Shown here piece after piece: positions 1 through 64,000 of a stretch of 64,000 nt of DNA. The stretch spans positions 248,001-312,000 of the forward strand of contig LOER01000016.1 of the NCBI GenBank assembly GCA_001515945.1. The letters run 5' to 3'. Position numbers and translations under genes: made by a program. Below the pieces are notes generated by a model. That model was not told the DNA's origin. It saw only the letters and a program-made list of their open reading frames with translations, and did not search any database. How positions within the stretch are numbered: position 1 is the stretch's first letter; the number at the start of each line of letters is the position of its first letter. Source of the DNA: Desulfitibacter sp. BRH_c19. Its GTDB lineage: Bacteria > Bacillota > DSM-16504 > Desulfitibacterales > Desulfitibacteraceae.

Positions 1-47
1 AGCAGCTTATATAAGCTTTCTATTTCTGTAGCTGAATTTTTTTTCAC
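1..47 (-). CDS. start of an unidentified gene (5' fragment)
   Basis: A GTG codon at 47-45 opens a frame of about 15 residues (MKKNSATEIESLYKL) running off the left edge. A GGAG ribosome-binding site lies about 8 bases upstream. The ATG two bases earlier is followed at once by TGA, so the GTG is the only usable start. It follows yraN on the same strand. In relatives this spot often holds comM or dprA, but the 15 residues do not let me identify it. Confidence 0.4.
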   Translation of the reverse strand, partial: MKKNSATEIESLYKL

Positions 48-109
48 ATAGATCACTCCAATTAAAATTGTTACTGATATTATGTGAATAAGTACTTATA
101 TTAATTAAT

Positions 110-460
110 TTAAAATGCATCTTGGATTATCTCACAAACATATTGATCGCTATTTTTTTTTATAGATACGACGTCAAATCTACAGTCTTTGTTAAAAATT
201 CTATTTGCCTGTAAATAATAGGTTGCAACTCTTCTGATTTTCTTTTGCTTCTGGGTAGACACGCTCTCATAGGGTAATCCATATTTAAAATTTCGTCTTG
301 TTTTCACCTCAACAAACACAATATAGTTATCCTTTTGTGCAATAATATCTATTTCACCCATCTTACAACGATAATTTAATGTGATAATTTCATAACCCAT
401 ATTTTCTAAAAATTTTTGTGCAGCAAGTTCACCTCTTCTACCTGTTTCATAGTTATTCAT
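110..460 (-). CDS. yraN: YraN/UPF0102 family endonuclease-like protein
   Basis: The 116-residue product is the usual size for the UPF0102 (YraN) family, small proteins with a restriction-endonuclease-like fold and poorly known role, possibly Holliday-junction related. The N-terminal GRRGELAAQKFLENMGY and the nuclease-like pattern GEIDIIA...IVFVEVKTRR (about residues 36-56) are the family signature, with Asp, Glu and Lys as likely metal-site residues. It starts 47 bases below the terminator that closes the nuo operon, so it probably has its own promoter. It normally adjoins rnhB, but here the nuo operon lies between them. Family call firm; function inferred. Confidence 0.93.
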   Translation of the reverse strand: MNNYETGRRGELAAQKFLENMGYEIITLNYRCKMGEIDIIAQKDNYIVFVEVKTRRNFKYGLPYESVSTQKQKKIRRVATYYLQANRIFNKDCRFDVVSIKKNSDQYVCEIIQDAF

Positions 461-506
461 TCTACCACTCCCATAACATATTTAGCCTTCAATACTAAAA
501 GTATGT

Positions 507-553
507 AAGAAAGAAAAAGTCCTAGGAGAATTATATAACACTCCTAGGACTTT
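507..553 (-). terminator. Rho-independent terminator of the nuo operon
   Basis: A perfect 13-bp inverted repeat (541-553 pairing with 516-528, core CTCCTAGGAC) with a 12-base loop is followed on the minus strand by a T-rich tail. It begins 20 bases after the nuoN stop codon. Confidence 0.9.
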
Positions 554-572
554 GGCATAACTAATCTTGTTT

Positions 573-2009
573 TTAATTAATAAACAAGGAATTTGCAGCT
601 TGTACAGCTAAATCAAGAAGCGGTGTAAAGTAAATTCCTAGAAACAGGCTTACTGCCATACAAATAACCAAAGCTGTTTTTAAGCCAGATGATACTTTTA
701 TAGCTTCTGCATTTTCCTCTGCCTTACCAATATACATAACCTTGACCACAATCAAGTAGTAATAAACTGAAACCATACTCATGATAATGCCTATGAAAGC
801 CAGCCATACATATCCAGCATCAATAATAGCAGTGAAGAGAAGTAGTTTCCCTACAAACCCCGCTAAAGGTGGTAATCCTGCCAAGGATATTAGACATACG
901 AACATGGCTGCAGCCAACAGAGGAGATCTAGTAGCCAAGCCCGAATAATCCTTAATCTCATGGGATCCCATTTTATTGTAAAAGGCTGTTACTACGGCAA
1001 ATGCACCAACATTAGCAAAAACATAGGTCATTGCATAGAACGATAGTGCTGCAATACCTAGCTCACTAAAGGCCACTAAACCAAGCAAAATATAACCAGC
1101 TTGAGCAATACTTGAGTATGCTAACATTCGCTTAATATTTGTCTGCGGGATTGCTACTAGGTTACCAAAAACCATAGTCAGTACTGCTAAAGCTGTAATT
1201 ACTACAATCCAAAGGCCTGCTAAGTCTGGTAGAGCTATTACAAATATCCTAACTAATACTGCAAACGCAGCTGCCTTAGATGCTACTGCTAGGAATGCTG
1301 TAACAGGTGTAGGCGCTCCTTCATAAATATCTGGCGACCACATATGAAAGGGAACGGCTGAAATCTTAAATGCCAACCCAGAAAGGGTAAAGATCATTCC
1401 CAATACTAATAATGGTTGAACTCCATTAGTTGCTATAGCTCCTACCATATCCTCGATAAGAGTGGTGCCTGTCGCACCGTAAAGTAAACTCATACCATAT
1501 AACAATACACCAGATGACATGGCACCTAATATCAAGTACTTCAAACCAGCCTCTGTGCTTGTTGGTTTGTTCTTTAAAAAGGCTGTAAGAACAATAAAGG
1601 AGATTGTCATCAATTCTAATCCTACATAAAAGGTAACAAGATCACCAGCAGAAACCATCGTCATCATACCAAGAGTGATGAATACTATTAGAGAATAATA
1701 CTCTGACTGGTAATAACCTAACTTTCCAACGTATTCAAAGGAGACTAACACTACAAGAATAGCAGCGCTTAGTACTAATTGTTTAAAGAAGGTTGCATAA
1801 GAATCAATAATGTACATTCCTTCTAAAACTCTTTCATTTGTTCCTTGAAACATAATTGTTGAAAGCAATACCATTATTAAACCAGCTAACGCAATATAGC
1901 CAAAACCCTTTGTTTCAGTTTTCGGCACTAACAGACCTAAGACCAAAAGTAGTAACCCAACAGCTCCTGCAATCAATTCAGGTGTTAATAGATAAACATT
2001 CATTCCCAT
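573..2009 (-). CDS. nuoN: NADH-quinone oxidoreductase subunit N
   Basis: The 478-residue polytopic membrane protein is one of the three antiporter-like, proton-pumping subunits of respiratory complex I. It is hydrophobic throughout, with about 14 predicted helices. It carries the family's LYGMSLLYGATGTT and FKISAVPFHMWSPDIYEGAP motifs (about residues 170-235), including the Lys and His residues of the broken helices. A GGGGG ribosome-binding site precedes the ATG, which overlaps the nuoM stop codon by one base (TAATG), indicating translational coupling. It is the last gene of the nuo operon and is followed by a terminator. Confidence 0.97.
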   Translation of the reverse strand: MGMNVYLLTPELIAGAVGLLLLVLGLLVPKTETKGFGYIALAGLIMVLLSTIMFQGTNERVLEGMYIIDSYATFFKQLVLSAAILVVLVSFEYVGKLGYYQSEYYSLIVFITLGMMTMVSAGDLVTFYVGLELMTISFIVLTAFLKNKPTSTEAGLKYLILGAMSSGVLLYGMSLLYGATGTTLIEDMVGAIATNGVQPLLVLGMIFTLSGLAFKISAVPFHMWSPDIYEGAPTPVTAFLAVASKAAAFAVLVRIFVIALPDLAGLWIVVITALAVLTMVFGNLVAIPQTNIKRMLAYSSIAQAGYILLGLVAFSELGIAALSFYAMTYVFANVGAFAVVTAFYNKMGSHEIKDYSGLATRSPLLAAAMFVCLISLAGLPPLAGFVGKLLLFTAIIDAGYVWLAFIGIIMSMVSVYYYLIVVKVMYIGKAEENAEAIKVSSGLKTALVICMAVSLFLGIYFTPLLDLAVQAANSLFIN

Positions 2010-3541
2010 TAGAATATCCCCCTTATAGCAGCCGCGGCTTGAATTTTTTCTACCAGGGGTTCGACTCCAGTATTGATCAAGTCAACTAGGGGAGCAGGAT
2101 ATAGACCAAACAAGATAAGAGTACCAATTAATACAACCATTGGAACCAATTGAATACCCTTTGCATCATCTAGATGATCCCATTCTTCTTTTCTTGGTCC
2201 AAAGAAGGTGAATTGAACAACCCGTAAAACATACGTAGCTGTAATTACAATTCCTAAAATACCTAGTATCGCAAGGAACCTAAAAGGAATAAATCCTAGA
2301 ATAACCTGATCAACAGAAAAAGCACCAAGGAATATTAAGAATTCTGCCACAAAGTTATTTAACCCAGGGAGTCCTAACGATGCCAAACCGGCTATCACAA
2401 AACCAGCAGCAATCCTTGGCATTTGATGTGCTAAACCACCAAAGCGTGCAATTTCCCTGGTATGAGCCCCATGATAAATATGACCCACCAATGCAAAGAA
2501 GAGAGCTGTCATTATACCATGTGCAAACATTTGTGTTACAGCACCATCTAGGCTTAAAGTATTTAGTGAGGCTATACCTAATAAAACATAACCCATGTGG
2601 CTAACACTTGAATATCCTATAACAAACTTCAAATCCTTCTGTACCATGGCAACCAGAGCACCATAGACAACGTTAACTATACACAATAAGGCTATCACCG
2701 GGGCCCAGTACTTGGCTCCTTCAGGATAATAGAATAGTCCTATCCTTATTAAACCATACCCACCAAGTTTCATAATAACACCCGCGTGAAGCATACTTAC
2801 TGCGGTCGGTGCTGCAACGTGACCATCTGGTGACCATGTGTGAAAAGGCCACATGGGAACCAGAAACCCGAAACCAACGAGCATTAGTAAAAACGCAAAC
2901 TTCTGAAAAGCAATGTCATATGTTACAGTTCCTAGTGCTACCATATCTAAAGTAATGAACCCAAGATGTTCAGGAGCTGAAGCATATAAGAAGGTTGCTA
3001 TTATAGCTATCAAGGCAAAAACGCTACCAATTAACAGATACAAAGTCAACTTCATTGCAGCATATTCTTTTCTTGTACTTCCCCAAAGTCCAATAAGCAC
3101 GTACATAGGAATTAAAGCTACTTCAAAGAAGAAATAGAAGAAGAACAAATCCATTGAAATAAATACACCAAATACACCAGTAGTTAGAATTAAGAGAAAT
3201 ATAAAGAACTCTTTAATTCTACTATGCATATCCCATGAAGCAAAAACACCGGTGAATATAACTAAACTTGTTAATAGTACCATTGGCAAACTTAAACCAT
3301 CGACACCGACAGTATAGCTTATTCCAAGGTAATCAACCCACGGAATACTCTGAACAAATTGCATTCCTCCTAGATCTTTGTCGTACAAAACAAACAATGA
3401 AATAGCAAGAATTAATGATACTGCAGCTGAAACTGCAGCTGTAATTTTTATAAGTTTCTCTTCTTTTTCAGGTATCAAGAGGATTACTAAAGCTCCAATT
3501 ACCGGTGCTAGCATTATCACAGACAAAACTGGAAAGTTCAT
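2009..3541 (-). CDS. nuoM: NADH-quinone oxidoreductase subunit M
   Basis: This 510-residue antiporter-like subunit of the complex I membrane arm shares the Mrp/NuoL-M-N fold. Visible landmarks are FFYFFFEVALIPMYVLIGLWG, with the conserved Glu of helix 5, and VPMWPFHTWSPDGHVAAPTA, the broken-helix signature. Length is normal for NuoM. It follows nuoL without a gap; the ribosome-binding site GGGGGG lies in the end of nuoL. The order L-M-N is the standard complex I order. Confidence 0.97.
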   Translation of the reverse strand: MNFPVLSVIMLAPVIGALVILLIPEKEEKLIKITAAVSAAVSLILAISLFVLYDKDLGGMQFVQSIPWVDYLGISYTVGVDGLSLPMVLLTSLVIFTGVFASWDMHSRIKEFFIFLLILTTGVFGVFISMDLFFFYFFFEVALIPMYVLIGLWGSTRKEYAAMKLTLYLLIGSVFALIAIIATFLYASAPEHLGFITLDMVALGTVTYDIAFQKFAFLLMLVGFGFLVPMWPFHTWSPDGHVAAPTAVSMLHAGVIMKLGGYGLIRIGLFYYPEGAKYWAPVIALLCIVNVVYGALVAMVQKDLKFVIGYSSVSHMGYVLLGIASLNTLSLDGAVTQMFAHGIMTALFFALVGHIYHGAHTREIARFGGLAHQMPRIAAGFVIAGLASLGLPGLNNFVAEFLIFLGAFSVDQVILGFIPFRFLAILGILGIVITATYVLRVVQFTFFGPRKEEWDHLDDAKGIQLVPMVVLIGTLILFGLYPAPLVDLINTGVEPLVEKIQAAAAIRGIF

Positions 3542-5416
3542 TTATATCCCCCCTAGCACTGGTATTGCCATCCATATTACCAGCAATATTACAGCAATAA
3601 ATATTACTAAAGCATAGTTTTGCATGCTACCAGTTTGTATAAACCTCATTTTAGCCCCTGCAGCTCTAATACTATCTGATATGCCATGGGCTGTACCGTC
3701 GACTAAATTTCTGTCACTCCAGTTAAAGGCACTTGAGATTACTAATACAACTTTATCAAAGAACCATTGATATATCTCATCAATGTAGTATTTGTTTTCA
3801 AGTAATATATAAATAGGCTTGAATGTTTCTTTGATTTTTTCTGCTGATATAACCTTTTTGTAGTAGATAAGCCAAGCCAATAATATTCCTGATAAAGCAA
3901 CACTTGTAGATACAACCATTACCATTAAATCTGGTACTGGATGATGCAACTCTCCATAATATACAAAAGCCCAGAATGCTTTTTCTAAGAATGGTGCACC
4001 GATAAATCCAGCCACAACTGAGAGTACTGCTAAAATAATTAGAGGAACTGTCATTGTTGCGGGAGACTCATGGGCTTCATGTTCCGCATTCGATTCTCCA
4101 AAAAAAGCTACAAATATTAATCTAAACATATAAAATGCTGTTAAAAATGCGACAAATGTAGCCATTATATAGAGACCTGTAAAACCAGCATCTCTTGTAA
4201 CAAGTAATATCTCGTCCTTACTCCAAAAGCCTGCTAGCGGAAAAATACCAGCTAATGATAAAGCACCTATTACAAAAGTCCAGGTAGTAATTGGCATCTT
4301 CTTACTCAGTCCACCCATTTTCCATATACTATTGGTATGAACAGCATGAATTACGCTACCAGCACCCAAGAACAGTAAGGCTTTAAAGAAAGCGTGTGTA
4401 GTAAGGTGGAACATACCTGCAGTAACACTTCCAACACCTAAGACCATTACCATATAACCCAACTGGCTTAGAGTTGAAAAGGCTAGTATCCTTTTTATAT
4501 CTGAATTTACTAAAGCTATAGAAGCTGCGAATATGGCAGTAAAACCACCAACATAAGCTATAATTAATAGTGTAAGATCAGAGTGTGCAAATAAGACAAA
4601 CTGACGAGAGATCAGATAAACACCAGCAGCAACCATTGTAGCTGCATGGATTAAGGCACTTACTGGAGTTGGACCTTCCATTGCATCAGGTAGCCAAACA
4701 TGTAATGGAAACTGAGCAGATTTCCCAACTGGTCCAATGAATACCAGTATTGCTGCAACAGTTAGCATTACAGTATTAGCTTGAGCTGGTATTGCACTCG
4801 CAAGCTCTCCAAAGTTAAAGGTTCCAAACATTAAAAATAGATAAAAGAAACCTAGTAGAAAACCAAAATCCCCCACTCTATTTGCAACAAATGCTTTTTT
4901 GTTTGCTTGGACTGCGGAATGCCTTCCAAAATAGTATCCAATTAACAAGTATGAACTTAGACCCACCAGTTCCCAGAAAAAGAATATCTGGAAATAGTTG
5001 TTTGCTACTACTAGTCCTAACATTGATGCTGCAAAAAAGGAAAGGTAACTAAAATACCTTGAATACCCCGGATCTCCTTCCATATAGCCAATAGAATATA
5101 TATCCACCAGTAGAGCTATAGTACAAACCACAATCAACATAACAGCTGTAAGTGGGTCTACAAGTATTCCTGCCTCTATGGTAACTCCTGGAAGTGATAA
5201 CCAGTTTACTGCATACTCCACAGGGTTTTCCATGGTTACTCCAAGTCGCAATACTTCTATTGCTATTCCTATAGATATAATTAGACAGGTAGCCATTATG
5301 CCTGTAGCTACAAGAGCACTTAACATTTTAAATCTTTTTGTAAGAAATGATATGACAACAAAGCCTAGTAAAGGCAATATTGGCAAAAGCCAAGCTATTT
5401 CTATCAACCTTCTCAC
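3542..5416 (-). CDS. nuoL: NADH-quinone oxidoreductase subunit L
   Basis: The largest membrane subunit of complex I here (624 residues), which pumps protons and carries the long lateral C-terminal helix. FFFWELVGLSSYLLIGYYFG (about residues 145-165) holds the conserved Glu, and the HVWLPDAMEGPTPVSALIHA stretch is the family signature. The end (KYYIDEIYQWFFDKVV onward) matches the usual C-terminal domain. The start shown is a GTG; an in-frame TTG three codons later (5407) is also possible, because the ribosome-binding region AGGTAGGTGAGAAGG spans both. It sits between nuoK and nuoM. Confidence 0.97.
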   Translation of the reverse strand: MRRLIEIAWLLPILPLLGFVVISFLTKRFKMLSALVATGIMATCLIISIGIAIEVLRLGVTMENPVEYAVNWLSLPGVTIEAGILVDPLTAVMLIVVCTIALLVDIYSIGYMEGDPGYSRYFSYLSFFAASMLGLVVANNYFQIFFFWELVGLSSYLLIGYYFGRHSAVQANKKAFVANRVGDFGFLLGFFYLFLMFGTFNFGELASAIPAQANTVMLTVAAILVFIGPVGKSAQFPLHVWLPDAMEGPTPVSALIHAATMVAAGVYLISRQFVLFAHSDLTLLIIAYVGGFTAIFAASIALVNSDIKRILAFSTLSQLGYMVMVLGVGSVTAGMFHLTTHAFFKALLFLGAGSVIHAVHTNSIWKMGGLSKKMPITTWTFVIGALSLAGIFPLAGFWSKDEILLVTRDAGFTGLYIMATFVAFLTAFYMFRLIFVAFFGESNAEHEAHESPATMTVPLIILAVLSVVAGFIGAPFLEKAFWAFVYYGELHHPVPDLMVMVVSTSVALSGILLAWLIYYKKVISAEKIKETFKPIYILLENKYYIDEIYQWFFDKVVLVISSAFNWSDRNLVDGTAHGISDSIRAAGAKMRFIQTGSMQNYALVIFIAVILLVIWMAIPVLGGI

Positions 5417-5434
5417 CTACCTTTCAGTTAACAT

Positions 5435-5749
5435 CTACCATTTCAACCAATCAATATCGTCTACATTAGTAACCAGACGTTCTCTGTAAATCTTCATTAT
5501 AATTGCTAAACCTACTGCAACCTCAGAGGCAGCTACAACAATAACAAAAATAGCGAATACAAAACCCATAGCTACATCGGCGTTTAAAAACCTATTGAAG
5601 GCAACCATGTTAATGTTGACAGCATTTAACATTAGCTCAACACCCATTAAAACAGCAATAGCATTTTTTTTAGCAACTGCTCCATAAAACCCGATTGTAA
5701 AAACCAAAGCAGCAAGAATTAAGTAGTGCTCTAAACCTATACCTGTCAC
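5435..5749 (-). CDS. nuoK: NADH-quinone oxidoreductase subunit K
   Basis: A 104-residue, three-helix membrane subunit of complex I, homologous to MnhC/MrpC. The conserved Glu residues in MGVELMLNAVNINMVAF and VVAASEVAVGLAIIMKIYR are present; they lie on the proton pathway. It starts with GTG and overlaps the end of nuoJ by four bases (GTGA), which implies coupled translation. Length and placement between nuoJ and nuoL are standard. Confidence 0.96.
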   Translation of the reverse strand: MTGIGLEHYLILAALVFTIGFYGAVAKKNAIAVLMGVELMLNAVNINMVAFNRFLNADVAMGFVFAIFVIVVAASEVAVGLAIIMKIYRERLVTNVDDIDWLKW

Positions 5750-6249
5750 TGTTCTTTATTCCCTCCTCTCGCTAACATTACTGCTCCTACCATAGCAACT
5801 AAAAGCAGAATTGCAGCACTTTCAAAGGGAATAACAAAATTTCCGAACAAATCTATGGCTATAAGCCTTATAACACTTCCCATTTCTCCTGTAACTGCAG
5901 GCAAATCACTCAAAGAAATCATGTATACTGTAACTGCTAAAAATGCAACGCTTACAAACAAGCCTAGATACTTATACTGGTTAAATAAGTTAGTATCCCT
6001 CATATCTCCTCTTTTTGTAAGCATGATACCAAATACTAACAGGATAGCAATTGCTCCAGCATAGACTAAAATCTGCACAGCAGCAATAAAGTCTACCCCT
6101 AATAGTGCATATACGCCAGCTACAGCAATGAAGCTAACTACTAAAAACAAGGCACTATGAACAATATTTTTAGAAAGAACAACGGCTAGAGCTGAACCAA
6201 TAACAACTGCCGAAATAAGCCAAAAAATCGCTGGTGAAACTTCCAACAT
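5746..6249 (-). CDS. nuoJ: NADH-quinone oxidoreductase subunit J
   Basis: A 167-residue membrane subunit of complex I with about five helices. The motif VQILVYAGAIAILLVFGIML (about residues 58-78) contains the conserved helix-3 segment with its pi-bulge, next to the quinone cavity and the E-channel. It lies between nuoI and nuoK and overlaps nuoK by four bases. Confidence 0.96.
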   Translation of the reverse strand: MLEVSPAIFWLISAVVIGSALAVVLSKNIVHSALFLVVSFIAVAGVYALLGVDFIAAVQILVYAGAIAILLVFGIMLTKRGDMRDTNLFNQYKYLGLFVSVAFLAVTVYMISLSDLPAVTGEMGSVIRLIAIDLFGNFVIPFESAAILLLVAMVGAVMLARGGNKEQ

Positions 6250-6262
6250 TTACCTCACTCCC

Positions 6263-6664
6263 TTACACCTTAGAATGACCTTCTCCGCTTTTGTTTAAGA
6301 AGTCATATACTGTAGCTTCTCTTTTGTAACATGACAACTCAAAATCAGAAGAAGAATTCAATGCATCTGTGGGGCATGCTTCTATACATAAACCACAAAA
6401 AAGACAATAACCTAACTCCATTTTAAACTCTGTTACATGCTTTTTCTTATCTTCTCCCCGTTCACTATTAATTTCAATTACTTGGTTGGGACAAGATTTA
6501 GCACACATACCACAGGCTATACATTTGTCCATAGAAAAATTAAAAAATCCATGAGATCTAGGAGGCAAATTCGGTTTTACCTCTGGATATTGTTGCGTTA
6601 TAGCTTTACCAAAAAGATGTTTTAATGTAATTGAAAGTCCTGTTAATAAACCTTTACCGTACAC
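6263..6664 (-). CDS. nuoI: NADH-quinone oxidoreductase subunit I (two 4Fe-4S clusters)
   Basis: This 133-residue peripheral subunit carries clusters N6a and N6b, which pass electrons toward NuoB. Two ferredoxin motifs are intact: CIACGMCAKSCP (Cys48, 51, 54, 58) and CLFCGLCIEACP (Cys87, 90, 93, 97). It starts with GTG just after nuoH, with GGGGGTGA as ribosome-binding site. In operons without nuoEFG, NuoI is the likely docking surface for an external donor such as ferredoxin; that is inference from the family, not seen in the sequence. Confidence 0.96.
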   Translation of the reverse strand: MYGKGLLTGLSITLKHLFGKAITQQYPEVKPNLPPRSHGFFNFSMDKCIACGMCAKSCPNQVIEINSERGEDKKKHVTEFKMELGYCLFCGLCIEACPTDALNSSSDFELSCYKREATVYDFLNKSGEGHSKV

Positions 6665-6675
6665 CTAATCACCCC

Positions 6676-7707
6676 CTAAAACCACTGGATAACCTTGATT
6701 ACTACTCCAGTAATCACGATATTTATAATTGATAATGGCAAGAGCACTTTCCAGTTAAAATTCATCAAATGATCCACTCTAATTCTTGGAAATGTCCATC
6801 TTAGCCACATAATTACAGTTATTACTAAATACATTTTTATAAATACCCACAGCCATGATGGAAGCAGAGGACCTTGCCAGCCGCCTAAGAAAACTGTTAC
6901 TATAACAACCGACATAGCAACCATATTAGCATATTCAGCTAGAAAAAATAATGCAAATCTCATACCACTAAACTCAGTATATGGCCCAGCTACTATCTCC
7001 TGCTCACCCTCTGGTAAATCAAAGGGTGCCCGATTTAGTTCGGCTAAAGCTGCTATAAAGAATATTAAAAATGCAAGTGGTTGCAGAACTATAAACCACG
7101 CATTTTGCTGTGCAACTACGATTTCTGACATCCTTAAGGACCCGGTTATCATAACAACACCTAGAAGTGAAAAAACTAAAGGTATTTCATAGCTAATCAT
7201 CTGTGCTACGGTCCTCATCCCACCAAGTAGTGAGTATTTATTGTTAGATCCCCATCCTGCCATAACAAATGCCATCACACTAGTAGAAGCAATCGCGATA
7301 AAATAAAATATACCAATGTTTAAGTCTACAGCTATCATATTTTCACCAAAAGGTACAACAGCAAATATCATCATAGTTGGAATAAATATAGCAACTGGAG
7401 CTAAACGAAATAGCCATTTATCAGCACAGTCTGGAACAATATCTTCCTTTCCAAGAAGCTTTATTACATCCAATGTTGTTTGAAAAAAACCTCTCGGGCC
7501 AACCCTATTTGGTCCAAGTCTTTGTTGAATATAGGCACTAAGTTTTCTTTCAAGATAAACCAGATATAAAACATTTAACAGTAAAAATGTTAATATACTA
7601 ATGGCCTGGATACTAACCATAATCATATCAACTGCTAGTGGACTTAAGCCTAATCCTGCTAAAAAGTCCCTAATTATTGAAGCTAAATTAACAAATATAT
7701 TTTCCAT
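6676..7707 (-). CDS. nuoH: NADH-quinone oxidoreductase subunit H
   Basis: The membrane subunit that forms the quinone tunnel together with NuoB and NuoD. The start chosen is the ATG at 7707 (MENIFVNLA), giving 343 residues: GGGGAG lies seven bases upstream, while the longer frame to 7758 would run into nuoD. Motifs include [17 protein letters not shown] and [20 protein letters not shown], the acidic cytoplasmic loop that lines the quinone site. About eight helices are predicted. Its position between nuoD and nuoI is canonical. Confidence 0.95.
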
Positions 7708-7732
7708 ATTTAATCTCCCCTGCATTAAAGAT

Positions 7733-8848
7733 TTACCTATCCACCTCTCCAAGAACAATATCTATGGAGGCAAGGATAGCAATTAAATCCTGTAGATAAC
7801 CTCCCTTTGCCATTTCAGGAAAAGCCCCGAGCGAAACAAAGGATGGTGCATGAATATGCAATCTGTAAGGACTAGCTGAGCCGTCACTTATCAAATAGAA
7901 ACCTAACCAACCCTTTGCACCTTCTATATGAGAATATACTTCTCCTTTTGGAGGTTTGATAACTTTTGGGACCTTTGTCATTATAGGACCATCCGGCATT
8001 TGAGCAATAGCCTGCTTTATAATCTTCACGGACTCTCTCATTTCTTCCATTCTCACTATATACCGATCATAACAATCTCCCTGCTTACCAACAGGAATTT
8101 CAAAATCAAATTGATCGTAAACGCTATATGGTATCTCTTTGCGCAAATCATACTTTAATCCAGCAGCCCTTAAATTTGCACCACCTAAACCATAATTGAT
8201 TGTAGTTTCGATATCCATTTTACCTACATTCTTTGCCCTGGCTTGAAAAATCTCATTGCCTGTTACTATGCCATCATACTCATGAAAACACCTTGGTAAA
8301 TCTTCTAGTAGCTTTTCTAAAGCTGGTAAAAACTCAGGTGGAAACTCACTAGGCATTCCACCAATTCTCATTGAGTTCAAGGTCATTCTAGAACCTGTAT
8401 ACATCTCGAATAGATCAAGTATCCTTTCCCTATCCCTAAACATATACATCCAGGCAGAGAAACCATTTAAATCAAGAGCAAAGCTAGCAACATAAACAAG
8501 GTGATTGGCAATTCTTTGTAACTCACCAAGTATAACTCTCATATACTCTGCTCGTTTAGGAACTTCAAGCTCCATCAGCTTTTCAACAACCCCAACATAT
8601 GCCCAATTGTTTAAAGCTGGAGCAAGATAGTCCAATCTATCTGTATAAGGGATGAACTGGGTATAGGTCCTGTTCTCAGCAATTTTTTCTACACCCCTGT
8701 GCAAATAGCCCATTACATTTTCTACATCTGTAACTGTCTCGCCATCAAGTGTCAAAATAGCCCGATAAACACCATGGGTACTCGGGTGTTGGGGTCCCAT
8801 GTTTAACGTAAACTCTTGTGTGGTTATATTACATTCTTCTTTTAACAT
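7733..8848 (-). CDS. nuoD: NADH-quinone oxidoreductase subunit D (49-kDa)
   Basis: The 371-residue quinone-site subunit, evolutionarily related to the [NiFe]-hydrogenase large subunit but lacking the nickel cysteines. [13 protein letters not shown] near the N-terminus contains the conserved quinone-headgroup His. [20 protein letters not shown] and [12 protein letters not shown] are also family marks, and it ends in the usual DIVLGEVDR. It starts 15 bases after nuoC with GAGG as ribosome-binding site, and it is a separate gene rather than fused to nuoC. Confidence 0.97.
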
Positions 8849-8863
8849 AATTGATACCTCACT

Positions 8864-9304
8864 TTATTTTAAACCCCTGTCTCTCATTGAAAAATCCTTC
8901 CTTAATGGATGTCCTTCAAATTCATCAGGACACAAAACTCTCTTTAAATTTGGATGTCCTTCATATTTTACTCCCATTAAGTCAAATGATTCCCTTTCTT
9001 GCAAATCTGCACCCTTATAGATATTAACAAGAGACGGTATTACTGGTTTGTCCTTTTCTAAATTAACCTTGATCCTAATAATAAGTTTTTCATCTAAATT
9101 CATAAAATGATATACGGCTTGGATATATTCATCATATTCTACTGCTGTAATGTCTATCATAAAGTTAAAACCAAATACAGCTTTTAAATCAGAAACTATA
9201 TCTAGAAGGTTGTCTTTTTCTACCATAAATGTATGGTAATCTAAACCCTCAACTACTTCTACCTTGTCAGCAAACTTTTGACTAATACTATTTAAAATCT
9301 CCAT
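8864..9304 (-). CDS. nuoC: NADH-quinone oxidoreductase subunit C (30-kDa)
   Basis: A 146-residue peripheral-arm subunit that packs against NuoD. The family signature NIYKGADLQERESFDLMGVKYEGHPNLKRVL (residues about 105-135) is clear, and the protein ends with the characteristic HPLRKDFSM segment. Only one base separates it from nuoB. The length is at the short end for the family, as is common for unfused bacterial NuoC. Confidence 0.95.
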   Translation of the reverse strand: MEILNSISQKFADKVEVVEGLDYHTFMVEKDNLLDIVSDLKAVFGFNFMIDITAVEYDEYIQAVYHFMNLDEKLIIRIKVNLEKDKPVIPSLVNIYKGADLQERESFDLMGVKYEGHPNLKRVLCPDEFEGHPLRKDFSMRDRGLK

Positions 9305-9305
9305 A

Positions 9306-9818
9306 TTACTTCCCCTTCACTACTTCAGGATGTATGACTTTTCTCCTAAGCTCTAACAGACCGTGGAAAAGTGCCTCAGGTCTTGGAGGACATCCTGGCA
9401 CATAAACATCGACAGGCAAAAAAGTATCTGCACCATCAACCACATTATATGAGCCTGCAAAAGGTCCTCCAGAGATAGCACAGCTTCCCATTGCTATTAC
9501 GTATTTAGGCTCAGGCATTTGATCATATATTCTTTTTACTAATGGTTCCATCTTTTTAGTAATGGTTCCTGCAACAATCATTAAATCTGCATGCCTTGGG
9601 GATGGCCTAAAAACTTCATACCCAAATCTAGCAATATCATATCTAGCTCCACCAGCAGCCATCATCTCAATAGCACAACATGCTAATCCCATAGTTACTG
9701 GCCAAAAAGAATGTGCTCTAGCATAATCAAGAACCTTATCAACAGAAGTTAATATAATATTCTTTTTTATAAACTCTTCAGGAGACTCTTCTTTCGTTTT
9801 ATTATTATTTATTTCCAT
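9306..9818 (-). CDS. nuoB: NADH-quinone oxidoreductase subunit B (cluster N2)
   Basis: The subunit that holds the terminal 4Fe-4S cluster N2, which reduces quinone. The tandem cysteines in [14 protein letters not shown], plus [12 protein letters not shown] and [12 protein letters not shown], supply the cluster ligands. The ATG at 9818 (MEINNN, 170 residues) is preferred over the one 21 bases upstream, because GGAG lies seven bases before it. It then overlaps the end of nuoA by ten bases. Confidence 0.95.
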
Positions 9819-10165
9819 TCTAACGCTCCTTCCTTCCATTCATACCAAAGACCTACCACTAAAATAATCAGAAAGATCCCCACTGCTATTAGGGCTGGAG
9901 CTCCAAATTCTTTAAACATTACAGCAAATGGGTATAGGAAAACTGTTTCCACATCAAATACTAAAAATACAAGGGCATATAAAAAATAGCTAATCTTAAA
10001 CTGGACCCAAGTAGGCCCTTGCGTATCAACACCACATTCATAAGTGCACAACTTTTCAGGTGAAGGGTTTTTGGGCCTTACCAGCCAGGCAGTAGAAAGT
10101 ACTACAATTGCAAATCCCCCACCTAATACCAAGAAAACAAGAACTGAGTAAAATTCCTGAATCAA
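9809..10165 (-). CDS. nuoA: NADH-quinone oxidoreductase subunit A
   Basis: A three-helix membrane subunit of complex I and first gene of the operon. The best start is TTG at 10165 ([11 protein letters not shown], 118 residues): a strong GGAAGGAGG lies seven bases upstream, and the length then matches the family. A frame open further up to a GTG at 10204 would bury that ribosome-binding site. The motif [20 protein letters not shown] and the [12 protein letters not shown] segment with its conserved acidic residues are diagnostic. Confidence 0.93.
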
Positions 10166-10307
10166 TAGATAACCTCCTTCCAGTAATAATGTAAAAATAG
10201 GCACAATCTTTTCATTTCTATAAAAATACCTAGATTCCTCCTTGAAATTAGCAACTTTATACCCAAATTTTTCTAGCAGTTTTTACTATCCTTCGCGTAT
10301 CAAGATA

Positions 10308-10922
10308 TTATGAAACCCCTCGAAAAGAAAAACGATGTTCATCACAAGGCCCATGAATATTCAAACATTCATAATGGCACCTAGTTGGGTATCCTTTATT
10401 TTTAGAAAACCCATAAACCGGATATAATTCATGAAGGTTAACCATATATTTATCCCTGGCTTGTTTAGCCAAAATACTAGCAGCCGCTATCGCTGCACTA
10501 GTCGCATCTCCTTTTATAATTCCGTAATGCTCTACTGAGAAATAATTAATTTTTAATGCATCAATCAGCAGAAGTTGTGGTTTAATTTTTAGCAATTGAT
10601 AAGAAATAATCATTGCCATTTTAGTAGCTTCTAATATGTTTATTCTGTCAATTAACTGGGGGGGACAAAAGGCTACTGACCAATCAATGGCAGCCTTCTT
10701 AATCTCTGGTTCAAGCTTTTCTCTTTGGTTGGCTGTTAGCTTTTTGGAGTCATTTAAACCATCAAGTTCGTAACCCTTAGGTAGAATGACACAAGCAGCA
10801 GCTACAGGACCTGCCAGAGGACCCCTTCCAGCTTCATCTATTCCACCAAGAAGATCTACCTTTTCCCTATAATAAGTTTTATCAAACTTAAACATTTTTT
10901 TATTGCACTTCATCTCCGCCAC
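10308..10922 (-). CDS. rnhB: ribonuclease HII
   Basis: Removes RNA from RNA-DNA hybrids and misincorporated ribonucleotides. GGIDEAGRGPLAGPVAAA (residues about 26-43) carries the first catalytic Asp-Glu pair, LNDSKKL follows, and the later acidic residues lie in LLLIDALKI and the AAASILAK region. The 204 residues are normal. The GTG start has GAGGAG ten bases upstream, and the gene overlaps the end of rbgA by 23 bases, indicating co-transcription. The gene directly downstream is nuoA, not yraN as in many relatives. Confidence 0.95.
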   Translation of the reverse strand: MAEMKCNKKMFKFDKTYYREKVDLLGGIDEAGRGPLAGPVAAACVILPKGYELDGLNDSKKLTANQREKLEPEIKKAAIDWSVAFCPPQLIDRINILEATKMAMIISYQLLKIKPQLLLIDALKINYFSVEHYGIIKGDATSAAIAAASILAKQARDKYMVNLHELYPVYGFSKNKGYPTRCHYECLNIHGPCDEHRFSFRGVS

Positions 10923-11772
10923 TATTTCTCAGCTCCTCAGGTGCTTCTAAGCTAATTCTGCCTAGTCTTCCACCTCTAAAGTCTTTTATAATAGTTTCAC
11001 TAGCTTGACGTAGATCCACATCACCACCTCTAAGTAAAAATCCTCTAACCTTACCTATCTGCTCAATAATTTTAAATGGATCAACGGGCAGTTCTTCCAG
11101 ATTGTACCTTACCATTAAAGCCTTAGGATAATTGACAGCAAGGAATTTTGTTAAAGAATAGACAACATCCTCAACGTCAAAAGCTTTTGGCCCTATAGAA
11201 TTTACATATGCTAAATGCAACCCAGTTTCTTCATCATCAAATTTTGGCCATAGTATACCTGGTGTATCAAGGAGTTGTATATTTGCCCTTATTTTTATCC
11301 ATTGGTTGCCCTTTGTCACACCCGGTTTATTACCTGTTTTTGCTGTACTTCTTCCTACAAGGGTATTAATAAACATAGACTTACCAACATTGGGTATTCC
11401 AACAACCATTGCCCTAACGGGTCTCTTAATATTGAGTCTTCTTGCAACACTATCTGTTATAGGAGTTTGTTCAATGAGACTTAAGATATGTGTAATTCCT
11501 TTTTTTGACAGGGAGTCTACTGCTGCGGCCTTGATTCCATTATCCTTGAAGTTTTCAATCCATTTTTTAGTTATATTTTGATTAGCAAGGTCTTCCTTGT
11601 TTAATACAATTATTTTGTGTTTGTTGCCTATAAGTTCACCCAGCATAGGATTTTGACTAGAAATAGGTATCCTAGCATCTAAGAGTTCAACTACAATATC
11701 TACCATCTTCATATTTTCTTGCAAGATTTTTTTCGCCTTCGTCATATGACCCGGATACCATTGTACAATCAA
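10900..11772 (-). CDS. rbgA: ribosome biogenesis GTPase RbgA (YlqF)
   Basis: A circularly permuted GTPase needed for late assembly of the 50S subunit. The motif order is permuted as expected: G4 NKEDLAN (about residues 56-62), then G1 GIPNVGKS (about 124-131), then G3 DTPG. WYPGHMTKAKK at the N-terminus is typical of YlqF. It starts with TTG, with AGGTGA as ribosome-binding site. The 290 residues include the C-terminal helical RNA-binding domain. Its place between rplS and rnhB is conserved in Firmicutes. Confidence 0.96.
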   Translation of the reverse strand: MIVQWYPGHMTKAKKILQENMKMVDIVVELLDARIPISSQNPMLGELIGNKHKIIVLNKEDLANQNITKKWIENFKDNGIKAAAVDSLSKKGITHILSLIEQTPITDSVARRLNIKRPVRAMVVGIPNVGKSMFINTLVGRSTAKTGNKPGVTKGNQWIKIRANIQLLDTPGILWPKFDDEETGLHLAYVNSIGPKAFDVEDVVYSLTKFLAVNYPKALMVRYNLEELPVDPFKIIEQIGKVRGFLLRGGDVDLRQASETIIKDFRGGRLGRISLEAPEELRNSGGDEVQ

Positions 11773-11951
11773 TTAATCACCTGCTTTACCTGTGTATGGT
11801 AATTAGTATTAACTTAATTATGCTTAACTATTTATTTAATAGGTTCGACCTGTGTATAAGTTGTTTTTATATAAATCATTTAATTATATTATTAATACAA
11901 GAATACAGACTTTTATGTTTTTTTGCAACTATTTGATGCTAAAATAATAAC

Positions 11952-11985
11952 AAAAGTGCTTATATATAGAAAATAGCACTTTTTT
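11952..11985. terminator. hairpin with T-run between rplS and rbgA
   Basis: A 9-bp inverted repeat AAAAGTGCT/AGCACTTTT with a 14-base loop. The T-run is stronger on the plus strand, where no gene lies upstream. On the minus strand the tail is TGTTATTATTTT, so it may act as a second, weaker stop after the rplS terminator. The surrounding gap (11773-12028) is AT-rich and shows no further gene. Confidence 0.45.
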
Positions 11986-12028
11986 AGACTTTTTTTATAT
12001 TATTACAATATAATGTTTATTGTCATTG

Positions 12029-12058
12029 CTCAAAAAAGGACTGATATATCAGCCCTTT
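12029..12058 (-). terminator. Rho-independent terminator of rplS
   Basis: A 10-bp stem (12049-12058 with 12035-12044, one G-T pair) and a 4-base TATA loop, followed by a T-run on the minus strand. The stem includes part of the rplS stop codon, so the terminator begins inside the gene. Confidence 0.85.
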
Positions 12059-12398
12059 ATCTTTTTTCTTTAATTTTAGCTCTCTTACCTACTCTATCTC
12101 TCAAATAATATAGCTTAGCTCTGCGAACCTTACCCCTTCTAATCACCTCAATTTTTTCTATTTTAGGTGAATGTAGTGGAAATGTTCTTTCAACAGCTAC
12201 TCCATAAGACATCCTTCTTACTGTAAAAGTTTCTCGCAATCCTGTTCCTTGTCTCTTTAAAATAGCTCCTTCGAAAATCTGAATTCTTTCTCTAGTACCT
12301 TCAACAACCTTAACGTGTACTTTTACAGTATCCCCAGCATTAAACCTTGGAAGATCCTTTTTTAGTTGTTCAGTTTCTACTACCTTTAATACATCCAT
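12057..12398 (-). CDS. rplS: 50S ribosomal protein L19
   Basis: A 113-residue ribosomal protein at the 30S-50S interface. The signature [20 protein letters not shown] followed by [14 protein letters not shown] is clear, and the basic C-terminus ([18 protein letters not shown]) is standard. A good ribosome-binding site (AAGGAGG) precedes the ATG. It has its own sigma-A-type promoter just upstream, although it also lies at the end of the ylxM-trmD gene run, and a terminator follows at once. Confidence 0.98.
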
Positions 12399-12458
12399 AT
12401 TTATGTGCCTCCTTCCTTTATGGCGGATTATTTATTAATTAAAATTTGCACAACTATG

Positions 12459-12487
12459 ATTATAACAAAGTATTTATTTATTTACAA
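12459..12487 (-). promoter_or_regulatory. sigma-A promoter of rplS
   Basis: On the minus strand, TTGTAA (12487-12482), a 17-base spacer and a perfect TATAAT (12464-12459), about 60 bases before the rplS ATG. The -35 box starts 5 bases beyond the stop codon of the upstream methyltransferase gene. Confidence 0.75.
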
Positions 12488-12491
12488 GAAT

Positions 12492-13043
12492 TCACCACCA
12501 CTTTTTACAACATAAACGATCAATTATTATTGATGCTGCACTCCGGACTGATAAATGGTTGTACTTATCAATGCTCTTAATAGGTGTTAATCTAAAATGA
12601 GCCTTATTAGTAACCTCATCAGTTAGTCCCCAGCCTGTTCCAAATAAAATAACTATGTCATTATCCTTCATTAATTGCCGTAGTTGTATAAAATCAATGT
12701 CTTCGCATAAATTTGCTCCAGTAGCTACAACTATTGGTTTTTTGTCATGTGTTACATCATTCAAACATTCTTCAATGGTAGCTACTACTTTAACCTTTTG
12801 AAAAGCCTCGGCCCTTGATGAATTATACTGTGCACCCAAACCTTGTTTCCAATAATCTATTAGCTCCTGAAATAGCTCTCTCTGCCTATTGAGAGGTTGT
12901 ACTATATAGTAGCCTGCCAAATCATAAGTAGACGTCAAACGAGCTATATCATGGACATCCAAATTTGTTATTGAAGTAGTTATTACTTGGTTATTCTGGT
13001 TATTAACTGGGTGATGAACTAAACAAATATAAACAGATACCAT
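12492..13043 (-). CDS. SPOUT-type RNA methyltransferase (PF09936-like)
   Basis: A 183-residue protein resembling the small SAM-dependent RNA methyltransferases found beside trmD in Thermotoga and many Clostridia. The C-terminal half has the trefoil-knot pattern: VVATGANLCEDIDF, then ILFGTGWGLTDEV and IKSIDKYNHLSVRSAASIII, where the Gly-rich loops would bind S-adenosylmethionine. The substrate is not known to me. It abuts trmD with no gap and precedes rplS, so it is probably co-expressed with tRNA and ribosome maturation genes. Confidence 0.8.
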   Translation of the reverse strand: MVSVYICLVHHPVNNQNNQVITTSITNLDVHDIARLTSTYDLAGYYIVQPLNRQRELFQELIDYWKQGLGAQYNSSRAEAFQKVKVVATIEECLNDVTHDKKPIVVATGANLCEDIDFIQLRQLMKDNDIVILFGTGWGLTDEVTNKAHFRLTPIKSIDKYNHLSVRSAASIIIDRLCCKKWW

Positions 13044-13778
13044 CTATTCTTCATCCTTACGTAACTTCGCTAATAACTCCTGATCAGCTTTACTGAAACT
13101 GGCATTATTTAACAAGTCGGGTCTTTTGCGAAGAGTTCGCAAGATAGACTGTTTCCTTCTCCAAAGATCTATCTTTGCGTGATTTCCAGAAAGCAACACT
13201 TCAGGCACCTTTAAACCTTGAAATTCTCTTGGCTTTGTATAGTGGGGATATTCTAAAAGTCCATCCGAGAAACTTTCTTCTATGATAGATTCTTCATGAC
13301 CTAATACATCTGGTAATAATCTTGTAACAGCATCTATTAATACCATAGCACCTAGTTCTCCCCCTGTTAAAATATAATCCCCAATTGATATTTCTTCGTC
13401 CACTAGTAGTTCTCTAACCCTTTCATCAATACCTTCATAATGACCACATAATATTGTGATACGATTGAGCCTTGATAGCTTTTTTGCTTTATCTTGATTA
13501 AAAGTTGTTCCCTGTGGAGACATAAGAATAACTCTACTGTCGGCTTTATCTATATCTAAACTATTAATAGCATTAAAAAATGGTTCTGCCTTCATAACCA
13601 TTCCAGGACCGCCACCATATGGAGTGTCATCAACAGAGTAATGCTTGTTTCCTGAATACTCTCTAAGATTATGTACAAATAAATCAAGTACACCTTTTTC
13701 ACGAGCTTTTCCAATGATACTCATATTTAATGGGAAGTCCACCATCTCCGGAAAAATGGTAATAACATCTATTCTCAT
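13044..13778 (-). CDS. trmD: tRNA (guanine37-N1)-methyltransferase
   Basis: Methylates G37 of tRNAs reading CUN, CCN and CGG, which prevents +1 frameshifting. It is a SPOUT enzyme of 244 residues. DVITIFPEMVDFPLNMSIIGKA at the start, VDDTPYGGGPGMVMKAEPF, LCGHYEGIDERV and the knot region SIGDYILTGGELGAMVLIDA are all present. It lies between rimM and the second SPOUT gene, in the conserved Firmicutes order. Confidence 0.97.
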   Translation of the reverse strand: MRIDVITIFPEMVDFPLNMSIIGKAREKGVLDLFVHNLREYSGNKHYSVDDTPYGGGPGMVMKAEPFFNAINSLDIDKADSRVILMSPQGTTFNQDKAKKLSRLNRITILCGHYEGIDERVRELLVDEEISIGDYILTGGELGAMVLIDAVTRLLPDVLGHEESIIEESFSDGLLEYPHYTKPREFQGLKVPEVLLSGNHAKIDLWRRKQSILRTLRKRPDLLNNASFSKADQELLAKLRKDEE

Positions 13779-13797
13779 ATTTATCCCCCGGTATCAT

Positions 13798-14307
13798 CTA
13801 TTCCGGTAGCAACTCTACAATCATCTCATTAGCAGCTAGATTGATTTTTTTTACAACCTTTTTGAGTGCTGGCACCAGAATTTCTTCATTGGCTTTATTT
13901 TTTACAACATATACATCATTAGCTCCTGTTTTCAATATATCTACTAATTGACCAATATAGCTTCCATTTATATCCTTAACATCTAAGTTAAGCAACTGAT
14001 ATATATAGTATTCATCTTCTTGTAGGGGTTCTAATTGGGCTTCAGATATCTTTAAATACGCTCCTTTTAACTCTTCTGCCTTTTCAATAGTATCAACACC
14101 TGCAAGATTCATTATTAGATATCCATTATGTAAGGATATACTATCAATTTTCATTAATTCTATTTTGCCTTTTGTCTCCACTAAAATTTCCTGTCTGTCT
14201 AAAAATCTCTCGGGAAAATCAGTAATTGGAAAAACTCTCAATGAACCACTTAAATTATGGGTTTTATTAATCATCCCAACTGTTATCAAAACTGGTTTTG
14301 TGACCAC
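13798..14307 (-). CDS. rimM: ribosome maturation factor RimM
   Basis: Helps process 16S rRNA and assemble the 30S head by binding S19. The N-terminal RimM barrel (VGMINKTHNLSGSLRVFPIT, about residues 10-30) and the C-terminal PRC-barrel-like domain (DEYYIYQLLNLDV, then GANDVYVVKN) are recognisable. Its 169 residues are normal. It overlaps the end of ylqD by one base and precedes trmD. Confidence 0.95.
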   Translation of the reverse strand: MVTKPVLITVGMINKTHNLSGSLRVFPITDFPERFLDRQEILVETKGKIELMKIDSISLHNGYLIMNLAGVDTIEKAEELKGAYLKISEAQLEPLQEDEYYIYQLLNLDVKDINGSYIGQLVDILKTGANDVYVVKNKANEEILVPALKKVVKKINLAANEMIVELLPE

Positions 14308-14723
14308 TAGTCTCCAACCTTCCGTATTTCCATAATTTCATTGTCCTTTAAAAGGATTTCACACTTTTCTATTTCACTCCAATTATCCCCAATTTTAATG
14401 TTCACTATCCTATCGACAGACCCTTTGATGATTTCTTCACCTAGTGACAAAGCACTAATTGCATCCATATTTTCTTTTATTTTTCTTATTTTTTCATAAT
14501 TTTTGTTCTTTTCATTTTCCAATTCATTTCTCATAATAGCAAGCTCTTCATTATGCCTTTTTTCAATTTCTAATGTAGTCCTTTTAATTTTAAAGCTTAA
14601 ATACTGCAGTTCAGTTTCAATTTGCTTTAAAAGTGTTTCTAACTCTTTTAAGAGACTATTCTTTAGACCCTCTGTAACAATTGTTTTGACCGTAACAGAC
14701 TGTATAACTTTAAGTTCTTCCAC
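14307..14723 (-). CDS. ylqD: YlqD family protein
   Basis: A 138-residue protein of the YlqD family, known from the same position in Bacillus and of unknown function. Residues about 20-95 are charged and heptad-like (LLKELETLLKQIETEL...ELENEKNKNYEKIRKI), predicting a long coiled coil. A small beta-rich tail (VDRIVNIKIGDNWSEIE) follows. The call rests on size, coiled coil and placement between khpA and rimM. Confidence 0.82.
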   Translation of the reverse strand: MEELKVIQSVTVKTIVTEGLKNSLLKELETLLKQIETELQYLSFKIKRTTLEIEKRHNEELAIMRNELENEKNKNYEKIRKIKENMDAISALSLGEEIIKGSVDRIVNIKIGDNWSEIEKCEILLKDNEIMEIRKVGD

Positions 14724-14772
14724 AAACTCACCTGCTCCAATTTTAGATAAAAAGGGTCAATAAAGACCCTTT

Positions 14773-15003
14773 TTATTGTACAATTTCAACAACAACTCGC
14801 TTTCCTTCTTTTGCTGCTGCTGCCTTTAATACAGTTCTTATTGCTTTGGCAATTCTACCCTGTTTCCCAATGACTTTACCCATGTCTTCTGGTGCAACTC
14901 TTAACTCTAATACTATTGACTTTTCACCATCTACTTGTGTAATTGACACATGATCAGGATCATCCACCAAAGATTTTGCGATGAATTCTACTAATTCTTT
15001 CAT
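14773..15003 (-). CDS. khpA: KH-domain RNA-binding protein KhpA (YlqC)
   Basis: A 76-residue single KH domain with the RNA-binding GKQGR loop in [20 protein letters not shown], the expected GxxG signature. In other Firmicutes KhpA pairs with KhpB and affects RNA binding and cell elongation. It starts 21 bases after rpsP, with AGGATG as ribosome-binding site. Size and location are exactly as in the family. Confidence 0.95.
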
Positions 15004-15024
15004 GGCAAAACATCCTCCCTATTA

Positions 15025-15291
15025 CTACCTGATGTTTTTGTTATCATAAAACTTTTGAATAACACCAGTTTTTCTAAAAAGGGCTCTTACTGTTTCAGAA
15101 GGCTGTGCGCCATCTTCAAGCCACTTCACAGCTCTTTCTTCATTAATATTTAAATCTTCCTTAATAGGATTGTAGTATCCAACTTCTTCAATGAATCTAC
15201 CATCTCTTGGAGAACGTGAATCAGCTACTACCAATCTATAAAAAGGTGCTTTTTTACTTCCCATTCTTTTTAGTCTAATTCTTGTTGCCAT
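15025..15291 (-). CDS. rpsP: 30S ribosomal protein S16
   Basis: An 88-residue ribosomal protein that stabilises the 30S body. [20 protein letters not shown] and [19 protein letters not shown] are the universal S16 signatures. It follows ffh and precedes khpA, the usual order. The ribosome-binding site GGGGGTGA precedes the ATG. Confidence 0.98.
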
Positions 15292-15329
15292 TATCTCACC
15301 CCCTTCACAAATCTAAGATGTTTTAGTAT

Positions 15330-16682
15330 TTATTTAAACATTGGTAAGTTAAATAGGCCTTTTGATTTCTTCTTGACTTTCTTATTGCTTTGAGCGCCAG
15401 AAAATTGTTTCATCATTTTTCTGGCCTCAAGAAATTGTTTAAGTAGTTTGTTTACATCCTGAACCTTGGTACCACTACCTAAGGCAATTCTTTTTTTCCT
15501 GCTGGCATTGATTATTTCAGGTTTTGCTCTTTCATTGAGTGTCATAGATTGAATTATAGCTTCTGTTTTTACTAATTCCTTTTCATCAACCTGCATATTC
15601 TTTAATTGTTTTCCCATTCCTGGAATCATACCAAGCAAATCCTCTATTGGGCCCATGCTTTTCATTTGCTGCAATTGATCAAGAAAATCTTCCAGTGTAA
15701 ATTGTTGTGTCCTAATCTTAGCTTCCATCTCTTTTGCCTTATTGAGATCAAAATTTTCCTGGGCCTTTTCAATAAATGTCATCACATCACCCATTCCCAG
15801 GATACGAGAGGCCATCCTATCTGGATGAAATGTTTCTAATGCATCTAGCTTTTCTCCAATACCCACAAACTTAATAGGTTTTCCTGTAACTTCCCTAATT
15901 GAAAGGGCTGCACCACCACGTGTATCACCATCTAACTTTGTAAGAATTATACCTGTAATACCAAACTTTTGATCAAAGGTCTCTGCTACATTTACTGCAT
16001 CCTGTCCTGTCATAGCATCTACTACAAGTAGTATTTCAGATGGAACTACGTTTTCTTTAATTTTATCAAGCTCTGTCATTAGATCTTCATCTATATGCAG
16101 TCTTCCTGCTGTATCTATGATTACAATGTCATTACCCTTATTTTTTGCGAACTCTATGGCTTCCTTAGCTATTAAAACAGCATTTTCTTGTCCCTTTGAA
16201 AATACAGGTATATCAAGTTGCTCACCTAGCACTTCTAACTGTTTAATAGCTGCTGGACGATAAATATCACAAGCTGCTAGTAAAGGACTACGTCCCTTCT
16301 TTTTAAACGTCCTTGCTAATTTTGCAGATGATGTGGTTTTACCAGAACCCTGTAAACCCACCATCATTATTACTGTTGGACTCTTGGACGAAAAAGCTAT
16401 ATTAGCCTCTTTTTCTCCCATTAAGTTAACCAATTCATCATTTACTATTTTAATAACCTGTTGTCCAGGAGTAAGGCTTTCTAAAACTTCTTTGCCGATG
16501 GCTCTTTCTTTAACTTTATTAATAAACTTTTTAACTACCTTAAAGTTTACATCGGCTTCTAGAAGAGCGATTCTTACTTCCCGCATTGCCACATCAATAT
16601 CTGCTTCAGAAAGTTTTCCTTTTCCTTTGAGCCGTTTAAAAGTATCCTGAAGTTTTTCGCTCAAGCCAGAAAATAGAGCCAT
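15330..16682 (-). CDS. ffh: signal recognition particle protein Ffh
   Basis: The protein part of the signal recognition particle, which delivers nascent membrane proteins to FtsY. The N domain comes first, then the G domain with GLQGSGKTTSSAKLA (about residues 109-123), DTAGRLHID and TKLDGDTRGGA, then the methionine-rich M domain (QQMKSMGPIEDLLGMIPGMG) that binds the signal peptide and 4.5S RNA. The 450 residues are normal. No 4.5S RNA gene was recognised in the window. A tandem heptamer repeat lies between ylxM and its start. Confidence 0.98.
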   Translation of the reverse strand: MALFSGLSEKLQDTFKRLKGKGKLSEADIDVAMREVRIALLEADVNFKVVKKFINKVKERAIGKEVLESLTPGQQVIKIVNDELVNLMGEKEANIAFSSKSPTVIMMVGLQGSGKTTSSAKLARTFKKKGRSPLLAACDIYRPAAIKQLEVLGEQLDIPVFSKGQENAVLIAKEAIEFAKNKGNDIVIIDTAGRLHIDEDLMTELDKIKENVVPSEILLVVDAMTGQDAVNVAETFDQKFGITGIILTKLDGDTRGGAALSIREVTGKPIKFVGIGEKLDALETFHPDRMASRILGMGDVMTFIEKAQENFDLNKAKEMEAKIRTQQFTLEDFLDQLQQMKSMGPIEDLLGMIPGMGKQLKNMQVDEKELVKTEAIIQSMTLNERAKPEIINASRKKRIALGSGTKVQDVNKLLKQFLEARKMMKQFSGAQSNKKVKKKSKGLFNLPMFK

Positions 16683-16696
16683 GCTTTCCCCTCCTA

Positions 16697-16731
16697 AGTC
16701 AGAAGTCAGAAATCAGAATTCAGGAGTCAGA
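16697..16731. repeat. five tandem heptamers (consensus AGTCAGA)
   Basis: Five head-to-tail 7-base units (AGTCAGA twice, then AATCAGA, ATTCAGG, AGTCAGA) fill the gap between ylxM and ffh, just upstream of the ffh ribosome-binding site. A sister array occurs at 55638-55665. Confidence 0.85.
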
Positions 16732-16781
16732 ATTTGGTCAATAATTCATTCTGTATTCCTAATTCTTAAAATCTGCTTAGT

Positions 16782-17126
16782 TTATACCAAGAAATTTTCC
16801 AACAATAAATTAATACGCTGTTTTTCTTCATCATCAATCTTACTATTCATTAGTACTGATTTTATATTGTTAATATTTTCTTCAGCTTTTTGATATTTTC
16901 CCCATAGTTTCAAACCCTGCTCATAGTTCTTTAATAAATTTTCTGTACGCTTTATAATATCATAAACTGCTTGTCTGCTAATACTAAGTTCTTGTGCAAT
17001 CTCACCTAATGATAAATCATCATAATAGTATAAGCTAAAGACTTGTTGTTGTTTGTCCGTAAGTAGACTTCCATAAAAATCAAATAGCCGTGCTGATTCA
17101 TTTAACTTCGGAATAATTATACTCAA
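16782..17126 (-). CDS. ylxM: YlxM family helix-turn-helix protein
   Basis: A 114-residue protein of the UPF0122/YlxM family, encoded with ffh in most Firmicutes and Mollicutes and implicated in SRP assembly or its regulation. The helix-turn-helix resembles sigma-70 region 4: LTDKQQQVFSLYYYDDLSLGEIA followed by SRQAVYDIIKRTE (about residues 22-60). The start is probably TTG, and no clear ribosome-binding site is visible, so the exact first residue is uncertain. It leads the ylxM-ffh-rpsP run, behind a strong promoter. Confidence 0.92.
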   Translation of the reverse strand: MSIIIPKLNESARLFDFYGSLLTDKQQQVFSLYYYDDLSLGEIAQELSISRQAVYDIIKRTENLLKNYEQGLKLWGKYQKAEENINNIKSVLMNSKIDDEEKQRINLLLENFLV

Positions 17127-17149
17127 CCTCAGTCACATCCAAACATTTG

Positions 17150-17173
17150 CTGTAAAGTATTTTTACTTCACAG
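17150..17173 (-). other. small hairpin in the ylxM leader
   Basis: Imperfect inverted repeat CTGTAAAGTA/TACTTCACAG with a 4-base loop, between the ylxM promoter and its start codon. It may stabilise or occlude the leader; no T-run follows, so it is not a terminator. Confidence 0.45.
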
Positions 17174-17177
17174 AGGA

Positions 17178-17206
17178 ATATTAATATAATTAGTTCCATT
17201 TGTCAA
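17178..17206 (-). promoter_or_regulatory. sigma-A promoter of ylxM-ffh
   Basis: On the minus strand a perfect TTGACA (17206-17201), a 17-base spacer and TAATAT (17183-17178), about 50 bases before ylxM. It is the strongest-looking promoter in this half of the window. It fires away from mtaD, whose stop codon lies 15 bases upstream. Confidence 0.85.
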
Positions 17207-17220
17207 GGTTAAATGAATTT

Positions 17221-18525
17221 TTAAACTAGCTTTTTAATTATCTCTTTAATTTCATAGATTACCTTTTCCTCATCGATTGTACTTACTTCTTTACTCTTCA
17301 TTATAACCTTACCATTTACTATTACAGTATCCACGTCTGATGCTCCTGCTGAATAGACTAAATGGGCATTTATATCATGTAAAGGTTGCAGATGTGGTCC
17401 ACTTAAATCTACTAAAATGATATCTGCTTTCATACCTGGCTTAATTTTTCCAATTTCTTGTCCTAATCCAAGTGCTTTTGCTCCATTACTAGTAGCCATA
17501 GAAAGTGCCTGATAGGAGGACATAACAGTAGGATCATAAGTATGTACTTTTTGAAGTAAAGATGCACTTCTCATTTCCTGAAACATATCTAGATTATTGT
17601 TGCTTGCAGCACCATCAGTTCCCAGTCCTACATTTACTCCCATTTCAATCATTTTGGTAATTGGGGCTATTCCACTTGCAAGCTTCATATTGCTTTCTGG
17701 ATTATGAGCAACACTAACTTTTTCTTGAAGCAATATCTTTAAATCATTATCGGTTAGATGTACACAATGGGCTGCTAAAACAGGATTAGCGGTAAACACT
17801 CCCGCCTGGTGGACCATTTCAACTGGAGTTTTATTATACTTCTCCTTAATTTGGTTGATTTCAGACAGAGTTTCTGCTATGTGAATATGTATGCCTACTC
17901 CAAGTTTTTTTGCCTCAGAGGATACTTCTTGTAAATATTCTGGTGAGCATGTGTAGGGGGCGTGTGGACCAAGCATAGTGGTAATCCTCTTATCTGCGCT
18001 ATTATGATAACTTTTAACAAGATTAATTCCTTCCTCAAGAGACTTATCTCCATTATTAAAGGATATTAATCCCCTACTTAGTGAAGCCCTTATACCCGTC
18101 TCCTTAACAACCTCTGCCACCTGCTCCATCATAAAGTACATATCGCTAAAACAAGTAGTACCACCTTTAATCATTTCTAGAACTGCTAGTTTAGTTCCCC
18201 AATAAACATACTCAGGTTTTAATTTAGCTTCTAGTGGCCAAATTCTATTTTCTAGCCATTCCATCAGAGGAAGGTCATCTGCATAACCTCTTAAAAGAGT
18301 CATAGCAGTATGAGTATGACAATTAACTAAGCCAGGCATTACTGCCATACCAGTAGCATCTATAATAGTACAATCATTACTGTCATATTCTTGATATCCA
18401 CTTTTTACAGAATCAATTTTCTCCCCAGCGATGATTATGTCTCCCTGAAAACAGATATCTCCGGGGTCCTGAATATTTTTTTCCATATTTAGAATATATC
18501 CATTTTTTATCACTATTTTTTTCAT
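17221..18525 (-). CDS. mtaD: 5-methylthioadenosine/S-adenosylhomocysteine deaminase
   Basis: An amidohydrolase of 434 residues that deaminates methylthioadenosine or S-adenosylhomocysteine to the inosine forms. Metal-binding NCHTHTAMTLLRGYADDLPL (about residues 70-90), HIHIAETLSEI, AHCVHL and GTDGAASNNNLDMF are all present. It overlaps mtnA by four bases (ATGA), and mtnP precedes both, so the three form an operon for handling the by-products of polyamine and methylation chemistry. Substrate choice cannot be read from the sequence. Confidence 0.9.
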   Translation of the reverse strand: MKKIVIKNGYILNMEKNIQDPGDICFQGDIIIAGEKIDSVKSGYQEYDSNDCTIIDATGMAVMPGLVNCHTHTAMTLLRGYADDLPLMEWLENRIWPLEAKLKPEYVYWGTKLAVLEMIKGGTTCFSDMYFMMEQVAEVVKETGIRASLSRGLISFNNGDKSLEEGINLVKSYHNSADKRITTMLGPHAPYTCSPEYLQEVSSEAKKLGVGIHIHIAETLSEINQIKEKYNKTPVEMVHQAGVFTANPVLAAHCVHLTDNDLKILLQEKVSVAHNPESNMKLASGIAPITKMIEMGVNVGLGTDGAASNNNLDMFQEMRSASLLQKVHTYDPTVMSSYQALSMATSNGAKALGLGQEIGKIKPGMKADIILVDLSGPHLQPLHDINAHLVYSAGASDVDTVIVNGKVIMKSKEVSTIDEEKVIYEIKEIIKKLV

Positions 18526-19568
18526 GCTTTCACCTCTTTTTCAAACAATCTCCCAATCTCTTCTTCATATGGTGCATTTACAATGCCTTTATCAGTAATA
18601 ATGCCTGTGATAAGTTCGTTAGGGGTTATGTCGAAGGCTGGATTATATACCAATATATCGTCAGGTATAATCTTATGTCCGTGAATATGCCTAATTTCAT
18701 TACAATTTCTTTCCTCCACTATTATTTGATTGCCGCTTGATATATTCAGATCCATTGTTGAATATGGTGCTGCAACATAGAAAGGAATTTTATGATATTT
18801 TGCAAGAATAGCTAGTGAGTAGGTGCCAATTTTATTAGCAACGTCTCCATTTTTAGCAATTCTGTCTGCTCCTACAATGACCATATCTATAGTTCCCTGT
18901 CCCATTAAATAACCAGCCATACTATCAGTTATAAGTGTTACAGGAATTTTGTCCTGATGAAGTTCCCACGCAGTTAATCTAGCTCCTTGCAACAACGGAC
19001 GTGTCTCACAAGCGAAAACTCTTTTTAAATTATCTTTTTCATGAGTAGCTCTAACTACCCCTAAGGCAGTACCATAACCTGCTGTAGCTAGAGCGCCAGC
19101 ATTGCAATGAGTTAAAATAACCGCATTTTTAGGAACAACTTCAACTCCAAACAAACCAATTCGTTTATTTAATGCTATATCCTCTTCATGAATATTCATA
19201 GCAGCTTCTTCGATTATTATAATAAGTTCCACAGTAGATTTGTCTTGATTGCTTTTTGCTGTCTGATACATCCTATCTACTGCCCAAAAAAGGTTAACTG
19301 CAGTAGGTCTGGAGCATTTAAGCAGTTCCCCTGCTCTGCATAAGTTCTTCATGAATACTTCTTTGGATTCACTTGCAAATTCCTTAGCTGCTAAAACCAT
19401 TCCATAGGCAGCTGCCACACCAATGGCAGGAGCACCTCTTACCACCATGTTTTTGATGGCCTCAACAACTTCAGGGTAGGTTTGGCATTTAACATATTCG
19501 ATTTTTAATGGTAATTTTGTTTGGTCTAATAACTTAAGAAATTTCTTCTCCCAAATAATACTATTCAC
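18522..19568 (-). CDS. mtnA: S-methyl-5-thioribose-1-phosphate isomerase
   Basis: Converts methylthioribose-1-phosphate to methylthioribulose-1-phosphate; it belongs to the eIF2B-related family. RGAPAIGVAAAYGMVLAA, THCNAGALATAGYGTALGV with the catalytic Cys, and VGADRIAKNGDVANKIGTYS with the catalytic Asp are intact. Its 348 residues are normal. It starts with GTG behind AGGAGGG, three bases after mtnP, and overlaps mtaD. No mtnB, mtnC, mtnX or aldolase gene lies in the window, so the later route of the product is unknown. Confidence 0.95.
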   Translation of the reverse strand: MNSIIWEKKFLKLLDQTKLPLKIEYVKCQTYPEVVEAIKNMVVRGAPAIGVAAAYGMVLAAKEFASESKEVFMKNLCRAGELLKCSRPTAVNLFWAVDRMYQTAKSNQDKSTVELIIIIEEAAMNIHEEDIALNKRIGLFGVEVVPKNAVILTHCNAGALATAGYGTALGVVRATHEKDNLKRVFACETRPLLQGARLTAWELHQDKIPVTLITDSMAGYLMGQGTIDMVIVGADRIAKNGDVANKIGTYSLAILAKYHKIPFYVAAPYSTMDLNISSGNQIIVEERNCNEIRHIHGHKIIPDDILVYNPAFDITPNELITGIITDKGIVNAPYEEEIGRLFEKEVKA

Positions 19569-19571
19569 ACA

Positions 19572-20390
19572 TTACCCTCCTAAGCTTTTCTGGCCTGAAA
19601 CTGCTACCTGACAAGAACAAGATCTATTTCCATCTGTAATTTCTATGGCTTTGGCAACTAATGTTTTAAGTTTTGCTGAAGCCATTTCCATTCTTTCTAA
19701 AACCTCTTGATGGGTCAAAGGATTATCAGATATACCCGCAGCATAGTTTGTGACAATTGCTACAGTAGCATAGCATAGTTCTGCTTCTCTGGCCAAAACA
19801 ACCTCTGGAACAGAAGTCATACCCACAAGATCAGCACCCAAATGCTTGTACATAAGAATTTCAGCTGGAGTTTCAAAGCGTGGCCCCTGTGTGCATACAT
19901 AAGTAGCCCCTTTACTTTGCAATGCTATTCCAACGGTTTGAGATGCTTCAAATAATCTTTCTCTAAGGGATAGGCAATATGGATGGGTCATATCTACATG
20001 AATAACTTCTTGTCCAACTTCATCAAAAAAGGTGATATCTCTTCCCCATGTAAAATCAATAAAATCACTTAAAAGCACCAAATCACCTGGCCTATACTTC
20101 CTATTAAGTGAACCAACTGCCGCAGTTGCAAATATTCTTTTTATTCCCAACATCTTTAAAGCCATAATATTTGCCCGGTAGTTAATTCTGTGGGGAGGAA
20201 TTGAATGATTTAGGCCATGCCTTTTTAACAAAGCTACCCTTGTTCCATTCAATTCTATAATTTCAACAATTACTTTTCCATATTTGGTGTCAACTTCAAC
20301 TTTTTCCTTCTGATTTGTATTTTCACCACCCGCCCGGGTAGTTGTAAATGCTCCAGTTCCTCCAATAATAGCAAAATCTACTTTTTTCAA
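19572..20390 (-). CDS. mtnP: S-methyl-5'-thioadenosine (or thioinosine) phosphorylase
   Basis: A purine-nucleoside phosphorylase of the MTAP family that splits methylthioadenosine into adenine and methylthioribose-1-phosphate. The TTG at 20390 (MKKVDFAIIGGTGAF, 272 residues) is preferred: GGAGG lies six bases upstream, and the ATG 24 bases earlier has none. LLKRHGLNHSIPPHRINYRAN, CTQGPRFETPAEI and GADLVGMTSVPEVVLARE are the phosphate- and substrate-site motifs. Next to a deaminase it may instead act on methylthioinosine, as one Pseudomonas homologue does. Confidence 0.88.
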   Translation of the reverse strand: MKKVDFAIIGGTGAFTTTRAGGENTNQKEKVEVDTKYGKVIVEIIELNGTRVALLKRHGLNHSIPPHRINYRANIMALKMLGIKRIFATAAVGSLNRKYRPGDLVLLSDFIDFTWGRDITFFDEVGQEVIHVDMTHPYCLSLRERLFEASQTVGIALQSKGATYVCTQGPRFETPAEILMYKHLGADLVGMTSVPEVVLAREAELCYATVAIVTNYAAGISDNPLTHQEVLERMEMASAKLKTLVAKAIEITDGNRSCSCQVAVSGQKSLGG

Positions 20391-20420
20391 ATTCCCCCTC
20401 CTTTCAAAAGGCATAAGTAG

Positions 20421-20440
20421 AATCAGATCTTATTCTGACT
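20421..20440. repeat. heptamer pair in inverted orientation
   Basis: AATCAGA at 20421-20427 and TCTGACT at 20434-20440 are the heptamer unit of the 16697 and 55638 arrays, here as an inverted pair just upstream of mtnP. It may be chance in AT-rich DNA. Confidence 0.35.
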
Positions 20441-20463
20441 CCTACCCTACCTATAAATACACT

Positions 20464-20658
20464 TATAAGAAAATGGTATAATGAAGCGAGCCATAAATTG
20501 AGTTTGTGTAATTATTGGTTTATGAAAGCAAAAAGACGTTATGATTTGCTTGTTTGAGCGAAGCGAGTTTGCAAAGCATAGGCTTTTTTGCTGGAATAAA
20601 CCTTAGAATTGCTAAAACTTAATTTCCGGGTGAGCAAAATAATGCCGTTTTCCAATAC
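20464..20658. mobile_element. palindromic MITE-like element
   Basis: The gap between ftsY and mtnP is almost wholly one long imperfect palindrome. Outer ends GAAAATGGTATAAT (from 20469) and GGAAAACGGCATTATT (reverse strand, to 20652) match closely. An inner pair, 20495-20534 with 20585-20625, includes GGTTTAT and AGCAAAAA arms. The centre holds GAGCGAAGCGAG. No coding frame of note occurs inside. This is the form of a non-autonomous transposable element or a repeated palindromic unit; only one copy is in the window. Confidence 0.55.
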
Positions 20659-20659
20659 C

Positions 20660-21577
20660 CTAATCACTAGCAAATAGTGCTTTTACAAAGTCATTTGGAT
20701 TAAATGGTTTTAAATCTTCAATCTTTTCCCCAACACCTATGTATTTAATGGGTAGCCCCAATTCCTCCTTAATACCAAATATTACTCCACCCTTTGCAGT
20801 ACCATCCAACTTAGTTAAAACAATTCCTGTCACGTCTACCACTTCTTTGAAATTTTTAGCTTGTGAAATCGCATTTTGGCCTGTTGTAGCATCAAGTACA
20901 AGTAAGACTTCATTTGGAGCATCCACTTTGGCTTTACTGATAACTTTTTTTACTTTTCCAATTTCATTCATCAAATTTATTTTGTTATGTAACCTACCTG
21001 CTGTATCAATTAAAACAACATCCGCTTTTCTTGATATAGCAGCTTGGACCGCGTCATAAGCAACTGCAGCAGAATCTGAACCTTCTTGATGCTTCACAAT
21101 ATCTGCATTAGCCCTCTCAGCCCATATACTAAGCTGTTCACTAGCAGCAGCCCTAAAAGTATCCCCAGCTGCAAGTATTACCTTTTTACCTTGTTCCTTA
21201 AAGTTATATGCTAATTTACCTATAGTTGTTGTTTTTCCCACACCATTTACTCCAACAACCATGATTACAGTTGGTTTTTGTTCTGAAAGGTTTATAGTTT
21301 TAATGTCATCTTCCAACAAAGCTACTAATTCTTCTTGTATTATTTCATTTACTCTATCCATATCAGATACTTTTTCATCATAAATTCTTTGCTTTAAGTT
21401 TTTTGCTAATTTCAGCGACGTGTTAACCCCAATATCTGCCTCAATTAAGATTTCCTCGAGTTTTTCAAAAAACTCATCATCAATTTTCTTATATCCTGTA
21501 ACCAATTCAGTAACCTTATCCACAAATCCCTGTTTTGTTTTTTGTAACCCGCCTTTAATTTTGTCAAACAATCCCAT
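20660..21577 (-). CDS. ftsY: signal recognition particle receptor FtsY
   Basis: The membrane-associated GTPase that receives SRP-ribosome complexes. The ATG at 21577 (MGLFDKIKGGLQKTKQGF, 305 residues) has GGAGG eight bases upstream and is preferred to the ATG five codons earlier. GVNGVGKTTTIGKLA (G1), DTAGRLHNKINLMNEI, and TKLDGTAKGGV are conserved. The acidic A domain is nearly absent, as in other short Firmicutes FtsY; membrane binding then relies on the N-terminal helix. It is the last gene of the fapR-smc-ftsY run. Confidence 0.97.
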   Translation of the reverse strand: MGLFDKIKGGLQKTKQGFVDKVTELVTGYKKIDDEFFEKLEEILIEADIGVNTSLKLAKNLKQRIYDEKVSDMDRVNEIIQEELVALLEDDIKTINLSEQKPTVIMVVGVNGVGKTTTIGKLAYNFKEQGKKVILAAGDTFRAAASEQLSIWAERANADIVKHQEGSDSAAVAYDAVQAAISRKADVVLIDTAGRLHNKINLMNEIGKVKKVISKAKVDAPNEVLLVLDATTGQNAISQAKNFKEVVDVTGIVLTKLDGTAKGGVIFGIKEELGLPIKYIGVGEKIEDLKPFNPNDFVKALFASD

Positions 21578-21648
21578 GCTATTTTCCTCCAATATGAAAA
21601 TAAGGCTAAGGCTTAACCTTAACCTCAGATATATTCTATCATGTTTTC

Positions 21649-22791
21649 CTAATTAAGCTCAATAGGTTTACAAAGGTCAGTAAATTCTTGCGCTATAGCA
21701 AACTTTCTGTTGCGAATTTGAGTTTCTTCTTCTGTTGTCTCAGCTCCAAAAAATTTGCTGTTTAAAACTTCATCTTCATCCGTAAGCTCAAATATTCTAT
21801 CTGCCTTCTCAATTACTGTAGCTCCCCTAATCTTACCATCTTTATCATGACCAATTGCGATAATTGGCCTTCCCCACGTACCAGGACCAGCATTAGCATC
21901 TCCAATATGCATGACTCCAGTACCTCCAGGATGAGTATGGATGATAATTGCATTGTCAGGTATTATGCCACTATAGATTACTTTAAGAGATTTACCAGAG
22001 ATGTCTGTAAAACTTGATGCAAGCAATCTTGATGGGACATAACCAATTCCACCTGCTACTAATTTACCTTGCCCAGTAACATGACCCTTTTCATCAATAA
22101 CTCCTATAGCTGCAACCTCTCTGCCCTGTCCCACTTTCATAGATTCATCCACTAGGGACTTCGCTAAACTTTTATCAATAGATCTAACAGCCAATCTTGG
22201 TAGCTTCCATTTTTTCCCATTACCTTTGTGGCTATCCACATTCTTCAAGTCAAATTTAACCTGAGGTAACTCCTCAGAAACCTCTAAGTATTTTAAGCTT
22301 AACTCATGATTTGTCTTTAGCACTTCTTTTTCTTCATCCATGGTATTGCTCGCTAGAGTTTCTATATTCATTTCTTCCGATTTTGTAGATAGATCGAAAT
22401 ACTCTGGTTTGGGGTAAACAACACTTATTCCTGCAGCTCCTTCATTTTTAACTCCAATTGATATTATAGGACAGTTAAAAAAATCAACACCTGATACATC
22501 AGTAGCTAAACCTGTCTTGCCTGGTCTTGTAACCACAAATACTGTATTGTCTGGAAGCAAATTTAAGCCTTCAATTAAAGATTTGTCCTTCATGGTACTG
22601 ATTTTATTAAGCAATATTCTTAAGGGTAATCCACTTAGACCTCCACTAACAATTTCGGTGCACTCATCAATAATCCCATCTTCGTTAACAAAACCAAAGC
22701 ATCCAGCATTTCTTCCTTGACTAAGTTGCATTGTTCTATCTACCAACATTTTTACTAATTGCTCTGAAATACCACTAATTTTTTGATTCAT
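21649..22791 (-). CDS. unrecognised two-repeat protein with an HxHP...D motif
   Basis: I do not recognise this 380-residue protein. It has two homologous halves (about 10-125 and 205-330) joined by a polar linker. Both begin LVD..M...QGR and carry a GG-rich strand, then PDN and a loop. The second half has HTHPGGTGVMHIGD (His285, His287, Asp298), with spacing as in JAMM/MPN metalloproteases (HxHx7Sx2D) except that His replaces Ser. In the first half the same positions are V87, R89 and S100, so that copy lacks the ligands. No signal peptide or membrane helix. It sits between smc and ftsY, with GGGAG upstream of its ATG. A metal-dependent hydrolase is possible but unproven. Confidence 0.6.
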   Translation of the reverse strand: MNQKISGISEQLVKMLVDRTMQLSQGRNAGCFGFVNEDGIIDECTEIVSGGLSGLPLRILLNKISTMKDKSLIEGLNLLPDNTVFVVTRPGKTGLATDVSGVDFFNCPIISIGVKNEGAAGISVVYPKPEYFDLSTKSEEMNIETLASNTMDEEKEVLKTNHELSLKYLEVSEELPQVKFDLKNVDSHKGNGKKWKLPRLAVRSIDKSLAKSLVDESMKVGQGREVAAIGVIDEKGHVTGQGKLVAGGIGYVPSRLLASSFTDISGKSLKVIYSGIIPDNAIIIHTHPGGTGVMHIGDANAGPGTWGRPIIAIGHDKDGKIRGATVIEKADRIFELTDEDEVLNSKFFGAETTEEETQIRNRKFAIAQEFTDLCKPIELN

Positions 22792-22875
22792 AATATCACT
22801 CCCGAAGTAACATTTTTAGTCTATTCTTGGTTTAATTTAGTTTTCCTCGGAAACCAATGTATATTCTTTAAAATG

Positions 22876-25800
22876 TTAAACAACTGCCAGGTTATCAGAT
22901 AGTTTTACTGAAACTACTTTGGAAACACCAGGTTCTTCCGTAGTTATTCCATACAAATTATCCGCTACCAGCATTGTGTTTTGCCTGTGGGAAACTACTA
23001 AAAATTGTGTACTGTTTGATAATTCACGTAAAAACTTTGAAAACCTTTGTTCATTAGCTTCATCTAGTGAAGATTCTATTTCATCTAATACACAAAATGG
23101 ACTTGGTTTAATTTTTAAAAAAGCAAAAAGTAAGGCAATTGCTGTTAAAGCTTTTTCGCCCCCAGATAATAAACTTATGTTTTGTAGCTTTTTCCCTGGT
23201 GGTTGCGCTTCAATATCAACCCCAGTATTTAACAAATCTTCTTCGTTTGTAACGTATATACTGGCACTTCCTCCGCCAAACAAGTATTTAAAAATAGATG
23301 AAAACTCATGACTTACCTTCGCAAAGGTTTGACTGAACCTTTCCTCGATTATGCTATCTATTTCTTTAATTACTTTTTCCAAGGATTGTTTGGCCCTTAA
23401 AAGATCTGCTTTCTGGTCTTGAAGAAATAATGTTCTTTCACTCAGTTTTTCATAATGCTCAATTGCGCCCGTATTAACCTGCCCCAGAGCGGATAATTCT
23501 TCCTTGAGCCTTTCAATTTCAGGTTTGAATTGTTTTATCTCAACTTCAACAGAAACAAAATCCTCTCCGAATTTTTCATCAATCTTAGAAGCAATTGTTT
23601 CTAAATTTGTTTCTATTCTTGTCCTTTCTAACTCTAATTGATGCTGTTTCTTGGTTAATTCTTGATAGATATTATTAATTTTTGAATGTAGTTTTTCATG
23701 TTTGTTAAAAGTGTTTAAGATAAACTCTTTGCTTTCTATAAGCTGATTCTTCATATTATCTACTTTTTCTTTTTCTAAAAGAATCTTAGTAATCTTTACA
23801 TTGTAATGCTTAATAGAATTTTCTATGGTTTGTATTTGTTCTGTGTTAGTAAGTAGTTTCTTTTGATTAATATCTATCTTTTCTTTATAGTTGGATATTC
23901 TAGCAGTAAAATCCTCTACCTTTTCTTCCAACTGGTTGCGCTTTTGATCCCAAACACTCTTCTCAATTTGTTCTTGATGTTGTAAATTTACAAGTTTATT
24001 AATCTGATCTCGTATACTTCTACTTATTTGTTTTTTATTTGTTACTTCAAGGGTTACATCTGAGATTTGCTTTTCAATATCTAAAACTTTTTTTTCAGCT
24101 TTTTTTATCATTTCATCATTATCTATTTTGCTAGATTTAATTACATTAATTTCACTTTTAAAAATACTAATTTCGTCCTTAGTTATTTCTATTTTTTCTT
24201 TAATACTACTAAGAGTATTGTTCTTTTGTAATAATACATTTTTTAAGTCAGTTGATATTTCTATAAGATCTTTGGCTTTAAGCGCAAGCTTTTCTTCTAA
24301 ACCTCTTAATCTATTGGATTCATCTTGCTTAATCTTTAAAGAGTTTTCTAGTGGCGCTATTGTTTTTATAAGGCTTGCAATTTCATTCTTTCTGGATAAT
24401 AAGTTGTTTGTAGAAGTTTTAATAAAGCCTCCAGTAATAGAACCTCCAGGCATAATTACTTGACCATCTAAAGATACTATTTTTACTGAGTAATTGAATT
24501 CCTTAGCAAAATCTAGTCCTATGTTTAGGTTTTCTACAATTAATACACGGCCTAAGAGATATTTAATAACAGCACTATATCTATTGTCACATTTAATTAA
24601 GTCAGACCCTAAACCTATTAGTCCTGGAGAATTCCTATGCTTCTGTGGAATACTAAAGGTTTTCGTCTGAATCGTATTTAAGGGTAGAAAAGTCACCTTA
24701 CCTGATTTATTTGCTTTCAAAAAACTTATAGCTTGCTCAGCTTCCTTTTGTGAAATGGATATAAGATTCTGCAGTTGGGATCCTATTGCCGTTTCTATTG
24801 GAACAACAAGTTCAGGCGGTACAACTATCAGCTCTGCCACACTTCCTACTATGCCATCCCAATTACCTGGGTTGTTTTTCTTTGCAAGTAATATAGCCTT
24901 AACCCCAGGGAAATAGCCTTCCATATCCTCTTCTAAGTCCTTTAAAAAATTAAGTCTGGAGTTTGTTCTATACAAATCTTTTTGTGCAGAATCTATCTCC
25001 ATATTAACTTTTGCCTTTTCAATTTGAATTTCATCGGCTTTCTTTTTATTGGCTTGTACAGCTTCTAATGATTTGTCATGCTCGGTTTGTGAATCTTTTA
25101 ATTCAATTACGGTTTTTTGTTGTTCGTGGCTTAATCCTTTAAGTTTAGTCACCTTATCCTCTAATTGTCCTTCAATCTTCTCACTTTGTTTTTGGAGGAA
25201 AGAAATCTTTGTTTCAAATTTAGCAATATCATTTTTATACTGCACTAACATAGATTGATAATCCACTAGAAGGTTATTAGCTTCTGTGATTTGCCCTTCA
25301 TTATGCCCTAAATTATTTTCATAATCGCTTATTTCATTACTAATAACACTCACTTTTTCTTCTAGCTTTTTAAGCTTACTATCCACATTTTTGATGTCTT
25401 CATATAATACTTTCACTTTCGATGTCCAATTATTAACTTCGGAACTATGGACGCCTTTATCTGCCTTTAAAACCTCAATTTCTCTCATTAATCCCTTCAC
25501 TTGTTCTTTTAAAACCTTTTCTTCACCTAAGTATCTTTCCAATTCAGAATTCATTTCACCTATGAGATTAGCAAAGGTTGAAATTTTATCTTTACATTTA
25601 TCAAGAATAAACTTTTCATCAAATATGTATTTATCCAATTCATTTAAGAACCTGCTATAAGTAATAACCTGCTTGTTATTTTGATAATATTGTGCTGTTA
25701 AGGTACTCAGTCTTCTTTGTAACTTTTCTCTTTCAAAATTAAAAAATTGAAACTCTATATTTTCCAGCAATTTAATTTTACTTAAATACTCCTTGGCTTT

Positions 25801-26430
25801 ATCTGATTCAGTTTTTAATGATGGTAATTGTTCCTCAATTTCATAAACAATGTCATCAATCCTTAGTAAACTTTGTTCTGTTACGGCAACCTTCTGTTCA
25901 GCTTCTTTTTTTCTGTATTTATATTTGGTGATACCTGCCACCTCTTCTAAAAGAGGCCTTCGTTCTTCTGGGCTCGAGTTAATTATGTCATCAACCTTTC
26001 CCTGCCCAATAATTGCAAATGCATTTTTTCCAAGTCCAGTATCCATAAAAAGAGCCTGTACATCTTTTAAACGACATGAGTTTTTGTTTATTAAGAATTG
26101 ACTTTCGCCATCTCGGAAAACCTTTCGTGTTACAGTTATTTCGTTATATTCCATTGGGTATATCCCAGAAGAGTTATCCAGAACTATTGTAACCTCGGCC
26201 ATCCCCATGGGTCTTTTATTTTTTGTCCCGGAAAATATTATATCCTCAAGCCTGCTACCACGTAGTGATTTGACGCTTGTTTCACCAAGCACCCATCTTA
26301 ATGCGTCCACAACATTACTTTTACCGCTCCCATTCGGACCTACAATAACTGTAATTCCTCTATCAAGTTTTATGGAAACTTTATTTACAAATGACTTAAA
26401 ACCATGCAATTCTACTCGTTGAAGATACAA
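22876..26430 (-). CDS. smc: chromosome segregation protein SMC
   Basis: The condensin ATPase that compacts and separates chromosomes together with ScpA and ScpB. GPNGSGKSNVVDALRWVLGE (Walker A, about residues 32-51) is at the N-terminus. A long coiled coil is broken by the hinge (about 510-680, GYFPGVKAIL onward). The C-terminal head holds LSGGEKALTAIALLFA and the Walker B CVLDEIESSLDEAN. The 1184 residues are normal. It starts with TTG behind GGGGAG. It follows rnc and a radical SAM gene; scpAB are not in the window. Confidence 0.98.
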   Translation of the reverse strand: MYLQRVELHGFKSFVNKVSIKLDRGITVIVGPNGSGKSNVVDALRWVLGETSVKSLRGSRLEDIIFSGTKNKRPMGMAEVTIVLDNSSGIYPMEYNEITVTRKVFRDGESQFLINKNSCRLKDVQALFMDTGLGKNAFAIIGQGKVDDIINSSPEERRPLLEEVAGITKYKYRKKEAEQKVAVTEQSLLRIDDIVYEIEEQLPSLKTESDKAKEYLSKIKLLENIEFQFFNFEREKLQRRLSTLTAQYYQNNKQVITYSRFLNELDKYIFDEKFILDKCKDKISTFANLIGEMNSELERYLGEEKVLKEQVKGLMREIEVLKADKGVHSSEVNNWTSKVKVLYEDIKNVDSKLKKLEEKVSVISNEISDYENNLGHNEGQITEANNLLVDYQSMLVQYKNDIAKFETKISFLQKQSEKIEGQLEDKVTKLKGLSHEQQKTVIELKDSQTEHDKSLEAVQANKKKADEIQIEKAKVNMEIDSAQKDLYRTNSRLNFLKDLEEDMEGYFPGVKAILLAKKNNPGNWDGIVGSVAELIVVPPELVVPIETAIGSQLQNLISISQKEAEQAISFLKANKSGKVTFLPLNTIQTKTFSIPQKHRNSPGLIGLGSDLIKCDNRYSAVIKYLLGRVLIVENLNIGLDFAKEFNYSVKIVSLDGQVIMPGGSITGGFIKTSTNNLLSRKNEIASLIKTIAPLENSLKIKQDESNRLRGLEEKLALKAKDLIEISTDLKNVLLQKNNTLSSIKEKIEITKDEISIFKSEINVIKSSKIDNDEMIKKAEKKVLDIEKQISDVTLEVTNKKQISRSIRDQINKLVNLQHQEQIEKSVWDQKRNQLEEKVEDFTARISNYKEKIDINQKKLLTNTEQIQTIENSIKHYNVKITKILLEKEKVDNMKNQLIESKEFILNTFNKHEKLHSKINNIYQELTKKQHQLELERTRIETNLETIASKIDEKFGEDFVSVEVEIKQFKPEIERLKEELSALGQVNTGAIEHYEKLSERTLFLQDQKADLLRAKQSLEKVIKEIDSIIEERFSQTFAKVSHEFSSIFKYLFGGGSASIYVTNEEDLLNTGVDIEAQPPGKKLQNISLLSGGEKALTAIALLFAFLKIKPSPFCVLDEIESSLDEANEQRFSKFLRELSNSTQFLVVSHRQNTMLVADNLYGITTEEPGVSKVVSVKLSDNLAVV

Positions 26431-26457
26431 ATTTCTCCCCCCACAATACTAAGCCAG

Positions 26458-27510
26458 CTATGATAAATACTTTTGAAAACATGTTATCAATCTACTTTGT
26501 GTAGCTACTCTAAATTGATTGAACGGTATTTCTTGACATCCAATTATCTCAAAGTTGATAGGTAAAATAGAATTTATTTTTTTCACATTAATTCTCTTTT
26601 GACCTAGATATATTGATAATTGCTTGGGTGGCACTATGCATTTCAAGTAATCAGCTGAATCCTTTACAATGTTAATTTGTTCAACCATTAATTCATATGC
26701 CACTTGATTCAACACCAATTCTCCAAAGGATGGATGATATGGTCCTTCAATAACATATTGTTTATCAAGTAAATCTGTTGCCTGTAAACCCATTCTAATA
26801 ACTTGTATTCGGTTATTAATGAATTCTCTATACATTTTAGCACAAACTTGGACAGCATCTGATAGAATCATAGGAAAATATTTTTTCTTTTTTAACTGTT
26901 CATGAAGAGGAGTGTTCTCTATAACAACAGTAGGATAAATCCTAACAAAATCTGGACTAATCTCAATAGTTTTTTCCATTGTTGCTAGTATACTATCCAA
27001 GGTATCTCCAGGCAGACCGGGCATTAGCTGGATTCCAAGTCTAATATTAGCCTCCTTTATTAAACTGGCTGATTTATATACGCAACTAGAATCATGGCCT
27101 CTGCCTGATAGTTTAAGTACCCTATCATCTAGTGACTGAACACCTAATTCAATTACACTTACTCCATATTTTTTCAAATAATCTAGTATTTGTACACTAA
27201 TAAAGTCAGGCCTTGTTGATATTCGTACATTATCAACACGACCTGACATCAAATATGGCTGCACTAACGCTAATAGTTCGATCTGCCTCTCTTTTTCAAC
27301 AGCAGTAAAACTACCCCCATAAAAAGCTACTTCCACTCTTTTCTGAACCTGCTTTACCTCAATGGTTTTCAAGTAGCTCTCAATAATTTTAACTACAGCA
27401 GTATTTTTTTCAGAGCTTATTTTTCTCTGATCACAAAAAACACACTGAAATGGACAGCCCATATGGGGTACAAAAATTGGAATGATATAGTGTTTCAATT
27501 TACTCACCAC
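26458..27510 (-). CDS. radical SAM protein (Elp3-like family)
   Basis: A 350-residue radical SAM enzyme. CPFQCVFCDQRKIS supplies the three cysteines (19, 23, 26) of the 4Fe-4S cluster that cleaves S-adenosylmethionine. EVAFYGGSFTAVEKE and QLMPGLPGDTLDSIL are typical of the class related to Elp3 and oxygen-independent coproporphyrinogen oxidase. It lacks the acetyltransferase domain of true Elp3. It occurs between rnc and smc in many Clostridia by my recollection; its substrate is not known to me. Confidence 0.85.
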   Translation of the reverse strand: MVSKLKHYIIPIFVPHMGCPFQCVFCDQRKISSEKNTAVVKIIESYLKTIEVKQVQKRVEVAFYGGSFTAVEKERQIELLALVQPYLMSGRVDNVRISTRPDFISVQILDYLKKYGVSVIELGVQSLDDRVLKLSGRGHDSSCVYKSASLIKEANIRLGIQLMPGLPGDTLDSILATMEKTIEISPDFVRIYPTVVIENTPLHEQLKKKKYFPMILSDAVQVCAKMYREFINNRIQVIRMGLQATDLLDKQYVIEGPYHPSFGELVLNQVAYELMVEQINIVKDSADYLKCIVPPKQLSIYLGQKRINVKKINSILPINFEIIGCQEIPFNQFRVATQSRLITCFQKYLS

Positions 27511-27522
27511 TATACTTTCATT

Positions 27523-28236
27523 TTATTTATTATTCTCTTCTTTTAACTGGTAAAATGCTTTTTTGGCTGCTGCTTGTTCTGCTTCTTTCTTGCTATTACC
27601 AGTACCTACTGCTAATAATTCACTCTTTAAAGAAATACCTGCTTGAAATTGTTTATGATGATCAGGACCGCTTTCAGAAATAATATGATAGAAAACATTT
27701 TCTCCAAATACCTTCTGAGCTAATTCCTGAACCATAGTTTTGTAATCACCATAGTTTCCTAATTCATATTTGTCCAATTCATTTAACAAATTATCTCGCA
27801 GAAATTCTTTAACCTTTTCAATACCTTGATCTAAATATAGTGCACCAATTAATGCTTCAAGAGCATCAGCAAGACTAGAATTTCTATCCCTACCACCTGT
27901 CAATTCCTCACCTTTTCCAAGACTTAGAAATTGTCCTACTTTTAATTTCCTGGCAATTCTAGCAAGGGTTGCCTCACATACAACTGCTGCTCTCATCTTT
28001 GTTAAAGTACCTTCAGGTTCCTGTTCAAATGTTTCATAAAGATATTGTGCCACTACCATTCCAAGAACAGCATCTCCTAAGAATTCTAGTCTTTGATTAC
28101 TTTCAAAACTCCTACCTTTATTTTCAAACACATAGGTAGGATGGGTAAAAGCAACATCCAGCAAACTATCATCTTTAAAAATAATTCTATTTTTACTTGC
28201 AAAGTTCTCTAATTCTTTTATCCTTTTTTTCTCCAT
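27523..28236 (-). CDS. rnc: ribonuclease III
   Basis: Cuts double-stranded RNA, including rRNA precursors. The catalytic signature NQRLEFLGDAVLGMVVA (about residues 43-60) and the second acidic cluster DALEALIGALYLD are intact. The C-terminal double-stranded RNA-binding domain (DYKTMVQELAQK to KKEAEQAAAKKAF) is complete. The 237 residues are normal. It lies between fabF and the radical SAM gene, as in the Bacillus acpP-rnc-smc region. Confidence 0.97.
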   Translation of the reverse strand: MEKKRIKELENFASKNRIIFKDDSLLDVAFTHPTYVFENKGRSFESNQRLEFLGDAVLGMVVAQYLYETFEQEPEGTLTKMRAAVVCEATLARIARKLKVGQFLSLGKGEELTGGRDRNSSLADALEALIGALYLDQGIEKVKEFLRDNLLNELDKYELGNYGDYKTMVQELAQKVFGENVFYHIISESGPDHHKQFQAGISLKSELLAVGTGNSKKEAEQAAAKKAFYQLKEENNK

Positions 28237-28245
28237 TTTCCTTCT

Positions 28246-29487
28246 CTATTCTACAAATTTTTTAATAATTATCGTAGCATTATGGCCACCAAAACCGAGA
28301 GAATTAGATAGGGCTACATTAACATTTTGTTTACGTGCCTCATTTGGTACATAATCTAAGTCACATTCAGGACTAGGGCTTTCCAAATTAATAGTTGGAG
28401 GAATAATTCCATTATTGATTGTTAATGCACATGCTATTATTTCAACCGAACCAGATGCTCCTAATAAATGTCCAGTCATTGATTTTGTTGAGCTAACTGC
28501 TACTTTATATGCGTACTCTCCAAACACAGCTTTTATAGCCAATGTCTCATACTTATCATTTAAATCTGTAGATGTACCATGGGCATTGATATAATCAATT
28601 TCTTCTGGTCTAATATTAGCATCTTCTATGGCTAGTTTCATTGCCCTTGCTCCACCCTCTCCTCCTGGGGCCGGTGCAGTTATATGAAACGCATCGGCAG
28701 AACATCCATAGCCAACCACTTCAGCATAGATTTTAGCTCCTCTTTTTTGCGCATGCTCCAAGGTTTCTAAAATTAAAATACCTGAGCCTTCTCCCATTAC
28801 AAAACCATCTCTATCAGCATCAAAGGGTCGGCTTGCTTTTTCTGGTTGATCATTTCTTGTTGACATTGCTTTCATGGAAGCAAAGCCAGCCATGGCCATG
28901 GGAGTGATAGCTGCTTCTGTACCCCCTGTTATCATTACATCTGCAGAGCCTCTCTGCAAGACTTTAAATGCTTCACCAACTGAATTTGTTCCAGAAGCAC
29001 ATGCTGTTATTACAGTATAGTTTACCCCTTTCGCACCTACAGCTATTGAAATGTGTCCTGCTGCCATATTGGCAATCATCATGGGTACAAAAAATGGACT
29101 AACCCTTCCTGGTCCTTTGTCACCAAGAACACGATGTTGTTCTTCAAAAGTATTAGTGCCACCTATTCCTGTTCCAATAATAACTCCAAATCTTTCACAA
29201 TCGATATTTTCCTTTGATAAACCAGCATCCTTCATAGCCATTGTTGTTGCAGCTACAGCAAATTGAGTATACCTGTCCATTCTTCTTGCTTCTTTTCTAT
29301 CAATGTATTTTTGTGGCTCAAAATCTTTCACTTCACCAGCAATAGAAGTGGCAATATTTGAGGCGTCAAAATGAGTTACTGGGCCTATTCCAGATTTACC
29401 CTCAGTTAAAGAATTCCAAAATTCTTCTAATCCGACACCAACAGGACTCAAAACACCCATCCCTGTAATCACTACTCTTTTAGTCAT
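28246..29487 (-). CDS. fabF: beta-ketoacyl-ACP synthase II
   Basis: Elongates acyl-ACP with malonyl-ACP in fatty acid synthesis. The Cys-His-His triad is present in [28 protein letters not shown] and [17 protein letters not shown]. The ATG at 29487 ([15 protein letters not shown], 413 residues) gives the normal N-terminus; a frame open 36 bases further upstream is not supported. It overlaps the upstream flavoprotein gene by eight bases. Confidence 0.96.
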
Positions 29488-30460
29488 TCCACAACCCCCC
29501 AAGTCTTTTGCTAGTTTCTTCAAATTCTTTTATAAATCTGCTCATTATCTCTTTCACTGGTAATATTTCAGTTATTTTGTGTACATCAATGCCCGCGAAT
29601 ACTAAACCTTTATCAATAACGCCCATCTGAGCATTTTCCAAAGCACTTTTAATGCAAAATACTTTATTGCATCTTTTTAGACAACTAGTACACTTTCCCA
29701 TTTCAACCCTATCTCCATTTATAATTGCTTCTGAAAAGGAAGTTTTTACAGCTCTTCCTGGTAATCCAACGGGACTATTTATTAAGACCGAATCGCCTTC
29801 CACAGAAGACATATATACGTTTTTAAATTCTTGTGAAGCATTAGATTCTTCGCTTGCTGCAAATTTAGTAGCTATTTGAACACCATTAGCACCCAATTTC
29901 ATCACATTGTACATATCCTCGCCTGAAGATATGCCCCCTGCTCCTATTATGGGAATGGTAGTTACTTTCCTGATTTCAGGTATTAATTCTTTTAGAGGTC
30001 TATCAGTTCCAAGGTGTCCTCCAGCTTCGCATCCTTCTACAATAATAGCTGCAGCGCCAAGTTTCTCTGCAGTCTTTGCCAATCTAGCACTTGATACTAT
30101 TGGTACTATCGGACAATTATATTCCTTTCCCAATTTAAAAATATCCTTTGAAAAACCTGCTCCATATATAATAAGGTCAATGCCTGCTGCCATAGCTTCT
30201 TTTATTAATATGGCAAAATTAGAAGCAGCAAATAAAACATTAACTCCAATTTTACCTTCATCCCCAGCTAGTTCTTTGGCCTTTCTAATTTCATCCCTTA
30301 ATTCCTGGCTGCTCATTCCAGTACCAGCTATAACTCCTATTCCTCCTTCTCTAGCTACTGCTGCAGCTAATGAAGCAGTTGATATCCTTATAGCCATACC
30401 ACCCTGAATAATAGGTAAAGAAACTGTAAAATTGCCTATAGTAAGTGCCGGAAAAGTCAT
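29480..30460 (-). CDS. FabK/nitronate monooxygenase-like flavoprotein with Cys cluster
   Basis: A 326-residue TIM-barrel flavoprotein of the nitronate monooxygenase/2-nitropropane dioxygenase family, which includes the enoyl-ACP reductase Fab[26 protein letters not shown] and [15 protein letters not shown] are the FMN-site motifs. Unlike the FabK encoded at 32513, it has a cysteine cluster near the C-terminus (Cys257, 260, 264, 269) that could bind an iron-sulfur cluster or zinc. Its place between acpP and fabF suggests a lipid role, for instance a second reductase. The reaction is not established by the sequence. Confidence 0.8.
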
Positions 30461-30509
30461 GGGCTATACCCCCTTTAAACCATTAAGTATATGGTCATCT
30501 GATTTGGTG

Positions 30510-30538
30510 AAAGTCCCGTAGTATCCCTACGGGACTTT
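30510..30538. other. strong hairpin after acpP
   Basis: A perfect 12-bp stem (AAAGTCCCGTAG/CTACGGGACTTT) with a 5-base loop, 15 bases after the acpP stop. No T-run follows on either strand, so it is a poor terminator. It could protect the acpP transcript end or act as a partial stop that raises acpP over the genes behind it. Confidence 0.6.
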
Positions 30539-30552
30539 ATTAACAATGATAA

Positions 30553-30801
<249 letters not shown>

Positions 30802-30826
30802 CTATAAAAAATTGCTTATCTTTGAA

Positions 30827-31564
30827 TTACAAGTTTAATCCTCCATCTACCTTAATTACTTCACCAGTAATATATTTAGCTGATGGAGAAACTAAAAATA
30901 ATACCAAATCTGCTACATCTTCAGCTTTACCTAAAGTTCCCAAAGGAATCTGGTCCTTTATTTTAGTAACCACTTCCTGTGATAATTTCTCGGTCATTAC
31001 TGTATCAATAAAGCCAGGAGCAACTGCATTTACCCTTATACCTCTATTTCCTACTTCTTTGGCAATACTTTTACTAAAACCTATCACTCCTGCTTTTGAG
31101 GCTGAATAGTTTGCCTGACCAGCATTTCCTGATATTCCTACCACAGAACTAATGTTAACTATATTACCTTTTTTTTGTTTAATCATGTCTTTGATGCAGG
31201 CCTTAGTACAATTAAATGTACCTTTGAGATTGATATTTAGAACTGCATCCCAGTCAGCTTCTTTCATTCTCATCAACAATCCATCTTTAGTTATACCAGC
31301 GTTATTAATAAGTATAGTTACTTTTCCAAGATTATCTTGGATTAGTTTAAGCATATTTTCTACTTCAGTAGCATTTGAAATATCAGCTTCAATAGCCATT
31401 GCATTTGTACCTAAAGACTTTATTTCATTAGCTACACCAATTGCTTCCTCTTCATCTATTGAGTTTACCACAACTGTAGCATTTGCCTTTGCTAAAGCGA
31501 TTGAAATAGCCTTTCCTATACCCCTAGACCCACCTGTAACCAAGGCAATTTCTCCAGTTAACAT
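30827..31564 (-). CDS. fabG: 3-oxoacyl-ACP reductase
   Basis: The NADPH-dependent first reduction of the fatty acid cycle, by a short-chain dehydrogenase. VTGGSRGIGKAISIAL binds the cofactor; the catalytic Ser is in NIVNISSVVGISG and the YxxxK in NYSASKAGVIGFSK. It ends ITGEVIKVDGGLNL, as usual. The 245 residues are normal. It overlaps the end of fabD by one base, so the two are coupled. Confidence 0.96.
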   Translation of the reverse strand: MLTGEIALVTGGSRGIGKAISIALAKANATVVVNSIDEEEAIGVANEIKSLGTNAMAIEADISNATEVENMLKLIQDNLGKVTILINNAGITKDGLLMRMKEADWDAVLNINLKGTFNCTKACIKDMIKQKKGNIVNISSVVGISGNAGQANYSASKAGVIGFSKSIAKEVGNRGIRVNAVAPGFIDTVMTEKLSQEVVTKIKDQIPLGTLGKAEDVADLVLFLVSPSAKYITGEVIKVDGGLNL

Positions 31565-32499
31565 TATTTATCCCCCTTTAATTCTTTTATGGTATTGTTT
31601 AGGCTTTCTACATTTTCCACATTATAAACCTTTACATTTTTATCTATTTTTTTCATTAGGCTGCTTAGCACTTTTGACGGTCCTACCTCAACAAATGTAT
31701 CAACGCCTAATTCTATTAGTTTTCTTATTGACATATCCCATAACACCGGATTGTAAATCTGTCCATTTAAACTGTTTTTAATTTTATCCGGACATTCCAC
31801 AAGCTCAGCATTTAAATTTGCAACTATTGGAAAGTTTGGGCTTTTAAAGTCTACTTTTCCTAATTCATGAGCAAATTTTTCCGCTGCAGGTTCCATTAAA
31901 CTTGAATGGAAAGGTCCACTTACATTTAATAAAATTGCCCTTTTAGCTCCCTCTGCGACTGCCAGCTGTGAGGCAGCTTCAACTTTGTCTTTTTCACCTG
32001 CAATAACTAATTGTCCTGGACAATTATAGTTGACAGTCTCCACAACTCCGTCAATACGTGAGCATATATCTTCAACCTTTTCATTTGCTAGACCTAGGAT
32101 TGCAGCCATTGCCCCTATACCCGCAGGTATAGCTTCTTCCATAAATTTTCCTCTTTTAGATACCAATTTAAGGGCATCAGGAAAATCAATACATTTAGCA
32201 GCTACTAAAGCAGAATATTCGCCTAAGCTATGACCTGCTGCATAATCAGGAATAATTCCTTCCTTCTTGATTAGTTCCCAACATATTGTGCTTACCGTAA
32301 GAATAGCAGGTTGAGTATTTACTGTAGATCTAAGAGTTTCCTCTGGCCCTTCTAATATTATCTCACTTAACTTATAACCCAATATGTCATCAGCTTTTTG
32401 CAATAATTCCCTTGCCTCGGGATAATTCTCTTTAAAATCTTTTGCCATCCCAACATATTGAGACCCTTGGCCTGGAAACAAAAATGCCAGTTTTTGCAT
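31564..32499 (-). CDS. fabD: malonyl-CoA:ACP transacylase
   Basis: Loads malonyl units onto ACP. LFPGQGSQYVGMAKDF and GHSLGEYSALVAA (active-site Ser) are intact, and GPFHSSLMEPAAEKF carries the catalytic His. The ATG at 32499 (MQKLAFLFPGQGSQ, 311 residues) follows GGAGG by five bases and replaces a GTG four codons earlier that lacks a ribosome-binding site. Confidence 0.96.
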   Translation of the reverse strand: MQKLAFLFPGQGSQYVGMAKDFKENYPEARELLQKADDILGYKLSEIILEGPEETLRSTVNTQPAILTVSTICWELIKKEGIIPDYAAGHSLGEYSALVAAKCIDFPDALKLVSKRGKFMEEAIPAGIGAMAAILGLANEKVEDICSRIDGVVETVNYNCPGQLVIAGEKDKVEAASQLAVAEGAKRAILLNVSGPFHSSLMEPAAEKFAHELGKVDFKSPNFPIVANLNAELVECPDKIKNSLNGQIYNPVLWDMSIRKLIELGVDTFVEVGPSKVLSSLMKKIDKNVKVYNVENVESLNNTIKELKGDK

Positions 32500-32512
32500 A
32501 TCAACCTCCACT

Positions 32513-33457
32513 TTAGCCTAAATTTTGCAACTTTTTTAAATTATTCTTAAAACCTTCCATTATTTCATTAATTACGTTTTCTACAGATGTTATAGTATTT
32601 ATCATTGCACAAACCTGACCTGCCATAATAGAACCCATATCCATATCTCCATCAATGGCAGCAATTTTCAACTTACCGGCTCCTAATTCTCCAAGCTCCT
32701 CTAATGAGACTCCTGACTCAACCCTTTTGATAAACTCTTTGGTTAATTTATTTTTTAAACATCTAACATGATGACCATGTACTCCTGTAACTACTGTATC
32801 CCTATCTTTCGCTTTAATTATTTCTTTTTTATAAGCATCGTGAGCTATACATTCAGTAGTGCAGATAAAACGAGTGCCAATTTGTACACCTTCTGCTCCT
32901 AATGCCATTGCTGCTAGCATACCTCTTCCATCTGCGATTCCACCTGCTGCTACTACAGGAATATTTACTGCATCAACTATTTGCGGTGTAAGAGCCATTG
33001 TCGTGGTTTCTCCTATGTGACCACCACATTCCATGCCTTCTGCTATTAGTCCATCTACGCCTAATCTCTCTAATCTTCTTGCTAGGGCAACAGATGCCAC
33101 TACAGGAAAAACCTTTACCTGTGCTTCTTGTAGTGCAGATAAATGTTTGCCTGGATTTCCTGCCCCTGTAGTTATTATAGATATCTTTTTATCAATTACC
33201 AGATTAATAATTTCCTCTACATATGGAGATAAATAATAAACATTAACCCCAAAAGGCTTATTTGTAATTTCTCGAACTTTGGCTATTTCTTTTTCAACTA
33301 TTTCTGGCGGAGCATTTCCTGCGCCTATTATTCCCAATCCACCTGCTTTAGAAACAGCACCTGCTAATTCTCCTGTAGCTATCCAAGCCATACCACCTTG
33401 GATAATTGGATATTTTATACCAAGAATTTCAGTAATTCGTGTTTTGATAAAAAACAC
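32513..33457 (-). CDS. fabK: enoyl-ACP reductase II
   Basis: The FMN-dependent last reduction of the fatty acid cycle, common in Clostridia and streptococci in place of Fab[37 protein letters not shown] and VVAAGGIADGRGMLAAMALG are characteristic. The 314 residues are normal, and it lacks the cysteine cluster seen in the paralogue at 29480. It lies between fabH and fabD. No fabI gene is in the window, and fabZ and the accABCD genes are also absent. Confidence 0.93.
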   Translation of the reverse strand: MFFIKTRITEILGIKYPIIQGGMAWIATGELAGAVSKAGGLGIIGAGNAPPEIVEKEIAKVREITNKPFGVNVYYLSPYVEEIINLVIDKKISIITTGAGNPGKHLSALQEAQVKVFPVVASVALARRLERLGVDGLIAEGMECGGHIGETTTMALTPQIVDAVNIPVVAAGGIADGRGMLAAMALGAEGVQIGTRFICTTECIAHDAYKKEIIKAKDRDTVVTGVHGHHVRCLKNKLTKEFIKRVESGVSLEELGELGAGKLKIAAIDGDMDMGSIMAGQVCAMINTITSVENVINEIMEGFKNNLKKLQNLG

Positions 33458-33485
33458 CTCCTAATCGATTTGTAGAATTGTGAAG

Positions 33486-34475
33486 TTACCATTGAATTAA
33501 AGTAGCTCCCCAGGTTAAACCTGCTCCGAAACCAACCAATAATACTTTTTGTCCAGCACATATTCTATTATTCTCATATGCTTCATTTAATGCAACGGGA
33601 ATGGATGCACTTGACATATTTCCATATTTATTAAGATTTACAACAACCCTTTCCGGTGACAAATTCAACCTTTTAGTAGCTGCCTCGACTATGCGTATGT
33701 TTGCCTGATGGGGTATGAACAAATCCACTTCCTCTTTTTTTACACCTGCCATCTCAAGAACTTTTAAAGAAGCTTCTCCCATTACACGCACAGCAAACTT
33801 AAACACTTCATTTCCATTCATGTGTATAGTATGCATTTTATCATCTATAGTCTGATACGATGGAGGAAGACTTGACCCTCCAGCAGGTTGTTTGAGCAAA
33901 TGAGCTCCCCTTCCGTCACTCCCCAGATAATTTGCTAGTATTCCTGATGAATCCTGGGATGGTTGTAAAACAACTGCTCCTGCTCCATCACCAAATAAAA
34001 TGCAGGTATTTCTGTCATCCCAGTTTACTATTTTTGACATAACTTCGGCCCCGATTACTAGCACATTCTTATAATATCCTGTTTCTATAAACTGGGTTGC
34101 CGTTGTTAGTCCATAAATAAACCCTGTACAACCTGCTGATAGATCATATGCTGCAGCTTTATATGCACCTATTTTTTCTTGTATCAAGCAAGCTGTAGAT
34201 GGCCAAACCATATCGCCAGTTAGTGTGGCGACAATTATCAAATCAATATCCTCCGGGGTCACTTTTGCCCGTTCCATAGCCTTTAAAGCAGCTTTTGCTC
34301 CTAAGTCGGAACATGCTAAATCATCTTCCACTACACGTCTTTCCTCAATTCCGGTTCTAGACTTAATCCACTCATCATTTGTATCTACAGTTGTCTCTAG
34401 ACATTTATTAGTTACTATCTTTTCAGGTAAATACATACCTACACCTACGATTTTTGCACGGTATTTATTTTCCAT
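33486..34475 (-). CDS. fabH: beta-ketoacyl-ACP synthase III
   Basis: Starts fatty acid chains by joining acyl-CoA to malonyl-ACP. The catalytic triad is visible in YDLSAGCTGFIYGL (Cys), FIPHQANIRIVEAA (His) and VVNLNKYGNMSSASIP (Asn). The 329 residues are normal. It lies between plsX and fabK, the order controlled by FapR in relatives. Confidence 0.97.
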   Translation of the reverse strand: MENKYRAKIVGVGMYLPEKIVTNKCLETTVDTNDEWIKSRTGIEERRVVEDDLACSDLGAKAALKAMERAKVTPEDIDLIIVATLTGDMVWPSTACLIQEKIGAYKAAAYDLSAGCTGFIYGLTTATQFIETGYYKNVLVIGAEVMSKIVNWDDRNTCILFGDGAGAVVLQPSQDSSGILANYLGSDGRGAHLLKQPAGGSSLPPSYQTIDDKMHTIHMNGNEVFKFAVRVMGEASLKVLEMAGVKKEEVDLFIPHQANIRIVEAATKRLNLSPERVVVNLNKYGNMSSASIPVALNEAYENNRICAGQKVLLVGFGAGLTWGATLIQW

Positions 34476-34495
34476 TTTTATCTTTTATCCCACCT

Positions 34496-35482
34496 TTAGA
34501 TGTCATTTATTCGTTGAATAGCCTCCACTAGTTTGCTATCATAACTCTGTGCTGCTACTTTAATAGCATTGGATATTGCTACCGATTTTGAACTTCCATG
34601 ACATATTATACTCACACCATTAATGCCTAATAAAGGTGCGCCACCATATTCCGCATAATCAAATTGTTTTTTTATATTTTTAAGTCCAGGTAGTAGTGCT
34701 AAAGCCCCTATTTTTCTTACAAAGTTCTTTGTTAATTCTCTTTTTAATAAAACACTAAATCCTCCAGCTAAACCCTCTGCAAACTTTAAAAGACAATTTC
34801 CCACAAAACCATCACATACCATAACATCTACTGGTCCTTGGGGAATATCTCTTGGTTCTATATTACCAACAAAATTCAGATTGCTTTCTTCTAGAAGTTC
34901 ATATGCAGCTATTGTAAGCTGGTTCCCCTTAGTTTTTTCTGCCCCAATATTAATTAACCCAACTTTTGGTTTTTTATACCCTAACAATTTTTCTGCATAC
35001 AAACTTCCCATATGAGCAAATTGAAGCAAATTTTCAGGTTTGGAATCAACATTTGAACCCACATCTAATAAAACTTTTGGACCGCTCAAGGTTGGCATTA
35101 AGGTAACTATGGCAGGTCTATTAATTCCTTTAATTCTTCCAATGTTCATAACACTAGCTGCCATTTGCGCCCCAGTACTACCAGCTGATACCATGCCATG
35201 AGCAACTTTCTCTTTAACTAGCTTAGCAGCTACCATAATGGAACTATCCCTTTTTTTTCTAGTTGCACTAGCAGGTGCTTCATCCATGCCTATTACCTCT
35301 GAAGCATGATGAACACTTATACCTTCTATCACAGGATACTTAGCTAGCTCCTCCTTTATTTGTAACTCAATGCCCACCAAGATTACCTCAGAATAACCCA
35401 TTTTAACTGCTTCAATGGCACCTTTGATAATCTCACTTGGGGCATAATCTCCTCCCATGGTATCCAGGGCTATCCTTACCAT
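34496..35482 (-). CDS. plsX: phosphate acyltransferase PlsX
   Basis: Makes acyl-phosphate from acyl-ACP, the first step toward phosphatidic acid with PlsY. MVRIALDTMGGDYAPSEIIK is the family N-terminus, and GSTGAQMAASVMNIGR and DVMVCDGFVGNCLLKF are conserved. The 328 residues are normal. A 117-base gap with an inverted repeat separates it from fapR, in contrast to the tighter spacing of the other genes. Confidence 0.97.
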   Translation of the reverse strand: MVRIALDTMGGDYAPSEIIKGAIEAVKMGYSEVILVGIELQIKEELAKYPVIEGISVHHASEVIGMDEAPASATRKKRDSSIMVAAKLVKEKVAHGMVSAGSTGAQMAASVMNIGRIKGINRPAIVTLMPTLSGPKVLLDVGSNVDSKPENLLQFAHMGSLYAEKLLGYKKPKVGLINIGAEKTKGNQLTIAAYELLEESNLNFVGNIEPRDIPQGPVDVMVCDGFVGNCLLKFAEGLAGGFSVLLKRELTKNFVRKIGALALLPGLKNIKKQFDYAEYGGAPLLGINGVSIICHGSSKSVAISNAIKVAAQSYDSKLVEAIQRINDI

Positions 35483-35519
35483 CTAAAATTCCTCCTTTAA
35501 TGTACAGCAACACAACGTT

Positions 35520-35574
35520 CAAGAAGCAGGATATATGCAGGATTTTTTCATTGCCTCTTGCTTCCTGCTTCTTG
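35520..35574. repeat. inverted repeat between fapR and plsX
   Basis: CAAGAAGCAGGA (35520-35531) pairs perfectly with TCCTGCTTCTTG (35563-35574). The right arm lies in a run of CTTGCCTC/CTTGCTTC-like units (about 35552-35581). No T-run follows, so it is more likely a repeat or mRNA-processing hairpin than a terminator. Confidence 0.6.
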
Positions 35575-35599
35575 CCTCTTGAAAGGGAATGTCCCCAAA

Positions 35600-36157
35600 T
35601 TATGTAGCCTGTGATTGAACAATGAACTGTCCCTTAAAAACCATTTCACCTTCAACTTTGGAGTATACAGAGACTAAATATGTATTGGCCCTTTTAACCT
35701 TTACAACGGCTTTACATACAATTTTTTCACCAATACCTACAGGTCTTTTATAGCGTACCCTGGCACTACCTGTCAATACCACCTTGGCATTTACAACTGC
35801 AATAGCCAATGAATTAGCCTGCGCAAAAAGGTGGTGCCCACGGGCGATGCCAGTTCTTTCTAAAACATGTTCCTCCTCTATCTTTAACAATGAATAAGCT
35901 TCCTTATCTAGAACAATGTCTATAAGTTCTCCTACAAGCTCAGTTTTTGAAAGAGATTTTAACTTTGCATATTTTTCTTGTGCTACACTTTTAACCCTTT
36001 CTCTAAGCTCTGGTATGCCTAAGGAGATTCTGTCCAAACGTATTGTCTGTATACTAACAGAAAAGTATTCGGCTAGATCTTCATCAGTAGTAAATGGGTT
36101 TTCTTTTAAAAACCTTACTAACTGCTCTTGTCTTTCTTTTTTTGAACCCTTAGCCAT
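35600..36157 (-). CDS. fapR: lipid synthesis repressor FapR
   Basis: The malonyl-CoA-sensing repressor of fatty acid and phospholipid genes in Firmicutes. The N-terminal helix-turn-helix (TTDEDLAEYFSVSIQTIRLD, about residues 18-37) reads the operator. A linker helix and a hot-dog-fold effector domain follow (GHHLFAQANSLAIAVV, VVLTGSARVRYKRPVGIGE). The 185 residues are normal. It leads its own operon, whose promoter overlaps a FapR operator, so autoregulation is expected. Confidence 0.95.
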   Translation of the reverse strand: MAKGSKKERQEQLVRFLKENPFTTDEDLAEYFSVSIQTIRLDRISLGIPELRERVKSVAQEKYAKLKSLSKTELVGELIDIVLDKEAYSLLKIEEEHVLERTGIARGHHLFAQANSLAIAVVNAKVVLTGSARVRYKRPVGIGEKIVCKAVVKVKRANTYLVSVYSKVEGEMVFKGQFIVQSQAT

Positions 36158-36184
36158 ATTAGCACCTCTAATTATTAGTAGTTA

Positions 36185-36201
36185 TTAGTACCTAGTATTA
36201 A
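36185..36201. promoter_or_regulatory. FapR operator
   Basis: The 17-base near-palindrome TTAGTACCTAGTATTAA closely matches the known FapR site (TTAGTACCTAGTCTTAA type). It lies just downstream of the fapR -10 box, over the likely transcription start, where bound repressor would block initiation. Confidence 0.85.
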
Positions 36202-36205
36202 ATAT

Positions 36206-36234
36206 ATTATAGTTATTTTTTACTAAATTGGCAA
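36206..36234 (-). promoter_or_regulatory. sigma-A promoter of the fapR-plsX-fab operon
   Basis: On the minus strand TTGCCA (36234-36229), a 17-base spacer and a perfect TATAAT (36211-36206), about 50 bases before fapR. The FapR operator begins 5 bases after the -10 box. Confidence 0.85.
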
Positions 36235-36267
36235 GCATTAATAAAAGCTTATCCTTCTAAATAATGT

Positions 36268-36304
36268 AAAAAAGAATTGTCAACACACATGTTAACAACT
36301 CTTT
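36268..36304 (-). terminator. Rho-independent terminator of rpmF
   Basis: A 15-bp stem with two G-T pairs (36290-36304 with 36271-36285) and a 4-base loop, followed by a T-run on the minus strand. It starts 15 bases after the rpmF stop and separates that operon from the fapR promoter. Confidence 0.88.
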
Positions 36305-36318
36305 TCTGCCTATTTAAA

Positions 36319-36501
36319 CTATTCTTTTTCTGCACCGGCTACTTCCTTTTTGTAAAAACCACATTCAGCACAAATTCTGTGTGGTACCTTCAGTTGATGA
36401 CACTGTGGACATTCTACTAAAGGTAATGAACTGATTTTTCTCCATTGTGAACGTCTAGAACGTACTCTTGCTTTAGAATGTCTTCTTTTTGGTACTCCCA
36501 T
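36319..36501 (-). CDS. rpmF: 50S ribosomal protein L32, zinc form
   Basis: A 60-residue large-subunit protein. MGVPKRRHSKARVRSRRSQW is the standard N-terminus. The two CxxC pairs in CPQCHQLKVPHRICAECG show the zinc-binding (C+) form. It follows yceD, as in most bacteria, with GGGAGG before its ATG. Confidence 0.97.
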   Translation of the reverse strand: MGVPKRRHSKARVRSRRSQWRKISSLPLVECPQCHQLKVPHRICAECGFYKKEVAGAEKE

Positions 36502-36523
36502 CTATAAGCCTCCCTTGCTCTAA

Positions 36524-37048
36524 TTAGTTTTTAAGTAGTTGCTGTAAAACTGCCAATCTGGGGTCAATTATTTCTTCTTTACACTCACACTTATTCAAGT
36601 TAAGGTTACAACCACATTTCGGACACAACCCTAGACAACTATCTTTACATACTGCCCTCATAGGTATAGCTAAGATTACTGCCTGTTCTATAAAAGGTTG
36701 TAAATCAATTTTGCCATTCTTGTACCAATTCATATCCTCACCTTGCTGTTCATCTTCTGAGAGCAAGTTATATTCAACACTAGATACAAATCTTTCTTTA
36801 AAAGGAGCTTCTATATCAAATATAAATGGCTCTAAACAACAATGACATGTAATTTGTGCTTTGGCAGTAATTTCTCCCTCAACTAGAATATCTTTATTAG
36901 CAAACATTACCGTTGCGGCCACTTTTATCGGGCCTTCAAAACTGACTTTTTCTTCTTGACCCACCATTAGTTCTGGCAAATTTAACGAAAAGTCATAATG
37001 TCGAGTTGATAATTTTTCCATCTTAAGTTTCTCAACATCAATATACAC
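36524..37048 (-). CDS. yceD: YceD/DUF177 family protein
   Basis: A 174-residue protein of the DUF177 family, almost always encoded just before rpmF and linked to 23S rRNA processing or stability. LVEGEITAKAQITCHCCLEPF carries the family CxxC. A further cysteine cluster near the end (CKDSCLGLCPKCGCNLNLNK) suggests zinc binding. It is first in the yceD-rpmF operon, behind a consensus promoter. Confidence 0.92.
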   Translation of the reverse strand: MYIDVEKLKMEKLSTRHYDFSLNLPELMVGQEEKVSFEGPIKVAATVMFANKDILVEGEITAKAQITCHCCLEPFIFDIEAPFKERFVSSVEYNLLSEDEQQGEDMNWYKNGKIDLQPFIEQAVILAIPMRAVCKDSCLGLCPKCGCNLNLNKCECKEEIIDPRLAVLQQLLKN

Positions 37049-37080
37049 AGCAAACCATCCTTTACACGACTCTAATGGAG

Positions 37081-37110
37081 ATTATACAGGACCAGAGGAG
37101 TATATGTCAA
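37081..37110 (-). promoter_or_regulatory. sigma-A promoter of yceD-rpmF
   Basis: On the minus strand a perfect TTGACA (37110-37105) and a perfect TATAAT (37086-37081) with an 18-base spacer, about 33 bases before yceD. The -35 box overlaps the ackA stop codon. Confidence 0.85.
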
Positions 37111-38306
37111 GAAATTGACTCAAGAACCTCTTTAGTTTCTCTAGCAATCATAAGCTCTTCATTGGTTGGTACAACAACAACCTTAGTTGATGAATCAATA
37201 GTAGAAACTACTTTTTCCTCTCCACGAATCTTATTTATTTCTAAATCAATATTAATGCCAAGGTAATCCATGTTTTCACATATTTTTTCCCTGATTGCTC
37301 CTGAATTTTCACCTAATCCTGCTGTAAATACTAAAATATCAACACCATTTAAAACTGCTGCATAGGCACCAATAATTTTTTTTGCACAATGAATATATAC
37401 ATCAATAGCTAATTGTGCATCTGTGTTTCCTTCTTCTATCGCTGCTTCGAGATCCCTAAAATCACTACTTACCCCAGAAACACCAAATACACCGCTTTTT
37501 TTGTTCATAAGTTGATTGATTTGGTCAATATTCAAGTTTTCCTTTTCCATCAAGAAGGGTACTATTGCTGGGTCAATATTACCACAGCGTGTTCCCATCA
37601 CTAGTCCTTCTAGGGGAGTTAATCCCATGCTTGTATCCACAGATTTGCCATTTTTGACCGCAGTAATTGATGCACCGTTACCTAGGTGACAGGTCACAAT
37701 TTTGGAATTATTCAAATCTAAACCTGTAATTTCTGCTGCACGCCTGGCCACAAATTTGTGAGAGGTACCATGAAACCCATACCTACGAATTTTATGCTTC
37801 TCACAAATTCCCTTAGGTAAAGCATAGGTATATGCTGATGGTGACATTGTCTGATGGAATGCGGTATCAAATACAGCTACCTGAGGTATATTAGGCATTA
37901 GCTTCTCGCAAGCATTCATTCCCATAAGCCCGGGAGGATTATGCAATGGTGCAAGACTAAATAGCTTTTCAAATTCTTCTTTGATCCTATCATCAATTAA
38001 AACCGATTCGGCAATTACTCCTCCATGAACAGCACGATGTCCTACTGCATTAATTTCATCCATACTCCTGATAACTCCATGCTGAGCATCTGTTAAAGAC
38101 TCAACTACAAATTTTATTCCTATTTCATGGTTAGGAATTTCAGTTTCTAAAATATATTTGTCTTGACCTGCTGCTTGGTAAGTTATTAAAGCCCCTTCTA
38201 AACCAATTCTTTCAACTAGTCCCTTCGCTAATACACTTTCATTTTCCATGTCAAACATTTGATACTTGATTGATGAACTTCCTGAGTTTACAATTAGTAC
38301 TTTCAT
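37107..38306 (-). CDS. ackA: acetate kinase
   Basis: Interconverts acetate with ATP and acetyl phosphate, usually for ATP formation in fermenters. MKVLIVNSGSSSIKYQMFD is the family start, which fixes the ATG at 38306 (399 residues) although the AGGGG site is about 12 bases away. Other marks are RRYGFHGTSHKFVARRAA, CHLGNGASITAV and FTAGLGENSGAIRE. The partner phosphotransacetylase gene pta is not in the window. Confidence 0.96.
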   Translation of the reverse strand: MKVLIVNSGSSSIKYQMFDMENESVLAKGLVERIGLEGALITYQAAGQDKYILETEIPNHEIGIKFVVESLTDAQHGVIRSMDEINAVGHRAVHGGVIAESVLIDDRIKEEFEKLFSLAPLHNPPGLMGMNACEKLMPNIPQVAVFDTAFHQTMSPSAYTYALPKGICEKHKIRRYGFHGTSHKFVARRAAEITGLDLNNSKIVTCHLGNGASITAVKNGKSVDTSMGLTPLEGLVMGTRCGNIDPAIVPFLMEKENLNIDQINQLMNKKSGVFGVSGVSSDFRDLEAAIEEGNTDAQLAIDVYIHCAKKIIGAYAAVLNGVDILVFTAGLGENSGAIREKICENMDYLGINIDLEINKIRGEEKVVSTIDSSTKVVVVPTNEELMIARETKEVLESIS

Positions 38307-38351
38307 TTTGATAATTATCCCCTTTAACATTAAGTCTTTGAAAAATATCGT

Positions 38352-39143
38352 TCATATCACTCCTAAGGCTTGTAAATCTTTTTTTATAGCCGGGATTATT
38401 CTTCTCGCTTCACCTATACCTAATTCTATACACTCCTCGGCTCTATCAAACCTTGTTGGGCTGATATGGGAAAGATCTGGTTGTATTAATGCATTACATT
38501 CATGACACAATCTTTGTACATGTTCAAAGTGAGTTATTTCTAATGACATTAGAATAACATCAAAAATAGTCTGAACATTATGCTTACCCCCTATTCTGCC
38601 ACCAAATCTAACATCCACAGCTATTATATAGTCGGCTCCTTGCAACCTCAATATATTTATTGGTACATGATTTTTAACAGCACCATCTACTAATAACCTA
38701 TTAGCAATTCTTTTTGGTTTAAAAATTCCTGGAATCGATACACTAGCTCTTAAAGCATCAGCAACCTTACCAGTATTTATCACTACTTCCTCACCTGTTT
38801 CTATATCTGCAGCAATTGCAAAAAATGGCTTGGCTAATTCATTAAAGTTCTTGTTTTTTGTTATTACTTTAAACAATTCTTCAATCTTTTCACCTTTTAT
38901 CAAACCCATCTTTGGCAACACTATATCTACAAACTGCTGATGCCGCATGGTACATGCCATTTTAGCAACAAGATTTAAATCAGCATTATCGGCATAAAGA
39001 GCACCAAAAACGCTACCTATACTAGTACCTGCTATCACATGAACTGGTATCTTTTCTTCTTCCAAAACCATTAGTACCCCCAGGTGCGCCATCCCCTTGG
39101 CAGCACCTGCCCCAAGTGCCAAGCCCACAGTAGGTCTTTGCAT
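38352..39143 (-). CDS. patatin-like phospholipase family protein
   Basis: A 263-residue serine hydrolase of the RssA/patatin family. GLALGAGAAKGMAHLGVL forms the oxyanion region, AGTSIGSVFGALYA holds the nucleophile Ser (GxSxG), and DGAVKNHVP holds the catalytic Asp. The ATG at 39143 (MQRPTVG) is chosen because AAGGTGG precedes it. It lies upstream of ackA, 45 bases apart, and divergent from ylbJ. Substrate unknown. Confidence 0.88.
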   Translation of the reverse strand: MQRPTVGLALGAGAAKGMAHLGVLMVLEEEKIPVHVIAGTSIGSVFGALYADNADLNLVAKMACTMRHQQFVDIVLPKMGLIKGEKIEELFKVITKNKNFNELAKPFFAIAADIETGEEVVINTGKVADALRASVSIPGIFKPKRIANRLLVDGAVKNHVPINILRLQGADYIIAVDVRFGGRIGGKHNVQTIFDVILMSLEITHFEHVQRLCHECNALIQPDLSHISPTRFDRAEECIELGIGEARRIIPAIKKDLQALGVI

Positions 39144-39186
39144 AAGCCATCCCACCTTAATTGGTCTAATATAAGATACTATTAAG

Positions 39187-39214
39187 TATATATATTTAGT
39201 AATTAATATTTCAA
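39187..39214 (-). promoter_or_regulatory. possible promoter of the patatin-like gene
   Basis: TTGAAA (39214-39209), 16-base spacer and TATATA (39192-39187) on the minus strand, 44 bases before the start. The -35 box overlaps the ylbJ ribosome-binding region. The area is very AT-rich, so chance matches are easy. Confidence 0.35.
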
Positions 39215-39227
39215 TTGGAGAAAATTA

Positions 39228-40442
39228 ATGCAAAAACAAACTAAGAACATCTTAGGATATTTATTGAAATTAATAATGATCCTCATCATATTTCTTTCTT
39301 TAATGATTTTTCCTAAACAGGCCTTCGAAGCTTCTTTACGGGGTTTAAATGCCTGGTGGACTATTGTCTTCCCGGCTCTTTTACCTTTTTTTATTATGTC
39401 TGAAGTTCTTGTTTCAATTGGAATTGTCCAGTTTATAGGAGTACTACTAGAACCTGTAATGCGTCCTGTGTTTAGACTGCCTGGATCTGGTGCATTTGTT
39501 CTTGCTGTGGGATTTACCTCCGGTGCACCAATTAGTTCCATTGTAACAGCAGACTTAAGAAGAAAAAACATAATATCCAAAAATGAAGCTGAAAGACTAA
39601 TATGTTTCACAAACAATGCAAGCCCTTTATTCATGTTTGGAGCTGTTGCTGTTGGCATGTTTAAAAGCCCAGAGCTTGGTATTATAATTGCTCTTTCTCA
39701 TTATCTAGCGAATATATGTATTGGATTATGCTTAAGATTTTGGGTACCTAGAAATCACGGAATGCACTATAATTCACAAAACGTGGGATTTAAAAAGGCC
39801 GTAAAGACCTTATTTGCTAGCCACACCAAAACTAATAAACCCTTGGGTAAAATGCTAGGTGATGCAATAAGAAATTCTATAAACAACCTTACACAAATAG
39901 GTGGATTCATTATTCTTTTTTCTGTTGTAATTGAGTTACTTACATTATTTAATGTAATTGGAATACTATCCACTTCTTTAACATTTATTTTCAAACCCTT
40001 GATGTTAGACCTACAATTAGCAAAGGGTATAACTAGTGGTTTTGTTGAAATGACTATTGGTTCAAAATTAATTGCAGAATCAGCTTCTCCATTAAATCTA
40101 AAGGTTGCTGGTATAAGTCTTATCTTAGGCTGGTCAGGTTTATCCATCCATGCACAGGCATTGAGTATGCTGTCCAATACAGATATCAAATTTTATCCAT
40201 TTATTATTGCAAGGTTTTGTCATGGAATCCTAGCAGCAGCTATCACCTTAGTAATTTTCAATCCTACGGTTTCTGTTATCTCCGAATATGAAAATTTATT
40301 AAATCTGGAGTTTAGTACACTAACTCTGATAGTATACAGTTTTGGAATGTTTATATTTGTATTAATTACCCTACTTATCATATCTCTATTATACTCATTA
40401 ATTAAAAAGATTAGACTTAACCTGCATTTTCTATATCGTTAA
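39228..40442 (+). CDS. ylbJ: sporulation integral membrane protein YlbJ
   Basis: A 404-residue polytopic membrane protein of the nucleoside-transporter-like (Gate domain) class, needed for spore cortex formation in Bacillus. PKQAFEASLRGLNAWWTIVFPALLPFF, split over the first helices, and AVGFTSGAPISSIVTADLRR followed by FTNNASPLFMFGAVAVGMF are family marks. About eight to ten helices are predicted. TTGGAG precedes the ATG by seven bases. It is the only plus-strand gene in its neighbourhood, and its 3' end overlaps the opposing coiled-coil gene by 26 bases. Confidence 0.92.
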   Translation: MQKQTKNILGYLLKLIMILIIFLSLMIFPKQAFEASLRGLNAWWTIVFPALLPFFIMSEVLVSIGIVQFIGVLLEPVMRPVFRLPGSGAFVLAVGFTSGAPISSIVTADLRRKNIISKNEAERLICFTNNASPLFMFGAVAVGMFKSPELGIIIALSHYLANICIGLCLRFWVPRNHGMHYNSQNVGFKKAVKTLFASHTKTNKPLGKMLGDAIRNSINNLTQIGGFIILFSVVIELLTLFNVIGILSTSLTFIFKPLMLDLQLAKGITSGFVEMTIGSKLIAESASPLNLKVAGISLILGWSGLSIHAQALSMLSNTDIKFYPFIIARFCHGILAAAITLVIFNPTVSVISEYENLLNLEFSTLTLIVYSFGMFIFVLITLLIISLLYSLIKKIRLNLHFLYR

Positions 40443-40899
40443 TATCCTTTTTGGGAAGTCTTTCTTTTAGTTCGCTTCTTCCTTCTTCAATTGTGGCTAA
40501 AGTTTGTTGAAGTTTTATTTCTATTGAAGCCAGGAGATTATCAGCATACTGATTGGCTCCACTTTTAATCTCATAAGCTACTTTGTGTGCTTCGGCTATT
40601 ATCTCTTCACTCTGAATTTTTGCTTCCCTGACCACTTCTGATTCTTGTGCTAACCTTGTTATTTTATTTTTGGTATTATCTAGAACCTCTTGTGCTTCCA
40701 TTTTTGCTTCATTGATTACTCTTTCTCTTTCTCTTACAACCCATCTTGCTTGTCGCATTTCCTCGGGCAATTCGCTCCTGATTTTATCTATGTAGTCCAA
40801 AATTCGTTCTTTTTCCATTACAAATTTACTGGAGAGGGGAACTTTCTTACCTGTTTCTATTTCTTGTTCTAATTCATCAATTAACATGAAAATATCCAC
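40417..40899 (-). CDS. coiled-coil protein, function unknown
   Basis: A 160-residue, highly charged protein without membrane segments. Residues about 25-145 are a near-continuous helix rich in Glu, Lys, Arg and Ala (REREVINEAKMEAQ-like heptads), resembling DivIVA- or ATP-synthase-b-like stalk proteins only in composition. It starts with GTG behind GGAGG with 8-base spacing. It follows rsmD, where coaD is often found instead, and its stop lies inside the end of ylbJ on the other strand. I do not recognise a function. Confidence 0.75.
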   Translation of the reverse strand: MDIFMLIDELEQEIETGKKVPLSSKFVMEKERILDYIDKIRSELPEEMRQARWVVRERERVINEAKMEAQEVLDNTKNKITRLAQESEVVREAKIQSEEIIAEAHKVAYEIKSGANQYADNLLASIEIKLQQTLATIEEGRSELKERLPKKDINDIENAG

Positions 40900-40944
40900 A
40901 TTAACGTCCTCCCTTACATTGAGGTAAGATCTTAATTCAGTCAG

Positions 40945-41478
40945 TTAAAATCCATAATAACCAACTTGGGTGTCACCATATTTAGATACTTTAACTAATC
41001 GAAAGTTGTCACAATGTGACGGCAGTTCTATTTTATGTTCTGTTTCAACAACCACAATTCCTGCTTCTTTTAGCAATAGATTTAAATTTTTCAGAACGGG
41101 TATTACTAAATCACATCCATAGGGCGGATCTAAGAAAATAATATCGTAATTATCCCCTAACCTATCAGCCACTTTTCTAGCCTCACCTTTAATTATCATA
41201 CTTCTATCTTCAAAGGCGAGATTAGCTAAATTTGTTTTTATAAACTTAATAGCCTGGGGAGATTGATCAACAAAAGTACATTTATTTGCACCTCTACTTA
41301 ATGCCTCTATCCCAATGTTTCCAGTACCGGCAAACAAATCTAGAAAATCACTTTTATTAACCAGAGGAGCTATTGTATTAAATATTGCTTCCTTGACTCT
41401 ATCTGATGTAGGTCTGATTTTTATACCTTTGGGAGCAAAGATACGCCTCCCCTTTGCAGTTCCTGAAATTATTCTCAC
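40945..41478 (-). CDS. rsmD: 16S rRNA (guanine966-N2)-methyltransferase
   Basis: Methylates G966 of 16S rRNA. Family marks are MRIISGTAKGRRIFAPKG, RPTSDRVKEAIFNTIAP, the SAM-binding DLFAGTGNIGIEALSRGA and the catalytic LDPPYG. The 177 residues are normal. It starts with GTG behind GGGGTG. The usual neighbour coaD is not seen here; a coiled-coil gene follows. Confidence 0.95.
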   Translation of the reverse strand: MRIISGTAKGRRIFAPKGIKIRPTSDRVKEAIFNTIAPLVNKSDFLDLFAGTGNIGIEALSRGANKCTFVDQSPQAIKFIKTNLANLAFEDRSMIIKGEARKVADRLGDNYDIIFLDPPYGCDLVIPVLKNLNLLLKEAGIVVVETEHKIELPSHCDNFRLVKVSKYGDTQVGYYGF

Positions 41479-41617
41479 ATATACACCCCATTATAACATA
41501 TTTTTAGCAATTTCATGGTAATTTTTACAATAGGATAATAATTGGTTTTTAATTGGTCTCTGTATGTATATTTTACATCGTAACAGTTCATAATATTTAC
41601 TGGTAAAGCATTTTACT

Positions 41618-41665
41618 GAAGAGCTTAGTGGTTATTAGTAAATAACCCTCCCCCATAAGCTCTTC
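41618..41665. other. nested hairpin between rsmD and the zinc-ribbon gene
   Basis: GAAGAGCTTA (41618-41627) pairs with TAAGCTCTTC (41656-41665), and inside it GGTTATT (41630-41636) pairs with AATAACC (41641-41647). A C-rich loop CTCCCCCA lies on one side. No T-run; role unknown. Confidence 0.5.
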
Positions 41666-41685
41666 CTCCGGTTTCTCCTCTCCCA

Positions 41686-41718
41686 AAGAATGAGGGTCTC
41701 TAGGAGACCCTCATTCTT
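41686..41718 (-). terminator. long hairpin after the zinc-ribbon gene
   Basis: A perfect 15-bp stem (41686-41700 with 41704-41718) and a 3-base loop, 30 bases after the stop codon of the small gene. The tail on the minus strand is only TTTGGG, so termination would be weak; the hairpin itself is very stable. Confidence 0.55.
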
Positions 41719-41748
41719 ATATAATAATATACTACTCCTTATAAATAG

Positions 41749-41919
41749 TTATAGTAACTTTTTATTTGTTTTTATCTCTTTGCTTGCACTAATTTTAACA
41801 TTGTTGTTACATTTAAAACAAGTATACGGGCCATTGGGATTACTAGCAAGTCTTTGGTAATCCTTATGTATTTTACTGATTTCCTGTTTTTGACCACAAA
41901 GAATGCACTTTACTAGCAT
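41749..41919 (-). CDS. small zinc-ribbon protein (YlaI/DUF2197-like)
   Basis: A 56-residue gene beginning MLVKCILCGQKQEIS and ending NNKLL-like (TNKKLL). Two CxxC pairs, CILC (residues 5-8) and CFKC (34-37), 26 residues apart, form a likely zinc ribbon. Together with the size this fits the YlaI/DUF2197 family of Firmicutes, whose function is unknown. The ATG has a strong GGGAGG seven to eight bases upstream. It is divergent from gpr. Confidence 0.72.
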   Translation of the reverse strand: MLVKCILCGQKQEISKIHKDYQRLASNPNGPYTCFKCNNNVKISASKEIKTNKKLL

Positions 41920-42016
41920 ATTTTTTACCTCCCTTTCAAGTAAAGTATATCATAAAGGTAATATAATCCTCAACTTGGGGGAATTATATTTTTATAAACT
42001 AATAGGAGGTAACATT

Positions 42017-42997
42017 TTGACATTAACTTTAGATCTAATTAAAAATCTTGGTATTAATTTAGATTTAGCCGTTGAAGCACATAGTTTATTAAGGGGAGAT
42101 GCTAATGCGGAGATACAAGGAGTAATAGAAAAAGTAGATAAATTTGCCAATGGTACCATCACAAAAATCCAAATACTTGACGAAAACGGTGCAAAGCAAA
42201 TGGGAAAACAGCCTGGAAATTATCTTACCATAGACTCTAATGGACTCAGAGAAAATAATCCTGAGGTACACCAGGAGATTGCAGATGTTTTCGGAAGAGA
42301 ATTGGAAGGCTTATTGAAAAATATTGGAATTGGCGAAAATGACCCTGTCTTGATTATTGGCCTTGGAAACTGGGATGCCACCCCTGACGCGCTAGGTCCC
42401 AAGGTAGCAAGTAAGGTTCTTGTCACTAGACATCTTCATAAATACACACCTCAGAATGTCCAAGGTGGACTAAGACCAGTTTCTGCATTATCTCCAGGTG
42501 TTCTTGGCATTACCGGTATAGAAACTGCTGAAATTGTAAAGGGTGTTGTGGAAAAGGTACAGCCCGCTCTTGTAATAGCAGTAGATGCGCTAGCTGCTAT
42601 GAATTTAAATCGTATTACATCTACAATACAAATTGCTGATACGGGAATCAATCCAGGTTCTGGTATTGGCAACCAAAGAATGGCAATTACAAAGGATTCC
42701 TTAGGTGTACCTGTTATTGCTATTGGCATCCCAACAGTAGTACACGCTGCCGTTGTTGTATCAAGTAGTTTATATTATTTAGAAAATAATCAGCCTATCC
42801 AAAAAACCCTTCTGAATGACACTATTATCCAAGATGCAATTCAATCAGTCCTTGAGCCTTTCCATGGTAATTTAACCGTAACTCCAAAAGAAATAGATGA
42901 GCTAATTGAAACAACAGCCAAAATCATTGCATCTGGATTAAATCAGGCATTACATCTAGCTATTGGTCCTGAAGAAGGAAATATTTATTATCACTGA
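42017..42997 (+). CDS. gpr: spore germination protease GPR
   Basis: The aspartic-type (A25) protease that degrades small acid-soluble spore proteins at germination. It is made as a zymogen. The TTG at 42017 (MTLTLDLIKNLG, 326 residues) follows AGGAGG by seven bases; the frame is open 38 codons upstream but without a ribosome-binding site. LIIGLGNWDATPDALGPKVA, TGIETAEIVKGVVEKVQP and DTGINPGSGIGNQRMAITKD are diagnostic. It converges with the two SASP genes, its substrates. Confidence 0.94.
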   Translation: MTLTLDLIKNLGINLDLAVEAHSLLRGDANAEIQGVIEKVDKFANGTITKIQILDENGAKQMGKQPGNYLTIDSNGLRENNPEVHQEIADVFGRELEGLLKNIGIGENDPVLIIGLGNWDATPDALGPKVASKVLVTRHLHKYTPQNVQGGLRPVSALSPGVLGITGIETAEIVKGVVEKVQPALVIAVDALAAMNLNRITSTIQIADTGINPGSGIGNQRMAITKDSLGVPVIAIGIPTVVHAAVVVSSSLYYLENNQPIQKTLLNDTIIQDAIQSVLEPFHGNLTVTPKEIDELIETTAKIIASGLNQALHLAIGPEEGNIYYH

Positions 42998-43050
42998 TAA
43001 TGAAAGAGGAAGTTGATGAATGTCCCCAATTAATGGATGAACTAAACTTA

Positions 43051-43078
43051 ATGGAGCAGGTTAATTAACCTGCTCCAT
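43051..43078. terminator. 28-base perfect palindrome between gpr and SASP gene
   Basis: ATGGAGCAGGTTAA and its complement form a perfect palindrome with no fixed loop. It lies between the convergent gpr and SASP genes and could act in both directions, though neither side has a T-run. Confidence 0.6.
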
Positions 43079-43093
43079 ATATAACAAGCTCAA

Positions 43094-43315
43094 TTAAGAT
43101 CTTTGAGAATTTTGTTGTTCATATTGTTGAATCATTTTCTTAACCATTAAGCCTCCAATAGAACCGTTAACTCTTGAAGGAAGGTCTCCCATATATCCAC
43201 CTTGTGGGATCTGAATTCCTAGTTCTTGTGCAGTTTCAAACTTGAATTGTTCCATTGCTGCTCTGGCTTGAGGTACCAATAGCTTATTTGATCTAGAACC
43301 TCCACCTTTTGGCAT
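43094..43315 (-). CDS. alpha/beta-type small acid-soluble spore protein (copy 1)
   Basis: A DNA-protecting spore protein that coats and straightens DNA to an A-like form. The ATG at 43315 (MPKGGGSRSNKLLVPQ, 73 residues) follows AGGAGGTGA. KFETAQELGIQIP carries the GPR cleavage site after the Glu, and SRVNGSIGGLMVKKMI is the DNA-binding motif. Except at both ends it is identical to the neighbouring copy. Confidence 0.95.
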   Translation of the reverse strand: MPKGGGSRSNKLLVPQARAAMEQFKFETAQELGIQIPQGGYMGDLPSRVNGSIGGLMVKKMIQQYEQQNSQRS

Positions 43316-43361
43316 TAATGTCACCTCCTAAGAAGAAACTTGATTGTTTTATTACTTTAAA

Positions 43362-43574
43362 CTACTGCTGACCAGCATGCTGCTGCTGATAAGACTGAAT
43401 CATCTTTTTAACCATTAATCCACCAATAGAACCATTAACTCTTGAAGGAAGGTCTCCCATATATCCACCTTGTGGGATTTGAATTCCTAGTTCTTGAGCA
43501 GTTTCAAATTTGAACTGTTCCATAGCTGCTCTAGCTTGAGGTACCAAAAGTTTATTGTTATTGTTGTTAGGCAA
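43362..43574 (-). CDS. alpha/beta-type small acid-soluble spore protein (copy 2)
   Basis: Second SASP gene, upstream of copy 1 by 46 bases. The likely start is TTG at 43574 (MPNNNNNKLLVPQ, 70 residues), nine bases after a full AAGGAGGTG; the GTG at 43586 overlaps that ribosome-binding site. Conserved motifs are as in copy 1, with a Gln-rich tail (SYQQQHAGQQ). The two differ only at the N- and C-terminal few residues. Confidence 0.95.
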   Translation of the reverse strand: MPNNNNNKLLVPQARAAMEQFKFETAQELGIQIPQGGYMGDLPSRVNGSIGGLMVKKMIQSYQQQHAGQQ

Positions 43575-43607
43575 TTTTATTGTCACCTCCTTATCCTTTA
43601 GTATTTT

Positions 43608-43636
43608 TAGTATAACTCTCTAAATTGGATTTATAC
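43608..43636 (-). promoter_or_regulatory. possible sigma-G promoter of the SASP genes
   Basis: On the minus strand GTATA (43636-43632), 17-base spacer and TATACTA (43614-43608). This fits the sigma-G pattern GHATR...CATnnTA except for the first -10 base. SASP genes are transcribed by sigma-G in other spore formers. Confidence 0.4.
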
Positions 43637-43693
43637 TGGACATGAACTGTAAGTATTTGCCTCGATTGTTATATCCTTTTACATGCTAATAAA

Positions 43694-43726
43694 GAAAAAA
43701 ACCTTCCCTTATCTAGAAAGGAAAGG
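43694..43726 (-). terminator. Rho-independent terminator of recG
   Basis: A 7-bp stem (43720-43726 with 43702-43708, one G-T pair) and a run of seven T on the minus strand, directly after the recG stop codon. It closes the yloU-fakA-recG operon. Confidence 0.85.
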
Positions 43727-43729
43727 CTC

Positions 43730-45775
43730 TTATCCATATATTTTAGTGAAGTCGATATTCATAAATCTTGTATTTTTAGTAGATAATTCTTGAGCTAATT
43801 CTGGATTATTATCAATAAATTTTTTAACATGCTTGGTGGAAGCCTCTAAAATTCTTCCATCCGATACAATATCTGCTACTTTAAATTCTGGTATTCCATG
43901 CTGTCGTGTACCAAATATCTCACCGGGTCCTCTAAGCTTTAAATCCATTTCCGCAATCTTAAAACCATCATTAGTTTCACACATCACTTTAGTACGATAT
44001 TTGGCATCTTGACCGGTTATTTTACCTAGCAAGAAACAGTAGGACTCATTTTTACTTCTGCTTATTCGTCCCCTTAATTGGTGTAGCTGAGATAGCCCAA
44101 ACCTTTCCACACTTTCTATAATCATTACATTTGCATTTGGAACATTAATACCCACTTCCACAACTGTAGTACTTATCAAAATATCTAAAGTTCCTTCTCT
44201 AAATTCACCCATTATTTCTTCCTTATCATGATGAGGAATTCTACTGTGAACCAACCTTACTGAGTAGGATGCAAATACTTCCTTGAATACCTTTTCCATT
44301 CTAACAGCATTTTCAATATCAAGCTTTTCGCTTTCTTCAATAAGTGGGCAGATAACAAATACCTGCCTTCCCAACTGTATTTGTTTTTTTACAAATTCAT
44401 ATAGTTTTTTCCTATTCTGCTCAGAAACATATTTTGTAATTATCATACCTCTTCCTAACGGTTTTTCATCTATAATTGAAACATCCAAATCCCCGTATAA
44501 TGTTAAAGCAAGAGTTCTTGGAATTGGAGTTGCAGTCATAACTAATACATTTGGAGCTTCTCCTTTTTCCTGTAGCTTCAGTCGTTGGTTAACTCCAAAT
44601 CTATGTTGTTCATCAATAACTACCAATCCAAGGTTATTGTACTTAACGTTTTCTTGAAAAATAGCGTGAGTTCCAATAATAAGATCCTTTTTCCCAGATG
44701 ATATTTCTTCAAGGACTTTTTTCTTTTCTGTTTGAGATATACTTCCTGTTAGCAAGGCAACGCTTATATTCAATTTTTCCATGGATTCGTGAAGGTCCAA
44801 GTAATGCTGTCTTGCTAAAACCTCTGTGGGGGCCATTAAGGCTCCTTGATAACCACTACTGCAACATCCAATAAGAGATAGTGCAGCAATAACCGTTTTC
44901 CCACTACCAACATCACCTTGTAATAGTCTTGCCATGGGTTTAGAGCTTTTCAAGTCATTCTTAATATCTTCCCATACTCTCCTTTGAGCTCCTGTTAGCT
45001 TAAAGGGTAGCTCTTCAAGATAATTGTGTATTGAATATAAATCTCTAATAACCTTCCCCTTTTTTGTGGGGCTTTTTCTCCTGGTTAATACTCCAAATTG
45101 ATAAAAAGCAAATTCTCTATATGCCAAGTATTTTCTTGCTATTTCTTGTTCTTTTACTTTATCCGGAAAATGCATCTTATATATACACCACTGGATTGGA
45201 GATATATTTATATTTTCAATTAGCTCATCCGGCAGGATTTCAGGTAAATCATTTAGATAATTATCCAAACAATATCTGATAAGACCTCTAATAAATCTCT
45301 GGTTTAATCCTTCTGAGGATGGATAAAAAGGTATAATTCCGCCAGAATTTAAATTTTCATTACCATCAACTAGTTCATAGTCATAAACCGACATTTCTAG
45401 TTTGCCAAAATTACTTCTAACTTTACCTGTAACTATTATTTCATTTTCTACCTTGATTTTATCTTTTAAATAGTCTCCCTGATTAAACCAATTAACTGTC
45501 AAATAGGATGCACCATCAAAAATAACTACCTTTAATATATTAAATCTCGGCCTTGGCCTAGAGACCTCACTTTTAACAACATAGCCTTTGGTAGTCTCTA
45601 CTGATCCTGGTAATAATTCATGAAATTTCTTTAAATTAGTCCTATCTTCATATTTTCTAGGAAAATGAAAAAGTAAATCTGCCACAGAACTTATTCCCAT
45701 ATTGTTTAAAATTCTTTTTTTAACTTTACCTACACCTTTGAGGGTATCGATTGAAATTTTAGATAAATTATACAT
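43730..45775 (-). CDS. recG: ATP-dependent DNA helicase RecG
   Basis: Reverses stalled replication forks and remodels branched DNA. The N-terminal wedge (OB-fold) domain starts with LKGVGKVKKRILNNMGI. The helicase core has LQGDVGSGKTVIAALSLIG (Walker A), VVIDEQHRFGVNQR (DEQH), MTATPIPRTLALT and the GLSQLHQLRGRISRSKNESY motif VI. The 681 residues are normal. It follows fakA by six bases and ends at a clear terminator. Confidence 0.97.
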   Translation of the reverse strand: MYNLSKISIDTLKGVGKVKKRILNNMGISSVADLLFHFPRKYEDRTNLKKFHELLPGSVETTKGYVVKSEVSRPRPRFNILKVVIFDGASYLTVNWFNQGDYLKDKIKVENEIIVTGKVRSNFGKLEMSVYDYELVDGNENLNSGGIIPFYPSSEGLNQRFIRGLIRYCLDNYLNDLPEILPDELIENINISPIQWCIYKMHFPDKVKEQEIARKYLAYREFAFYQFGVLTRRKSPTKKGKVIRDLYSIHNYLEELPFKLTGAQRRVWEDIKNDLKSSKPMARLLQGDVGSGKTVIAALSLIGCCSSGYQGALMAPTEVLARQHYLDLHESMEKLNISVALLTGSISQTEKKKVLEEISSGKKDLIIGTHAIFQENVKYNNLGLVVIDEQHRFGVNQRLKLQEKGEAPNVLVMTATPIPRTLALTLYGDLDVSIIDEKPLGRGMIITKYVSEQNRKKLYEFVKKQIQLGRQVFVICPLIEESEKLDIENAVRMEKVFKEVFASYSVRLVHSRIPHHDKEEIMGEFREGTLDILISTTVVEVGINVPNANVMIIESVERFGLSQLHQLRGRISRSKNESYCFLLGKITGQDAKYRTKVMCETNDGFKIAEMDLKLRGPGEIFGTRQHGIPEFKVADIVSDGRILEASTKHVKKFIDNNPELAQELSTKNTRFMNIDFTKIYG

Positions 45776-45781
45776 AATAAT

Positions 45782-47392
45782 CTACTCCGCAGAAATAATA
45801 TAATGATATAGCGGTTGCCCTCCTTGGTACAGTTCAAATTCAACATTAGGATATTTTTTATTAAATTCCTGCTGAAGGGTTTTAGCTTCTTCTTCATCTA
45901 GATCCTTTCCATAAAACACAGTAATTAACTCTGCTTCTTCATTTTCAACCATAGTAGTAAGTAATTGCATGGTTACATCTCTAATACCTTTTCCTGTATG
46001 GATAATATTTCCTTCTAGTATTGCCAGTATATCTCCTTGAGTAATTTCAATATCTCCAAAAACTGTGTTGCGAATGGCATATGTTATTTCGCCTGTCAAA
46101 ATGTTCTTAAAATGTTCCATCATATTATTATAATTTGTTTCTAGATCCTCACCGCTATCATAACCAAGCATAGCAGACATTCCTTGAGGAAAATTTTTTG
46201 TAGGAACAACCATTACCGCTTTTTCTGTTAATTCTGCTGCTTGCTGGGCTGCCATTATGATGTTGCTGTTATTTGGTAATATTAGAATATTACTAGCATT
46301 AATACCATTTATTGCACTAAGTAAATCTTCAGTACTAGGATTCATAGTTTGGCCACCTTCAATAACTATATCAGCACCCATACTTTCGAGAATCTTTTTT
46401 AAGCCTTCTCCAGCTACCACAGCAACCACACCTATTTCCTTAGTTTCGTCATCAATATTTCCATGGTTAGTAAGCTGTCTACTCTGATCCATCATATTTT
46501 CTATTTTTAAATCATGTAATGATCCATATTTTAAGCCAATCTCTAGGATTTTTCCAGGATTGTTGGAATGTATATGGACTTTAAGCAGATTATTATCACC
46601 TACTACGATAGTACTATCACCTAATGATTTAATTTCTTCAAGAACTTCTTTCTCATCTAGTTTCTGACCTTTTATAACACATTCTGTACAATAAATATAA
46701 TCTCCAATATCTTCTACTGCAAGATTAGTTGCAGGTTCATTAATTATCTCCAGTTTAATATCTTCTATATCCTTACCATCAAGGTAATTTGCAATACCTT
46801 GAAGAATTACAAGTAGCCCCTTACCTCCAGCATCTACAACACCAGCCTTGGCAAGTACCGGTAACATTTCCGGTGTTTTTTCTAGTGCCTTTTCACCTGC
46901 TGTAATACCCTTGTTCAATAATGTGGGTATTTCCTTAGTAGAATAACTAGCATCCTTGATTCCTTGTGCAACAGCTTTAGCTACTGTTAGAATAGTTCCT
47001 TCTACTGGCTTTAGTACCGCCTTATAAGCCATCTTTACCGCTTTTTCCGATGCATTGGTGAAATCTTTATAATCAATCACTTTATTGTTTTTTAATTGTC
47101 CAGCAAATCCTCGAAATAATTGGGACAAAATGACACCAGAGTTGCCCCTTGCACCCATTAGTGCACCTTTAGCCATAGCTTGCACCAAAGGTCCAACTTC
47201 ATCACTATCTACAGATTCCATTTCCTTTACAGCACTAGAAACTGTTAAAAACATATTAGTACCTGTATCACCATCTGGAACAGGAAACACATTTAAATAG
47301 TTTATATGCTCTTTATATTTAATTAAATTGGCAAACCCAGCCTTCATACCATCTTTTAGCATTTCTCCATCAATTAAATAGATATGTTGCAA
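45782..47392 (-). CDS. fakA: DAK2/DegV-type fatty acid kinase-like protein (YloV/FakA)
   Basis: A 536-residue protein with an N-terminal Dak2 ATP-binding domain (NVFPVPDGDTGTNMFLTV; GARGNSGVILSQLFRGF), a middle linker domain and a C-terminal domain (GDILAILEGNIIHTG, ELITVFYGKDLDEEEA). In Staphylococcus FakA phosphorylates fatty acids delivered by a FakB protein. A FakB (DegV) gene is not in this window, so that partner is assumed. It follows yloU and precedes recG, the Bacillus order. Confidence 0.9.
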   Translation of the reverse strand: MQHIYLIDGEMLKDGMKAGFANLIKYKEHINYLNVFPVPDGDTGTNMFLTVSSAVKEMESVDSDEVGPLVQAMAKGALMGARGNSGVILSQLFRGFAGQLKNNKVIDYKDFTNASEKAVKMAYKAVLKPVEGTILTVAKAVAQGIKDASYSTKEIPTLLNKGITAGEKALEKTPEMLPVLAKAGVVDAGGKGLLVILQGIANYLDGKDIEDIKLEIINEPATNLAVEDIGDYIYCTECVIKGQKLDEKEVLEEIKSLGDSTIVVGDNNLLKVHIHSNNPGKILEIGLKYGSLHDLKIENMMDQSRQLTNHGNIDDETKEIGVVAVVAGEGLKKILESMGADIVIEGGQTMNPSTEDLLSAINGINASNILILPNNSNIIMAAQQAAELTEKAVMVVPTKNFPQGMSAMLGYDSGEDLETNYNNMMEHFKNILTGEITYAIRNTVFGDIEITQGDILAILEGNIIHTGKGIRDVTMQLLTTMVENEEAELITVFYGKDLDEEEAKTLQQEFNKKYPNVEFELYQGGQPLYHYIISAE

Positions 47393-47404
47393 TATTTTTA
47401 CCCC

Positions 47405-47761
47405 CTATTCCAATACCTTTACTCCATGCACTTTAATGTTAACCTTTTCTACTTTGGCTCCAGTAAAATCCTCAACTGTATAATGAACTTTTTCCATTAC
47501 ATTATGTGCCACTTCAGATATTTTGGTACCATACATTACAATAATGTTTACTTCTAAAATCAGTCGATTTCCATCAACTACTTCAACCCTAATGCCCTTA
47601 CGAGATTCTCTTTTGATTAAATCTGATATTCCTTCACTAATTTTTATTGATGGAATGCCAGCTAATCCATAACATTCAAGGGCTGCTCTACTGGCAATAC
47701 TAGAGATCACATCTGTAGAGATCTCTATTTTACCTTTGTCGGTATTTAACTGAAGACTCAT
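47405..47761 (-). CDS. yloU: Asp23/Gls24 family protein YloU
   Basis: A 118-residue Asp23/Gls24 family protein, soluble and often membrane-associated through partners, linked to envelope stress. VISSIASRAALECYGLAGIP and VVDGNRLILEVNIIVMYGTKI are typical. It is the first gene of the yloU-fakA-recG operon and is divergent from rpmB, the same layout as in Bacillus. Confidence 0.93.
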   Translation of the reverse strand: MSLQLNTDKGKIEISTDVISSIASRAALECYGLAGIPSIKISEGISDLIKRESRKGIRVEVVDGNRLILEVNIIVMYGTKISEVAHNVMEKVHYTVEDFTGAKVEKVNIKVHGVKVLE

Positions 47762-47815
47762 AATTAACCCCCTTAAAGTTAATACTCTTTAGTAACTACA
47801 CATTTACTATCCAAT

Positions 47816-47857
47816 ACTAATGGTAGAAATAAATATATACTTATTTCTATCATTAGT
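47816..47857. other. 17-bp hairpin in the yloU leader
   Basis: ACTAATGGTAGAAATAA pairs with TTATTTCTATCATTAGT (one G-T pair, 8-base loop), 55 bases upstream of yloU. A second, short hairpin adjoins it. No T-run in the direction of yloU; it may be a leader structure or a relic terminator. Confidence 0.5.
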
Positions 47858-47997
47858 TTACTTTGTTATTAAGTAAATTGCCTTAGAAAGTACTTTTAAT
47901 AAAATATACATATGATTTTTATTTTACAATATTTCCACAATAAATACCAATACCCTTCTTAATTAAATATATTTTAATTTTAAAACTGCATAAAAAC

Positions 47998-48026
47998 TTG
48001 TAAACTATAGCATTTTTTGATAAAAT
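47998..48026 (+). promoter_or_regulatory. sigma-A promoter of rpmB
   Basis: TTGTAA (47998-48003), 17-base spacer and TAAAAT (48021-48026) on the plus strand, giving a leader of about 80 bases before the rpmB ATG. Confidence 0.6.
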
Positions 48027-48111
48027 GCTGGAAGGTTGTTTTTTATTAACTAATCTGTATTTTATGGAAGTACTATACAATAAGGTAAACCAGTTTAAGG
48101 AGGTGTTCAAC

Positions 48112-48300
48112 ATGGCCAAGTGTTCAGTTTGTGGAAAAGGTGTTTCCACCGGTCATAAGGTTAGCCACTCTAACATTAAAACAAAAAAACAGTGGAAACC
48201 CAACATTCAAAAGGTAAAAGTCGTTGTTAAAGGCACTACAAAAAGAATTGATGTATGTACTCGTTGCATGCGTTCCGGTAAGATTCAAAGAGCTATCTAG
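48112..48300 (+). CDS. rpmB: 50S ribosomal protein L28, zinc form
   Basis: A 62-residue large-subunit protein. The ATG at 48112 follows AAGGAGGTG, and an open frame further upstream is not coding. CSVCGKGVSTGHKVSHSNIK and CTRCMRSGKIQRA hold two CxxC pairs, the zinc-binding (C+) form. It is the only plus-strand ribosomal gene in the window and ends in a strong terminator. Confidence 0.97.
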   Translation: MAKCSVCGKGVSTGHKVSHSNIKTKKQWKPNIQKVKVVVKGTTKRIDVCTRCMRSGKIQRAI

Positions 48301-48329
48301 CCAATTATGGTATTTTCGTAAATAAAAGT

Positions 48330-48361
48330 AGGTTGAGAGAAAAATCTCTCAACCTTTTTTT
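48330..48361 (+). terminator. Rho-independent terminator of rpmB
   Basis: A perfect 11-bp stem (AGGTTGAGAGA/TCTCTCAACCT) with a 4-base AAAA loop and seven T. On the minus strand the tail is also T-rich, so it probably ends the rib operon too, 30 bases after ribH. Confidence 0.93.
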
Positions 48362-48390
48362 AGTATAACTCAAGTTCGGATAATTGTATG

Positions 48391-48855
48391 TTAACCTATG
48401 TTTTTGATTAGATTAGCCATTTCTATTGCACTAAGAGCAGCTTCCCAGCCCTTGTTACCCGCCTTAGTACCTGCCCTCTCAATAGCCTGTTCTATTGTAT
48501 CAGCTGTGATCACTCCATAAATAACAGGTTTACTAGCATTAAGACCAACTACTGCAACCCCCTTGGTTACTTCACTAGACACATAATTGAAATGTGGCGT
48601 TGCCCCTCTGATAACAGCGCCTAGGCAGATAACACCATCATAGTCTTTTTCAGCCATTTTTTGAGCAACTAGAGGTATTTCAAAGGCTCCTGGAACCCAG
48701 GCAACATCAATATTGTCATTTTTAGCACCATGTCTTATGAGGCAATCCATAGCTCCTGATAAAAGTTTATTTGTAATAAATTCATTAAAACGAGAAATTA
48801 CTATTCCAAACTTTAGTTCTTCAGCCAATAATTTTCCTTCAAACATTTTTCCCAT
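48391..48855 (-). CDS. ribH: 6,7-dimethyl-8-ribityllumazine synthase
   Basis: Joins the RibA-RibD product and dihydroxybutanone phosphate, the penultimate step of riboflavin synthesis. [50 protein letters not shown] (catalytic His) and [15 protein letters not shown] are conserved. The 154 residues are normal. It is the last gene of the ribDEBAH operon, after the structured stretch. Confidence 0.97.
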
Positions 48856-48873
48856 TTAATTAAAACCTCCTGT

Positions 48874-49035
48874 AATATTTATCCAAAATATTCTATGTGG
48901 GTTAAGACCCCCTACTTCTAAATAAGGAAAGGTGACACCTGTGAGTAGAACCAAGAATGTTCCCAATTTGGCTAAATCAGGTGGAGTAGAGTCTCCATCT
49001 GATTCCCCGAAGTTCAGCTTTGGCTGAACGAGTTC
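48874..49035 (-). ncRNA. structured RNA candidate between ribBA and ribH
   Basis: A run of hairpins on the minus strand: GTTCAGC/GCTGAAC with a 4-base loop (49029-49012); a two-part stem AATCAG..TGGAG paired with CTCCA..CTGATT (49004-48975); GAAC/GTTC; GGTGTCACC; GGGT/ACCC (48910-48899) and AATATTT/AAATATT next to the ribH ribosome-binding site. GC content is visibly higher than the surroundings. A 64-codon frame spans it but has no usable ribosome-binding site and starts inside ribBA. It looks like a conserved RNA, perhaps of the raiA motif class, but that name is a guess from memory. Confidence 0.5.
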
Positions 49036-50245
49036 ACTTTGATATATCATGTAATAAATGACCTAGCTTCTGCTTTTTGGTTGTAAGATACTTTAAATTT
49101 GATGGGCAAGGTGTGATTTCCAGCGGGACTCTTTCAACCACCTGCAATCCATAACCCTCCAAACCGGCAATCTTCCTAGGATTGTTTGTAAGAAGCCTAA
49201 TCTTCTTTATCCCAACATCGGCTAATATTTGGGCTCCAATCCCATAGTCCCTTAAATCTGCGGGAAAACCTAAAAGCTCATTTGCTTCTACTGTATCCTT
49301 ACCTTCATCTTGCAATTTATATGCCCTTAACTTATTGGTTAAGCCTATACCACGGCCCTCTTGTCTCATATATAAAAGTACACCTTTCCCTTCCTTTTCG
49401 ATCATTTTCATTGCTGTAGCAAGCTGATCACCACAGTCACACCTGCTTGACCCAAAAACATCACCTGTCAGACATTCAGAATGAACCCTAACTAATATAG
49501 GTTCATCACCTTTTACATCACCTTTTACTAGTGCTAGGTGAGAGCCCTTTGCAAAGACATCTTCGTATACTGAAACCACATATTCACCGTATTTAGTTGG
49601 CAGTTTAGTGGTAACTTCCTTCTTGATTAATTTCTCAGTCATTCTTCTATAATTAATTAAATTAGCAATTGTAACTATTTTTAAATCATACTTCTTAGCA
49701 AATTCTATTAACTGGGGAACCCTTGCCATTGTTCCATCGTCACTCATTATTTCACAAATTATAGCTGCTGGATATAGTCCAGCAAGTCTAGCTAAGTCTA
49801 CAGATGCCTCAGTATGCCCTGCCCGCCTTAAGACTCCCCCTTCCCTATATCTTAATGGAAAGATATGTCCAGGTTTGCGTAAATCCTTTGGTTGCGTGTT
49901 ATCCGCAAGTAATTTCTTAATGGTTAGTGCTCTTTCATATGCTGAAATACCAGTAGTAGTATCCCAGGCATCTACAGAAACGGTAAATGCGGTTTCATGA
50001 GCATCAGTATTATGATGTACCATTGGTTGAACATCTAACTCATCAAGTCTTTGGCCAATAATGGGCATACATACTAGACCTTTTCCATTTGAAGCCATGA
50101 AATTAACTGCTTCAGGCGTAACACATTCTGCAGCCATAACAAGGTCGCCTTCATTCTCCCTGTCTTCATCATCAACAACAATCACCATTTTACCGCTTTT
50201 TATATCTTCAATTGCTTCTTCTATCGTATTAAATTTAAATGCCAT
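49034..50245 (-). CDS. ribBA: fused DHBP synthase / GTP cyclohydrolase II
   Basis: Bifunctional enzyme feeding both branches of riboflavin synthesis. The N-terminal half (RibB, about 1-200) has [16 protein letters not shown] and [15 protein letters not shown]. The C-terminal half (RibA, about 205-403) has [19 protein letters not shown] (zinc cysteines) and [10 protein letters not shown]. The 403 residues are normal. Its last codons overlap the start of the structured stretch downstream. Confidence 0.97.
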
Positions 50246-50257
50246 TTTAATTTCCTC

Positions 50258-50902
50258 CTAGATAAATCCATTTTCAAACAATTTTTCATAAGTAACACCA
50301 TTACTTTGATTGTGGCTATTATTTAATAATCTTTCAATATATTTTGCTAACATATCTACTTCTAAGTTGACTGAATCACCAATTTTTTTTAAGCCTAAGG
50401 TGGTCTTTTCCCTTGAATGGGGTATTAAAGAGACACTAAAACTCTTATCATTTACATCTACTATTGTTAAGCTAATACCATCTATGCTTATGGAACCTTT
50501 TTTGATAAGATATTTTAGAATTGCCTTATCTGTTTCAATTTCTATTACCTCTGCTATCTCAAATACAGTTTTCCTAACTATTGTACCAATACCATCCACG
50601 TGGCCGGTTACAAGATGTCCATCAAGTCTCCCATTTAGTCGTAGTGCCCTTTCAAGATTGACAGGATACCCTGGAAGTGAATCTTTTAAATTTGTTTTTT
50701 GAAGAGTTTCCCACATTACCTCCACAGTAAATCTATCAACTCCTTTTTTAACAACTGTCAAGCATACTCCATTTACAGCTATACTGTCACCAATTGAAAC
50801 GTCTTTCAAATTTATTTTCGTAATAATAGTTAATTTTGCTGATTTAGTACCCTTTTCTAAATCCTGCAAAGTTCCTAAATCTTCAATTAAACCTGTGAAC
50901 AT
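50258..50902 (-). CDS. ribE: riboflavin synthase alpha chain
   Basis: Dismutates two lumazine molecules to riboflavin. It has two lumazine-binding repeats: MFTGLIEDLGTL with IGDSIAVNGVCLTVV (about 1-90) and LVTGHVDGIGTI with SISIDGISLTIV (about 95-190). The 214 residues are normal. It lies directly after ribD with no gap beyond one codon. Confidence 0.96.
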   Translation of the reverse strand: MFTGLIEDLGTLQDLEKGTKSAKLTIITKINLKDVSIGDSIAVNGVCLTVVKKGVDRFTVEVMWETLQKTNLKDSLPGYPVNLERALRLNGRLDGHLVTGHVDGIGTIVRKTVFEIAEVIEIETDKAILKYLIKKGSISIDGISLTIVDVNDKSFSVSLIPHSREKTTLGLKKIGDSVNLEVDMLAKYIERLLNNSHNQSNGVTYEKLFENGFI

Positions 50903-51991
50903 CTAAAACAACTCCCTATAACAAGTTACCAACAAATCATTACCAAGAAATCTACATTCTTTCCACTTCATTTTAATGACAGTATCCATTGTTTCAATTC
51001 CTTCTCCACCAACTATGGATACTGCTTCTCTTCCCCCAATAATCTTTGGAGCTATAAACATATAATACTTATCTACAAAGCCTTCTTGGAAAAATGACCA
51101 AATTGTTTCAGATCCACCTTCAACTAAAACACTACTAATTTCCTTTTCTGCTAATTTAGACATCACAAAATTTATACTTAATTTAGTTTCCCCTGTTTGA
51201 CGAATAACCTCTACACCTTTTTCTTCAAGAAAACTTATTTTTTCTTGGTCATCTGCTAATGTGAAAACAATCAAATGGGCTGAAGAGGATGAATCTATTA
51301 TTTTTGAGTCTAACGGAATCTTTAAACTTGAATCTAGTACAATCCTAATGGGATCCGTTTTAGCACATTCTAACCTGCAGTTTAAAGATGGATTATCAGT
51401 TAAAACAGTATTAATACCAACCAAAATAGAATCATACTCATTTCTTAATTGATGTACATATTCCCTAGCTACCGGTCCTGTAATCCATTTTGAATCTCCT
51501 GCTTTAGTTGCTATTTTGCCATCAAGGCTGCCCGCCACTTTGATAGCAACAAATGGTTTTTTGCTTGTAATATATTTTATAAACACTTCATTTAAGATTT
51601 TAGCTTCATCTTCCAAAACACCAGTAACAATTTCAAGACCATTTCCTTGCAATTGTTTTATTCCTCTTCCAGAAACCAGAGGATTAGGATCGTGCATTGC
51701 AATTACTACTTTGGATATCCCAGAACGCAGAATGGCTTCAGTACAAGGAGGGGTCCTGCCATGGTGTGAACAAGGCTCTAAATTGACATATAAAGTGCCA
51801 TTTCTAGCTAATTCCCCTGCTGATTGCAGGCAATGAACCTCAGCATGCGGGCCTCCAGCTTTTTGATGGAAACCCTCTCCTACTATTTGGTCATTATTTA
51901 CAAGTACTGCCCCTACCATTGGATTAGGTGATACAAAACCTTTTCCTTTGGCAGCTAGTTTCAAAGCTCTTTCCATATAAAATTTATCCAA
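50903..51991 (-). CDS. ribD: riboflavin biosynthesis deaminase-reductase
   Basis: Bifunctional enzyme: the N-terminal deaminase domain has the zinc ligands in GGPHAEVHCLQ and VNLEPCSHHGRTPPCTEAI (about residues 45-90), and the C-terminal reductase domain has VAIKVAGSLDGKIAT, GINTVLTDNPSLNCR and VLVEGGSETIWSF. The 362 residues are normal. It is the first gene behind the FMN riboswitch. Confidence 0.96.
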   Translation of the reverse strand: MDKFYMERALKLAAKGKGFVSPNPMVGAVLVNNDQIVGEGFHQKAGGPHAEVHCLQSAGELARNGTLYVNLEPCSHHGRTPPCTEAILRSGISKVVIAMHDPNPLVSGRGIKQLQGNGLEIVTGVLEDEAKILNEVFIKYITSKKPFVAIKVAGSLDGKIATKAGDSKWITGPVAREYVHQLRNEYDSILVGINTVLTDNPSLNCRLECAKTDPIRIVLDSSLKIPLDSKIIDSSSSAHLIVFTLADDQEKISFLEEKGVEVIRQTGETKLSINFVMSKLAEKEISSVLVEGGSETIWSFFQEGFVDKYYMFIAPKIIGGREAVSIVGGEGIETMDTVIKMKWKECRFLGNDLLVTCYRELF

Positions 51992-52018
51992 TAAATCGCC
52001 CCCTATTGCGGGATAATT

Positions 52019-52046
52019 AAAAGCCTATCTCAAGGGATAGGCTTTT
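52019..52046 (-). terminator. riboswitch-controlled terminator before ribD
   Basis: An 11-bp stem (AAAAGCCTATC/GATAGGCTTTT) with a 6-base loop, 27 bases before ribD. On the minus strand the tail is TTTTAATT. GGCTTTATAT just after the FMN aptamer (52073-52064) can pair with ATATAAAAGCC, the 5' side of this terminator, as an antiterminator. Confidence 0.8.
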
Positions 52047-52074
52047 ATATATAACAAAAACACATATAAAGCCC

Positions 52075-52189
52075 CTTCTCCCATCCAGACTATAACTGTC
52101 GGTACCGGAATTTCACCGGATCAACCAAACTTAATTGGTTCACGGACTATACCGCCGGTAGGGAATCTCACCCTGCCCCGAAGGAGTGC
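52075..52189 (-). promoter_or_regulatory. FMN riboswitch (RFN element)
   Basis: The minus strand carries the conserved core: CTTCGGGGCAGGGTG, then ATTCCCTACCGGCGGTATAG, GTGAAATTCCGGTACCGAC and AGTCTGGATGGGAGAAGG. A variable hairpin (ACCAATTAAGTTTGGT) sits in the middle, where RFN elements usually have it. With FMN bound it should favour the terminator at 52019-52046 and switch off ribDEBAH. Confidence 0.96.
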
Positions 52190-52209
52190 TTATTACTAAC
52201 TCTCAAACA

Positions 52210-52238
52210 AGTATAACATAAAGAATTATCTGGCACAA
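52210..52238 (-). promoter_or_regulatory. sigma-A promoter of the rib operon
   Basis: TTGTGC (52238-52233), 17-base spacer and TATACT (52215-52210) on the minus strand. The -35 box lies inside the end of rpe. Transcription would start just ahead of the FMN aptamer. Confidence 0.7.
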
Positions 52239-52888
52239 TTAGATTTTAGACTCTGTACAGCTTCCGATATGTTTTGGGAATTGAAAATATATGATCCAGC
52301 AACCAAAACATCAGCACCAGCCTCTAATATTACTTGAGCATTTTTATCAGAAATTCCACCATCAACTTGGATGTTAAAAGCGTAACCACCTTTTTTCTTC
52401 CATGCTGAGAGGGTTCTTATTTTTTCAAGTGAATTTTCAATAAACTTTTGTCCTCCAAAACCAGGGTTAACAGACATTACTAGAATAAGGTCTACTTCCC
52501 CTAATACATATTGTACTGTTTCTAAAGGAGTGGCTGGATTAAGGGCTACTCCAGCTTTTATACCATAGTCCTTTATGCTTTGTATTAGCCGATGTAAATG
52601 CTTAGTTGTTTCAACATGGACTGTAATTAGATCTGACCCTACTTCCGCAAAGTCTTTAATGTATTTATCTGGTTGTTCTATCATTAGATGACTGTCGAAA
52701 AATAAGGATGAATGCTTTCGTAAACTACTAATCAAGGATGGTCCAAAGGTAATATTCGGTACAAAATGACCATCCATTATATCTAAATGAAGCCAATCTG
52801 CATTAGCCTTTTCCACTAGTTCTACTTGATTTTTCAACATTGAAAAATCTGCAGATAAGATAGATGGTGCTACCATTACGTTTTTCAT
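52226..52888 (-). CDS. rpe: ribulose-phosphate 3-epimerase
   Basis: Interconverts ribulose-5-phosphate and xylulose-5-phosphate in the pentose phosphate pathway. APSILSADFSMLKNQVELVE, LHLDIMDGHFVPNITFGP (metal His and Asp), LVMSVNPGFGGQKFIENS and VDGGISDKNAQVILEAGA are all present. The 220 residues are normal. It overlaps rsgA by one base. The last gene of the prkC-rsgA-rpe run. Confidence 0.97.
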   Translation of the reverse strand: MKNVMVAPSILSADFSMLKNQVELVEKANADWLHLDIMDGHFVPNITFGPSLISSLRKHSSLFFDSHLMIEQPDKYIKDFAEVGSDLITVHVETTKHLHRLIQSIKDYGIKAGVALNPATPLETVQYVLGEVDLILVMSVNPGFGGQKFIENSLEKIRTLSAWKKKGGYAFNIQVDGGISDKNAQVILEAGADVLVAGSYIFNSQNISEAVQSLKSNCAR

Positions 52889-53808
52889 CAGTAGCTCCTT
52901 TCTTGAGTAATGATTTCCTCTAAAAATGTTAAATAATTATCATATCGCCACTTTGCAATGTTCCCTTCTTCTACACTTTCTTTAATTTTACAACCAGGCT
53001 CTGCCTTATGGAGACAAGAAGAAAATTTACAAGCCCTTTGAATTCTTTCCATTTCAGGAAACAAAAATCTGAGTTCCTCTCTTTTTAAGTCTAATGGCAG
53101 ATGTAATCTATTAAACCCAGGGGTATCTGCCACCAAACCTCCACAGCTCAATGGTAGTAACTGAACATATCGAGTGGTATGTTTACCAATTTCCACCTTA
53201 GTACTTACTGCACCAATTTTTAAGGCTAGCTCTGGGTCTAAAACATTAATCAAACTTGACTTTCCAACCCCAGATAGTCCTGCAAGAACTGTTATCTCAT
53301 CATTTAAATGTGATTCTAAGCCATCTAATCCGTCTTCTGTTTTTACACTTGTAAAGAAAACTGTATATCCAATTTTTTTGTATTCATTGGCAAGAGAAAC
53401 AGTATCATCGTCTGCTAAATCTAATTTATTAAAAGCAATAAGTGACCTCAAGTTAGAATGAGCCCCTAAAACTAAAAGCCTATCTAATAGCACCCAGTTA
53501 GGTCGAGGTGCTTTTAAAGACACCACAATCAATAATTGACTTACATTTGCTATGGCTGGTCTATAAAGTTCGGTAACCCTTGGTTGTATTTGTTCTATAA
53601 CACCCTCATTTTCGTTTACTTTTGTAAAAATAACCTTATCCCCAGCAATTACATCTATTTTCTTTAATCTGTGCTTTCCACGAAGTCTACATTCCCATAT
53701 TTTATTATCGTATTGTACATAGTAAAAACTACTATATCTGCTTAACACAATTCCTTCCAGAACAAATCTCCTCCTATGACGGTACCGGTCTTTCATGAAT
53801 AAGGACAT
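52888..53808 (-). CDS. rsgA: ribosome small-subunit GTPase RsgA
   Basis: A circularly permuted GTPase checking 30S assembly. After an OB-fold come FNKLDLAD (G4), GLSGVGKSSLINVL (G1) and DTPGFNRL (G3), then the zinc site CKFSSCLHKAEPGCKI. The start is uncertain. The ATG at 53808 overlaps prkC; but AGGAGG lies at about codons 12-13, and comparison with Bacillus RsgA suggests a beginning near residue 17 (53760), where the nearest codon is a CTG. The ATG at 53796 is a third option. Confidence 0.93.
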   Translation of the reverse strand: MSLFMKDRYRHRRRFVLEGIVLSRYSSFYYVQYDNKIWECRLRGKHRLKKIDVIAGDKVIFTKVNENEGVIEQIQPRVTELYRPAIANVSQLLIVVSLKAPRPNWVLLDRLLVLGAHSNLRSLIAFNKLDLADDDTVSLANEYKKIGYTVFFTSVKTEDGLDGLESHLNDEITVLAGLSGVGKSSLINVLDPELALKIGAVSTKVEIGKHTTRYVQLLPLSCGGLVADTPGFNRLHLPLDLKREELRFLFPEMERIQRACKFSSCLHKAEPGCKIKESVEEGNIAKWRYDNYLTFLEEIITQERSY

Positions 53809-55585
53809 TATCTTGATATATCTTTACAACACCTTCTCCATAAAACGGAACCGCTGTTCTAATATGATCACCTGGTTGATGTCGTTTTAAATATTCTTCT
53901 CGTATACCTTTTTGATCTTCTACTACAATTTTTATGAGATGTTCTTGTCCATCGTCTACAACAGACATCGTAACAGTTGCTGATTGAGGTTTTGGTCCTG
54001 GACCCCTGCTAACAACAAGGTTAACCGTACTTCTTTGAAGAATTGTAGCACCTGGAGAAATATCCTGGCTCACAACTTGACCGGTAAAATATTTATCACT
54101 ATCCTCATATGACATTATTCCTAGATCAAGTCTTTTCTCTCTTAAAATATTTTCTGCCTCTGCTAGGGCTAGCCCTCTAAGGTCGGGCATCTTAATATTT
54201 TCAAGCTTTGCCCCCTTACTTACAACCAATGAAATCTCTGATCCTACGTCCTGCATAACACCAGCTAGAGGATTCTGTCCCACAACTCGTCCTTCAGGGT
54301 GTTCTTCACTAAACACTTCTTCAATTTCTTCATCTACAAGTAAGTCTAGATTTTCAATCTTTATCCTAGCTGCCCTTAAGGTTTCTCCTATAACATTCGG
54401 CACTTCTACCTGTCTTTGTCCTAGACTAATATCAAGCCTTACAAATCTACCTTTTCTTACTGCGTTTTCTGGTCTCGGGTTTTGGTCTATAACATGGTTT
54501 TTGGGAATGTTAGAGTGAAACCTCTCACTTCCAATCTCTACCCTAAGTCCTTCTTGTTCAAGTGTCCTGCCAGCTTCTTCTAAGCTCTTACCTATCACAT
54601 CCGGCACCCTTACTTCTTCTACTCGTATAATCTCCTGGGCTAAAAAGAAGCCACCAATTAACAGTCCTACTATAAGTAGACCAATTAGTACCCATCCAAA
54701 AGGCTTTAACTTTTTTTTGTTTTTTCCAGAGTGGGAGGTATTATTTCGTTCACCAACTATAAATGGAGTACTGCTATCTAATCTCTCTAAATAAGATTTC
54801 ATTTCTCCTGCACTAGAAAATCTTTTATCCTTGTCCCTTTCCATGGCTTTTAAAATAACAAACTCTAATTGCCGGCTGACATCAGGATTTATCTCAGTAG
54901 GTCTCTTAGGAGAATCTTGAATATGCTTTAAGGCAACGGTAATAGGACTTTCCCCTTCATGAGGTATATGTCCTGTTGCCATCTCATACAGAACAACACC
55001 AGCTGAATATAAATCAGACTTATAATCAGTTATATCTCCCTTAGCTTGTTCAGGTGAGAGATAATGGACTGAACCCATGAAACCACCATTATAAGTAACA
55101 GTAGCTTCAGTTACTGCCCTTGCTATTCCAAAATCAGTTACTTTTACTTTACCAAAATTTGTTAATAAGATATTATGCGGCTTGATATCTCTATGGATTA
55201 TTTTATTGCTATGGGCATGGTCTAATGCATCACAAATCTGCATTCCTATATCTATTAATTTATCCTGCTTTAGAGGTCCATGTTCAGAGATATATTCCTT
55301 TAGATTTACTCCTTCAACATATTCCATTACTAAATATTGGGTGTTTTGTTCAATCCCAACATCATATATGCTAACAATATTAGGATGAGAGAGACGCGCT
55401 ACAGCTTGAGCTTCTCTTCTAAATCTTTTTGCAAATTCTTCATCACTAGCATACTGTTCACGTAATATTTTAATTGTAACCTGACGATCCAAGAGTGTAT
55501 CTAGACCCTTATACACCTCTGCCATACCGCCGCCGCCAAGTTTATTTAATAACTTATAGCGATTTCCTAACACTCTATCAACCAT
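53774..55585 (-). CDS. prkC: PASTA-domain serine/threonine kinase
   Basis: A 603-residue membrane kinase that senses muropeptides in spore formers. The kinase domain (about 10-270) has KLGGGGMAEVYKG, HRDIKPHNILLTNFG and DFGIARAVTE. A single helix (about 295-320) leads to three PASTA repeats (begin VRVPDVIGKSLEE, VEVPNVIGETLRA, IKMPDLRGLALAE) and a short C-terminal domain. prpC, the matching phosphatase, lies just upstream. Confidence 0.96.
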   Translation of the reverse strand: MVDRVLGNRYKLLNKLGGGGMAEVYKGLDTLLDRQVTIKILREQYASDEEFAKRFRREAQAVARLSHPNIVSIYDVGIEQNTQYLVMEYVEGVNLKEYISEHGPLKQDKLIDIGMQICDALDHAHSNKIIHRDIKPHNILLTNFGKVKVTDFGIARAVTEATVTYNGGFMGSVHYLSPEQAKGDITDYKSDLYSAGVVLYEMATGHIPHEGESPITVALKHIQDSPKRPTEINPDVSRQLEFVILKAMERDKDKRFSSAGEMKSYLERLDSSTPFIVGERNNTSHSGKNKKKLKPFGWVLIGLLIVGLLIGGFFLAQEIIRVEEVRVPDVIGKSLEEAGRTLEQEGLRVEIGSERFHSNIPKNHVIDQNPRPENAVRKGRFVRLDISLGQRQVEVPNVIGETLRAARIKIENLDLLVDEEIEEVFSEEHPEGRVVGQNPLAGVMQDVGSEISLVVSKGAKLENIKMPDLRGLALAEAENILREKRLDLGIMSYEDSDKYFTGQVVSQDISPGATILQRSTVNLVVSRGPGPKPQSATVTMSVVDDGQEHLIKIVVEDQKGIREEYLKRHQPGDHIRTAVPFYGEGVVKIYQDNVLIHERPVPS

Positions 55586-55637
55586 ATTAGGTCACCTCAA
55601 ATTTCATTAAGGTATGGGGACACACCTGCTATTGTGA

Positions 55638-55665
55638 AGCCAGAAGTCAGAATTCAGAAGTCAGA
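55638..55665. repeat. four tandem heptamers (consensus AGTCAGA)
   Basis: AGCCAGA, AGTCAGA, ATTCAGA, AGTCAGA head to tail in the gap between prpC and prkC. The same 7-base unit makes up the array at 16697-16731, some 39 kb away. Confidence 0.85.
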
Positions 55666-55741
55666 ATAAACCTTCAAAATCTTACCCCTGAACAGGAAGG
55701 CAGGACTTTCCCCGAATCTTTTGTTTACAAACACATACTAT

Positions 55742-56455
55742 TTAAATGCACTTAACTAAAACTACTGTAACATTATCACTTCCACCGCTTAATAAAGCAG
55801 TATTAATTAATACCTCAACAGCATCTTTAACCGAGTTTTGCAATACTATATGCCTTATATCATTGTTACTTAAGACATTAAATAGCCCATCAGTACATAA
55901 AAGAATTATATCATTAGCGTGAATTTGGTGTGTCAGTATATCAATTTCAACCTCTGTAGCCACCCCTATTGCTCTCATAAGGAGATTTCGCTGAGGGTGA
56001 TTAAGAGCGTCTTCTTCTGTAATGCCACCATTTCGCAGCAATTCACCAACATAAGAATGATCATCTGTTAACTGAACAATCCCCTTTGCATTAATTAAAT
56101 ATGCTCTACTATCTCCAATGTGTCCAATATAAGCAACTGCTTTATCATCTAAGTGCATAAAAGTCATAGTAGTTCCCATACCTACTGTTTCAGGATTAAC
56201 ACTAGCATGGTTAATAATATCTTTGTTAGCTGCATTCATTGCCTTTACAATGAGTTGACTTTTATCAGTATTTATTTCATTATGTTTCTTAAAGATTTTA
56301 TCAGCACTATTAATGGCAATGGTACTTGCAAGCTGTCCAGCATTATGTCCTCCCATTCCATCTGCGACAATATAGATTCTGTTTTGTTGATCAATTAAAA
56401 AAGAATCCTGATTTTCCTGTCTTAATCCTTTTTTTGATAAACCTGCTGCTTCCAT
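55742..56455 (-). CDS. prpC: PP2C-type protein phosphatase PrpC
   Basis: A metal-dependent Ser/Thr phosphatase that reverses PrkC action. QENQDSFLI, VADGMGGHNAGQLAS, YIGHIGDSRAYL, LCTDGLFNVLSN and LSGGSDNVTVVLVKC carry the metal-binding Asp and Gly residues. The ATG at 56455 (MEAAGLSKKGLRQENQDSF, 237 residues) has GGTGG 9-11 bases upstream; earlier GTG codons lack a site. It is followed by prkC after a gap with the heptamer array. Confidence 0.94.
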   Translation of the reverse strand: MEAAGLSKKGLRQENQDSFLIDQQNRIYIVADGMGGHNAGQLASTIAINSADKIFKKHNEINTDKSQLIVKAMNAANKDIINHASVNPETVGMGTTMTFMHLDDKAVAYIGHIGDSRAYLINAKGIVQLTDDHSYVGELLRNGGITEEDALNHPQRNLLMRAIGVATEVEIDILTHQIHANDIILLCTDGLFNVLSNNDIRHIVLQNSVKDAVEVLINTALLSGGSDNVTVVLVKCI

Positions 56456-56548
56456 TAATTTTAACACCACCAATGTTAACTTAAACTAATGTATAATCCA
56501 AGAATAAGTATATAACTTCGCTTAATTGAACCATTATCCTCTTTTTGA

Positions 56549-57589
56549 TCATTTCAGATTTGTCTTAGCCATTAACTGACCACAAGCCGCGTCAATATCT
56601 GACCCCTTTTCACTACGCACTACAGTTTCTATCCCTTTGGACTGTAATATATGACAAAAATTGTTTACAGTTTTAGCATTAGGCTTTCTCATTTCTGTTC
56701 CTTCCACAGGATTAGCAGGTATAATATTAATATTGCAAAGTAAACTCCTTAATAATTCAGCCAATTGCTTTGCGTGGTAGATGCTATCATTTAAATCTTT
56801 TGCTAAAATATACTCGAAAGTTACCTTTCTGTTAGTTTTGTCAATAAAAAACTTGACAGAGTCTAATAGGTCCTCTATTGGATACTTTCTATTTATAGGT
56901 ACCAATACATTTCTCAATTCATTATTTGAAGCATGTAGAGAAATCGCAAGTGTTAAAGGTATTGCTTCTTCTGCTAGTTTTTTTATTTCAGGTACTAACC
57001 CACAAGTAGAAATAGTTATTTTACGGACACTAATATTTAAACCTGGTTCATCTATAATTATTCTAATAGATTTTATAACACTATCATAGTTTAATAATGG
57101 TTCTCCCATTCCCATATAAACTATATTGTCAATATCTCCATGTCTCTGAATTACCGTAAGAATCTGCCCAATAACCTCTCCTGTAGTTAGGTTTCGGTCT
57201 AGACCCATTTTACCTGTGGCACAAAAGACACAACCTATTGGACATCCTATTTGAGAAGATATACAAAGAGTCTTCCTTTTTCTCGAATTTTTTCCCCCAT
57301 GAAACATTAAAACGGTTTCAACTGTTTTTTTATCTTTAAGCTGCAATAAAAACTTTGTAGTACCATCTATCTTAGAAATTTGTTCCTTAATAATAACCGG
57401 AAATTTACAGTTGAAATTGTTCTTAAGCCATAACCTTAAAGCAAGGGGTAGGTTGTTCATTTCATCAGGTTTATCAATTAATTTAGTATACAACCATTCA
57501 TAAATTTGTTTGCCTCTGTACGAAGGAAAACCAGCTTCTTGAAGCATGTCCGCCAGCTCTTCTTTTGTATAATTTAAAATATCCTTCAT
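56549..57589 (-). CDS. rlmN: 23S rRNA/tRNA adenine-C2 methyltransferase RlmN
   Basis: A radical SAM enzyme that methylates A2503 of 23S rRNA and A37 of some tRNAs. CPIGCVFCATGKMG has the CxxxCxxC cluster, and the second catalytic Cys is in DIDAACGQL at the C-terminus. ISTCGLVPEIKKLA and LAISLHASNNELRN are typical. The ATG at 57589 (MKDILNYTKEELADML, 346 residues) follows AGAGGTG; a longer frame is not supported. Confidence 0.96.
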   Translation of the reverse strand: MKDILNYTKEELADMLQEAGFPSYRGKQIYEWLYTKLIDKPDEMNNLPLALRLWLKNNFNCKFPVIIKEQISKIDGTTKFLLQLKDKKTVETVLMFHGGKNSRKRKTLCISSQIGCPIGCVFCATGKMGLDRNLTTGEVIGQILTVIQRHGDIDNIVYMGMGEPLLNYDSVIKSIRIIIDEPGLNISVRKITISTCGLVPEIKKLAEEAIPLTLAISLHASNNELRNVLVPINRKYPIEDLLDSVKFFIDKTNRKVTFEYILAKDLNDSIYHAKQLAELLRSLLCNINIIPANPVEGTEMRKPNAKTVNNFCHILQSKGIETVVRSEKGSDIDAACGQLMAKTNLK

Positions 57590-57653
57590 CTTTACACCTC
57601 TAGTACTAGTATTTACCATAATAGTAGGAAAGTATCAGCAAAGGGAGCCTTGG

Positions 57654-59009
57654 TTAAGACTCCCTTATTATTCGTGAAATAAAAAATCCATCCATATTAT
57701 GTCTTTGGGGTAAAATTTGCATAAAACCTTTTTCTGCAGTATAAGACAAGTCTGGGTCAAGAGCTAATCTGGTAGGTATATATGGAAGAAGGCTATCAAA
57801 ACGATAGTTCTTGTTTTTCTTTAAAAACATGTTAACTACATCATGATTTTCTTCATGGGCCATAGTACATGTACTATATACCAATGTTCCTCCTAGCTTT
57901 AAACAGCGCGATGCTCCTTCTATTATTTCAGACTGAAGCTTTGCTAGCTCTTTAATCTGCTGCTGATTTTTTTTCCACCGTAAATCAGCTCGTCTTCGTA
58001 AAACACCAAGTCCCGAGCAAGGAACATCAAGTAGCAGGTAATCAATTTGTCTTTCATATAAATCGCCAAGCCTCTGAGCTTCTTGCTTTTGAACCTGTAT
58101 AGACATAACACCTAGTCTTCTAGCGTTTTGTTCAATAAGCTTAAGCTTATGACTGTGGATATCAAATGCCAAAATATTGCTCTTGTCTTCTGTCAATTGA
58201 GCTAAATGAGTAGTTTTTGAACCAGGAGCTGCACATGCATCAACAACAGTAGACCCAACTGCTGGGCTTAAACACCTGGCTACTAACATGGATGCCTCAT
58301 CCTGCATAATGAATAATCCCTGTATAAAAGACTCAATTTTATCTATTTGTTCAAACTTCTCTATCTCTAGACCCTCTGGAGCATAGAGAGTTTTCTTTAC
58401 GCTAATATCCTTATTTAAGAGGTTCTCCTTAAGATCCTCAATATCAACCTTTAATGTATTTACCCTGATTGTATTAGGAGATTTTGAGTTATTGTGCTTG
58501 CATAGAGTAATGGTATCTTTAACTCCGTATTCCTCTACCCATCGCCTTACAAGCCATTGGGGATGGGAATAAACAACAGAGATATGCATTACTGGATCCT
58601 CATTAATATCTGGAAATGATATTTCATCTTGATTTCTTGCAATATTTCTAAGTACACCATTAACGAACTTCACACTACCGGGGTTTCCATACTTTTTTGC
58701 TAGGTTTACTGATTCATTACATGCTGCAGATACAGGAACCTTATCTAAGTATATCAACTGATAAATACCAGTCAACAGAATATAATTTATCCAGGGGTCT
58801 ATCTTCTTTTTACTAACAAAGATCTTCATTATCCACTCAATGGAATTCTTATTTTTAACTGTTCCATACACTATTTCAGTAATAAAACGACGCTCAAGGG
58901 GACTAAAATTAGCCTCCTTGAGCAAATTATTTACTGCAATATTTGTAAAAGCACCCTTTTCTAGAACCTCATAAACTGCTTTTAAGGCTGAATCTCTGAC
59001 TCTATCCAT
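57654..59009 (-). CDS. rsmB: 16S rRNA (cytosine967-C5)-methyltransferase
   Basis: An N-terminal NusB-like RNA-binding domain (about 1-130) joins a C-terminal Rossmann methyltransferase. DACAAPGSKTTHLAQL binds SAM, and VPCSGLGVLRRRADLRWKK and STCTMAHEEN supply the two catalytic cysteines. The ATG at 59009 (MDRVRDSALKAVYEVL, 451 residues) follows GGAG by eight bases; the upstream frame would overlap yugP. Confidence 0.96.
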   Translation of the reverse strand: MDRVRDSALKAVYEVLEKGAFTNIAVNNLLKEANFSPLERRFITEIVYGTVKNKNSIEWIMKIFVSKKKIDPWINYILLTGIYQLIYLDKVPVSAACNESVNLAKKYGNPGSVKFVNGVLRNIARNQDEISFPDINEDPVMHISVVYSHPQWLVRRWVEEYGVKDTITLCKHNNSKSPNTIRVNTLKVDIEDLKENLLNKDISVKKTLYAPEGLEIEKFEQIDKIESFIQGLFIMQDEASMLVARCLSPAVGSTVVDACAAPGSKTTHLAQLTEDKSNILAFDIHSHKLKLIEQNARRLGVMSIQVQKQEAQRLGDLYERQIDYLLLDVPCSGLGVLRRRADLRWKKNQQQIKELAKLQSEIIEGASRCLKLGGTLVYSTCTMAHEENHDVVNMFLKKNKNYRFDSLLPYIPTRLALDPDLSYTAEKGFMQILPQRHNMDGFFISRIIRES

Positions 59010-59037
59010 GTTTTCTACTCCTACCTTTTTCCTCGAC

Positions 59038-59721
59038 TTAATCGTCACCCATAATCCTTGATAAAATTAAGAGTCTAACCAGGTTCAAAATGGCGGCTAT
59101 CGCTGCAGCAACGTATGTGAGAGCTGCTGCTTGAAGTACCTTTCGTACTCCTTTTACTTCCTGTGGCGCAATAAAACCATGGGCCTGAAGCTGGCCAATA
59201 GCTCTACTACTGGCATTAAACTCAACTGGTAAAGTTATTACCTGAAATAAAACTACTGCCGCAAAAAGGTATATTCCAGCATTTAAAAATGTCGGATTAC
59301 CCATAAATAATCCTAAAATAATAATAGGAAATGATAGGCTTGAACCTATCTGAGCCACCGGAACAAAGGTTGACCTTAATTCCAATGGGAAGTAGCCATT
59401 ATTATGCTGAATTGCATGACCTACCTCATGTGCAGCAACTCCTAGTGAAGCAAGTGAAGTCCCAGAATAAACCTCTGGTGACAAACGTACTTTCTTAGAT
59501 TTTGGGTCATAGTGATCAGATAGCTTGCCAGGACTGATTTCCACCTTTACATCATGCATACCATTATTTCCAAGAATTCTCTGTGCTACCATAGCACCAT
59601 TTGCCCCTTTAGCAGAAGCTACCTTAAGGTATTTATTAAAAGTTGATTTCACCTTAAACTGTGCATAAAGAGATAGAATAATAGCAGGTATTAAAAGTAA
59701 TAGTGTAAGATTCATTAACAT
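59038..59721 (-). CDS. YugP-type zinc metallopeptidase
   Basis: A membrane metallopeptidase of 227 residues. VAAHEVGHAIQHNNGYFPL contains HExxH with its zinc ligands (HEVGH). Hydrophobic helices surround it (start, about 125-170, and the end). The ATG at 59721 (MLMNLTLLLLIPAI) follows AGAGGTG. It occurs next to rsmB and fmt in many Clostridia; substrate unknown. Confidence 0.9.
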   Translation of the reverse strand: MLMNLTLLLLIPAIILSLYAQFKVKSTFNKYLKVASAKGANGAMVAQRILGNNGMHDVKVEISPGKLSDHYDPKSKKVRLSPEVYSGTSLASLGVAAHEVGHAIQHNNGYFPLELRSTFVPVAQIGSSLSFPIIILGLFMGNPTFLNAGIYLFAAVVLFQVITLPVEFNASSRAIGQLQAHGFIAPQEVKGVRKVLQAAALTYVAAAIAAILNLVRLLILSRIMGDD

Positions 59722-59850
59722 TAAAATCACCTCTTTTTGAGTCATTATATATAGTGCTAGCATACATGTACTTCTTATTTATATTATACCACTTTGTCAA
59801 TATAACTTAAAATTATCATTTAAATGAATTACCAATACTTATCTAAGAGC

Positions 59851-60663
59851 CTAGATCAATGGCTTTTGGTTTTGAGATTCAAAAGGAACTCTTCTCCTAG
59901 TAGTGTTATAAAGGAAAAATTCTATGGCATCCTCTACTGCATTCATACTAACGTTTGTATTAAAGCATGGTCCCTCTGGTCTTATATTTAATATTCCCAA
60001 TACAGGTAAGGGTTTGCTATCTTTTATACCACTAGTTAGATCCCGTTCACAAGCAATTGCGATTACAGCTTTTGGTCTGTTTTGTTCGATAAATTTTCTT
60101 GCTAATGTGCCTCCTGATGCGACTACCAATTTTACTCCATAATTTTCAGCTATTGTATGTAAATCATCCACAGGACATTTTCCACAACGAACGCAAGTTG
60201 TAGAATCAATTGTGATTTTATGTTGACAATCACTATTCTGAATGCAATGTGGGGCCAATATCATGATTTTCTCCGGTGCTATGGTTAATCTTTTAGATTT
60301 TACAAGTTGATTATTAACTTCAATAAAAGAGCTCTTTATGATTTGCTGGTCTATACCAAGAATTCGCCCAATATATAACGCTACAGGGAATAGGGTATTT
60401 ACTGCTAATAGCATTATATTTTGCAAAAGCGGAGGCATGTTTTGTTCTTTCCAAAGAGCAATAATTAATCCAACTATACCAAATCCCAAAAAGATAAGGA
60501 TGGTACAGAAAATAGCTATAATTGCAAATACTACAATTTGCTGATATATATCAGTACTCTTAAAAAATAGATGCCAACTAAAAATCAATACTCCAAACAG
60601 CAGTAATAAGCTAAAGCATATTAACCCTATGAACACCCTTTTCCTTGATTTCACTATAAACAC
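59851..60663 (-). CDS. DUF116 family membrane protein with Cys cluster
   Basis: A 270-residue protein with two or three N-terminal membrane helices (about 8-30, 40-70, possibly 80-100) and a cytoplasmic domain. HCIQNSDCQHKI and CVRCGKC (Cys140, 146, 157, 160, 163) could hold an iron-sulfur cluster. VASGGTLARKFI and GILNIRPEGPCFNTNVSMNA match the DUF116 family. It lies directly downstream of fmt. No function known to me. Confidence 0.85.
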   Translation of the reverse strand: MFIVKSRKRVFIGLICFSLLLLFGVLIFSWHLFFKSTDIYQQIVVFAIIAIFCTILIFLGFGIVGLIIALWKEQNMPPLLQNIMLLAVNTLFPVALYIGRILGIDQQIIKSSFIEVNNQLVKSKRLTIAPEKIMILAPHCIQNSDCQHKITIDSTTCVRCGKCPVDDLHTIAENYGVKLVVASGGTLARKFIEQNRPKAVIAIACERDLTSGIKDSKPLPVLGILNIRPEGPCFNTNVSMNAVEDAIEFFLYNTTRRRVPFESQNQKPLI

Positions 60664-60664
60664 C

Positions 60665-61600
60665 TCAATAAGTAAAAGTTGATCCTTCTTGTATGGATTT
60701 TCCTTTTAGAAATTCACTAACCTTTAACCTCTTTTTGCCTGGTAATTGTAACTCAAGAAGCCTTACTATTCCTTGGCCAGCTTGTACCTCTATACCATTA
60801 ACTAAATCAATTTTTAAAATGGTTCCTGGTTTATCTTCACCATCATTTAAACTAACAATTTCACTCATCCATACCTTTATAGTCTCATTAGATAATTTTG
60901 TATATGCACCAGGCCATGGATTTAGTCCACGGATAAGATTATGAATATCAAAAGCAGATTTTTTCCAATTAATTTGTTCTATCTTTCTTTCGATTTTCGG
61001 GGCATAAACTGCTAAAGATTTTTCCTGGGGAAGATTGTTTATACCTTCTGGCAATTTATCTAATACTCGTATCATTAATTCTGCTCCTTGGTTTGCGAGC
61101 TTATCATGTATATCTCCTAATGTTTCATCAACATTTATTTTAATAGATTTCCGTGCTAAGATATCCCCGGTATCGAGACCTTCATCCATTTGCATTATGG
61201 TAACACCTGTTTCTTCTTCTCCATTAATGATAGCCCAGTGTATTGGGGCTGCACCTCGGTACTTTGGCAAAAGGCTTGCATGAACATTTAAACAACCATA
61301 TTTTGGTAGCTCCAATATTTCTTTTGGAATAATCTGTCCATATGCTGCTACAACAATTACATCGGGATTTATATTCCTAAGTAATTCAATTATTGACTGC
61401 TCGCTAATGTTATGTGGTTGCATGACAGTTAAGCCTAGCTCCCGCGCAGCTATTTTTACAGAAGGTTCTTGAAATTTTTTACCCCTGCCCTTTTTTCTAT
61501 CTGGTTGAGTAATAACAAGGGGTATTTTAAAAGCAGAACTATATATTTTTTTTAGTGTGGGGACAGCAAAGTCTGGAGTACCCATAAACACTACTTTCAT
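60665..61600 (-). CDS. fmt: methionyl-tRNA formyltransferase
   Basis: Formylates initiator Met-tRNA. VVFMGTPDFAVPTLKKIY, ASLLPKYRGAAPIHWAIING (catalytic HxSLLPxxRG) and DEGLDTGDILARK are conserved; the C-terminal OB-like domain follows. The ATG at 61600 (MKVVFMG, 311 residues) follows AGGTGA. It lies just after def, whose product removes the formyl group. Confidence 0.96.
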   Translation of the reverse strand: MKVVFMGTPDFAVPTLKKIYSSAFKIPLVITQPDRKKGRGKKFQEPSVKIAARELGLTVMQPHNISEQSIIELLRNINPDVIVVAAYGQIIPKEILELPKYGCLNVHASLLPKYRGAAPIHWAIINGEEETGVTIMQMDEGLDTGDILARKSIKINVDETLGDIHDKLANQGAELMIRVLDKLPEGINNLPQEKSLAVYAPKIERKIEQINWKKSAFDIHNLIRGLNPWPGAYTKLSNETIKVWMSEIVSLNDGEDKPGTILKIDLVNGIEVQAGQGIVRLLELQLPGKKRLKVSEFLKGKSIQEGSTFTY

Positions 61601-61609
61601 TTTTATCAC

Positions 61610-62065
61610 CTAATCTATCTCTTCAATATTATTTGCAATATCAATGAACAGAACACCTTCTAAATGATCAATTTCATGCTGAAGTGCCCTTGCCAAAAGA
61701 CCCTCAGCCTTTATTTCGATCTGATCACCATTTCTATTGAGTCCAGTAACTATAACTCTTTCAGCTCTAGAGACCTCTCCTTTTACTCCTGGAACACTTA
61801 AACAACCTTCTACTTCTTTTTTAATCCCCTCTGAGCTGGTTATTTCTGGATTAATAAATTCTATGAGACCTTCTCCTATATCAATTACTATCACACGTTT
61901 CGACACACCAACCTGAGGTGCTGCTAAACCTACTCCCAAGGCATCATCCATTGTGTCTTTCATGTTATCCAATAGTTTTATAATACTTGAATTGATTTTC
62001 GGAACTGGCTTAGCTTTTTCTCTAAGAATATTATCTCCCACTTTTACAATCTGATATATAGCCAA
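61610..62065 (-). CDS. def: peptide deformylase
   Basis: Removes the N-formyl group from nascent proteins. Motif [11 protein letters not shown], motif [10 protein letters not shown] with the metal Cys, and motif [12 protein letters not shown] with the metal His pair and catalytic Glu are intact. The 151 residues are normal for the short type. It lies 12 bases after priA and 9 before fmt. Confidence 0.97.
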
Positions 62066-62077
62066 TAAAACAACCTC

Positions 62078-64000
62078 CTATGCGAAATTATTAGGGCTAA
62101 TGTCTAAACTAACATTTACTTTATTAGCGAAGGGGCTAGCCTGGTAAAATTCATCAAGACAAACCTTAACTATAGGTCTTAGGTTAACTCCCTTTTCATA
62201 CTTAACAAGGAGCTGATATCTATATTCTCCCTTAATTTTAACCAAACCACAAGGATTTGGACCAAGAATTTGCAGGAAATTAGTATTTTTTTTAAGCTGT
62301 AGGCTTCTGGTAAAATATTTATAAAAAAAATTCGCTCCTTCATTAACCAGATCCTCAGTCCTGCCTGTAAAAACTATTCTTATAATTTGACTAAATGGAG
62401 GGTAATTATATTCTTTTCTAAAAGTGATTTCATCCTTATAAAATGAAGTAAAGTCTTGATTTTTTGCATGTACTATACTAATGTCGTGGGGATTAAATGT
62501 TTGAATAACCACTTTTCCTTCCCATTTACCCCTACCTGCTCTACCTGCGACTTGTGTTAATAGTTGGAAAGATTTTTCCCTACTTCTAAAATCCGGTAAA
62601 TTGAGTGTAGTATCTGCAGCAATAACTCCTACAAGAGTAACATTAGGAAAATCAAGCCCCTTTGCCACCATTTGTGTGCCTATTAATACATTTGTCTTAC
62701 CTTTAGCAAATTCATCAAGATAATTCTGCACAACTTCCTTTTTATCAGAAATATCACCATCGATTCTCATCACATCAACATGTGGATAAAGAGTTTTAAA
62801 CTCATGCTCTATTTTTTGAGTCCCAAGACCAAAAGGCTTCCAGTGAAGAGAGTTGCATTCTGGGCATTTCTGGGGAATACTTTGACTGAAGCCACAATAA
62901 TGACATAGCATTTTTTGTGTTGTTTGATGATACGTAAGTGAAACTTCACAGTTAACACAATTTAAAATAAACCCGCAATCTCGACATAGTACAAAAGATG
63001 CAAAACCACGCCTATTTAAATATAAGATAATTTGTTTTTTATTAGCAAGAGTTTTGCTGATCTCTTCTTGTAGGCTTTTACTAAAAATGCTTAAATTCCC
63101 TTGCCTTAGCTCATCCCTCATGTCAATAACTTGGACGGTTGGGAGTTGATAATCTTTTACCCTCTTTGGAAGAGAAAGCAATTTGATTTTTCCAGTTTGT
63201 GTGCCTAGAAAGGTTTCCAAGGATGGAGTTGCACTTCCTAAAACAACTGGACAGTTATGCCACATGGCCCTTTTTAAAGCTACCTCCCTAGCATTATATT
63301 TAGGATCATTGTCTTGTTTATAACTAGTATCATGTTCTTCATCTATAATTATAGCTCCTAGTTTTTTTACAGGGGCAAATACTACTGAGCGAGCTCCAAC
63401 AATTATTTTTTTCTGACCAAATTTTATAGACTTCCATGCCTCGTACCTTTCTTTTGGAGTTAATTTACTATGTAAGATTACAATATGATCTGAGAACCTA
63501 GATTGAAGTCTACTTACTATTTGTAGTGTCAGAAATATTTCTGGTAGCACCAATATGGTTTGTAGTTCTTTTTTTAAACAATGCTCCATAATTTCCATAT
63601 AAACTTCAGTTTTTCCACTTCCTGTTATCCCATAGAGAAGATATGGATTGTAGCTTTTGTTTTCAATGTCATTGGCAACTATCTCATAGGCTTTTTTTTG
63701 GTCACTATTAAGACAAATGGAGTTATCCATATAATTTTCTTTATTCTTGTAGCTCTCTATTGATATAATATCTTTCTCAATTAATCTTTTTAAAACACCT
63801 ATATCCACATTTGTAATGTCAAGTAAGGACTGAATGGATGAATCAAAACCCTCCTGCAAGGCCTTTACAATTGCCCACTGTTTTGGTGCCCTTTTCCTTA
63901 AACTACAATGATTCTCTAACCTCAACTTCTCCACATTTAGAATTGCCTTTTGATCTCTCCAGTTGTTTCTTCTTTGCGTTTCCAGTACAATATGCTGTTC
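62078..64000 (-). CDS. priA: primosomal protein N' (PriA), 5' end missing
   Basis: The fork-restart helicase that rebuilds the primosome. The reading frame is open to the right edge, so the N-terminal part is outside the window; 640 residues are visible. YGITGSGKTEVYMEIMEHC (Walker A) and IIDEEHDTSYKQDN (DEEH) are present. The zinc-binding cysteines are in CRDCGFILNCVNC and CHYCGFSQSIPQKCPEC. A GTG at 63934 is open-frame internal, not the start, because coding similarity continues upstream (QHIVLETQRRN). Confidence 0.95.
   Translation of the reverse strand, partial: EQHIVLETQRRNNWRDQKAILNVEKLRLENHCSLRKRAPKQWAIVKALQEGFDSSIQSLLDITNVDIGVLKRLIEKDIISIESYKNKENYMDNSICLNSDQKKAYEIVANDIENKSYNPYLLYGITGSGKTEVYMEIMEHCLKKELQTILVLPEIFLTLQIVSRLQSRFSDHIVILHSKLTPKERYEAWKSIKFGQKKIIVGARSVVFAPVKKLGAIIIDEEHDTSYKQDNDPKYNAREVALKRAMWHNCPVVLGSATPSLETFLGTQTGKIKLLSLPKRVKDYQLPTVQVIDMRDELRQGNLSIFSKSLQEEISKTLANKKQIILYLNRRGFASFVLCRDCGFILNCVNCEVSLTYHQTTQKMLCHYCGFSQSIPQKCPECNSLHWKPFGLGTQKIEHEFKTLYPHVDVMRIDGDISDKKEVVQNYLDEFAKGKTNVLIGTQMVAKGLDFPNVTLVGVIAADTTLNLPDFRSREKSFQLLTQVAGRAGRGKWEGKVVIQTFNPHDISIVHAKNQDFTSFYKDEITFRKEYNYPPFSQIIRIVFTGRTEDLVNEGANFFYKYFTRSLQLKKNTNFLQILGPNPCGLVKIKGEYRYQLLVKYEKGVNLRPIVKVCLDEFYQASPFANKVNVSLDISPNNFA

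Follow-up and report, generated by a model that had tools for sequence, protein, structure and literature searches.

Introduction

As a rule, JAMM enzymes depend on a serine, and those of eukaryotes are often paired with a dead homologue on a separate chain. In these MPN+/MPN- pairs (Rpn11-Rpn8, CSN5-CSN6 and BRCC36-Abraxas/KIAA0157) one metal site is kept, that of the homologue is lost, and helices follow each domain. Rpn8, CSN6 and Abraxas are thought to act in trans for Rpn11, CSN5 and BRCC36, as scaffolds or by binding substrate.

The published JAMM motif is EXnHS/THX7SXXD, in which His and Asp serve as zinc ligands and Glu holds the water; a proposed role of the Ser is to stabilise the tetrahedral intermediate (PMC300881). 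In AfJAMM, the hydroxyl of this Ser occupies the position of a nitrogen of thermolysin His231, and replacement of the Ser by Ala abolished the activity of CSN5 (PMC300881). The MPN- domain of CSN6 is dispensable for activity (PMC3431379). DRJAMM (PMC8832034) and HvJAMM1 (PMC4443979) are reported to cleave MoaD/ThiS-type conjugates. Here, we describe a protein encoded in a 64,000-nucleotide stretch of the Desulfitibacter sp. BRH_c19 genome (the window), in which an MPN+ and an MPN- domain appear to be fused in a single chain.

A duplicated protein encoded between smc and ftsY

The gene occupies exactly positions 21649-22791 of the minus strand, starting with ATG, ending with a stop codon at 21649-21651 and encoding 380 residues. 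A ribosome-binding site of the GGGAG type precedes the ATG, the Shine-Dalgarno-like CGGGAGTG at 22797-22804 (minus strand). The initial annotation had correctly placed the gene between smc (22876-26430) and ftsY (20660-21577), which encodes the SRP receptor GTPase; all three lie on the minus strand, with gaps of 84 bp between smc and the gene and 71 bp between the gene and ftsY. Since no membrane-type hydrophobic stretch was found in the protein (maximum 19-residue mean 1.13), the product is most likely soluble and cytosolic.

That annotation had also proposed an ancient tandem duplication, and our results agree. The two halves are mutually homologous by BLASTP (31% identity over 132 residues, E 2e-19), and comparison of the N-half and C-half family profiles with hhalign gave a probability of 99.8% (E 1.8e-28). 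Moreover, the C-half profile recovers the N-half in the carrier genomes with E-values of 1e-18 to 1e-26, so the duplication is not a chance resemblance. By its homology to the C-half, the N-half (residues 1-169; 22285-22791, minus strand) is assigned as a pseudo-MPN (MPN-) domain, followed by a helical hairpin at residues 129-169. The C-half (residues 205-380; 21652-22179, minus strand), assigned as an MPN+ (JAMM) domain from Foldseek of this half alone, is followed by a hairpin at residues 331-372; both hairpins come from the secondary structure. The linker between them (residues 170-204; 22180-22284, minus strand) is variable, with a conservation of 0.45 versus 0.67 and 0.75 for the halves and a dN of 0.23.

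The C-half carries a JAMM motif with His in place of Ser

H285, H287 and D298 are located as initially described, in the C-half only, with V87, R89 and S100 opposite them in the first copy. In the orthologue alignment these putative metal ligands, in HxHx10D spacing, are present in 41/41 rows and absent from no orthologue. The motif H285-T-H287-P-G-G-T-G-V-M-H295-I-G-D298 (21898-21939, minus strand) matches once in the window, with 0 matches expected from 100 shuffles. Two features had been overlooked: the fourth JAMM residue, E225 (22117-22119, minus strand), and the invariance of H295, at the position of the JAMM Ser. E225, the predicted general acid-base glutamate, lies upstream of the motif, where the first core strand begins (predicted strand 224-232), aligns with the REVA/REIA of the HflX N-domain (see below) and is conserved in all 41 rows. 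Equally invariant are T286, P288, G289, G292, M294, H295 and G297. The layout, E-x59-H-T-H-x7-H-x2-D, therefore contains every JAMM element except the Ser; the catalytic Ser of Hx7SxxD is absent from the family, and His295 takes its place in 41/41 rows.

An invariant His would be a chemically sensible substitute, because the AfJAMM Ser hydroxyl overlies a nitrogen of thermolysin His231. Since changing the Ser to Ala kills CSN5, the change to His could also mean an altered or lost activity. Note that the C-half also contains, past the active-site loop, a further conserved His-Asp pair, H315-D316 (21844-21849; IGHD, at least 90% of rows), near which W306 and R308 are invariant.

The N-half is degenerate at the metal site and otherwise constrained

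N28, V87, R89, T97 and S100 of the N-half face E225, H285, H287, H295 and D298 of the C-half, and the HxHP metal motif is replaced by an RPGKTG loop (residues 89-94; 22510-22527, minus strand). The initial annotation had called this copy degenerate, which holds for the lost metal ligands and not for the domain as a whole, where we see no decay. Within the loop, P90 (40/41), G91 (41/41), K92 (39/41), T93 (40/41) and G94 (41/41) are conserved, R89 less so; QGR, GG, R58 and K115 are likewise kept in at least 90% of rows. Moreover, the dN of the N-half (0.084) is as low as that of the C-half (0.078), with synonymous sites near saturation. Because of this conservation and this low dN, we regard the N-half as a constrained pseudo-domain. 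Its sequence shows the MPN- pattern of Rpn8, CSN6 and Abraxas; in contrast to the eukaryotic pairs, one bacterial polypeptide contains both halves. Given that the MPN- domain of CSN6 is dispensable, a catalytic role for the N-half is not assured.

Structural models support a remote MPN-type fold

AlphaFold models were obtained for the full-length protein (pLDDT 86.9, pTM 0.85) and for the C-half (pLDDT 83.6, pTM 0.79). Among the Foldseek matches listed for the full-length model, JAMM/MPN structures appeared almost exclusively, the best PDB match being PfJAMM1 (5lda; E 6.4e-4, prob 1.00) and others being Rpn11/Rpn8, CSN5, BRCC36 and the bacterial JAB-like structure 2kcq. The C-half alone matched BRCC36, PfJAMM1, Rpn11, CSN5, BubCD and a bacterial Ubl-deubiquitinase complex, while the top matches in a viral structure library were JAMM/RadC-like proteins. 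The predicted topology is also that of JAMM proteins: a helix, the Glu starting strand 1, the HxH ending a later strand and the Asp starting a short helix. Thus the MPN fold, initially a guess, is supported by the models of both the full-length protein and the C-half, and an unrelated fold was not obtained. The matches are remote, with TM-scores mostly of 0.3-0.48 and rmsd mostly of at least 6 Å, so the protein is a divergent JAMM/MPN member. The least confident part of the model is the H295-D298 loop and beyond (block pLDDT 60 and 66; residues 299-304 below 50). The full-length model places the MPN+ and MPN- domains in one chain, and its pTM suggests a fixed arrangement of the two halves.

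By its predicted fold and four of the five signature residues, then, the protein can be placed in the JAMM/MPN superfamily. With JAMM/MPN+ metalloproteases such as AfJAMM, PfJAMM1, Rpn11, CSN5 and BRCC36 it shares the fold found by Foldseek and the spacing of the E, H[S/T]H and D. It differs from them in its invariant His for Ser, in having two domains in one chain, in the absence of Ubl or E1 linkage and in its very low sequence identity.

A sequence bridge to HflX and RadC

Searches of Pfam, NCBIfam, PHROGs and PDB sequences with the protein gave no match, and a Pfam scan of 14 diverse family members gave none either, JAB and RadC models included. Neither the protein nor these members reached the curated cut-offs of PF14464 (Prok-JAB), PF04002 (RadC) or any Pfam JAB model. 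From these searches, the family appears to be uncatalogued. RadC and Prok-JAB share the JAMM motif HxHP...PSxxD with it; in contrast to our protein, they have the Ser. The profile-profile comparison suggested by the initial annotation yielded no significant direct match (hhalign, RadC 22%, Prok-JAB 2%), in a test of low power, as the control of Prok-JAB against RadC reached only 60%. With this direct score, and with the motif HNHPSGxPxPSxxD as the RadC signature, RadC membership was not found. Since the Ser and the curated JAB and RadC matches are all missing, we consider the protein a variant, and not a member of Prok-JAB, RadC or the deubiquitinase families.

The same approach did reveal an indirect link. 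The C-half profile weakly matches the first 200 residues of the long-form HflX GTPase (E 0.01-0.09); profile against profile, C-half and HflX N-domain reached 95.4% (E 2e-8), and HflX N-domain and RadC 94.8% (E 5e-8). Column shuffles reached at most 5%. Block shuffles, which leave six-column pieces intact, scored 36.9 on average and 46.3 at most versus 52.3 for the real comparison (0/60 as high), so much of the score comes from the HTHPxG motif, with a smaller yet genuine contribution from the remaining columns. These profiles point to a bridge from the C-half through the HflX N-domain to RadC.

By sequence, no relative stands closer to the C-half than the HflX N-domain, with (G)REVA ... HTHPxGSG ... 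D ... IxAIG in common. In contrast to our protein, it occurs as a single copy, has the canonical Ser (LSxxD) and precedes a ribosome-binding GTPase; it is absent from the genome of the window, in which RadC is a separate gene. In the long-form HflX of Bacillota, this undescribed N-terminal domain of approximately 150-200 residues carries a canonical JAMM motif, REI/VAVY...HTHPxGSGxLSxxD in 31 aligned copies, and was seen in 38/200 genomes of the phylum (loci L143, L146 and L149-L178, e.g. G026:C1:135653-136225). No Pfam model matches it. It would represent a JAMM domain fused to a ribosome-splitting factor. Co-occurrence of our family with this domain gave a raw Fisher p of 6e-6, but the tree holds only one independent pair that is well supported, and the association is therefore not supported beyond phylogeny.

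Distribution and inheritance

Relatives of the protein were found in 40/399 genomes of the phylum, each with a single full-length copy. A further match (E 0.005), antisense to tsaD, was dropped as a chance match. Weak profile matches to a chemoreceptor, an ABC transporter and two apparently non-genic frames were also discarded after inspection. A search of 300 genomes of the phylum with the C-half profile found no single-half relatives. No relative of any kind was found in plasmids and phages by tblastn, nor in viral contigs by profile search; ten motif matches in viral contigs were rejected as implausible high-GC frames.

Distances between family members and between the FtsY proteins are correlated (Mantel r 0.83; 0/2000 permutations as high), which indicates that the gene tracks its host. 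Its presence on the FtsY tree is clustered yet patchy (9 changes versus 22.6 expected), a pattern that could reflect loss or transfer of the block. Spo0A is present in 53/61 relatives and is therefore uninformative on a link to sporulation.

ftsY lies directly downstream of the gene in all 41 genomes and smc directly upstream in 38/41. In the remaining three, unrelated genes interrupt the link to smc and the link to ftsY is kept: the upstream position is taken by a hydrogenase cluster, encoded on the opposite strand, in Candidatus Formimonas (L005; 1-3969), and by a LysR-type regulator in one further genus (L018/L019; L018 1-1444). In genomes without the gene, smc mostly adjoins ftsY directly. 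The genes around the family are smc, ftsY, mtnP, mtnA, ylxM and ffh, and no E1, Ubl, E2 or cofactor genes were found in the neighbourhoods examined. A literature search for JAMM together with smc and ftsY found no paper.

Proposed function and alternatives

The tandem duplication, the MPN-type predicted fold and the invariance of E225, H285, H287 and D298 in the C-half only are strongly supported. On this basis, we propose that the protein is probably a cytosolic zinc-dependent JAMM/MPN hydrolase whose catalytically dead partner domain is fused to it in cis. H285, H287 and D298 would hold one Zn2+, E225 would activate the zinc-bound water, and H295 may stabilise the oxyanion like the thermolysin histidine. 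The N-half, with its RPGKTG loop, would scaffold the C-half or bind the substrate, and the bond cleaved would likely be a peptide, isopeptide or related amide bond. If so, the protein would offer a compact model for the role of a dead JAMM partner, and would show whether a thermolysin-like His is tolerated in JAMM catalysis.

The most likely setting, albeit a weakly supported one, is protein targeting or translation, because ftsY never leaves the gene even where smc has left, and because the nearest relative of the C-half is an HflX domain. Adjacency of genes may simply be inherited. Since the co-occurrence with the HflX domain vanishes once phylogeny is considered, we give a targeting role low weight. 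The boldest version, a new family of bacterial JAMM enzymes with an intramolecular MPN+/MPN- pair and a thermolysin-like His for Ser, acting on a component of signal recognition or protein targeting, is a long shot. Were it true, this family and the HflX-fused domain would together suggest that Bacillota have a JAMM peptidase system associated with the ribosome.

The bridge from the C-half leads to HflX and RadC rather than to deubiquitinase families, and the usual neighbour Smc is a DNA protein. Together with the RadC encoded separately in the genome, this would suit a protein that binds metal and acts, in the manner of RadC, on nucleic acid or a small metabolite, or a structural zinc protein, in either case not a peptidase. 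We consider this unlikely: Foldseek puts peptidase-type JAMMs first, E225 and the HTH spacing form a catalytic set, and it is the link to smc that is lost in some genomes. That the JAMM Ser is missing, and that most of the phylum lacks the family, which is therefore not essential in general, would also fit a non-enzymatic scaffold, in which both halves are structural and the His/Asp cluster steadies a loop or binds a regulatory metal. This is rather more doubtful, since the four catalytic-site residues and H295 are invariant in 41/41 rows and all lost in the duplicate half, the pattern of an active site.

A role in deconjugating or maturing a sulfur carrier of the ubiquitin-like ThiS/MoaD type, like that of the archaeal JAMM1 desampylases or Deinococcus DRJAMM, is suggested by the closest solved structure listed, PfJAMM1 bound to SAMP2, by five ThiS/MoaD-family proteins encoded in the genome of the window and by the cleavage of MoaD-MoaE reported for DRJAMM (PMC8832034). 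The family shows no linkage to E1, Ubl or cofactor genes, its neighbours being smc, ftsY and mtnP/mtnA, and ThiS/MoaD proteins occur in 11/14 control genomes and are therefore not diagnostic; we regard this role as a genuine alternative, though an improbable one. Finally, TM-scores below 0.5 and non-significant direct profile matches might mean that the MPN match is an artefact, the true fold being an unrelated alpha/beta one in which HxHx7HxxD occurs by chance. We give this very little credence, as both models match almost only JAMM/MPN structures, E225, the HTH spacing and the order of secondary structures all fit JAMM, and the bridge through HflX to RadC exceeds the shuffled controls. Whichever its reaction, an uncatalogued gene locked beside ftsY provides, for a large group of Bacillota, a lead on protein targeting that can be tested.

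Other features of the region

Between the gene and ftsY, positions 21601-21627 (minus strand) form a 12-bp hairpin with a short T-rich run after it, a possible candidate attenuator; the number of such hairpin-type sites in the surrounding region is not above chance. Between ftsY and ylxM-ffh, positions 17221-20414 encode mtnP, mtnA and an amidohydrolase resembling MTA/SAH deaminases. Methionine-salvage genes are inserted in the SRP cluster in this way in many relatives, whether or not these carry the duplicated gene.
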